Shown here piece by piece: positions 1-39,764 of a stretch of 39,764 nt of DNA (positions are counted from its first letter, which is position 1; every line of letters starts with the position of its first letter). The translations under genes and the position numbers were made by a program. The notes below the pieces were generated by a model. That model saw only the letters and a list, made by a program, of their open reading frames with translations, was not told where the DNA came from and made no database searches. The stretch is from the NCBI GenBank assembly GCA_004114245.1, contig QZWS01000021.1:1-39764 (forward strand), given 5' to 3'. The DNA comes from Zoopage sp. CT-All. Lineage: Eukaryota; Zoopagomycota; Zoopagomycetes; Zoopagales; Zoopagaceae.

Positions 1-354
1 GGTGTGTTGGGCTGGAAGACGCTGTCATGGGTGCTCCACAAGGTGCTCGAGCGAAGATTATATCGGAATGCCAGAGATATGCTATCATTGTTCGCGGGAT
101 ACTCACTTCTTCCTGCCCACGCTCCCGCTGAATCTGAAATCTTCCAATCTGCCATTAAAGTACTCAAGTCCACCAAAGATGGCAGAGAGCTGAATGCGGC
201 TGGCAAGGATAAGCTTGAATATCTTTTGACTGGCAAGAAGCCTAGCGAGTCTCAGATTAGCAAGGAGGATAAAGAGTCTGAGAGTGACAAGGGGCCTAGA
301 AGACGTTGGATTAGCGAGATGCTTGCCAAGCTTCCAGGTAACAAGAAGCCTTGA
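1..354 (+). CDS. 3' end of an unknown tandem-duplicated family (copy 1, cut by window edge)
   Basis: This open frame runs in from the left edge and ends at a TGA at 352-354. Its 117 visible residues match the C-terminus of the next gene: both begin GVLGW, share ERRLY, YSLLPAHA and LKST, continue with a GKKP...SQISK segment and end in KKP just before the stop. Identity looks like roughly half. This is therefore the 3' part of a tandem paralogue whose 5' part lies outside the window. I recognise no known domain. The tail is rich in Lys, Ser and Glu and looks disordered. The function is unknown. Confidence 0.7.
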   Translation, partial: GVLGWKTLSWVLHKVLERRLYRNARDMLSLFAGYSLLPAHAPAESEIFQSAIKVLKSTKDGRELNAAGKDKLEYLLTGKKPSESQISKEDKESESDKGPRRRWISEMLAKLPGNKKP

Positions 355-660
355 TGAGTGTTTCAATGCAGAGGCAGTTGGCAATGTGCAATCCACACGC
401 TTATACAGCTAGCCATCCAATAAAGCGTACTTGTTGGCGCAGAGTGTGAGAAACTGATGAACACGCCAGCCACTGTCCCTCTTTCCTTGTTGTACTGCAC
501 CAAGTTGAGTTGCCTATAACTCTGCATTGTGAGAGGCAAATGCGCATGTCAAGGCTCCTGGGGCCTGTCCCGGCTTTGCTTCCCTACAAATCCCCACCGC
601 ATCCACTGCTCTTGCCGCTTGTCCATCACTCACGAAGCTCTCAGAAATCCACTTTAAAAT

Positions 661-2273
661 ATGAAATCTCGGCTACTCCTTGTTTTGCTGCCTTTGCAGC
701 ATGTGTACCTGGCACCCGTGCAGCTGGCTACTACACCCTCACTACACTCCCTCAAGATCCCCAGGGCGTCATTATAGCCAATCTTCCCCGAGCAGATCAG
801 GCTTCATATGCTACGCTCAACCGCGCCGCCTATGAGACTGTGAAGAAACGCAGTAAAAATCTGTTTCAGATTAGGGCTCAAGATATACTCAAGGGCCTCG
901 GCCTGCCAATTTCGATTGCGACGATTGCTTCCGTATTCAATCAAAAGAGGGGGACTTCAGTCTATGAGCAATCCACTTCTATTAGTGATATTATCAAAGT
1001 CATTGGCCCTGATCAGCTGCAGGGCAATGCCAAGAATCTTGCAGGCCTCTTATTGACACCCGGAGGCGCCAAATCAAATATTGTTGCTGACCCACGCGGT
1101 CTCATGCTGCTGTTTCGTGAAAAGGAAAACGAAAAGCGCAAAGATAAAGACGGAGAATCAACGAGCAAAAGCAAAGAAGAGGCGTCAACGAGCGAAGATA
1201 AAGAGCTGAAAACCGAAGACGCTAGTGATCAAAGTATCGACAATCTCTTCAAAAAGAATGCCGGACAATTTAAAAGTGGCCTTGGAATTGGCAAGTCGTG
1301 GATCGACAACGGTCTTCTAGGATGGTATGCAGAAGGAATTACATCCAGGAAATATCCCATCCCCATTACATTGTCACACGATGATGTAGTTGCACTGATG
1401 TGCCACTCAATCTTCTCGTCTCCTACGCCACCAAGTTCTAAAGCCCATCTAACTGGGGACGAAATACATGGAATCGTGCAAGGAATGGCCAGATTATTAC
1501 AACAATTAGAAACCCAACCTACTCTCGAGACACTAAGCAAGCTTAAAATGGGACCACTCAAGACCGATCCAGTGGCATTTGACCTTGCAGTTGGGTTACC
1601 AGGCTGTGTTGCACAGCGTCCAAGTGTATATGCGCTATTGAATAGCCTGTCCTCGCTGATTGAAGATGAGACCTCTATGCGCGATCGAAATATGTCCACC
1701 CCCCGCAATATAATCGTCCATGGATTTGCATTTCAAGTAGGCATGGACGTTGAGGATATGTTTTGGTTGATGTGCAAAAAAGGAGAAGGTGCAGCACCAT
1801 TCGCGCCCTTTGTAGGCGCAGTCGCTCTTATGTGTAGAAACACACGTGAGGATAACGGAAACAGCGTTTGCTCAAAGTCGAGATATTATCTAGATACTCC
1901 AGGAAACGGTGTGCTGGGCTGGGGCACGCAATCATGGGTGCTCCGCAAAATATTCGAGCGGAGATTATATTCAAATGCCAACTGGATGCTATCCGTGCTC
2001 AAGAAATACTCGCTACTTCCTGCCCACGCTCGCGCTAAATCTGGAATCTTTAAATCTGCCATGAGGCTGCTCAAGTCCACTCAAGATGGCGCGGAGTTGA
2101 ATGCATCTGGCAAGGAGAAGCTTGAAAATCTTTTGAGTGGCAAGAAGCCTAACAAGTCTCAGATCAGCAAGGGGCCTGGAGAACTTGAGAGCGGCAAGGA
2201 ACGTAAAGGATATTCAATCAGGAAGATGGTTGATAAGTTTTTGAGTAATATTTCGACTGACAAGAAGCCTTGA
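661..2273 (+). CDS. Unknown lineage-specific protein, probably secreted (copy 2 of tandem family)
   Basis: A long frame is open from about 510 to the stop at 2271-2273. The first in-frame ATG is at 540, but the 540-760 stretch reads like random Pro/Ser-rich sequence. A better model starts at the ATG at 661, which has A at -3. It reads a signal-peptide-like start (MKSRLLLVLLPLQH) in another frame and joins the main frame through a 62-nt GT-AG intron at 703-764, giving about 516 residues. The body has a charged low-complexity stretch (about nt 1110-1230, Lys/Glu/Ser rich), then a Cys-containing globular-looking region, then a tail matching copy 1 upstream. I recognise no catalytic motif or domain. 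If the 540 start is right the protein has 577 residues and no clear signal peptide. Confidence 0.6.
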
Positions 2274-2529
2274 TGATGAGTGTTATGGAGAGTGCTTGTG
2301 CGTTGCTTGTACAATAGCTTCCCACCAACCTTGATCACCACCAGGATGGTTTCACCCCCTGATGGAGGTTGTTGCAGGGGGAGAGGTGCAAACTCGGGCA
2401 CAGTGCTGATGAAGATAGATGGAGAGGCTGCTGTTGCTGGAAGCCATGCTGATTGGCTTGTTATTCGTGAGCCCAATTGGGAAGCCATTGCATAAACCGA
2501 GGGAGAGATCAATCACGTTGCGCTAGCCG
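2274..2529. other. Intergenic region before ISA2
   Basis: I see no gene here. A 71-codon open frame at 2280-2495 has no recognisable features and is probably chance. The segment must hold the terminator of the upstream gene and the ISA2 promoter. Confidence 0.4.
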
Positions 2530-3167
2530 ATGCAGTGTCACGCATCATCCTTCACTCTGCTCCATATGCATTGTGCATCCACCCTCGGCCGCCTCGCTCC
2601 GCGCCTCCTTCCGAGAAATAATCGTCCATTACGAAGAATACTTGCTGCATCGATAACGGCCAATCGAGTGCATTGGCCGCGGGCATATTCAATGGTGTTG
2701 CCCGAGCCCAAACCAACCGCCGAATCCGTGACTAGGCCCTCGGATATACTCATATCAGATCGTGCAGCAGAGGTGCATGTTCCTGCAAGGATGCGTTGAC
2801 GCGCTGACGGGCCTGGTAGAAATTGCGAGAGGTGCTCAGGGACGAGTCGTCGCCAACCGCCGCTCTCCGCATCCTCGTGGATGCCGGCGGGTGCCATGGG
2901 TATCAGTACAAGCTGGATATTGTTCCCTCGTCCGACCCTGATGACCAGTGCGTTTATTGGCGCGCATTGTATGCCAGTATGTGAATGCTTGTTAGTGTTT
3001 ACGAGGTGGATGGCGCACGCGTTGTGATCGACCCCATCTCGCTTCCGCTGATGGCAGGGTCGCGCTTAGAATGGGTCGAGGAGCTGATTGGCTCGACATT
3101 CAAGGTGCAGGCGAATCCAAGGGCGTCGGGGACCTGTGGGTGCGATGTATCATTTGAAATCAAGTAG
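2530..3167 (+). CDS. ISA2: Mitochondrial iron-sulfur assembly protein Isa2 (A-type carrier)
   Basis: Three exons join in frame: 2530-2772, 2820-2947 and 2996-3167, with introns of 47 and 48 nt, giving 180 residues. The spliced product has an Arg-rich, acid-poor N-terminus typical of a mitochondrial presequence (residues 1-50), then an A-type (HesB/IscA) domain. The three conserved cysteines are C106 in DAGGCHGYQYKLD and C171 and C173 in GTCGC. The GARVVIDP strand is typical of the family. Isa2 works with Isa1 and Iba57 in the matrix to make [4Fe-4S] clusters for aconitase and lipoate synthase. An in-frame ATG at 2566 is an alternative start. The gene converges on dynactin p25, with 44 bp between stops. 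HSCB/JAC1, another ISC component, is at the far end of the window. Confidence 0.9.
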
Positions 3168-3211
3168 GGGCTTGTTTGTGCTTGCCATTTCAGTGCATCT
3201 TGGTGGAAACA

Positions 3212-3784
3212 TCACCCGCTCTCTTCTGGTACAAATCTCGCGTAAAACTCCTTGGTGCGCTGCTCGTACAGCTCCTGCGTGCTCTCCGGCAGTTCGTCGA
3301 CGAATTTCCCCGGCGAGCCTGCATAGACCGAGAACGACGCGATGACCGTGCTCGGCGCCACGACAGTGTCATCCTCTATCCGCACACAGTCCTTGATGAT
3401 CGCAAAGCGGCCGATGACGCAGTTCTTGCCAATCGATACAAAGGAGCCGATAGACGCGGCCTCCACCACCGAGCCCTCTCCAATGTGAACATGGTCCCCG
3501 ATCTTCATCGGGTAGTAGCTAAACACGCCCTTGTACGTCTTGTACGGTGGCCGTATGACAGCGCTCGCGCCGAGCAGGGAATATCGCCCGATGGCAACGA
3601 CCACCGAGTGCCCGCCGCCCGCACGTCGCAGATCCCCACGGATGATGCATCCCGCCTGGATGATTGTCTTGCCGCCGAGAATGATGTTCTGCGAGCCGGT
3701 GATTGTGCAATTTCGGCTGACCTTGTTGCCGGTGTCGGTTTCGATGAACTCGGCGCGTTTGTAATGCACGACCGGGAGTTCCAT
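3212..3784 (-). CDS. DCTN5: Dynactin subunit 5 (p25), left-handed beta-helix
   Basis: A single exon encodes 190 residues. The start at 3784 matches the family N-terminus: MEL, then a YIET-like motif (here FIETDTGNKVSR) and GSQNI. Hexapeptide-repeat strands follow (GGKTII, GCIIRGDL, IGDHVHIGEGSVVEAASIG, IGKNCVIG), building the left-handed beta helix of gamma-carbonic-anhydrase-like proteins. p25 sits in the pointed-end complex of dynactin (Arp11, p62, p25, p27) and helps dynein bind endosomal cargo in filamentous fungi. The frame extends upstream to an ATG at 3829, but family alignment favours 3784. The gene diverges from PFS2 with essentially no intergenic DNA. Budding yeast lacks a clear orthologue, so its presence fits a hyphal fungus. 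Confidence 0.93.
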   Translation of the reverse strand: MELPVVHYKRAEFIETDTGNKVSRNCTITGSQNIILGGKTIIQAGCIIRGDLRRAGGGHSVVVAIGRYSLLGASAVIRPPYKTYKGVFSYYPMKIGDHVHIGEGSVVEAASIGSFVSIGKNCVIGRFAIIKDCVRIEDDTVVAPSTVIASFSVYAGSPGKFVDELPESTQELYEQRTKEFYARFVPEESG

Positions 3785-3827
3785 GCCGGCCTGGGACTGG
3801 GCAGTCAGCGGCGCCTTCCATCCGATC

Positions 3828-5865
3828 ATGCACCCTGTCCTGCGGCGCCCGGCCCAGCCGCTACCGCCTGGTCAGGCCGCGTACCCGGCGCCCCCGCATC
3901 TGTCAATGCCACCAGGAGGGCTGGGAAACCCGCCGCCTCCAGGGCTCGCCTCTGGTCCTTTTCGTGCGCCTGCACCTGCATCACCGGTTTCCATGCCATC
4001 ATTCCAGCAGCCCGCCGGCGACAGCGCGCCGATGCTGCTTCAGAATCAGCGCGAGGTTGTCGTCAATTCAGAGTTTATTGGCGAGGTCGGAACGGGGCCT
4101 GGCGGCGGGATGAAGCAGCGGAAGAAGATCGTCGTGCGCAAGACCGTTGACTACAACGCCTCGTGCATCCGACACCTCACGGTAATGCTTACTTGTGTTA
4201 ACAATGCATTGAAATTTCCAAGACTCGGCTGTGCCGTGGAGACCATCGCCGGAGCAGAGCGCAGCCACGTCCAGACCCAAGCTTTATTCTCGACGTGCGC
4301 ACACCCTTATCCCTGCCCCTGCCCCTGCCCTTGTAACCGATGTCTGTTGATATAGATGCAGCATCCACAGCACATGCTCGATATCCCCGTGAGCTCTGTA
4401 ACATCGCGGTTCGTTCACACCAGCACCAATAAAATCCGATGCCCGATCAACACCATCTGCTGGACGCCCGACGGCCGTCGCCTTCTCACCGGCAACACAT
4501 CGGGCGAGTTCACTGTGTGGAACGGACTGACATTCAATTTCGAAACCATCATGCAGGCCCACGATGTCGCCGTTCGCGGGATGCGATGGTCGCACAACTC
4601 GCAGTGGCTGCTGAGCTCCGATCACTCCGGTCAGGTGCGCTACTGGCAGCCGAATTTAAACAATGTCAACAATATTGCTGCGCATCGAGAAGCTGTGCGC
4701 GACATTACGTTCTGTCCCACCGACGCCAAGTTTGCAACCGCAAGCGACGATGGAACCATCAAGATATGGGCATTCACCGAGGGTCTCGAAGAGCGGGTAT
4801 TGACTGGGCACGGCTGGGACGTCAAATGCGTTGACTGGCATCCGAACCAGTCTTTGCTTGTGAGCGGGTCGAAGGATTCGCTGATCAAGCTGTGGGATCC
4901 GCGTTCAGCGCGACAGCTGTCTACTGTTCACGGACACAAAGGAACGGTGCAGGGCTTGAGCTGGAACAAGAACGGTGTCTGGTTTGGAACAGCGGGTCGT
5001 GATGGGATGGTGAGAGTGTATGATGTGCGTGCCATGCGCGAGCTTGCCGCCCTTCGCGGTCATCGCAAGGAGGCATGCTGTAAGTTCAACGGTCTCTTCC
5101 ACATACGTTGCTTGAAACGAGTTGATAGCCCTTTCATGGCATCCGCACAACGAATCGCTCCTTGTGACCGGTGGTTCGGAAGGCTCGATGCTCTACTGGT
5201 TGGTTGGGTAGAGCTCTCTGCCATTACTCTACTGCCTTACTAATCCCATTGATAGAGAGAAGGAGGCTGTCCACGCAAGCGAAACAGCGCATGACTCGAA
5301 TGTCTGGTCCATGGCGTGGCATCCTACTGGGCATGTTCTCGCTTCTGGGAGCAACGACCATGCAACGCGATTCTGGACTCGACCTCGCCCTGGTGAGGAG
5401 CACAAAGATCGACTGGCAGCAGATGTTCCTGCGAGCATTGCCGCTGCCACGGCATCCCATGATATGATGCAGGACGGTAGGTGACGATCTTCACCCAGGA
5501 AGAACTAACACGGCGGACCAGTAGACTTTCTGCCTGGATTGTCCTCGACGGGACCGCGAGGTCCTCGTCGGCCATTACCGCCACCGCAGATATCATCTGA
5601 TGCAGCTCCAGGCGGAGGCTACGCACCTAGTGGTCGACAGCCGCTGCCACCGCCGGCCTTCCATGCCTCTGCCAACATTTCCGGCCCTTCATCGCACGGT
5701 GGATATCCGCCAAGAGATTATCATGGCGGTCCTGGTCATCAAGGACACCAGCGTGGCGGAGGACCGCCCAGGCGAGATGGTGGTCGGGGCAGCCACCAGC
5801 AGCAGCAGCCTCGGCAGCAGTATCCTCGATACGGCGGCCCGACAACTGAGGGCGATGGATGGTAG
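3828..5865 (+). CDS. PFS2: Polyadenylation factor subunit Pfs2/WDR33, WD-repeat protein
   Basis: Six exons: start-4181, 4223-4294, 4356-5079, 5129-5207, 5256-5476 and 5525-5865. The five introns are 41, 61, 49, 48 and 48 nt, and the sum is an exact multiple of three. The ATG may be 3783 (611 residues) or 3828 (596). A Pro-rich N-terminus leads into the family signature VDYN and the small exon 2 (...[16 protein letters not shown]), then [16 protein letters not shown] and seven WD repeats, including [11 protein letters not shown] and KIWAF. The tail is Gly/Pro/Gln/Arg rich with RGG-like motifs, recalling the Gly/Pro-rich tail of vertebrate WDR33. The protein belongs to the cleavage and polyadenylation factor; with CPSF30 it reads AAUAAA in mammals and scaffolds CPF in yeast. 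Confidence 0.93.
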
Positions 5866-5970
5866 TACTGTGGTATCCAACACGCGCCGTAGCTACATTA
5901 AATCTTGCCCCATTGAGAGAGCAATGCAAATACACTTCCCGTGGGGTCACACGCCAGTTGCTTTCCCAAC

Positions 5971-7745
5971 ATGATCACCACCAGCCGCCACTCGCCGAGG
6001 CTGCAAGCGCCCGCCAGAGAGATCCTCGAGCTCGCCATTGCTCCCGGCAAAGCCGCAGGGGCGTTTCGGCTGGGTTTGTCTACACCAGAGTTCTTAAGCC
6101 GCTTCGAATTCAGTGCTGCTTAGGGATGGCCATCAACGAGGCCATCGCCGTGATTGAGGCTCGTCCGCAAGCAATTCCCTTTCTCCAGTTCAAATACAAT
6201 GACGAGGCGAGTTAGTCGTTCTTTGAATATTTCTTGCTATCGCTGCAATTATAGGTGCCTGAAGCCGATGATTTGGTACTGCGCTTGCCCGAGAATGGCA
6301 TCACGTTACGTTTTGATCCGGTCACCCAGCGGCTCCGTGTCATTGAAATATGGACATTTGATTCTTTGAGGTTGACGTATGGCGGGATTGATTTCAGGTA
6401 ACCCGAGCCTGTGCCTTCCCTTCACTGTCCATGTGGCATTAGTTTGAGCTCTGGTCAAATTGTTGCTACATTCGCACTTGTCTACAAGATATTCGGGTAT
6501 GCATATTTCATTTTCGCGTTCACAGGCTATCGCTTATATATATATCTCACAGACCGACTTATCCTGGCTGGCTCGATCAGGAGGCTGGACTCTACGTACT
6601 CGGGTATCCAGTACGTATCCCGATCTCTGCTTGAGCCATACTGATAACGCAGGGTATTGAATATTGCTTTGAAATACCAGCGCCGTACCATCCTCTTTAT
6701 CAGTCATCAAGTATGTCTGCAGGCATTCTCAAGTCATGTTAAATGTTGCAGACCTACCGATGGTGTTTCCCGACGGAACGACGCCTGTGTGCAAGACCAT
6801 TTTTATTGCTACTCCATCAATTGCACAGCAGACAGGGCCAGATGGCTCTGAGATTCCTAAAGTATACAAATGGCAGTCCTCGACGGCACTGCGCTATCCA
6901 ATTTTGCCTCCAGGACACGACGTCCGCCCTCGTCCAATTGTCAAATCTGTCCTGCTGAAAGTATGCCTGCCTTTTTCATGCTGCACTGACAGGCATCCCA
7001 TCAGCCCAGCCAAGGCGCCAAGCTTCAGCTATCGAGTCCCGTGCGTTCTGAGACCACCAAGTTCATTACCAGCACCGTGGAAATCATCTTTGGAAAGACA
7101 ACGTCACAGGATGCCCTGGCAGACCTTGGTCCACCCGATTCCACCTTTACCAAATGCGACGAACGGATGAAAATTCATGCAAACACGATGGAGCCAGTTG
7201 AGCATGGCACGGCCTACACAGTAAACAATGCGGCGGTTGATGGCAACGAATACGTCTTCTGGAACTGGTTTCGATACGGGTTCGATATTCTCTTTGAGTC
7301 GGTTTCGGGAACCGCTTGTAAGATTGTGGTGCATTCAAACGCACCTGGACATCACGCTTTCGATCGGTAAACCATCCAGCATGCAACCGGGCTCTAAAAT
7401 GTCACCAGATATCACAAATGCATGTTCGAAGTGGAGGCTCCTGGTGCTCAAGCGACTGCACCACCTGCTGTCGTCTCGGTCAACTCTACTGTACGTATCC
7501 AATTCGCTTTGCGTGAATACTTACGATCGGACAGTGGGATGATGTGGAGGCCAAGTTTGGCACGCCAATCGGTCCCGCTATCATTTTGCATCGTTCAGGC
7601 ACAGACGATCCGTTCCTTCCTAGCAGTTTGCGCGGCTATCCTGGCATTATATTCGAGGTATTGGTAGTTAGTGTAGCTGCTGGCTCAACGTGGATAGGTG
7701 CTCAGAAATGGCCGCTTGGCTGGAGCAACCGTGTTTGACGAGTAG
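5971..7745 (+). CDS. PHAF1: PHAF1/UPF0183 family protein (phagophore assembly factor-like), 11 exons
   Basis: Eleven exons: 5971-6073, 6124-6206, 6255-6397, 6443-6496, 6553-6610, 6653-6710, 6752-6960, 7005-7366, 7409-7490, 7535-7657 and 7698-7745. They total 1323 nt, or 440 residues. Landmarks in order are RLGMAINEAIAVIE, GITLRFDPVTQRLRVIEIW, FGPTYPGWLD, YPGIEYCFEIP, then KCDERMKIH, FWNWFRYGFDILF, a YHKCMFEV segment and a C-terminal GYPGIIFEVLRNG. This order matches UPF0183/PHAF1, whose mammalian member is reported on PI3P-positive autophagic membranes. The second intron is uncertain: a GC-AG intron (6207-6254) gives the better alignment, while a GT-AG choice (6211-6264) also keeps frame. Ten introns in 1.8 kb contrasts with many intronless neighbours. 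The fungal role is inferred from the family. Confidence 0.9.
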
Positions 7746-7880
7746 TTGAGTTGAGGTTCGTAAAGACATATGTAGTTTTGTGAAACGAACTCAGTCAATA
7801 GCAGATATTCCGAGTATTAGCGATGTACACAGTCCAACAATGTCTGATAACAATATAGCGTCCCTTGCCCGCAGGCACTG
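7746..7880. other. Short convergent gap between PHAF1 and noxR
   Basis: These 135 bp separate two converging stop codons and show no coding features. They must carry both 3' UTRs and polyadenylation sites. Confidence 0.4.
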
Positions 7881-10134
7881 TCATGGATCGTAGCAATAGA
7901 TTTCCATGCACTCCAATTGGCCATCAGGAGAGCAAAACACCTCCTTAGCGACAGCAAAGTCCTCGTCTCCACATATGCGCACCAGTTGCTGTCCATCAAC
8001 AAACTTGAAAATGAGTGACCCAGGCGCTGCCCCGACCTTGTCCTCCGCGCGCCGTCTAAAATTGTCGAATGATATGCGTGGATCAACGAGAAGTACACAA
8101 GTGTCCCCATAATGAAGCAAAACGCGAACACCGACCATCGATGCGGGCAGAGCGTCTGGTTGAGCATACCCAATGTCAGCACCACTTCCGTATGCTGCGA
8201 CCGAAGGAGCCGCCGGAAATGCTCCAAGAGGTGACGAACGACGTGGAGGAGGTCGAGCCGCTGACGCCATTTGAAACGAACTATTTGGCGAGCGTGACAA
8301 TTGCCGGTTTACTGGCGGCACGTGTGGCGCAAACATTCCAGGTGAGGCCCCGTTGAATGTCTGCGAGCGCAAGGGCGACGCCCGCACAGGTCCCGCCATT
8401 CCCTGCATTCCAGTGGAAGGAGGCGTCATCATAGCGGCCATCGCGGAGTGCTTTCGAAGGATGGGCGGCGGACTGTCAGGAGGTGGTGGTGGCACATTGA
8501 TACGGCCGAGTACCGGATGGCTCCCCGATCGTGCACGAACATCAGCTAGCTGCGGTGAAGCATAGCCTTCGCGGTAAACGGGTAATGCTGCCGCACTCGT
8601 GGCAGACATATCAATGCCCGGTCGAAATGGCAATGCAGGCGCAGGTGATACCGGACGCACTGGAGCAAATCTTGCCGACTCTAATAAGTTCTCGTTTTTT
8701 CCAGCACTGCGAGAAAGTGGTGGGACGGGTGAAGGGCCTCGGCTGGCCGACATTTTGCGTTGCACCATAGCTGCTGGTTCCATCTGGGACTGATTGGAAT
8801 ACTTTCTCTGTGACACGGGGGCCGATTGGCTTGTGGCGGGAACGTAACCGATATTACGATACTGGCCGTTTCCCGCTGGATTTGTTGGACCGTTAAAGGG
8901 ATTAAGAGGGGATGATTGTAACGGTGGTATGATAGCATTCGCGCGGACAACAGACGGCAGCGGCGGCAGTTGCCATTGTTCGAGTGGCCCGGTCGATTTT
9001 GTAGGGCCAAGTTCGGTCAGGAGAGTGTTTGCACGATAGGCCGCGGCAGCCGAGACCTGTCGTCGTAAGCCGGCTTGAGCAGCATGCGAGTGATGTTCTG
9101 CGGCCGTTGTGGACGCAGATCGGTACAGATTGGGACTAGCGCCTGCGGCCCTGTTTGCCAGTGGACTGGTGACTTGAATCGCCATCAACTTTAAGTATGG
9201 TGAGATGCGCATCCAGAACAATTAGTGCTCACCTTTCGATCCTGGACGCCCTTGAATCCAAGATGTGTATCCTTGTCGTCCGCGGATGATATTAGCTTGC
9301 TTTTCCCAAGATAATCGACCTTCTTTACGTTTTTCAGCTTCTCGCTATTTGGCCTAAACAATGTTCCCGTCGGCACCTCAAATATATCGACCTCGGCCCA
9401 GGCTCCACGGTAAGCGCGTTCGATAATTTCGTGCTCGGGCAGCTGCAGCTCTCGCCGGGCAATATCCAGATCCTTCATGCCAAGATCGTGCTCGCCGAGG
9501 CGCATGTAGCACAGCCCACGGTTGTGCAGGATTTCACACGAATAGAGCTTGTACATGAGCCCCAACTGCGTGTAGTCGATCAATAGGTTCCCTCGCATAT
9601 ACTACAGTAGGCGTGAGTTGTCTTGAGGCTGAAACGGATTAAAGTGCCAGTAGCGCATCGTTAAAATCCTCGAATGCGGCCTCCCACTCGCCGAGACGGA
9701 CATTGGCAACGCCCTTTTGGAAGTAGGCCACTGCAAAATACTTATCCAGAAACAGCGCTGATATCAACGCTCGGACCTTGCAAAGGATTAATAAAATGCG
9801 AATATAAATGAAAGAGTATGACGTACGGCTGATTCATAGTCGCCAACGGCGCACATAACAGCGCCAATGTTGTAGTGGATCCGAGAATTATCCGCAATTG
9901 GCTACGCCGCATTCGCACCGCATCAGCATGCGGTCGGCCGTTCAAAATAAGACTCACTTCAAAAAGATCCAGGCAAGCGTTGTAATCTTGGCAGTCAAAC
10001 GCCTCAACGGCGGCGTTCCATTGCTCGAGAGTGGCCTGATGGAATGAACAAAAAATAAGCGTCAGATGCCACGAGAGCCCAGTCGACGCGGATTTTTGGG
10101 AGATGCAAAGAGTGAAGCGTACCTTGAGGGCCAT
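7881..10134 (-). CDS. noxR: NADPH oxidase regulatory subunit NoxR (p67phox-like; TPR + PB1)
   Basis: Six exons in transcription order: 10134-10123, 10035-9958, 9901-9827, 9776-9648, 9601-9233 and 9188-7881. They sum to 1971 nt, or 656 residues. The N-terminal half is a TPR array with p67phox landmarks: ADNSRIHYNIGAVMC, DKYFAVAYFQKGVANV, RGNLLIDYTQLG, then the activation-domain signature KKVDYLGKSKLISS. A long Pro/Ser/Ala-rich linker follows. The C-terminal 80 or so residues form a PB1 domain (VRVLLHYGDTCVLL ... FKFVDGQQLVRI ... DEDF). There is no SH3 domain, as usual for fungal NoxR. NoxR with Rac activates NoxA/NoxB to make superoxide for hyphal morphogenesis and development. Intron 4 (9602-9647) appears to begin with GC rather than GT. 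The gene is last of four on this strand. Confidence 0.9.
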
Positions 10135-10428
10135 GGCTGGGGACTAGGCAGGACAGTGTCGGCGGGATGTGCAGCGTTGGCAGCCAGGCTGTGGCTGGTG
10201 AGTTTCAGCAGACCACCCATTTGGTGATTTTTATTGCGACATACTGGCTTCGGCTCTTGTGAGCACGAATCCTGTGCATTGCGCCCATATATCGCGCGCA
10301 TACGACCTTGTTGTAGAGCTGGGGCGCTTGACATGGATGAGACGCATGCCACCTACCGTGCAGTGGGCTCCTTCTCGGTGGTTTCAAGGCATAACAGCGT
10401 TTGTATTGAAACAACCAAGCGTGCTCCC
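10135..10428. other. noxR promoter region
   Basis: These 294 bp lie between the MFS transporter stop and the noxR start, both on the minus strand. I see no coding features; the segment carries the MFS 3' UTR and the noxR promoter. Confidence 0.4.
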
Positions 10429-12012
10429 TCACAGCAAAGTGAAGATGAACACGATCCAGGCGGCTGCCAGTGCGATCAAACAAACAACTATTGGAACATA
10501 CGCGGTCCAGGCAACAGTTGACCGGATGCCTGTGGTGGCGAGGTCCTGCCTAATGCGATTTGCATGCAGCTCGGCGTCGGTGCACTGGTACTCGTTGACA
10601 GAAGCATTCTTGATCGGAGCGGGCACTGAACGGCCTGTCTCGAGGATACGGCCGGTCCACCCACGCCGCATGCCAACCCAGCTGATGGCTGCTGTGATGA
10701 TGCCGACCAGGATATAGAGCTTGAGCACGGAATCGTAGCCGCCGCCGGCACTGTCTTGAAGGCGGCCCATGGAGATGTCAAAGAGGGTAATGCCGATGTT
10801 CATAGCCGACTTGTACATGCCGAGAGCGGTCCCAACAACTGTAGGCGGGAGAATGCGAGGAATGGACGCGACGAGTGCAACAGGGCCGAGTGCGAGCGAC
10901 GCCGAGAAAATGAGCATTGCAAGCACCGGGGAGGCGTTGTTTAGGAGGAGGTAGGCGGAGAAAGAGAGAAGAAGGGCGGCGAATGAGACAGCCGATGCAC
11001 GCCGGCCAAACCGGTCGTGAAGGTAGCCGAGGAAGGGGGCAGTGAAGACGGGGACGAGCTGGGCTAGCGCAGCAACATTTGCAGCCTGCGTGTCGCCCAT
11101 GCTACCGTACCTCGAGCGCACCAAATCCGTGTTGATGTGCAGAAAAGTGTTCCAGTTGGCGGCGAGGAGGAAGGCAGCGGCAAGCACGGCCCAGAACGAG
11201 GTGGGGAAGAAGAGCAGGGTGGAGGGACGGAACCTGCGCCTCTCTGCCAAGTGCTGGGCATCTCGCGACAAGTCATCCTGTCGTTTGGCTTGTTTAAGCA
11301 GCTGGAGGTAGACGAGGTTTGCGGCCAGGGAGACGATGCAGAGAGCAGCACCGACCCAAAATGCCGCCCCATACCATCCAGCGTACTCGTTGACGGGGTA
11401 CACGGTTGCCATGGCTAGGAAAGACGCGAGACGCGAGACGGCGATCTGCAGGCCCATGGTGACGGCCAGCGAGCGGCCCTCGAACCAACGCGTGAGAATG
11501 GAGTCTTGCACAACCATAATAGATCCGCTGCCCAAGCCATATATGATGCGACCAAGGACCATCATCCTCCAGTCAGCGGCATGCGTTGACAGTGCCACGA
11601 TGATATTTCCGAGAGCAATCAGCCCGGTGGCGAGCACGGACCCAAACCCAGTGCCAAGCGTATCCAGCAACACGCCTCCAAGTACCGGGAGCAGGGTATT
11701 GACGATGGCGACGGAGGACTGTATGATGGCATAGGTTTGGTTTGAAATGGCCAAGTGCTGCATTACCGGCGCCTTGAGACTGCCCAGGGTCGAGGCGACG
11801 TAGTGGCTGCCAATGGAGAGCAGAAGCGTACAGACCAGTGCGATGATGCGATGTGTCGGTGCATGGTTGTGGTGCGCATGGTGCTTTCGAGCTTCATAGT
11901 TGTCGGGTATCGCGGCATCTAGCTCTCCCTTGGAGGGCTGGAGCAGCGGCGCGAAGACATCTTGAGACTGTGGAAGATAGGATGGTGTTGGGGGAACAAG
12001 CAACAAGGACAT
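10429..12012 (-). CDS. MFS transporter, MFSD1-like
   Basis: A single exon encodes 527 residues with about twelve hydrophobic helices. A cytosolic N-terminus of about 50 residues contains leucine pairs (SLLLVPP, PLLQP) that could act as dileucine vacuolar sorting signals, and a His-rich stretch just before helix 1. The loop 2-3 region has GRIIYGLGSGSIMVVQDSI and the later half has GYLHDRFGRRAS, a typical MFS loop motif. Overall order and the VQ..I..WF motif resemble the MFSD1 family of lysosomal carriers, whose mammalian member exports dipeptides. A short hydrophilic segment precedes the final hydrophobic helix (IVVCLIALAAAWIVFIF). The ATG at 12012 is the first in frame. Substrate and membrane are inferred from the family and not certain. 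Confidence 0.82.
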   Translation of the reverse strand: MSLLLVPPTPSYLPQSQDVFAPLLQPSKGELDAAIPDNYEARKHHAHHNHAPTHRIIALVCTLLLSIGSHYVASTLGSLKAPVMQHLAISNQTYAIIQSSVAIVNTLLPVLGGVLLDTLGTGFGSVLATGLIALGNIIVALSTHAADWRMMVLGRIIYGLGSGSIMVVQDSILTRWFEGRSLAVTMGLQIAVSRLASFLAMATVYPVNEYAGWYGAAFWVGAALCIVSLAANLVYLQLLKQAKRQDDLSRDAQHLAERRRFRPSTLLFFPTSFWAVLAAAFLLAANWNTFLHINTDLVRSRYGSMGDTQAANVAALAQLVPVFTAPFLGYLHDRFGRRASAVSFAALLLSFSAYLLLNNASPVLAMLIFSASLALGPVALVASIPRILPPTVVGTALGMYKSAMNIGITLFDISMGRLQDSAGGGYDSVLKLYILVGIITAAISWVGMRRGWTGRILETGRSVPAPIKNASVNEYQCTDAELHANRIRQDLATTGIRSTVAWTAYVPIVVCLIALAAAWIVFIFTLL

Positions 12013-12202
12013 GACTGTATCAAAGGTCGTTGGAAAGGAAGTCTAGGGCGGCAGGAAGCAGAGGCGGAGATGACGAAGGTGAACGAGGGGTACAATTTGG
12101 GAACCGCGGCCACGTGGGTGGGAGCTCAACCCAGTGGTGGTAAATTTTCATGCTTTTTCTTATTTTACAGAACTACGAAGGCCTACAGTCGACTGCTCGA
12201 CG

Positions 12203-13561
12203 CTACATATTGTGGAAGGATGCAGAGGAGGGGTGCAAAATAAGAGGATCCCTGTTGGAGCGAAACTTGCGGCGTTTCGCCATGGCAGACGCCGAGACAG
12301 AGGGATCCTCGCCCTGATCGGGGACGGAGCCCTTGCGCTTGAATGAGGTGACGGCAATCGGAGCAGCGACTGCCTGACACCGGGAAATGTCAGAGGCTGA
12401 ATCCGAGTCGGTTGGGTAGTGCAACAGATGGCTCCAGTCACCATCAGCGGATCCGAGGCTCTCCATGTCATCGACACCATGTGCGAGCGGTGAGTTGAGT
12501 TGCTGCAAATCAGGCGTAGCTTGGTATGATTCCCAGGGCGACGAATGGGGCGCGGATGGTGCTCCAACATGGTCAAGGGCAGACGACCAGAAATCAACAT
12601 GCCCGCCATCGCCCCAAACTTCGATCGAGTCGCAATCCGTGGGCTGGTCGGCATCGAAAGCAGCGTCATCGCCGAGGATGGGTGTGGGAAGGAGCGAAGA
12701 GTTGTCAGTCAAGGGGTAATCTCGAGGCATGCTGGTCAGCATCGCCATTGGGTTGCGATGGCTGAAGCCCATGTCGGACACTGGCAAAAAATCTGGGCGC
12801 TTGCGTGGCAGCGACAGGTCAATAGGTTCGGGTGATGGAAGCGAGCGACAAGGCAAGGTCCAGTTGCACTCGTGGACTATGACCGACGGAGGCGAGCTGC
12901 GACGCTCCGAAGCTGCCGACGACAGTGTGGATGACTGTGAACTTGATGACGACATGGCCGAGGACGCTACACTGGACGACAGCGATACAGCAGAATCACG
13001 GGTTCGATAACTTTTGAGTAGCTCGACCATTCTTTCGGCTCTAGCGTACTCCTCGGGCGTTGGCATATCAGTAGGGAGAGTCGGAGCAACCAGAGGCCGT
13101 TGACGAAGCGCCATGGTTGGGTGAGACGCACGCGGAGGAGCGATGGACGCTGGCTTGGTACGGGTCGCTGCCATTGACGAGGCACTCTTTTCCCGTTGCA
13201 TCAGCTCGTCGGGCATCACGACACGATACAGCCAGCGATGGCGCCCGTCTTCATCCGCGACCTTGTCCAGCACTGGCCGCCACCTTCCCCGTGCAGCCGC
13301 CACTCGCGAGAAATGCTGGCTGATACGCGAGCTTACAGTTGCATACGGCGTCAGCCCGCCGAGGGAGTGGAGCCGCAGGCGGCGAATCTCGGCGGCGATT
13401 TGGCGCGGGCCAAGAGGTGTGTTTTTGGAGGCGAGGATGACGCGAACGATAGCGCCGAGGACATTATCGCGCCGGTCGCGCGGGTCGTGGTAGACGGGAT
13501 CCCACGGGAAGAACGGTGCAGTAGTGGCGGTGGCGGCTAGGCTCGCTGGCTGAGCGGACAT
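12203..13561 (-). CDS. GDS1-type winged-helix transcription regulator
   Basis: A single exon encodes 452 residues from the ATG at 13561. An N-terminal winged-helix domain spans about residues 20-120: DNVLGAIVRVILASKN, then TPLGPRQIAAEIRR, then a recognition-helix-like LTPYATVSSRISQHFS, then RWRPVLDKV and HRWLYRVV. This resembles the fungal GDS1 winged helix. The rest is Ser/Pro rich and probably disordered, with long serine runs, an acidic patch near the middle and a basic KRRKFRSNR motif close to the C-terminus that could be a nuclear localisation signal. GDS1 was named as a suppressor in nuclear-mitochondrial crosstalk in yeast. The 91 bp upstream separate it from the mitochondrial ribosomal gene mS35 on the same strand. 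Target genes cannot be read from the sequence. Confidence 0.7.
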   Translation of the reverse strand: MSAQPASLAATATTAPFFPWDPVYHDPRDRRDNVLGAIVRVILASKNTPLGPRQIAAEIRRLRLHSLGGLTPYATVSSRISQHFSRVAAARGRWRPVLDKVADEDGRHRWLYRVVMPDELMQREKSASSMAATRTKPASIAPPRASHPTMALRQRPLVAPTLPTDMPTPEEYARAERMVELLKSYRTRDSAVSLSSSVASSAMSSSSSQSSTLSSAASERRSSPPSVIVHECNWTLPCRSLPSPEPIDLSLPRKRPDFLPVSDMGFSHRNPMAMLTSMPRDYPLTDNSSLLPTPILGDDAAFDADQPTDCDSIEVWGDGGHVDFWSSALDHVGAPSAPHSSPWESYQATPDLQQLNSPLAHGVDDMESLGSADGDWSHLLHYPTDSDSASDISRCQAVAAPIAVTSFKRKGSVPDQGEDPSVSASAMAKRRKFRSNRDPLILHPSSASFHNM

Positions 13562-13652
13562 GACGAAGATAAGGTTTAGCGAGGGTAAGGGCAAAATTTA
13601 TTGGATTAGTCATTCGTTGCGACTTGTGGGACGTGTTCTCGAATATTCCATT

Positions 13653-14456
13653 TTAGGGCAGTGCATCAGTGGGTCGACTTGCCGACGCGACAACCTCCAT
13701 GTTTGTGCCGCAGAACAGCCCAGCGTCCACGGCCGCGGTAACTTCCTTCTGGCTCCATTTCCACGCCTCGGGCATCCGCGCTCCCCGCAAGGCTACCCGC
13801 TTCTTCCGTTCCCGTGCCACATCATGCGGGAATGTCAGCGGAATATCGGCAAACGTATCGCCGTCGCGGGGGTTCTTGGCTTCCTCAATGGCACGCCCCA
13901 GCGTGTTTATTGCCCAGGCACGATTCTCAGCGAGTGTGGGATATCGCTCCGCAGATATGATGATGGTATCATCGCGCGGGTTATACCTCGGCCCGGAGAT
14001 CAGCTTGAATGTATGCGATTGCTCCGGGGACAGCCCCAGGTCTTTTACGCGTGCAGATACAACGCATTTCTTGGCAGCTGGATGTGACTCTTCGCCCAAG
14101 TATTCCAGCGTGCGGACCCGAACCACAGCGTCTGGCGCTGGCGGGATGTACGGTTTTTGAAACTGCGCCAGCTTTGGCACCTCGTACTTCTCCTTGCGCA
14201 GATAGTGCCTCACTGAGCGTATCGCGTCTAGCAGCGCGTGGCCCTGGGCTGTGTGATCGGGCAGTTCGAGGGCGTCATCTGGCGATGTTTCGAACATATC
14301 GACCATATCGTACGAGGGGCCGCCGTGGTCCGCGTCGATTTGGAGGAGTTGTTGAGACGTCGCGGTAAGTGTGGACGAGGCGCGCAAAAGATACAGTGGG
14401 CGAGGGACGGAGGCGGAGGCGCAGCCGCGCAAGCTGCGGATGACGGCGGGCAGCAT
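13653..14456 (-). CDS. RSM24: Mitochondrial small-subunit ribosomal protein mS35 (Rsm24)
   Basis: A single exon encodes 267 residues from the ATG at 14456. The first 35 residues are Arg/Ser/Ala rich without acids, as in a mitochondrial presequence. The conserved block follows: EYLGEESHPAAKKCVVS, VKDLGLSPEQSHTFKLISG, PRYNPRDDTIIISAERYPT and ENRAWAINTL. This is the mS35/Rsm24 family of mitoribosomal small-subunit proteins. Length fits the family. The C-terminus carries a basic RERKKR stretch. The gene is first of a four-gene minus-strand series and its upstream region contains the tRNA-Lys gene. Confidence 0.9.
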   Translation of the reverse strand: MLPAVIRSLRGCASASVPRPLYLLRASSTLTATSQQLLQIDADHGGPSYDMVDMFETSPDDALELPDHTAQGHALLDAIRSVRHYLRKEKYEVPKLAQFQKPYIPPAPDAVVRVRTLEYLGEESHPAAKKCVVSARVKDLGLSPEQSHTFKLISGPRYNPRDDTIIISAERYPTLAENRAWAINTLGRAIEEAKNPRDGDTFADIPLTFPHDVARERKKRVALRGARMPEAWKWSQKEVTAAVDAGLFCGTNMEVVASASRPTDALP

Positions 14457-14778
14457 GACGATTCGTGGTCACATGGCCGAGGTCCACTAGGCACTTTGAA
14501 TCCAAGAAAGCAATTGCTTCTAAACAGGATCATTGAGGATACCGGTAGAGTATCTGCATACTGCATCCCACGGCAGCATAGATCGAATCCTGTAGGGATG
14601 CATTTTCAGCTGGCAGAAGAGCCATGTAAGCCCGATATTTGTACTTTTTTCCAAGGCAATACAAGCAAGACACTAATATGGCTCCACATGAGCCTAAAAT
14701 TCGCGCGAAAACTCACTTGTAAAAAATACGCAATTTTACTAATTATACTGTATTTTTAAAATATCCACCAACTCAAAA
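14457..14778. other. Intergenic, AT-rich toward the tRNA
   Basis: No protein gene is apparent. From about 14640 the sequence becomes strongly AT rich, which is common upstream of tRNA genes. The part next to 14456 must contain the mS35 promoter. Confidence 0.4.
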
Positions 14779-14860
14779 GCCCGCGTAGCTTAATCGGTAG
14801 AGCGTCAGACTCTTAAATCAGGATATCTGAAGGCCGTGGGTTCGACCCCCACCGTGGGCT
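14779..14860 (+). tRNA. tRNA-Lys(CUU): tRNA-Lys(CUU) with a 9-nt intron
   Basis: The cloverleaf closes: acceptor GCCCGCG pairs with CGTGGGC (one G-U), the D arm is GCTT...AGAGC, and the T arm is GTGGG/CCCAC around TTCGACC. The anticodon stem is TCAGA/TCTGA, but only if nine bases (14816-14824, AATCAGGAT) are removed after base 37, the canonical eukaryotic tRNA intron site. The mature tRNA then has 73 bases including the discriminator. The anticodon CTT is at 14812-14814, reading AAG. The internal B box is GGTTCGACCCC. Confidence 0.95.
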
Positions 14861-14862
14861 CA

Positions 14863-14867
14863 TTTTT
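14863..14867 (+). terminator. RNA polymerase III terminator
   Basis: A run of five T on the sense strand starts two bases after the tRNA-Lys discriminator-side end, the expected position for a Pol III stop. Confidence 0.8.
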
Positions 14868-15013
14868 GTCGTTCCTCTTACGTGACGCTATCAAGGTATT
14901 GATTTCTCCACTGGCACTATTATAGCCTGCGTATTTGCATAATCAGTTGTATGGCTGGAATTCAGATTGGGAGTAGATATATAGCTCCATGTTGCAGCAT
15001 TATGTTCCAGTGT

Positions 15014-17260
<2,247 letters not shown>

Positions 17261-17312
17261 CTTGCTGGCACTGAATACTGGTTGCATTCAACCTTCCCCG
17301 TGCTTCTTGCTC

Positions 17313-18307
17313 CTACTCCTCTCTAGGGGCATGGCGTTGGCGCAGTAGCTGCACCATCTCGGCTTGCACACCCCGCTGCCGCATCTTCTCCCGCAGTCCG
17401 CCACCGACCTGCCGTAGCTCTGCTGCGACATCCCGTGTCCTGGCAAACTGCACATCATGCAACGCCGCACGCATTTTTGCTTCCTCGCCTTCCACAATCC
17501 TTCCTATGTTGGCAATATGGCTCATGACATCGTCAAGCGGAACGGCATCGTGCTGGGACTGCCGGGTCACGGAGCCAGCGAGGTTAGTTGTAGTGCCCGA
17601 GGCGGACTGGTGCTGAAGGTGCAGCAGGATGGTGGACGTGAATTTGTACGAGGCCTGGCGGGAGCGCTCTGTGGTGTCAAAGATATGAAGGGAGTCCCAG
17701 CCGGCAGTGTCGTTCACCGCGGCAGAGGACGTGGAAGTGACGCGTGGGACATCCGTGGCGGCGCACTCCTCGTCATTCATGCTCGCCTTGGTTGCCGTTC
17801 CCACTAACAACGGCGTGTCAACAGGCAGGCAACGGACGCACCAGGTCACGCACCCTTCTTAATAAGCACAACACCGGCAAACCCATCGTCCAAGTCCCAG
17901 AAATACACGCTCGACACGGTCCCGGTTCCCTCATAATACATATCCTTGTACACGGCAAACGCTTCGTTGGCAGCAATCTCAAGCCGACGCAACCTAGCGC
18001 TCGGATATGTGATATCTACTGCGGCCGATGCCGGCGCCGGATCATATTCATTCGACCATGGACTGCGATATGAATCCCCGTCCCTGTTGTAGTCGCACAG
18101 GAGGTACTCGCGGGCGGTGAGCGGGCACGTGCGGACGGCGAGCGGCTGGTCGATGCCGCCGAGGACCTCGTCGTGGAGGTCGGGGTTTGGGCAGACGGCG
18201 AGAATACGGCTGACGTGTGTGGGAATGTCGGCGGGTGGCAGGCGGCGGACGAGGTCTAGCGCGCATTCATACTGCTGCGCGGTGCGCGCTTCGTCGGAGT
18301 CCGTCAT
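17313..18307 (-). CDS. CAP2: F-actin-capping protein subunit beta
   Basis: Two exons, 18307-17854 and 17803-17313, joined over a 50-nt intron, encode 314 residues. Family blocks are QYECALDLVRRLPP, LCDYNRDGDSYRSPWSN, PSARLRRLEIAANEAF, SSVYFWDLDDGFAGVVLIKK, then WDSLHIFD, YKFTSTILLHL, LAGSVTRQ and HIANIGRIVE. Capping protein is an alpha/beta heterodimer that caps barbed ends of actin filaments, in patches and in the dynactin Arp1 filament. Family members have about 270-290 residues; the excess lies in a Ser/Thr/Ala/Asp-rich insert of about 28 residues (158-186), encoded just after the splice junction, where others have a short Gly/Lys turn. Its start codon lies 42 bp from that of divergent ETR1. 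Confidence 0.95.
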
Positions 18308-18349
18308 CGTGGGACGGCCAGCGACAGGACTGTTTCCCATGCAGCCACG
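18308..18349. promoter_or_regulatory. 42-bp divergent start region, CAP2/ETR1
   Basis: Only 42 bp lie between the two start codons. Both promoters must be bidirectional here or extend into the partner's coding sequence. No TATA box is visible. Confidence 0.6.
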
Positions 18350-19483
18350 ATGTCCATCCTGCGTACCTCTATCGCTCACTCGACGCTCGCCACCGCACAG
18401 CTACGCGCCTTCTCGACTAGGGAAATAGTGTACGCGGCGCGTGGGAACCCTTCCGATGTACTGGCTGTGTGCTCTCGCGCGTTGCCAGACCCGGTTCCAA
18501 CTGCCGACCAAATCCTCATCCGCTTTCTCGCCGCCCCTGTCAACCCGTCAGACATCAACCAAGTCCAGGGCGTGTACGCCGTCAAGGGGCGTGCGGGAGA
18601 GGACGGATTTGCCGTTGGTGGGAATGAGGGCGTGGCGGAGATCGTCGCTGTCGGGGACGCCGTTGATCAAGCCACGACCGGACTTGTCGTCGGGGACTGG
18701 GTGCTTCCTGCGTCCCCTGCCTTTGGTACCTGGAGAACGTACGCCGCGGTTAGCCCGGCCACTGTGGCGCGTGTTGACCGCACCCGACTCACTGTTCAGC
18801 AGGCAGCCACTCTCGCGGTCAACCCAACCACTGCCTACCGCATGCTTCGTGATTTTGTTTCCCTCGAGCCCGGTGACTGGGTCGCACAGAATGCCGCGAA
18901 TAGCTCCGTTGGGCTTGCTGTCATCCAAATGGCGCGTGCCATGGGGCTCAAGACGGTCAACATTGTTCGCGATCGTCCGGATTTTGATGTGCTTGAGAAA
19001 AGGCTTGTCAGTCTTGGTGCCGACAAAGTCGTGCGTGACACTGACCTGCAACTTGATGACACCAGGAAATTCTTCTTCGAAATCGCGCTCCCGAAACTTG
19101 GATTGAATGCGGTAGGTGGTCGCACCACTACAGACCTGTCTCGGCTCCTTGCGCACTCTGCAACCCTCGTTACCTATGGCGGAATGTCTAAGCAGCCTCT
19201 GACCCTCTCCATTGCGGACCTCATCTTTCGAGATATCCGTGCGGTGGGATACTGGCAGAGTAGATGGATGCTGAATGCCACAGCGGAAGCCAGGCGCGCC
19301 ATGTTTGAGGACTTGACGCGTATGTACGCGCAGAAGCAACTCCAGGAGCCAGAAATGGAAAAAGTCTACTGGGCCAAGGACGCTGTCTCGGATGAAGAGG
19401 CAACGACGACGGTGAGGCAGGCTGTTGAGCGAGCCATGGGTGGATACAAGTCCACCAAAGTGTTGCTGCATATGGAGGCATAG
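18350..19483 (+). CDS. ETR1: Mitochondrial enoyl-[ACP]/trans-2-enoyl-CoA reductase (MECR/Etr1)
   Basis: A single exon encodes 377 residues. The first 22 residues are Ser/Ala/Arg rich and end RAFSTRE, a plausible presequence and cleavage site. The zinc-less medium-chain reductase fold follows: APVNPSDINQVQGVY with the family's active-site Tyr (Y76), GGNEGVAEIV, LPASPAFGTWRTYA, the cofactor-binding helix AANSSVGLAVIQMARAMG, and GGMSKQPLTLSIADLIFRD. The enzyme carries out the last reduction of mitochondrial type II fatty acid synthesis with NADPH and so supports octanoate supply for lipoate. The gene diverges from CAP2 and converges on the phosphodiesterase, with 311 bp between stops. Confidence 0.93.
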   Translation: MSILRTSIAHSTLATAQLRAFSTREIVYAARGNPSDVLAVCSRALPDPVPTADQILIRFLAAPVNPSDINQVQGVYAVKGRAGEDGFAVGGNEGVAEIVAVGDAVDQATTGLVVGDWVLPASPAFGTWRTYAAVSPATVARVDRTRLTVQQAATLAVNPTTAYRMLRDFVSLEPGDWVAQNAANSSVGLAVIQMARAMGLKTVNIVRDRPDFDVLEKRLVSLGADKVVRDTDLQLDDTRKFFFEIALPKLGLNAVGGRTTTDLSRLLAHSATLVTYGGMSKQPLTLSIADLIFRDIRAVGYWQSRWMLNATAEARRAMFEDLTRMYAQKQLQEPEMEKVYWAKDAVSDEEATTTVRQAVERAMGGYKSTKVLLHMEA

Positions 19484-19794
19484 GTTGGGAGGTAGGATAG
19501 GATATGATGGAATGTTGTGATTTACGTGGCTTCACTGGAGAGCATTTCTAAATCGGTTACAACAAGAATGTCACCAGAAGAGCTCTGTGTACAACGCATC
19601 TCGCAGACAAGGGGACAATAGTAGTATCGCTCTGAATTTGCATTTCTGCTGATTATATTACAACCCGGCAACACATGCACCACGACCGCCAGCACTCCTA
19701 TGCCGAGTAGTTGAAATATGTGGCAGAAGTTCAGTGCGAAAAGGAACCAGTCAACCCATATATCTGCCGCGCCTAGATCCTACTCCCAACAGTA
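19484..19794. other. Convergent intergenic gap, ETR1/phosphodiesterase
   Basis: I see no gene in these 311 bp. They are moderately AT rich and hold the 3' ends of both flanking genes. Confidence 0.4.
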
Positions 19795-20763
19795 TTAACC
19801 TGCGGCCTCCCTCTCCGCGTTCTCTATCTCCCATTTCCAATACGTGACGTTCTTCTGCAAACCCCCCTGAACGACAGGACCCAGCACAGGCATGGCATTA
19901 ACGAGTCGACGAAATACCTCTACCACCACGTGCTGAAAAAACCCAAAATGAATCCTGGCATTCTCCCGTCTCCCGAACCCGACACGATCCATACCAGAGG
20001 GCACTTCTGCTCCAATGCGCCTGAATGCATCACCGACGAGAAAGAACTCTTCCTGCACCCGATTGGACCATTGTCGCATGATGGTGGGTGTGCAAATGAA
20101 GGCATTCAGATCTGCAGCATGCAGAATGAGCTGAAGTGCGATGAGACGATGTTCGCGACAGGAGAGATCGAGTGGTGTGGAGGGTGCTGATGTCGAGGTA
20201 TAGCCGACCGATGGATCTGTGGATAGGATCCAACTGCGCATCCAGTCGGTCATCATCGCACTGGGTATCTTTTCGTTCTTGATGCCCACATTCTCTATCA
20301 AGCTGAATATATCACACTCTGGACGACGCAGGATGTCACACATGATGCTAACATGCATGTGCTCTAGGGGCGACGTTTTCCCATATCGCTTGGCGAGATC
20401 TGTGTTGGCTTGGACGTGGAAAGCATTCGTCAGGCCGTCGTGGCCTGCATCATGCCCCAGACACGTCATGCAAAATAGCAGACGCTCCCCAGCAGTAAAC
20501 TTACTTGCTTGTACATCTTTTTTGGGTTCGACCGACGTAAAGAGAAAGCACCCGGCGCGGAGAACAGCGAAGGCGTGGGCCAGATTGTGGTAAGCATTTG
20601 TGGAGGAGTACGTTTCCACGATCTTATCGATGAGAGCGCCAACGCGAAAAGCAAGCTCATTATCGAACATAAGCTCGGGAACAGCTGCGAGAACTATGGT
20701 GTTGATGCCGCATTGCAGTGAGTTCCGCGATGCGTCGAAGATGTTATGGTCCACACGAAACAT
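19795..20763 (-). CDS. 3',5'-cyclic nucleotide phosphodiesterase, class I (PDE2-like)
   Basis: A single exon encodes 322 residues. The class I HD-type catalytic motifs appear in order: YHNLAHAFAVL with the proton-donor His, the metal site GHDAGHDGLTNAF, SPLEHMHVS, and the late metal-binding ILHAADLN. The NRVQEEFF segment sits where class I enzymes have W..R..EEFF. No regulatory domain (GAF, PAS or transmembrane) precedes the catalytic domain, as in the compact yeast Pde2 type. The predicted reaction is hydrolysis of cAMP (or cGMP) to 5'-nucleotide, ending PKA signalling. Family catalytic domains are usually near 270-340 residues, so the length is complete. Its start is 36 bp from that of divergent HRD3. 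Confidence 0.93.
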   Translation of the reverse strand: MFRVDHNIFDASRNSLQCGINTIVLAAVPELMFDNELAFRVGALIDKIVETYSSTNAYHNLAHAFAVLRAGCFLFTSVEPKKDVQASKFTAGERLLFCMTCLGHDAGHDGLTNAFHVQANTDLAKRYGKTSPLEHMHVSIMCDILRRPECDIFSLIENVGIKNEKIPSAMMTDWMRSWILSTDPSVGYTSTSAPSTPLDLSCREHRLIALQLILHAADLNAFICTPTIMRQWSNRVQEEFFLVGDAFRRIGAEVPSGMDRVGFGRRENARIHFGFFQHVVVEVFRRLVNAMPVLGPVVQGGLQKNVTYWKWEIENAEREAAG

Positions 20764-20799
20764 TGAGACGTGTCACGTGGGCATATCGCCCACCAAGAC
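20764..20799. promoter_or_regulatory. 36-bp divergent start region, phosphodiesterase/HRD3, with an E-box
   Basis: The gap between start codons is 36 bp and contains CACGTG at 20774-20779, a possible bHLH (Cbf1/Pho4-like) site. One hexamer could be chance. Confidence 0.55.
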
Positions 20800-23476
20800 A
20801 TGCTTCTACGCCGCCTGTTCCCAGGTTTGACTCCCTCCGTTGCGCGAGTGGTGTTTAGCTGACTGGGCGAATAGCAGCGCTTTTTGTTTTCGCGCCGTTG
20901 TTAGTGGCCGCTGCTCAGCCGGACGGAGATGCGGCGCTGACCAGGGACAGCGCCGAGGCCGAGGTGATTGCCGAGTCCGATGCACCGCCCTCGGCGGACG
21001 CATCCTCCAAGGAATCACACGCTCCCGGTTCAAATGCATCCAACGGTGTGTTTTTATGTATGTCACTGTTCTAATGTGGCGATAAGATTTGTATCGACGC
21101 GCTCGAGTCCTTCTGGACTCGTTACCGGCTGGCGATGTGGGCTTCATTCCGCCAGTGGACTCCCCCGTCGACACTCCAGAGGCATCCACTGGGCGTGCAT
21201 CCAGCAATGGCCATAATCCGCCCTTTCAGAGGGGCCCGCCAGGGTCATACACCGACAGGTTTATCTCCCGTGTTGCCGCAACGCTGCAGCACATTGTCTA
21301 CGGATTGGATGGCGCCGCTCCCTTTGGCCTTGGCTTCATGCGCAACCACTACTCCTCGTTTCGACGGCCAGAAGAGGTTTCATCCTCTCTCGCCGAGGCC
21401 ATTGGAATGCTTCAGCAGTCCGCCGATAACGAGGACAATCCCGACGCGCTGCACACCCTCGCGGATATATATTTTCACGGCACCTACAATCATCCGCGTA
21501 ACTTCTCCGCTGCATTTCATTATTACTCGCGTCTATCGACTCTCACCGGTAACGCGACAGCGCAGCACCACCTCGGCGTATTCTATTCCACCGGTCTGGG
21601 CGGTGTGCTGCGGGATCCCGCTCTTGCACTGCTGCACCACACATTCGCTGCTGTCGGCGGGAACCCTGCGTCAGAAATGATTCTCGGGTACAAGTATCTA
21701 TACGGCATTGGAGCAACCAAGTCATGCGAGGAGTCCGCATGGTACTACCGCCAGGTTGCGGATCGTGGCATGCGCTTGTATTTTGCCGGCCCCCCGGGCG
21801 GAAGAGACCTGCCCAAGCCACCCGTGCTGCTCTCCGATGAAGTCGGCGGCGTCTACGGTTATGACACTGAGCCCGATATCGTACTCGAGGACCTGCTGGA
21901 CTATTTCCGCATCAGCGCAAACCGGGGCGAGTATCACGCCAATCTCGTGCTCGGTCAGATATATTTTCTCGGAACCACCGCCATCCGGCGCGATATCCGA
22001 CGCGCGCGCGATCATTTCTTGGAGGTCGTTCGAAACACCTACAACCACGATGGCACCGTCAAGGGCGATGGTACCCGCGACCTGGCCGTGCTGCGCCGCA
22101 CCATGTCGGATCCGCACGAGATCGAGGCCGCCGGAAAGGCAGCGGCGTACCTAGGACGCATATACTGGCGCGGCGAAGGCGCCATCCACCAAGACAATTC
22201 CACCGCTCGTCGATGGTTCCTGCGTGCCGCCGAGCTCGGCATTGCTGATGGATTCAACGGCCTGGGGGAGATGTATCTCGCAGGCGCCAACGGCGTCAAA
22301 GACCTTGCCAAGGCCGAGCATTTCTTCTACAAGGCAGCAGAGGCAAAGAACGTTGATGCCCAAGCCAATTTAGGCATGCTCTACTACGACCAGAGGAAAG
22401 ACATCAAGGCGCTGAATTACTTTGCCATGGCTGGGGATAAGCACGTCGTGTCGACGTACTACCTTGGTGAGATCTACAACGAGGGCGTGACCATCACCCC
22501 ATCCTGTCCTGTGGCATTGACGGTAGCCCATCTCTCTGCCTTTATGTCGTGCTAATCACGCCTAAAGCACTTCAAGTCTGTTTCAGAGAAGGTGGACTGG
22601 GAGTACTCGCCGATCCCTCGTGCACTCGCTGCCTACCGTCGTGGAGACTTTGAGTCCGCACAGCTGTACTACCTTATTGCCGCAGAGATGGGCTACGCGT
22701 CTGCGCAAGCTAACCTTGCATGGTTGCTCGAGCAAACCCAGCCACTTGGCCTACCCACCGCCATTATAGCCGACAGCAATAGCAACAGCACCGATGGCCT
22801 TGCTCTTACATACTGGATCCGCGCCGGGAATCAAGGCAACGGCGAGGCGCGTATCAAGGCCGGGGACTACTTTTATTACGGCCGCGGCACACCGCGAGAC
22901 CTGGTCAAGGCCGCGGAGATGTACGAGACTGCAGCTGTCATCGATCGCAATTCCCTGGCTCGTTGGAATCTCGCATGGATGTTTGAGCAAGGTCTGGGCG
23001 TGGTCCGCGATATTCCCATGGCGAAGCACTGGTACGATACTGCGCTGGAAGTCAACCCCGATGCGTTCATACCCGTCATGCTGGCTCTAATCAAGTTGGT
23101 CGCGCTGTATGCCTGGGATGTGATGACACTGCAAGAAGTTGCGAACCCAAGGTTCATTCACGAAGGCCTGGCCGGAATGCTGCAGCCCCGTCGTGCTCGT
23201 GCAGAGGACCACGGTGTAAGTCCTGACCAAGATGGATGGGATATCGGCAAAAATGCCGAAAATTTGCGGCGTTGGAAGCGGCAATCTATTGCCTCGGAAG
23301 CAGATGAATCAAGCGAGGCTGCCGATGAGGTAGCGGGTGATGAGGAGGAAGGTGCTAGAGGCGTACCCGATGGCATTGTTATACTTGGTCTTGCGCTGGT
23401 GGTGGCATATATGGTGTATGTGCGACAATTTCGGTTGCAAGCAGATCAGCAAGAAGGCCTGAATGCTCGTGAGTGA
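20800..23476 (+). CDS. HRD3: ERAD adaptor Hrd3/SEL1L, Sel1-repeat membrane protein
   Basis: Four exons: 20800-20824, 20875-21045, 21087-22522 and 22568-23476, with introns of 50, 41 and 45 nt. The product has 846 residues. The first two exons together make a signal peptide (MLLRRLFP joined to AALFVFAPLLVAAAQ). An acidic/Ser-rich segment follows, then a long array of Sel1-type helical repeats, for example TAQHHLGVFYSTGLGG, AAYLGRIYWRGEGA and ARWNLAWMFEQGLGVV. One hydrophobic helix near the C-terminus (GIVILGLALVVAYMVYV) anchors it. Hrd3/SEL1L holds ERAD substrates in the ER lumen and regulates the Hrd1 ubiquitin ligase. The order of signal peptide, Sel1 repeats and C-terminal membrane helix is the family's. 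Confidence 0.92.
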
Positions 23477-23932
23477 AACATTCACTCAGGTTAAAATGTA
23501 CAATTGTCGCAGCCCATGAGTGCATTTTTATTGTGTTGCGTTCCGATGGTGGATTGCTAATGCAATTGTCAAGTCTATGCCATACTATTATATGAGGTAA
23601 GTCCCAGATTAGTAGTGCCTTCTTATTTACCAGGCATACATGTGAATTCTTGCCTTTCTCAGTGGCAATCTGCTCAATCATGCACACATATATATTATAC
23701 GCAGTGCATGTTGTCCTGAGCCAGTCTCTGTCGTCTCGCAGAATCTGGGCATGACGACAGAAATAGATCCTGGTGTGGAAACACTTGTTCCAAAAATAGA
23801 ATGGAAGATTCGCCGCCACCCATACAAAAGCCGCGCATCCATTGGTCGCTCCTTCCTCACACCTCCTCACCACTCGCTCGCAAGCATCTTCGCTTCTTCT
23901 CCCGCTCTTCTGCACATCTTTGCATATACACC
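23477..23932. other. Intergenic, promoter of tyrosine-rich secreted protein
   Basis: No gene is visible in these 456 bp. From about 23800 the sense strand is C/T rich, a pattern seen in promoters and 5' UTRs of strongly expressed fungal genes, running up to the ATG at 23933. Confidence 0.4.
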
Positions 23933-24748
23933 ATGCGTTCATTCTCCGCCCTGATCGTGCTCGCTGCTGCTGCGTTCGCCGCCGCTGCGCCCAGCGACTC
24001 TTACACTCCTGCCAAGACCACCGAATACTCATCCACTGCGTCGTCGTATACCCCGCCCAAGGATACGTATAAGACCAAGGATACGTACACTCCGTCCAAG
24101 GATACATATACGACCAAGGATACGTATACTCCGCCCAAGGATACATACACTCCGCCCAAGGAGACGTACACTGCCAAGAGTACATACACCCCGCCGAAGG
24201 AGACGTACACCGTCAAGGATACATACACTCCGCCCAAGGAAACGTACACTGCCAAGAGTACATACACCCCGCCCAAGGAGACGTACACCTCCTACACTGC
24301 TCCGACCACATATTACAGTGACTCAAAGTCATACGGTGATAACTACAGCAATGGGTACAGCTCCTATTCCGCGCCTACGAATAGCTACGGATCCAGCAGC
24401 TACTCATCGTATTCCGCGCCCAAGAATAGCTACGATTCCGGCAGCTACTCATCGTATTCCGCACCCAAGAATTACGGATCCAGCAGCTACTCGTCGTATT
24501 CCGCGCCCAAGAGTTACGAATCCAGCAGCTATTCCTCCTACTCTGCACCCAAGAATAACTACGGTTATCTGCAGCGCCGTGCACCCGAGCCAAGCTACTC
24601 TAATAGCTACTATGGCAATGACCATTATGGAAACAGCTACGGTAATGGCCATTATGGAAACAGCTATGGTAATGGCCACTACGGAAATGGCTATGGAAAC
24701 AGCTATTCTGACAGCTACGGCTATTCGCCCAGGAGGAGCGGCTATTGA
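23933..24748 (+). CDS. Tyrosine-rich repetitive secreted protein
   Basis: A single exon encodes 271 residues. An N-terminal signal peptide (about residues 1-19, MRSFSALIVLAAAAFAAAA) precedes three repeat blocks. Residues 43-119 are 6-7-residue units of the form KDTYTPP/KETYTA. Residues 143-209 are SSYSAPKN-type units. Residues 229-261 are GNSYGNGHYG units. About fifty of 271 residues are Tyr and I see no Cys. A dibasic LQRRAPEP site (about 213-220) could be cut by a Kex2-type protease between blocks two and three. The protein ends YSPRRSGY. The Lys-Thr-Tyr-Pro repeat style recalls mussel adhesive proteins and some fungal wall or spore-coat proteins, but I recognise no family. A structural wall, coat or adhesive role is inference. 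Confidence 0.85.
   Translation: MRSFSALIVLAAAAFAAAAPSDSYTPAKTTEYSSTASSYTPPKDTYKTKDTYTPSKDTYTTKDTYTPPKDTYTPPKETYTAKSTYTPPKETYTVKDTYTPPKETYTAKSTYTPPKETYTSYTAPTTYYSDSKSYGDNYSNGYSSYSAPTNSYGSSSYSSYSAPKNSYDSGSYSSYSAPKNYGSSSYSSYSAPKSYESSSYSSYSAPKNNYGYLQRRAPEPSYSNSYYGNDHYGNSYGNGHYGNSYGNGHYGNGYGNSYSDSYGYSPRRSGY
24059..24289 (+). repeat. Coding tandem repeat, TYTPPK units
   Basis: About six 39-nt units (two 6-7-codon half-units each) encode the first repeat block. The copies are near identical at DNA level, so copy number is likely to vary between strains. Confidence 0.85.
24359..24559 (+). repeat. Coding tandem repeat, SSYSSYSAPK units
   Basis: Five imperfect copies encode Tyr/Ser/Ala-Pro-Lys units of about 14 residues, the second repeat block of the secreted protein. 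Confidence 0.8.
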
Positions 24749-25345
24749 GCTGGTTTAGAAGACGATGCCTAGATATTGCGAGCTTTTGTAAATATTTTTC
24801 ATGGATGACTGTTTTTCATCCAGTTGATCTGTCACTTCTGTTACCTAATGAACAACTGCAGCAACAGAGGGACTCGTCTTTATCAAGCGTGTATGGATTC
24901 GAACAGCAGCAGCCCAAATCGAGCATGGCTTGTAGGGTCGGGGCTGTTAGACAATCCTTGAAGTTCTCAGCCAGTGGTCAAGGCCGTTTTCAGGTCGCTC
25001 GCCTATATTTTCCGATAATAAAACTTGAATGCTTGCACTGCACTACCCCAGTCCCGATTGGTCTCCAGTCACACGGGCTTCCATCCATATAGTGAATTAA
25101 GGGGGTTGAGTTGGCGGGAACCACATCACCACAGACTGTTCGCCGAGGATCGGATAGTCCTCACTGCCGATTTCCCTTGGCTTCGCCTTCGGTCGTCGTC
25201 CGTTCCGGGACTTGTGAGTGGGAACCACAAGCGTCAACTCTTTCGGCTGCATGTCCGCCATCAACACCAACTTTCGACCGCAACGTCCGTCGCTGCTCCT
25301 TTGCCTCCGATAACAATTCCCCATTCAATAGAGCACTACAATGAT
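24749..25345. other. Intergenic region
   Basis: Open frames in these 597 bp lack ATG starts with coding character, and I assign no gene. The segment holds the 3' end of the Tyr-rich gene and the promoter of the next one. Confidence 0.4.
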
Positions 25346-25852
25346 ATGGGAGCAATTCCCGGGCCGCCCTCGACGTCGGACGTTCATGGCATCCTCATGC
25401 TCATTCTCAGCATGGCCTCCCTGGCCATCCTCGCCGCCGCACTCTTCCTGCTCCTGAGACACCATTACCGTGCCTCGCGCGATCGGTTTGGCGCGATTCG
25501 GCTCTCGTCCCGGCCATCGAGTCCAGTTGGCCGCGGCGGGGAGGACTCTAGGGAGGACGAAGGCTTGTTTGGATCAAGGAATGTCGCCGTGATGCTGGAC
25601 CTGGAAGGCATGGAGCGGGAGCTGCAGGATGTGCATGCGTGGCGCGGCCGCAGTCCAAGCTTTAGCGAGCGTGACGACGACGTACGGGTGGTGACCAAAG
25701 GTCTGTCAACGCAGCAACCGAACGGAGGCATGCTTGATCCGTGGGCCCAGGATGCGCGGGATTGTCTTGACGATAGAGGGGATTCTTCAGGCGATGAGGG
25801 TGATCGGCTGGTGTCGAATCCGTATGCGCCGACCTCGAAGCGATTGCAGTAA
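25346..25852 (+). CDS. Small single-pass membrane protein of unknown function
   Basis: A single exon from the first in-frame ATG encodes 168 residues. A short N-terminus of about 16 residues precedes one strong hydrophobic helix (ILMLILSMASLAILAAALFLLL), followed by a positively charged stretch (RHHYRASRDRF). By the positive-inside rule the N-terminus faces out and the long C-terminal tail is cytosolic. The tail is rich in Ser, Arg, Asp and Gly with several RSPS/SSP-like phosphorylation-prone sites and looks disordered. I do not recognise a family. The gene is plausible because the frame keeps a coding composition to its stop and shows a clear membrane topology. Confidence 0.55.
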   Translation: MGAIPGPPSTSDVHGILMLILSMASLAILAAALFLLLRHHYRASRDRFGAIRLSSRPSSPVGRGGEDSREDEGLFGSRNVAVMLDLEGMERELQDVHAWRGRSPSFSERDDDVRVVTKGLSTQQPNGGMLDPWAQDARDCLDDRGDSSGDEGDRLVSNPYAPTSKRLQ

Positions 25853-26052
25853 GACTGGAATCTTGGATGCACTGTACTCTAGCAGACCCTTTGCTCTATT
25901 GTCAAGCGCATAGCCTTGTTTGGGGGAGGGGGGCGGGAGGGAACATTCTTGCAGCTGTCAGTCGCATCGTCTCCACCTTGCATGTCGACCTTGCTGCTAG
26001 CTTGGCCGTAATCACATTTTTCTTTTGCTCGCTCACCGTCGCATCCCGTGTC

Positions 26053-26808
26053 ATGTCCACCGCCGCACCGCCGAGCTCATGCCCTGCGCACGCCTCCACG
26101 ACCAACACACTCCGCGCCGGCTGCCCGGTACTGCCCGACGACGCTGCTGCGGCCAGCATTGACCCGCGCAACAACATGCCCACGGATCTGTCAGCGGACC
26201 CAACGCTGCCGGCCTCGCGTCTCTCGACCCGTCGCACCATCTCCTCCATCCCAAAACCTGCATCACCAGAGGACGCCAAAACCACCACAGACAGCCTGTA
26301 TGGGTCCGGCGACCGGTGGGAGTACCCCTCGCCGCAGCAGTTCCACAACGCGCTGCGCCGCAAGGGCATGCCCACGGACGAGGACGACGTCCCCTCGATG
26401 GTCCTGATTCACAACTTTCTGAATGAGCGGTGTTGGAGGGAGGTGGTGCGGTGGGAGTCGCGGCACCAGTTGGCGTGCTGCGAGCCCGGGACGCCGCCGA
26501 CGCTGGTGCGCTTCCAGGGACGGCCGAGCGAACCGACGCCCAAATCGCGCGTGTTGACGGCACTGGGACTGACGCCGCCGCCGTTCGATCGCCACGATTG
26601 GACGGTGCGGCGGTGTGATGGGAGGGAGGTGCGCTACGTGATTGATTACTATGGCGGGGAGGAGGAGCGGAAAGGGGACGGGGTGCCGGTGTTTTGGGCA
26701 GATGTGCGGCCAGCGCTGGATTCGTGGCAGGCAGTGGTGGCTCGTGTCGGGGTGTGGTGGGAGAGCAGGTGGAGTGGCGGTGCCAAGGAGGATGACATGG
26801 ACGAATAG
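26053..26808 (+). CDS. CYC3: Holocytochrome c synthase (cytochrome c heme lyase)
   Basis: A single exon encodes 251 residues. The N-terminus has two Cys-Pro motifs, C10-P and C24-P-V, the heme-regulatory type found in heme lyases. Core blocks follow: ISSIPKP, WEYPSPQQFHNALRRKGMP, VLIHNFLNERCW, where H120 aligns with the heme-ligand His of the human enzyme, LVRFQGRPSEP, PFDRHDWTVRRCDG and VRYVIDYYGG. The enzyme sits on the inner membrane facing the intermembrane space and joins heme to the CXXCH of cytochrome c. The frame upstream of 26053 is open, but the ATG at 26053 fits the family N-terminus. The gene converges on the FYR-domain gene with 41 bp between stops. Confidence 0.93.
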   Translation: MSTAAPPSSCPAHASTTNTLRAGCPVLPDDAAAASIDPRNNMPTDLSADPTLPASRLSTRRTISSIPKPASPEDAKTTTDSLYGSGDRWEYPSPQQFHNALRRKGMPTDEDDVPSMVLIHNFLNERCWREVVRWESRHQLACCEPGTPPTLVRFQGRPSEPTPKSRVLTALGLTPPPFDRHDWTVRRCDGREVRYVIDYYGGEEERKGDGVPVFWADVRPALDSWQAVVARVGVWWESRWSGGAKEDDMDE

Positions 26809-26849
26809 GCATGCTTTTGCAAGTGTATGATAGACCCGCTGTATCCTTC

Positions 26850-28010
26850 CTACTTATGCATCCCCGCCGCATCGCCCTCGGCAGTCTCTACGCGCCTCTT
26901 CTTTCCACCGATGGCACCCGACAACCACCTCCCGCCGGGGCCCCGTTCCTTGGGCATCAAGGGCCCGGGGTCAGGTCGATCCTCTGGCTGCACAAACGTT
27001 TGCCATTGGTAGCGCGAACACGCCCTCGCACCGGGAAGCTCCTGTATCAGCCAGGCCACGGTGGGATGCGAGAATCCAAAGTAGTCGGGGCCAGAGACAC
27101 TCGCCTGACCGGGGTCCTTGCCGCGCAGAATCTGTGCCTGGCGCATGGCGAGCACCCAGGCACCGGTGGGCGACTGGGCAACGAGCTTGCGCCCGGGCTC
27201 ATCCTCCGGCTCGATGGTGAACAGGGGCGGTCCACTGGGATTATCCTGATCACGCTCGATCCTCGCAGTCATGGTAGTGTATCGATCGGGGTTGAGCAGC
27301 GACTGGTACGGCCTCTTGATCTCGAAGCCCTCGGGCCAGATATATCTCTCATTGTGCCACCAGTCGGGCTCGCTGACCACACACCCAAGGTTGGTAACGG
27401 TGATGATGCCGACCTTGATCGGCAGCACGAAAGCGTTTGTGGTGGGGTCGCGCATAATGGGGACGGTGCGTTGGGGGAGCTGGCGGGGTTCGGTGAAGAG
27501 GGCATTTTTTCTAGCGTTGGAGTGTCCGCCACGGTTTGCGCCGCCGCCGGAGCCGGAGCGAGCAATGGGGAACAGTGCAGTGGTGGCGGAAGGGTGGGTG
27601 GCGCCAGCGGATGATAGGGCGGTAGCGGAAGTTGGGCCAGCATAGACAACGAGCTGGGCGACGGGGGCTGGGAGCGGCGGCATGACAACGTCCCGAACAT
27701 AGTCTGACATCTTTTTCGATATCGTTGGGATGGCTGCCATGTCTGTGTCGTCTGTGGGAACATTGCCCTCGGAGGCAGCAGCGGTTGTGGCAGAAGAGGC
27801 CTCCCCATTGAACTCGGTCTGCTTAAATACCGCGGCAAATCGCGACGACGCATCGCATCGAATATCTAACCAGGAGATGCGGTCAGCGATAGGAGAGGGG
27901 ACAAGGGCCGCACCCATGACGGCATCGTGATCATCGTCGTCATCAAGCAGCTCGCTCTCCTCGCCTGCACGCATCACCGCTGCGATGTCTGGACGCGCGG
28001 AGCCCAGCAT
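26850..28010 (-). CDS. FYRN/FYRC domain chromatin-associated protein
   Basis: The main exon is open from about 28109, but the first in-frame ATG is at 28010, giving 386 residues; a stop lies just upstream of 28109 next to a TAG that could be a splice acceptor, so a short 5' exon is possible. A Ser/Ala/Thr-rich half leads to the FYRN part (LPIKVGIITVTNLGCVV, YIWPEGFEIKRPYQSLLNP) and the FYRC part (PLFTIEPEDEPG, SPTGAWVLAM, SGPDYFGFSHPTVAWLIQEL). The C-terminus is basic (GGKKRRVET) and may be a nuclear signal. FYR domains occur in KMT2/Trithorax, KDM5-like and TBRG1 proteins; no SET or JmjC domain is seen here, so a TBRG1-like chromatin subunit is the closest description. The partner complex is unknown. 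Confidence 0.85.
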   Translation of the reverse strand: MLGSARPDIAAVMRAGEESELLDDDDDHDAVMGAALVPSPIADRISWLDIRCDASSRFAAVFKQTEFNGEASSATTAAASEGNVPTDDTDMAAIPTISKKMSDYVRDVVMPPLPAPVAQLVVYAGPTSATALSSAGATHPSATTALFPIARSGSGGGANRGGHSNARKNALFTEPRQLPQRTVPIMRDPTTNAFVLPIKVGIITVTNLGCVVSEPDWWHNERYIWPEGFEIKRPYQSLLNPDRYTTMTARIERDQDNPSGPPLFTIEPEDEPGRKLVAQSPTGAWVLAMRQAQILRGKDPGQASVSGPDYFGFSHPTVAWLIQELPGARACSRYQWQTFVQPEDRPDPGPLMPKERGPGGRWLSGAIGGKKRRVETAEGDAAGMHK

Positions 28011-28261
28011 TGCAATCACCTTATCCCTCAGTTCCCTAATAGGATGCGCTTGAAAGGGTGAGAGGGGCAGCAGCAACGCACTGGTCCCGGCGGCGGAGGG
28101 TGCGCACACGCCGCGTCGCCTTGGCTAGCCGCGTCGCCAGCACCTCATTTTCCTGGCAACCAAGCAAATAAGCGTCTCGCCCCAAAGGGGACGGCCACCT
28201 GCAGCACAAGCTCCGTGCGGCGCCTCATGCGATGTACAGTCTCCGAGGGAGCCATGCCCCC

Positions 28262-28267
28262 CACGTG
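28262..28267. promoter_or_regulatory. CACGTG E-box just upstream of RPC11
   Basis: CACGTG ends 8 bp before the RPC11 ATG. It is a consensus bHLH site; function is unproven and a chance match is possible. Confidence 0.35.
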
Positions 28268-28275
28268 ACCATTTG

Positions 28276-28611
28276 ATGCGTTTCTGCCCGTCATGCGCCA
28301 ACACACTGCAGCTGCAGCGCGGCTCGGCCTCCTCTGCGGCCAACCATTTCTCCTGCCCCACGTGTCCATACATCCACCCCATCACGCGACCTCTGCGGGG
28401 CGCCACGCGATTGGAACGCAAGGCTGTCGATGACGTGCTGGGCGGCGCACGCGCTTGGGAAAATGTTGACTCGACCGAGGAACGGTGTCCGCGCTGTGAG
28501 CATCCCCGGGCATACTTTTTGCAGGTGCAGACGCGCAGCGCCGACGAGCCCATGACGGTGTTCTACAAGTGCGCGAATCATGATTGCGGACACCAGTGGA
28601 GGGAGCGATAA
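28276..28611 (+). CDS. RPC11: RNA polymerase III subunit RPC11 (C11, TFIIS-like)
   Basis: A single exon encodes 111 residues, the usual family length. The N-terminal zinc ribbon has C4/C7 and C27/C30. The C-terminal TFIIS-like ribbon has C71/C74 and C99/C104, with the catalytic hairpin QVQTRSADEPMTVFYKC holding the acidic pair D90-E91. C11 stimulates RNA cleavage by Pol III and is needed for termination and reinitiation. The stop codon is 20 bp from that of the convergent phosphatase gene, so the 3' UTRs must overlap. Confidence 0.95.
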   Translation: MRFCPSCANTLQLQRGSASSAANHFSCPTCPYIHPITRPLRGATRLERKAVDDVLGGARAWENVDSTEERCPRCEHPRAYFLQVQTRSADEPMTVFYKCANHDCGHQWRER

Positions 28612-28631
28612 TAGAATATCATATTGTTGCA

Positions 28632-29642
28632 CTACTCCGTGCCTGGCTGCAGACTAGTGGCGATGGCGCGATAGCACAAATCCATCTGTGCGGCGGCCTG
28701 CACCATCCCGCGGCGTTGGCTTCGCAGCGAGCGCACCGTGTCCGCCACCACGTCATTTTCGGCGCCCCAGACTCCGCTGCTCTTTTCACGCTCGATTGCG
28801 AGCGCATTCAGAATCGAGTCCACGGTGGCATAAACACCGGTGCGGCCACACCCTGCTGAGCAGTGCAGCACCAGTGGGCCTCTTCCCTCGTCCCCATCCC
28901 CAGTCACCGCTTCCGTCGAATCATTGTACCTGTTGACAAGGTGGATGAGATGCACAAGCTCGGCGGGAGAGGACGGGACGCTGTGGTCGGGCCACCCCAG
29001 GTAGTGCACCATCCACACCTCGCGCTCCTCGGCCGCACCCTTGCGCAGCGAAAACTTTCGCACAATAGCTTTTCCGTCCAGTGCTTCTTCGACTGCCTCG
29101 GCACGCACCACCAATCCCTCGTGCTTGAGCACCATCGTCCCATCGCCTGCTCCTTCCTCGCCCCTCTCGGGCCAGTATTGGGCGCACTTCCGCTTGCCGC
29201 CCTCCACGCACCGGGTCATATTCACCACAACCCGCGCGCCACCCTCCCACACCATGCGCCAGAAATCTCCTACCGTCTCATCCATTGGCCCCTGTGCGCA
29301 GATGTACTGACGATGGTGCACCCTGACATGCGAGGCGTTGATGTACCTTCCATCGTCATCCGGGTCATCCGCCGCCACAAGCGGGGATAGAACGACACGC
29401 GTGGCGTCGTACGGGAGTATATCCATGTACCGGTTCTTCCATGCATTCTCCGGGAGCAGTGCTACGGTCGTGTGCATCAAATGGGCGGGGTCGCGCGCAG
29501 ATTGCGTTAGTGCGTGCGAGGACGCTGCGTGAATGGATGCGAGTGTATGGCTGGCATAGTGCGCTGGGTTCGGCGTCGCTGCGGTGTAGTGCGTGAGGAA
29601 CCGCGGCAGATGAGACACCGATGCAGTGAAAGTCGAGGACAT
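28632..29642 (-). CDS. Classical protein tyrosine phosphatase
   Basis: A single exon encodes 336 residues from the ATG at 29642. PTP motifs appear in order: NRYMDILPYDATRV, GRYINAS, YICAQGPMDETVGDFWRMVWE, KCAQYWP, the WPD loop (D219), the P-loop HCSAGCGRTG with catalytic C261 and R267, and the Q-loop RGMVQAAAQ (Q315, Q319). All catalytic residues are present. Only a short N-terminal helix-rich extension (about 60 residues) precedes the domain, so this is a soluble non-receptor enzyme like yeast Ptp1 or fission yeast Pyp, possibly acting on MAP kinases. The start lies 45 bp from that of the divergent JMJD4-like gene. Confidence 0.93.
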   Translation of the reverse strand: MSSTFTASVSHLPRFLTHYTAATPNPAHYASHTLASIHAASSHALTQSARDPAHLMHTTVALLPENAWKNRYMDILPYDATRVVLSPLVAADDPDDDGRYINASHVRVHHRQYICAQGPMDETVGDFWRMVWEGGARVVVNMTRCVEGGKRKCAQYWPERGEEGAGDGTMVLKHEGLVVRAEAVEEALDGKAIVRKFSLRKGAAEEREVWMVHYLGWPDHSVPSSPAELVHLIHLVNRYNDSTEAVTGDGDEGRGPLVLHCSAGCGRTGVYATVDSILNALAIEREKSSGVWGAENDVVADTVRSLRSQRRGMVQAAAQMDLCYRAIATSLQPGTE

Positions 29643-29687
29643 GGGTTCAGCCAGCGGAGAGTTTGGCGGTTGACTGCCGCAGCAGCA
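29643..29687. promoter_or_regulatory. 45-bp divergent start region, PTP/JMJD4-like
   Basis: This is the whole interval between two opposed start codons. It is GC rich with no TATA box, so the two genes probably share a bidirectional core promoter extending into coding sequence. Confidence 0.55.
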
Positions 29688-30980
29688 ATGCCCGAAATCG
29701 ACCGCCTCGACACGCCCGTCTCCATCGAGTATTTCACGCAGCGCTATCTCCTCACAAATACCCCGGCTATTCTGTCGGCCCATGCAACCGACGCCTGGCC
29801 TGCTCGTCACGACTGGGTAGTCCATGATGGCAGTGCAGCTACCCCTAATTGGGAGAAATGGCGGAGTGAGTACGGCAATAGCGACTCTGACGTATGCGTA
29901 GTCGACTGCGACCGGCGTGAGGGATGGGCATTTCGTACCGAAGATATGTCGCTTTGCAGTGTCATTGATCACTGGACAGCCGTCGACAGTGACGAAAGCC
30001 CCCGCCGCGGAGGATGGTACCTCAAAGACTGGCATTTCAGCAAGCACCACCCCCAATATGCTCCCTACACCACCCCTCGCGTCTTCTCCGACGACTGGGT
30101 AAATCGCTGGTGGGCACAGCGCGAGGATGTAGACGACGATTTCAAGTTTGTATACGCGGGCACCCGTGGCACCTGGACACCGTTCCACGTAGACGTGTTT
30201 CGGTCGTATTCGTGGTCCGCAAATATATGCGGGCGCAAGCACTGGACGTTGTTTCCGGCCGGTGAGGAGAAGAAATTGATGGCTGGTACACGGGTATTTG
30301 ATGTGCGCGAGGCAGATGCCAACCCAGCCGCATTCCCTGGATGGAGCAGTATGCAACGTATCGTCGTCATACAAGAGCCCGGGGAGATTCTATTTGTGCC
30401 TTCGGGCTGGCACCATCAAGTCGAGAACCTGACCGACGTCATTTCCATCAACCATAATTGGGGTAACGCTGCCAACATACACTACATGTACCGTGGACTG
30501 CTGCTTGATTTGGCTGAGGTCAGATCCGCGATTTTAGAGTATCGGGACGCGTTGGGCGGCGATTGGCCCGGGCATTGTCAAGTACTCTTGAGGGCCAATA
30601 GCGGGTGGGATGTGGCCGAGTTTTGGCGATTCCTTGTTGCTGCATCTCAGTGGTGTGCTGCAGAACCAAGTACAAGCGCCGATGCCTGGGAGTGCGAATG
30701 GCGCTTAATCAGTATGCGGCGTATCCGCGCCGTTATGCGGCACATATTGCTGCACGATGCTGTTGATGAGGCTGACCGAGCACTATTGGATGAATGCACG
30801 GTGAAGGAGCTGGTATGGGAGAAAATTCGTAGCGAGATGTATGGATGGCTGGTCAGCGGCGAACGCAAGTGGGCGGTGCGTCCCGAAGAATCACTGGCGA
30901 CGGTCGAGGCGTGGACAAATGCGCTGGGTACTGCAAAGCGGATCGGCTGTCCCTTGCCAGATGATGCCACTTCTTGCTGA
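29688..30980 (+). CDS. JmjC-domain hydroxylase, JMJD4-like
   Basis: A single exon encodes 430 residues. An N-terminal YFTQRYLLTNTPAIL segment is typical of cupin-type JmjC hydroxylases, followed by WYLKDWHF. The iron-binding facial triad is visible: H167 and D169 in WTPFHVDVFRSYSWSANI and H243 in PSGWHHQVENLTDVISINHNW. K185 in CGRKHW is placed to bind 2-oxoglutarate. The arrangement and the WYLKDWH and NWGN blocks match JMJD4, the Fe(II)/2OG oxygenase that hydroxylates a lysine of translation release factor eRF1 in animals. The C-terminal 150 residues are helical and Trp rich. Substrate in this organism is inferred. A JMJD6 or other small JmjC assignment is less likely. Confidence 0.83.
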   Translation: MPEIDRLDTPVSIEYFTQRYLLTNTPAILSAHATDAWPARHDWVVHDGSAATPNWEKWRSEYGNSDSDVCVVDCDRREGWAFRTEDMSLCSVIDHWTAVDSDESPRRGGWYLKDWHFSKHHPQYAPYTTPRVFSDDWVNRWWAQREDVDDDFKFVYAGTRGTWTPFHVDVFRSYSWSANICGRKHWTLFPAGEEKKLMAGTRVFDVREADANPAAFPGWSSMQRIVVIQEPGEILFVPSGWHHQVENLTDVISINHNWGNAANIHYMYRGLLLDLAEVRSAILEYRDALGGDWPGHCQVLLRANSGWDVAEFWRFLVAASQWCAAEPSTSADAWECEWRLISMRRIRAVMRHILLHDAVDEADRALLDECTVKELVWEKIRSEMYGWLVSGERKWAVRPEESLATVEAWTNALGTAKRIGCPLPDDATSC

Positions 30981-31506
30981 TGACCGGTGAGTGTTTGGCC
31001 TTCCATGAGCTCGAAGCTGCCAACTGCCGAGGTGACGCCGGCATGGAAGGGCCCTACGGACACAGTCCAAAAGATTATTTATGTAGAATAGTATTGTAGT
31101 GGGACGTGGAGTGTTACAATGGATAGGTGAAAATATAGCGGCCAGCAGTGTACTCGTGGCCCCTGACTCCCTGCAGGAGATATAGAATGCCATTGTTTTG
31201 AAATTGCTAAACCGAGATGCTTAATAATTTACTCCAATAAAAGCATGGGAGTAATAATCCCGATTATCCTTTATAAGAGGAATACTCAGCGATGCTGTGG
31301 CAGACAATTGGAACACGTGCAGTGTGCTTAATGATGAAAGCATCTTAAACACGTGACACAGGCTTGGGGCGGTGGCGCAGGCCGGGACTGGGCAGGCCAG
31401 ATCAGCAGTCTTGCAGCGTGCAAACACACACTCGTGGCGCACAATCGTGTCGGCTCGGGCAAGAGTCGTCAAGCCCGCCCCAACCACCCACTGCATCATA
31501 CACGCC
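30981..31506. other. Intergenic region with two CACGTG boxes
   Basis: No gene is visible in these 526 bp. The middle is AT rich. CACGTG occurs at 31314-31319 and 31350-31355, upstream of the membrane-protein start at 31507; these are possible bHLH sites. Confidence 0.4.
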
Positions 31507-32271
31507 ATGGCCCCGCCTCTGCCAGCTTCCTCCACGCCGTCACCTACAGGCGTGATGCCCGCAGCCGGCATCGGCCATGCTACGCTTGGTGCCGTGTCTC
31601 CTGCCACCGCAGACAAGAGCACCATAGCCCAGGCCCAACGTCTCCACGACTCGCCCGTCGACAGCAACATCTCCAGCAACACGTCGGGGAGCCCCGACCT
31701 TCGCCCCGACCACAGATCCGGCTTCGATGGAAGGCATCACAGTGGTGTTGATTACATCCATCACGCGCATGGGTTGGGTCTCAGTGGCGGGCATCCCGCC
31801 GCCAATGACCGTGGCCCTGTCGAGGCCCATTCCTCAGGCGCTGCGGTGGCCGCCACCTGTGCTGGCCTGGTGGTGGCTGCCATGGTTGCCGCCGCGCTGC
31901 TATACACCCGTTATCGTCGACGCCGACAAGCATCTGCGCAGGTCGCCCCGGCAGCGGACTCTGCGGGTGTGTTTGTTCAGGCCGCCATGCCCCGGTCCAA
32001 GTTCGCCTCCGCCGATAAGACCGTCGTGGCGCCACATCACCGTGTCGTTACTGCCGCGACGGCTGTTCCAGGCCCACAACACAAACACAACTCCAGGCCC
32101 TCGTCGTTGGAGGATTTTTATAGCACGCTGCGCGAATACCGCGGCTTTCAGCGCCCCACCTCGTTGGTCGTCACCCCTGCGTCCTCGATCACCGCCATCG
32201 CGGATACTGCCAGCATTTCTACTGATAGCGGCACTACGCTGATTCCGACGGCCTCGACCCCATTGCACTAG
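31507..32271 (+). CDS. Single-pass membrane protein with Ser/Pro/His-rich N-terminal domain
   Basis: A single exon from the first in-frame ATG encodes 254 residues. The first 110 residues are Ser/Pro/Ala/His rich and look disordered. One hydrophobic helix spans about residues 111-133 (AAVAATCAGLVVAAMVAAALL) and is followed directly by YTRYRRRR, a strong stop-transfer signal. The tail is Ser/Thr/Ala rich with a short ordered-looking SLEDFYSTLREYRGF motif. There is no signal peptide, so a type III topology is likely, as in Wsc/Mid2-like sensors or anchors, though no cysteine domain is present. I do not recognise the family. AATAAA lies about 110 bp after the stop. Confidence 0.6.
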   Translation: MAPPLPASSTPSPTGVMPAAGIGHATLGAVSPATADKSTIAQAQRLHDSPVDSNISSNTSGSPDLRPDHRSGFDGRHHSGVDYIHHAHGLGLSGGHPAANDRGPVEAHSSGAAVAATCAGLVVAAMVAAALLYTRYRRRRQASAQVAPAADSAGVFVQAAMPRSKFASADKTVVAPHHRVVTAATAVPGPQHKHNSRPSSLEDFYSTLREYRGFQRPTSLVVTPASSITAIADTASISTDSGTTLIPTASTPLH

Positions 32272-32422
32272 ACAGCCAGTCATCTGTATCTATCATTGCC
32301 CGTATATAGTCCCTTCCAAGCATGAATTGCTGTCCCTGTCATCTCCCATTTGCCAATGCTCACTGCCCTGTGTCTATACTAATAAACGCGTTGACCTCGA
32401 ACAGATTGTGATCTGTACAATG

Positions 32423-33811
32423 CTACATAATGCTGCAGCCAGCGTCCTTTCCACGTGGGCGTGTCCCCGCACGACTAGCGACCTTGCTCCTACTCCTCCG
32501 CTGACGGTGCTCCAGTGCAACCAACGCCGCGGCCTCCATTACCCGACTCACGCCCTCGCCTGTCCGTGCCGAGCATTCAAGATATGCCCTGGCATTGATC
32601 ATGCGTGCCACCGCCTCACACTGCTCCCGCGGAATGCACTCGTCATTGCCCTGCGTGCTGCGCAAATCTGCCTTACATCCCACCAGCACGATTCCTACAC
32701 CAGGACAAAAGCAGCGCACCTCGGGCGACCATCTCACACGCACGTTGACGAGGCTTGCGGGGTGGTCCACGGCAAAGCAGATGAGGAGCACTGACGTGTC
32801 GGGGTATGAGAGTGGGCGCAGCCGGTCATAGTCCTCCTGCCCAGCCGTGTCCCAGAGCGACAGTAGGACGGGCTTGCATGGAATTATAGTCATGTCGGCG
32901 ACATCATTGGCGGCATCATTGGTGACATCGGCGGCATCTGTCTCGTACAGTTCATAGTCTAGGCCCGTGGGGACTGTCTTGTTTACACGTTGAAATGCGC
33001 GTCGATTGATTCCGCCGCCATGCCTGCTGGAGAAGATCGTGGCCAGAGAATGGCGCACCTGGGTGGTTGCCCGCGACGTCCACGACCGGAGCGACTTTAG
33101 CTGCCGAATCGAGTCATCGGGGACATGCACCACGCTGTGGAGCGTCTCAAACACCGTCGGGGTGTAGTCCACGGGGAAAACGCCCGTTGCGTGGACGGTG
33201 AGCAGCGATGTTTTGCCGCATTCCCCGTCCCCAACGACCACCAGCTTGCGCTTCTGCAGCGGCGCCCCGTCTGCGCCCACGAGCAGATTCTCCTGCGAGT
33301 AGGATGTGCGGATGGTGGGCCGGGCCGAGTCCATCGAGTTCCGCGTGGCAGGGCGACCCGACGGGGCAGGTCGGCTGCCGAAGCGGAGGAACGAGGACGA
33401 CGATGCCTGGGACGCAGGCCGCCGAGAATGCTTTGACGCACTGCCAGGCATCCATGGTTCTGCTGCTTGTGCGGGCGATGGCATGGTCTGGGTGGCGGCG
33501 GGGGAGGTCTGCACGGTGCTCGACTTCCGCTCCAGGGTCAGCGATGATGCTGCCCAGGCGCGATCCGTGGCCCATTCGCTGCCGAGGTCATAGTCGTCCA
33601 GGCGAAGGAAGGATTCTGCAAAGCTGGCGAGTATGTCGGGATCGATTGTGTGCTGCGGCGGTGTCGATGGCGGCGGGGTTGATGGCAGCGGCTTGCTCGC
33701 GTGTCCGTCACAAGCTTCGGCGCATGTGAAGGGGTAGTCGAGCGCGGAGAGACGTGCAACGGGATGCTGACTACGACGCGCAGCCTGCGCAATAGCATAG
33801 TTGTGTGCCAT
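32423..33811 (-). CDS. Rho-family GTPase (Rho4-like) with a large internal insert
   Basis: A single exon encodes 462 residues, about 2.4 times a normal Rho protein. The ATG at 33811 is the first in frame. Residues 1-185 are a Ser/Pro-rich extension. The G domain follows with P-loop GDGECGKTS (194-202), switch I DYTPTVF, DTAGQEDYDRLRPLSYP (Q325), GCKADLR in place of NKxD, and ECSA. The C-terminus is basic and ends in the CaaX box CSIM for prenylation. Between switch I and DTAGQ there are about 78 extra residues (235-312): a basic part, then an acidic repeat-like TDAADVTNDAANDVAD. Catalytic residues are intact, so it should bind GTP. Rho4-type GTPases act in septation and polarity. Confidence 0.9.
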   Translation of the reverse strand: MAHNYAIAQAARRSQHPVARLSALDYPFTCAEACDGHASKPLPSTPPPSTPPQHTIDPDILASFAESFLRLDDYDLGSEWATDRAWAASSLTLERKSSTVQTSPAATQTMPSPAQAAEPWMPGSASKHSRRPASQASSSSFLRFGSRPAPSGRPATRNSMDSARPTIRTSYSQENLLVGADGAPLQKRKLVVVGDGECGKTSLLTVHATGVFPVDYTPTVFETLHSVVHVPDDSIRQLKSLRSWTSRATTQVRHSLATIFSSRHGGGINRRAFQRVNKTVPTGLDYELYETDAADVTNDAANDVADMTIIPCKPVLLSLWDTAGQEDYDRLRPLSYPDTSVLLICFAVDHPASLVNVRVRWSPEVRCFCPGVGIVLVGCKADLRSTQGNDECIPREQCEAVARMINARAYLECSARTGEGVSRVMEAAALVALEHRQRRSRSKVASRAGTRPRGKDAGCSIM

Positions 33812-33993
33812 TGAGTGTGTCGGTGCGGGTGGGCAGTGTTTGGAGGGAGCAAAAGGGGCGATGTTGAGGCGATGCGCGGTCGGCTGGGAGCGATGGAAGC
33901 AGACGCGACAGCTGAAAGTGGCCGCCTTGTGCCGCCTTGTCGATGCCGCCACCCATTTGGATGCCAATGCCTTGGTCAGATATGACGACACGG

Positions 33994-34756
33994 CATGTAA
34001 TCAGGGCTGCTTAAATAGGTGTTCAGCTATTTTAATAATTAAGGCAGGCCCTGATACAGACTTTTTTACTGTGCAAAAGGGTTCATGGTCACCACCAGCA
34101 GGTGCATTTGCTCATGGAACCATGCACATTGCACCATCATCATCCACATTAACGCACACCTCATATGTCTTGCAATCCACCCGCACTATGACTCCTATTG
34201 AGGACATTGGCTGTGGTTGGCACATGAGCTGGCCGTGTGTTTTCCCAGCAGATGTATAGAAATATCGTCCATAAAATTGGTCAAAGCATTTTTTGCCAAG
34301 CTTAAACAGAGGCTTGAAATTTGGCACAGCAGATGATGGGAGATGGGTGTGCATGGCAGGCAGAGAAGAAGCCTGGGCCGTGTTACTGGTTCCTGTTGGA
34401 AAGGACTATACTTGCAGTGTACAAGGGGTGGGTTGTATTGGCTACTAGAAAAGAAGAGAATTCCTTAACTGCAAAATAACCGCCTTTACACACAGCAACA
34501 GTATCCAACAAGCACAACACACTGGCCTGAGCTCTTGCAGGGCATGCCACCAAGAAGCTGCAGATAAATTTACTCACAAAAGCATATGTTTCACATGATC
34601 AAAGCCTGCATACCAGTCAATACATATCTTGTCCTCACAGTTATTCTGCATAGCAATACGCTCCTGTCTGGTAACTACTGGCAAATGACCCGCTCTAGTG
34701 CTTGCCCAAAGGATGCACAAAATAGGTAGAATCAGAGGGCAATCATTGCTAACCAT
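33994..34756 (-). pseudogene. Decayed coding-like fragments of unknown origin
   Basis: Several minus-strand open stretches (34756-34574, 34577-34383, 34354-34112) lie end to end, broken by stops. They include coding-looking segments such as CIDWYAGFDHVK and KKCFDQFYGRYFYTSAGK. Composition is more AT rich than the genes to the left. I cannot name the family. The most likely reading is a dead transposable element or pseudogene, and chance open frames remain possible. Confidence 0.35.
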
Positions 34757-34837
34757 GAACGGGCATTGGCTTGTTGGTGTGGTGGATGATGGGAGAAGAG
34801 CGCAAATGGAAGGCAGAGATATCCTGCGATACTAGAC

Positions 34838-35182
34838 TCATTGACCAATTTGCTGCTCTCCATTTTGGATCTGAGGTGACTTCTGGTAACCAAAAAGGTA
34901 CGATGCGGGTGACTTCTCCCAATAGCTATTGCGGCCTGACCACGAGTTCATGCGATTTGGAGGACCGACATCATTTCCTCCCTTAACCCCTAGAGGCTGC
35001 AGGCTGCTCTCATGATCTTCAGGTAAATCGCTCCACTGTAGAAACGGGCCAAGCTCCCTGCCATATGTGTATCTGGGGCGCTCTATGTTGAAGCCTGATT
35101 GGTATCGTGCAGATGCATTGATGCGAATCGCCAATACTGAGGCGAGCATGCAAAAGAAGGCAGCGGTATGGATTTTATGCAT
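34838..35182 (-). CDS. Small putative secreted protein
   Basis: This frame encodes 114 residues from an ATG at 35182. It starts with a signal-peptide-like segment (MHKIHTAAFFCMLASVLA, then IRINASA). The mature part is hydrophilic, rich in Gly, Ser, Pro and Tyr, with no Cys after the signal peptide. I recognise no domain. It sits in an AT-rich repeat island next to decayed fragments, a setting where fungi often keep secreted effector-like genes, but it could also be a chance frame. No intron is needed. Confidence 0.45.
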   Translation of the reverse strand: MHKIHTAAFFCMLASVLAIRINASARYQSGFNIERPRYTYGRELGPFLQWSDLPEDHESSLQPLGVKGGNDVGPPNRMNSWSGRNSYWEKSPASYLFGYQKSPQIQNGEQQIGQ

Positions 35183-35995
35183 TGATGGCTGCGTATTTGT
35201 GAGCAGGGTTTCTGTCCGTGAAACCGGATGGAGGTCAACGACGGGTCAAAAAAACCAGGTGGCTCCGCACGTGGTGACTACATAATCAGACATATACTTG
35301 GCCTTGGTCAAACTAGCTTGCATTACACTCACAATATCATATAGTGCATAATGTTTTATCACTCTCTCCAAAAATGTTACTACGTGAATTATTATCCATA
35401 GCCTTCAACTAATCCCATACTATATTGCCTCAAACTCAGGCAATTGCACTATATTGAATTTAAATTTATTTGGTATCCTTTGTGGTGTAGTGCAGAGTAA
35501 GTCTTGTGGAACTTAATGTATCAGAAAAGAGACTGCTACTTTTCTACTCCTGCACCACATCCTTCACCTTTTGGCAGAAACACGGGGCTACTAAGATCTA
35601 GGATAAAGGGATGCTGATATGATGATTACCTACTACTTACATTCAAGGTCTTGAGCTTAAGTATGCTAAATATCTTTACAAGGACTAAAAAGATTAAAAG
35701 ACAATCAGGATCATATCCCCCATTATAGAAACATAGGTGTAGTGATAGGCTAATACTATTTGACTACACACATTGCCCAGTCTGGCATGCATACCAGCCA
35801 TGCAGTGCATATTTTGCTTGAATTTGTTTTTGTTGTAACTCAGATGATTGGATTGGGTTGGTGACCAACTCGGCCATGAAGTAGTCCAATGAAGTAAATT
35901 TTCATAGCAGTCTACATAACACATCCCTGGCTATCACGTTTTTATCCTCTGAACTCTGGCACAATACAAGCACGAGGTGGCTTCACCCAACCACC
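35183..35995. other. AT-rich repeat-island spacer
   Basis: I see no gene in these 813 bp. The sequence is AT rich. An 18-bp segment at 35504-35521 recurs in inverted orientation at 39378-39395, so part of this spacer belongs to a dispersed repeat. Confidence 0.4.
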
Positions 35996-36565
35996 ATGCA
36001 AACCCACCGCCCTTTTATGATTTACGCAAGCCTCGCCATTCTCGCCACGATTTTCTGCTCGAGCGCACTAGCGTCCAAAGCAGCATACGAAACCCGCAGG
36101 ACTCCTCCTGCGTGGCCATCGACCCCGTCAGCGAACTCACCCAGTATTAACTCCAAGGCGTTAAACTACTACGAGCGGGCCGCCAATAACCCCTTCTTTC
36201 AATATCTTGAACATAGCGATAGACTGCGCGTTTTGAAGGCTGCCTCGTTTGCAGACTATGGCCAAGATGATGACGCGAAACACTCCGGCTCGGAGTCTGG
36301 AAGCCCGGCCATACTTACCGCTCTGCGTGGTGGTCGAAATGAGGCGCTCCTCGGCGATGGTCGTAGTAGAGCAAGCATGCCGCCACAGCATTCAATCGCT
36401 AGCGCAACCGACTGCGCTCTTAAGCAGCTCTCGCTACTCCCCTCCCGGCATTCAGACAGGTCTGCTTCTAGAAGGTATCTGACTGCTCCAGAGGCGGGCA
36501 CGACAGGGTATAGAAAACGCCGATATAGCAGCTCACCTCGCCGCTCGGCGTACCCCAAGATGTAG
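35996..36565 (+). CDS. Putative secreted protein with basic C-terminus
   Basis: A single exon from an ATG in good context (CACCATG) encodes 189 residues. A signal peptide spans about residues 1-27 (IYASLAILATIFCSSALAS). The mature part has a helical NYYERAANNPFFQYLEH segment, a Ser/Arg-rich middle and a strongly basic end with dibasic sites (YRKRRYSSSPRRSAYPKM), which could be Kex2-processed. The SPRRSxY end resembles that of the Tyr-rich secreted protein at 23933. No known family is recognised. GC content is higher than in the surrounding AT-rich DNA, which supports a real gene. It converges on HSCB, 70 bp between stops. Confidence 0.65.
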   Translation: MQTHRPFMIYASLAILATIFCSSALASKAAYETRRTPPAWPSTPSANSPSINSKALNYYERAANNPFFQYLEHSDRLRVLKAASFADYGQDDDAKHSGSESGSPAILTALRGGRNEALLGDGRSRASMPPQHSIASATDCALKQLSLLPSRHSDRSASRRYLTAPEAGTTGYRKRRYSSSPRRSAYPKM

Positions 36566-36635
36566 CGGTGATTGCTGACAACTGGTGTGCGTATGGATGA
36601 TAATACATGGTGATAATATACGCAAATATGTTGCC

Positions 36636-37664
36636 TTACTCGCCAGGGCGGTCCTGCAATGCGGCCAGAATCGTCCGCCAGTATCGCATATGCACGGTCA
36701 GCTCCTGAGCCTCGGCGTACATCTGCTTGCCAAACGCCGCTATCAAATCATCCTGCAACTGACGCAGCCTTTCTGTTGTCCGGTCTAGTAAAGTCCCTAT
36801 TTCCTCTTTATTGGCGTGTGGATTGCTCGCGAGTTCACGGGCCTCGAGGACGGTCTCGAGCAGCTCTGCGTCCGTCACCTGATGCCGCTCTCCAAGCTCG
36901 TATCCGTGCAGCCCCAACTTTACAACCACAGTATTAGTGCATGGTAGCGCAGTGGAAACGCCTACAAGATACTCGGCACGGAGAAGCGGATCCAAGAGCG
37001 TCTTGTACCCCGTCGCGGCCCACGCCGACTGCTCTTCGGCATACCCGCGCTCCAACACACCCCCACCAGCAGCATCCGTGTAGAACAAATCGGGGTGCAC
37101 CCGCCGCTGGTGCCTCAGATACTTTTCCCGGATCCTGCCCGCATCCACGTCGTAAGACTCGCGGCCAACGAGGGCGTCAAAGTAGGTGCGGCGCGCGGGC
37201 ACGGGCTGGATCTTGCCGCAGTCCGGGCAAAAATCAAGGTCCTGGTCCATGAATGAGTTGCACTGCCAACACTGGGGATTGGGGTTGCAGGGCGTGGGCG
37301 CGGTCGCGGGCGTGGCTATGGGCATGTCAGGGGTCGATGCGGAGGATGCTGATGATAAAGGGTGATCGCGGGCGGAATGGTCGGATCCATGGAAGGGCGC
37401 TTGTGCAGAGGACGATACACAAGGCGATGCTGGTGCCGTTGACGAGTAGCTGCGCGACATTCGTTGGTGAATATAGAGAGTCGGTGTCCGGCAAGGCGAT
37501 GCGTGGCCAGACACTGATCTGATCCTTCTGCGGTTTGGCCGTAACACGGACACCGGCATCATCCCCGTCAAGGACCGGTTTCTGGTTGCCATCGACGAGC
37601 ATGTGACGGGAGAACGACCCAGTGGGGTAGTCCGGAAGATCGTGGGCAGAATACGGGAATGCAT
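36636..37664 (-). CDS. JAC1: Iron-sulfur J-domain co-chaperone HSCB/Jac1
   Basis: A single exon encodes 342 residues from the ATG at 37664. The first 125 residues are Arg/Ser/Thr/Pro rich and contain the mitochondrial presequence. A zinc-site CWQC...CPDC (C132, C135, C146, C149) follows, as in animal HSCB but not yeast Jac1. The J domain has YFDALVGRE and HPDLFY, with the HPD motif at 190-192. The C-terminal three-helix domain (LLRAEYLV, TDAELLETVLEAREL, LQDDLIAAF) binds the scaffold. HSCB delivers the Isu/ISCU scaffold to mitochondrial Hsp70 and stimulates its ATPase for Fe-S transfer. With ISA2 this is the second ISC gene in the window. Confidence 0.93.
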   Translation of the reverse strand: MHSRILPTIFRTTPLGRSPVTCSSMATRNRSLTGMMPVSVLRPNRRRIRSVSGHASPCRTPTLYIHQRMSRSYSSTAPASPCVSSSAQAPFHGSDHSARDHPLSSASSASTPDMPIATPATAPTPCNPNPQCWQCNSFMDQDLDFCPDCGKIQPVPARRTYFDALVGRESYDVDAGRIREKYLRHQRRVHPDLFYTDAAGGGVLERGYAEEQSAWAATGYKTLLDPLLRAEYLVGVSTALPCTNTVVVKLGLHGYELGERHQVTDAELLETVLEARELASNPHANKEEIGTLLDRTTERLRQLQDDLIAAFGKQMYAEAQELTVHMRYWRTILAALQDRPGE

Positions 37665-37687
37665 GCAGACCTGATCAGCACCGTGAC

Positions 37688-37912
37688 TGTTGAGTCCGTG
37701 TTGCTGATGAGAGCTGTTGTGATATGAGCGACGGCTTAGTCAGACTCAACAGTTTGGAATGCAACAGAACCCAGAAGAACCAAGACGTCATCAAAGTGAT
37801 GACGTAGCATTAGTAATCTGACAGTATAAAAGGAGAGCGAGTGCAACTTGTCTCCTGACAAATACAGAAATTCTATACCCTGAACACATCTGTGATCTTA
37901 CAAAACCCAACA
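37688..37912 (+). mobile_element. Possible solo LTR
   Basis: A 225-bp stretch begins TGTTG and ends CAACA, as LTRs do, and has TATAAA at 37825-37830 in a promoter-like position. I see no target-site duplication (GTGAC left, AGAGC right), and no retrotransposon coding next to it. It starts only 24 bp before the HSCB start codon, so it may also serve as that gene's promoter region. The call is tentative. Confidence 0.3.
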
Positions 37913-38017
37913 AGAGCAATGGCTTAGGCAGAATCGGCCTCAAGACGATGACGTGGCATTGGCAATCCGTCAGAGCAAGTGCAGCTTGTCTCCTGACAAA
38001 TACAGATATTCTATTTA
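37798..38017 (+). repeat. Direct repeat pair, about 80 and 70 bp
   Basis: Copy A (37798-37879) and copy B (37947-38017) share GATGACGT, a GCATT block and an identical TTGTCTCCTGACAAATACAG core. Copy B lacks about a dozen bases holding the TATA box of copy A. They look like a diverged tandem duplication. Confidence 0.75.
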
Positions 38018-38061
38018 CCCTTAAAAATGTTGGAATATGACAGTTGTACCTTGGAATGCTG

Positions 38062-38135
38062 GCATATAAGAGTCTGTGATGGCCACATGGCCTTGAATAA
38101 AATACTTTCTTCTGCCACTTCCTCCAACAAAAAAC
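38062..38135 (+). repeat. Third, diverged copy of the inverted-repeat arm
   Basis: This stretch matches the right arm of the 38754-39638 element in the same orientation, including ATGGCCACATGGCCTTG and TTTCTTCTGC. The match fades after about 70 bp. Confidence 0.7.
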
Positions 38136-38753
38136 ACTTGAGATCCCACTCAATACAATAGAGTCCACAACTATCATCACCCATGTTCTGCCTGAATTCC
38201 AATCAGCCTACCCAATCAAGTATGGCTGTAGTTCACTCCTCTTATGCCTGCTCTTTCTGCAGCCAGCTCACTATCTTGCCAACACAAATGGGGGTATGTC
38301 CTCACACACCAATCCAGCCATCCAATTAACCGTGCTATTGGCTGCTGCCGATTCATATAATACATCACCTTCTACTCATCTTTCTTGGCAGCAATGGATT
38401 CTGTATGTCCTGTATTGCTGATCTGATCTCCCTTGCCGCATTGTCAAGCACACAGCTGGTTTTGCTCCCACTGAGCAAATAGTATTCAATAATATGGATC
38501 ATCCTGACATGGTTCACTTTCCACTTTGATGGTTTTGAGATATTATGGACTGGCTCGCTTGCCGGATTCAGGCAAAAAAGGCTCTTTTTGCCGCCAATGT
38601 AGTCAACCTTCATACTCACTAGCATCTGGAGCTTTGCTGAATGTTGAATGCAGATGTAGGGCACAAAATACATGGGCGCGTTTAATCAGAACTTAACAAG
38701 GGGTGGTAATTGAGCATTAGAGAGTATGCTGCCATGGACCTGGAGTTGCTGTG

Positions 38754-39638
38754 AGTGTTGGAATATAGAGTACTTTGGGCAAGATCAATAGGATGTAGGG
38801 CTGGAAGATGTAGCGGAAGAAAGTTTTCTTTTACAAGGCCATGTGGCCATAACAGTCTCTTATACTACTGAATGGCACTATTCAAAGGTAGCTGCCATAT
38901 CTCAACAGTGAGGACTCAAGGGGATCTGGTAAAGGATGTGTATTAAGACCAACACTGGTGTTGGTTGGATGGAGAAGAGAAAAGACTACCATGAGAACTG
39001 CACTGACTAATCCTCACATCAGGAGTCTTGACATGCACATTTGCCTCTCACAATGCAGTACAGCACCACATCTGGCACTACTTCACCACTTTAGCCCAGA
39101 TGTTGCATCACCATATTGCACCATCTGTCCTGGTTTGATTCAAGACACCATAGATCATTAGTACCGTATGTGTACTGCCTTGGCCATACCCCTCTGGACT
39201 TATGTACTCTGCATTACTGGCATAAATGGACCCTCACTCACTACTTTGGCATGGCAGCTCCTATCTAGCATAGGCAGCTGTGGTGCTATCAAACCCCTCT
39301 CTGCCATACAATGCAGCTTGATTGCTACTATGGAGCAAATGGATAGCTGAAGAGCAGTCTTTTTTCTGTTTATAACAATACATTAAGTTCCACAAATCCT
39401 TGGTCCCCCCTCCACCTTCTCTGCTACTTTCCTTACCATCTCCTCAGCCACAGCTGCCATCTAGTCCATCTATCGCCACCACACTATTGAGATATGGCAG
39501 CTACCTTTGAATAGTGTTATTCAGTAGTATAAGAGACTGTTATGGCCACATGGCCTTGTAAAAGAATCCTTTCTTCTGCTACATCTTCCAGCCCTACATC
39601 CTATTGATCTTGCCCAAAGTACTCTATATTCCAACACT
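38754..39638. mobile_element. 885-bp inverted-repeat element
   Basis: Left arm 38754-38910 and right arm 39482-39638 are reverse complements over about 157 bp with six or seven mismatches, roughly 96% identity. Each arm contains the near-palindrome GGCCATGTGGCC. The 571-bp centre carries a decayed reverse-transcriptase-like segment. No clear target duplication is visible outside the arms. It could be a foldback/MITE-type element or two inverted insertions of one repeat family. Confidence 0.8.
38958..39347 (+). pseudogene. Decayed C-terminal fragment of a LINE-type reverse transcriptase
   Basis: The reading frame contains SPYCTICPGLIQDTIDH, then a stop, then YRMC in the same frame. This gives C-x2-C-x8-H-x4-C, the spacing of the zinc-binding motif found after non-LTR reverse transcriptases. 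It is broken by at least one stop and lacks the catalytic domain, so it is inactive. The assignment rests on this one motif. Confidence 0.45.
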
Positions 39639-39764
39639 GTCTACATCCTTGGCTGTGAATTTTGGAGGAAAAATGTACCAACTTAGGGTCGTTACTACGA
39701 TGGTGGGTCCAGTGCACCACGACTATGCATTTATGTATCTTTGTCAACTGCCACTTCAACGGCA
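39639..39764. other. Right-edge non-coding sequence
   Basis: No feature is recognised in the last 126 bp. Confidence 0.3.

Follow-up and report, generated by a model that had tools for sequence, protein, structure and literature searches.

We found that a contig of Zoopage sp. CT-All carries a gene, in our view a convincing one, for a tyrosine-rich repeat protein that is predicted to be secreted. The contig (39,764 nucleotides) was analyzed whole and is referred to as the window; the assembly that contains it is 8.62 Mb in 419 contigs. The open reading frame (ORF; 23933-24748, + strand) begins with an ATG at 23933, ends with a TGA at 24746-24748, and encodes 271 amino acids, including 49 Tyr (18%), 55 Ser, 34 Thr, 24 Pro and 19 Lys, with no Cys and no Trp. 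On rereading, the ORF agreed in position, strand, frame and length with the initial annotation, and counting confirmed its description of a protein with about fifty Tyr and without Cys. The signal peptide that it had described is also there, as a signal-like start judged by eye.

The gene product may be a secreted structural precursor, probably a disordered one. The reading that we favor, at somewhat less than an even chance, is that it would be a structural protein, processed by Kex2 and hardened by tyrosinases, in the wall of a spore or in an adhesive layer.

The gene and its three repeat blocks

The first 19 residues have Arg at position 2, a hydrophobic core and an Ala-rich end. Judged by eye, a signal peptide would be cut near residue 19, leaving about 252 of the 271 amino acids. 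There is a second in-frame ATG at 23801, 44 codons upstream of 23933. We prefer the start at 23933 because a start at 23801 would bury the signal peptide. The stretch between the two ATGs is probably a 5' UTR. GPI-anchored wall proteins have a hydrophobic C-terminal tail, and the PIR and hydrophobin wall proteins have a conserved pattern of Cys. The C-terminal end of this protein (SDSYGYSPRRSGY) has no hydrophobic tail, and with no Cys among its 271 residues the PIR or hydrophobin pattern is absent.

Three repeat blocks, each rich in Tyr, make up most of the protein (Table 1). The initial annotation had named one repeat type for each (TYTPPK, SSYSAPK and GNGHYG). All three blocks were found, and there are five exact copies of TYTPPK (plus one TYTPSK) and four of SSYSAPK. 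GNGHYG is exact only twice; the third unit is GNDHYG. At the DNA level, the distance from one repeat start to the next is 39 or 21 nt for block 1, 42-45 nt for block 2, and 27 nt for block 3. Tyr residues in block 1 are spaced by 6 or 7 residues in 13 of 15 gaps. Block 3 contains 12 Tyr, 11 Gly and 3 His, with no Lys or Arg. AlphaFold, run on the single sequence, gave a mean pLDDT of 41.9, and 246 of the 271 residues were below 50. That is, the prediction is as expected of a disordered chain, which is weak evidence for disorder.

Table 1. Positions of features in the window and, in the last row, of a pair of tyrosinase genes elsewhere in the genome.
Feature	Position	Strand	Basis
tRNA gene, 61.3 bits	14779-14860	+	Rfam, ARAGORN
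Two consecutive Sel1-repeat ORFs	21338-23476	+	Pfam
Pyrimidine-rich stretch, upstream ATG to preferred start	23801..23932	+	sequence, inference
Signal-peptide-like start, residues 1-19 (MRSFSALIVLAAAAFAAAA)	23933..23989	+	sequence, judged by eye
Block 1, residues 20-120, built largely of xTYTPPK and xTYTxK; contains 15 Tyr, 30 Thr, 14 Lys	23990..24292	+	sequence, repeat analysis
Block 2, residues 121-214, SYSSYSAP(K) units every 14-15 residues; 21 Tyr, 33 Ser, 5 Lys	24293..24574	+	sequence, repeat analysis
First dibasic site, RR 215-216, then AP-EP 217-220; candidate signals for a cut by Kex2 and for trimming of the Ste13 kind	24575..24592	+	sequence
Block 3, residues 221-266, YGN(G/D)HYGN(S/G) units; 46 residues	24593..24730	+	sequence, repeat analysis
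Second dibasic site, RR 267-268, followed by a 3-residue SGY tail	24731..24736	+	sequence
Two convergent, secreted-looking tyrosinase genes	C281:24021-24554 and 27048-27557; locus L017 2797-4695 and 4918-6738	+ and -	PF00264

Maintenance of the coding sequence and search for relatives

We compared the repeat units codon by codon in four sets, and re-placed the same differences at random inside the units in 500 simulations. The five hexads had 17 silent and 18 replacing differences, a silent share that was reached in 11 of the 500 simulations. For the six heptads (25 silent, 13 replacing), the observed share was reached in 6 of 500. It was never reached for the block-2 units (13 silent, 0 replacing) or for the three block-3 units (10 silent, 4 replacing). 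Pooled over the four sets, there were 65 silent versus 35 replacing codon differences. The simulation is rough, as pairs of repeats are not independent of each other and the block-2 pattern caught three of the four SYSSYSAP copies. Silent differences were in excess in all four sets, and we therefore infer that this is a translated peptide with maintained repeats.

The length of the ORF alone is modest evidence. In 300 dinucleotide shuffles of the 1.8 kb around the gene, the longest ORF starting with ATG averaged 92 amino acids and never reached 271, but one shuffle gave an ORF of 264, the maximum. The repeat structure together with the pattern of silent differences is stronger evidence than the length. 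The ORF was also the richest in Tyr (15.9%, counted from the upstream ATG; the next had 7.5%) among 285 ORFs of at least 100 amino acids in 146,117 bases, a non-random sample made up of the window and 13 further loci picked mainly for tyrosinase or oxidase genes. All 19 Lys codons are AAG. The GC3 of the gene (0.65) falls inside the range of 12 other genes in the window (0.57-0.77), and so we make no claim about expression from codon bias.

A search with the full-length protein, in which the 7993 candidates with the most shared words were scored with a cut at E 1e-5, found no convincing homologue at that value or better. The sole match (E 9.1e-6) was a protein of 164 amino acids encoded on a contig of 817 bases; it has a lipobox-like start, 9 Cys and TYTPPK-like letters, and we rejected it as compositional. 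Pfam-A had no match above the curated cut-off (the only one listed was PF17505, E 0.48, whose 10.9 bits fell short of the required 27), and the PDB search gave no relative. A clear match to a characterized cell-wall family had been named at the outset as something that would count against a new material; neither Pfam, the PDB nor the protein search gave one. Likewise, a search for paralogues with the same blocks, suggested in the initial annotation, yielded no second copy in the 8.62-Mb assembly. Residues 101-271, searched at E up to 10, matched the gene itself, two more places at its own locus, and weakly a place on contig C338 (E 5.1).

Possible processing, candidate cross-linking enzymes and possible roles

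Following the signal peptide there are four Arg, and all of them are in the two RR pairs that flank block 3. Not one of the 19 Lys sits in a KK, KR or RK pair. When four Arg were placed at random, two pairs formed in 31 of 200,000 trials; this test was chosen after the pattern had been noticed. A possible Kex2 site between two of the blocks had been proposed before. It corresponds to the first RR, which lies between blocks 2 and 3 and stands as a candidate site. The second RR and the bracketing of block 3 by the two pairs are additions to that description. In the passages of PMC6339444 that deal with KEX2-processed repeat proteins (KEPs), XA or XP dipeptides after a KEX2 site are a trimming signal for Ste13, and the AP-EP that follows the first RR fits this signal. 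A profile search placed one kexin-type P-domain in the genome, on contig C188, where a membrane segment and a piece resembling subtilisin were recognized by eye. The two predicted cuts would yield a 197-residue chain (chain A, residues 20-216) with all 19 Lys, and a 52-residue chain (chain B, residues 217-268) with all three His. Those His are in block 3, and residues 20-216 contain none.

It is possible that the shorter chain is itself the product. In that case, a chain of 46-52 residues, rich in Tyr, Gly, Asn and His, would be cut from the precursor and secreted to act as an antimicrobial or signal peptide of the Gly-Tyr-rich kind, and the earlier repeats would serve as a pro-region. The position of block 3 between two RR pairs, the AP-EP after the first pair, and the kexin-like gene all agree with this, and KEPs are known from some Zoopagomycota, according to the same passages (PMC6339444). 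KEPs are defined there by a signal peptide, at least three internal repeats, and KEX2 sites between the repeats. The Zoopage protein resembles them in its signal peptide (judged by eye), its three or more internal repeats, and the XP dipeptides that follow a KEX2-type site. However, RR occurs only at block edges (215-216 and 267-268), and there is no KR, KK or RK between individual repeats. In addition, silent differences are in excess in blocks 1 and 2 as well, and for that reason those blocks seem to be kept for their own sequence. We consider a peptide precursor unlikely, while still giving it a real chance.

A smaller chance goes to an adhesin or effector at the interface with a host or prey, without cross-links and with O-mannosylation as the main modification. 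This would suit the content of Ser and Thr (89 of the 271 residues), and the large family of unknown proteins in the genome (the ORF at 540-2273 gave 54 match rows) would suit a parasite. The regular spacing of Tyr in block 1 argues against such a role, as does finding neither a paralogue nor a diversifying family.

We searched the whole assembly for enzymes that could cross-link Tyr. The tyrosinase profile PF00264 gave 15 match rows, which we merged into 11 places by joining neighboring pieces on the same contig; none of the 11 is in the window. Both copper-site motifs, WHR and HxxxH, are kept in nine. The second gene on contig C281 is without HxxxH, and the partial match on C7 reads WQR. These two gaps and the lack of a tyrosinase in the window count against our favored reading. 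A signal-like hydrophobic start was seen by eye in 10 of the 11 and was not seen in C337; for C43 and C7 it begins at an internal Met. Three of the tyrosinases, C317 and both C281 genes, have a hydrophobic C-terminal tail. The second C281 tyrosinase is 6.8% Tyr. Multicopper oxidases are encoded at three places.

For one tyrosinase, the best matches were metagenome proteins (up to 65%), and the first named ones were from Syncephalis, Quaeritorhiza, Entomophthora and Basidiobolus. We made a tree of 31 rows, with 10 of the 11 Zoopage places (the partial C7 was omitted) and 21 of 49 matches; one further chosen match, without WHR, was left out. The Zoopage copies were scattered over several branches and only 5 of 28 inner branches were well supported, so this tree does not decide how old the set is or on what substrate it acts.

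Fungal tyrosinases often serve melanin. According to PMC11105155, the species-specific part of the predicted secretome of Entomophthora muscae is also enriched in tyrosinase. For these two reasons, the number of tyrosinases need not concern the Tyr-rich protein. The tyrosinases might make wall melanin from small phenols, with the protein acting as a scaffold that only nucleates or binds it. The 11 places, mostly secreted-looking, would agree with that. In contrast, nothing that we found ties the protein to melanin, and the pairing of Lys with Tyr in block 1 would exceed the needs of binding. We regard a melanin scaffold as improbable.

The close spacing of the Tyr residues could also serve a dityrosine network made by a heme peroxidase and H2O2. 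We think this very improbable, as there was no match to the heme peroxidase family PF00141 in the genome, although the search was exon by exon in an assembly that may be incomplete and can miss genes (its controls were positive in 5 of 14 genomes). This family includes cytochrome c peroxidase, and its absence, if real, is unusual for a fungus. With 11 tyrosinase places and no PF00141 match, DOPA and quinone chemistry looks better supplied than dityrosine chemistry of the PF00141 type. Multicopper oxidases might still make dityrosine. Two other peroxidase families (PF03098 and PF01328) and the flagellar family PF06098 had no matches in the genome either, and their controls were silent too, so that these blanks carry no weight. 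PF13640 matched at four places; the best of them, which is the one that was read, looks like a Tpa1/Ofd1-type protein, and we claim no secretory prolyl hydroxylase from this family.

That the ORF is unexpressed, or its repeats an accident, is hardly credible: the missing homologue at E 1e-5 and the one shuffle in 300 with an ORF nearly as long (264 amino acids) would allow it, whereas the silent-site excess, the signal-like start and the placement of the RR pairs speak against it.

The scheme that we envisage for a Kex2-processed, tyrosinase-hardened structural protein is as follows. The precursor would enter the secretory pathway, and Kex2 would cut it behind residues 216 and 268, where the RR pairs end, to give chains A and B. 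Outside the cell, secreted tyrosinases would turn Tyr into DOPA and dopaquinone, and the quinones would couple to Lys and His of both chains and to wall polymers. The outcome would be a tanned, insoluble layer, most likely in the wall of a spore, either resting or sexual; the alternative is a contact adhesive. At the level of sequence, this scheme is supported by the signal-like start, the three Tyr-rich blocks that have been kept, the RR pairs, the kexin-like gene, the tyrosinases and the multicopper oxidases. A more specific version, possible but doubtful, is an independently evolved material of two enzyme-tanned chains, one of Lys/Pro/Tyr type and one of Gly/His/Tyr type, made 1:1 and sclerotized by many secreted tyrosinases into wall or glue. 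If so, it would parallel fluke egg shells and mussel plaques.

Known systems and neighboring genes

Mussel foot proteins (of the mefp-1 type) and trematode eggshell proteins have short Tyr/Pro/Lys or Gly/Tyr/His repeats and are hardened by tyrosinase-type enzymes. The Zoopage protein is like them in its short Tyr repeats and in the tyrosinase hardening that we propose as a candidate; no homology was found. The initial annotation had compared its style to mussel adhesive or silk-type proteins. The mussel half of that comparison holds for the repeats, with tandem Tyr/Pro/Lys units (TYTPPK five times) in a protein whose secretion was judged by eye. For the silk half, nothing came up that would support it separately.

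The same annotation had called the material undescribed. As a style it is not, since Tyr-rich secreted proteins appear in accounts of oomycete oospore walls (in parts of PMC5999078 and PMC5298957) and of a diatom (in parts of PMC4220933). The M96 family of P. infestans is secreted and mating-induced, with a median mature size of 271 amino acids, and its members have a His-rich N-terminal third followed by sequence that is about 50 mole-percent Gly, Ser and Tyr, as given in the M96 passages of PMC5999078. A secreted tyrosinase and prolyl hydroxylases are also mating-induced there (PMC5999078). PoStr of Pythium oligandrum is reported to be essential for oospore walls (Grenville-Briggs et al. 2013, as cited in PMC5999078 and PMC5298957). 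Like M96 proteins as so described, the Zoopage protein has a signal peptide, a similar size, and much Tyr and Ser along with Gly and His. Unlike them, it has Thr/Pro/Lys blocks first, His in block 3 only (its N-terminal third is not His-rich), RR sites, no second copy found in the assembly and a fungal host. That we found neither a homologue (at E 1e-5 or better) in which the Tyr content or the RR sites could be seen to be kept nor a paralogue, whereas M96 is a family, is a point against reading it as a wall protein. We consider M96 the closest precedent, alike by description and perhaps in mode of working, and claim no kinship; the protein search, with 7993 candidates scored and the cut at E 1e-5, brought up no member of M96 or PoStr. 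Because the protein has neither the His-rich third of M96, which was compared by description, nor the sites between repeats of KEPs, we assign it to neither.

In the diatom Amphora, AC3362 and other Tyr-rich proteins are secreted and were picked for a composition like that of mussel foot proteins (PMC4220933). AC3362 is termed a cell wall protein; both it and AC714 have Lys-Gly repeats, and evidence for the absence of DOPA is cited in the same passages (PMC4220933). These proteins are secreted, as the Zoopage protein is predicted to be, and differ in their Lys-Gly repeats and in coming from an unrelated organism. The diatom case shows that a mussel-like composition can occur without DOPA being found.

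Among the open-licence literature matches listed, none dealt with a wall protein from a true fungus that is secreted and Tyr-rich, and 'tyrosine-rich' together with 'early-diverging fungi' had no match in that literature. The usual account of fungal walls names polysaccharide and mannoprotein, together with melanin. If our favored reading is true, protein sclerotization becomes a testable route of wall hardening in early-diverging fungi, tyrosinases gain a possible substrate beyond melanin precursors, and the protein offers a compact natural design for tyrosinase-cured materials. In a fungus, it may play the part that toughening proteins have in oospore walls, in the egg shells of flukes and in the glue of mussels.

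Several other features of the window were noted. An ETR1-like protein (18350-19483) matched a metagenome protein best (57%, covering 75% of the query); among named proteins, one from Thamnocephalis ranked first (47%). In a tree of 34 rows (the ETR1-like protein with 33 of the 120 listed), it joined two metagenome proteins at 100/98, outside a well-supported group of Thamnocephalis and Syncephalis; its deeper placement was weak, and the bootstrap had not settled. Together with the tyrosinase matches, these results fit an early-diverging fungus, probably one of the Zoopagomycota. The ORF at 540-2273 (+) encodes 577 amino acids with no Pfam match (E up to 1e-5). The match rows of its family lie on 35 contigs of the assembly and include an adjoining partial copy at 1-345 (+) and copies on the tyrosinase contigs C281 and C299. 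Two small ORFs, at 34838-35182 (-) and 35996-36565 (+), are in or beside an AT-richer stretch (34001-36000). Both have signal-like starts and no Pfam match and are effector-like in style, as judged from sequence; no further copy of the second turned up in the genome.

The tRNA gene was the only RNA gene that Rfam and ARAGORN reported in the window. ARAGORN gave it a four-base anticodon and no amino acid, perhaps due to an intron. The two Sel1-repeat ORFs are probably a single gene split by an intron, presumably one that is HRD3/SEL1L-like.
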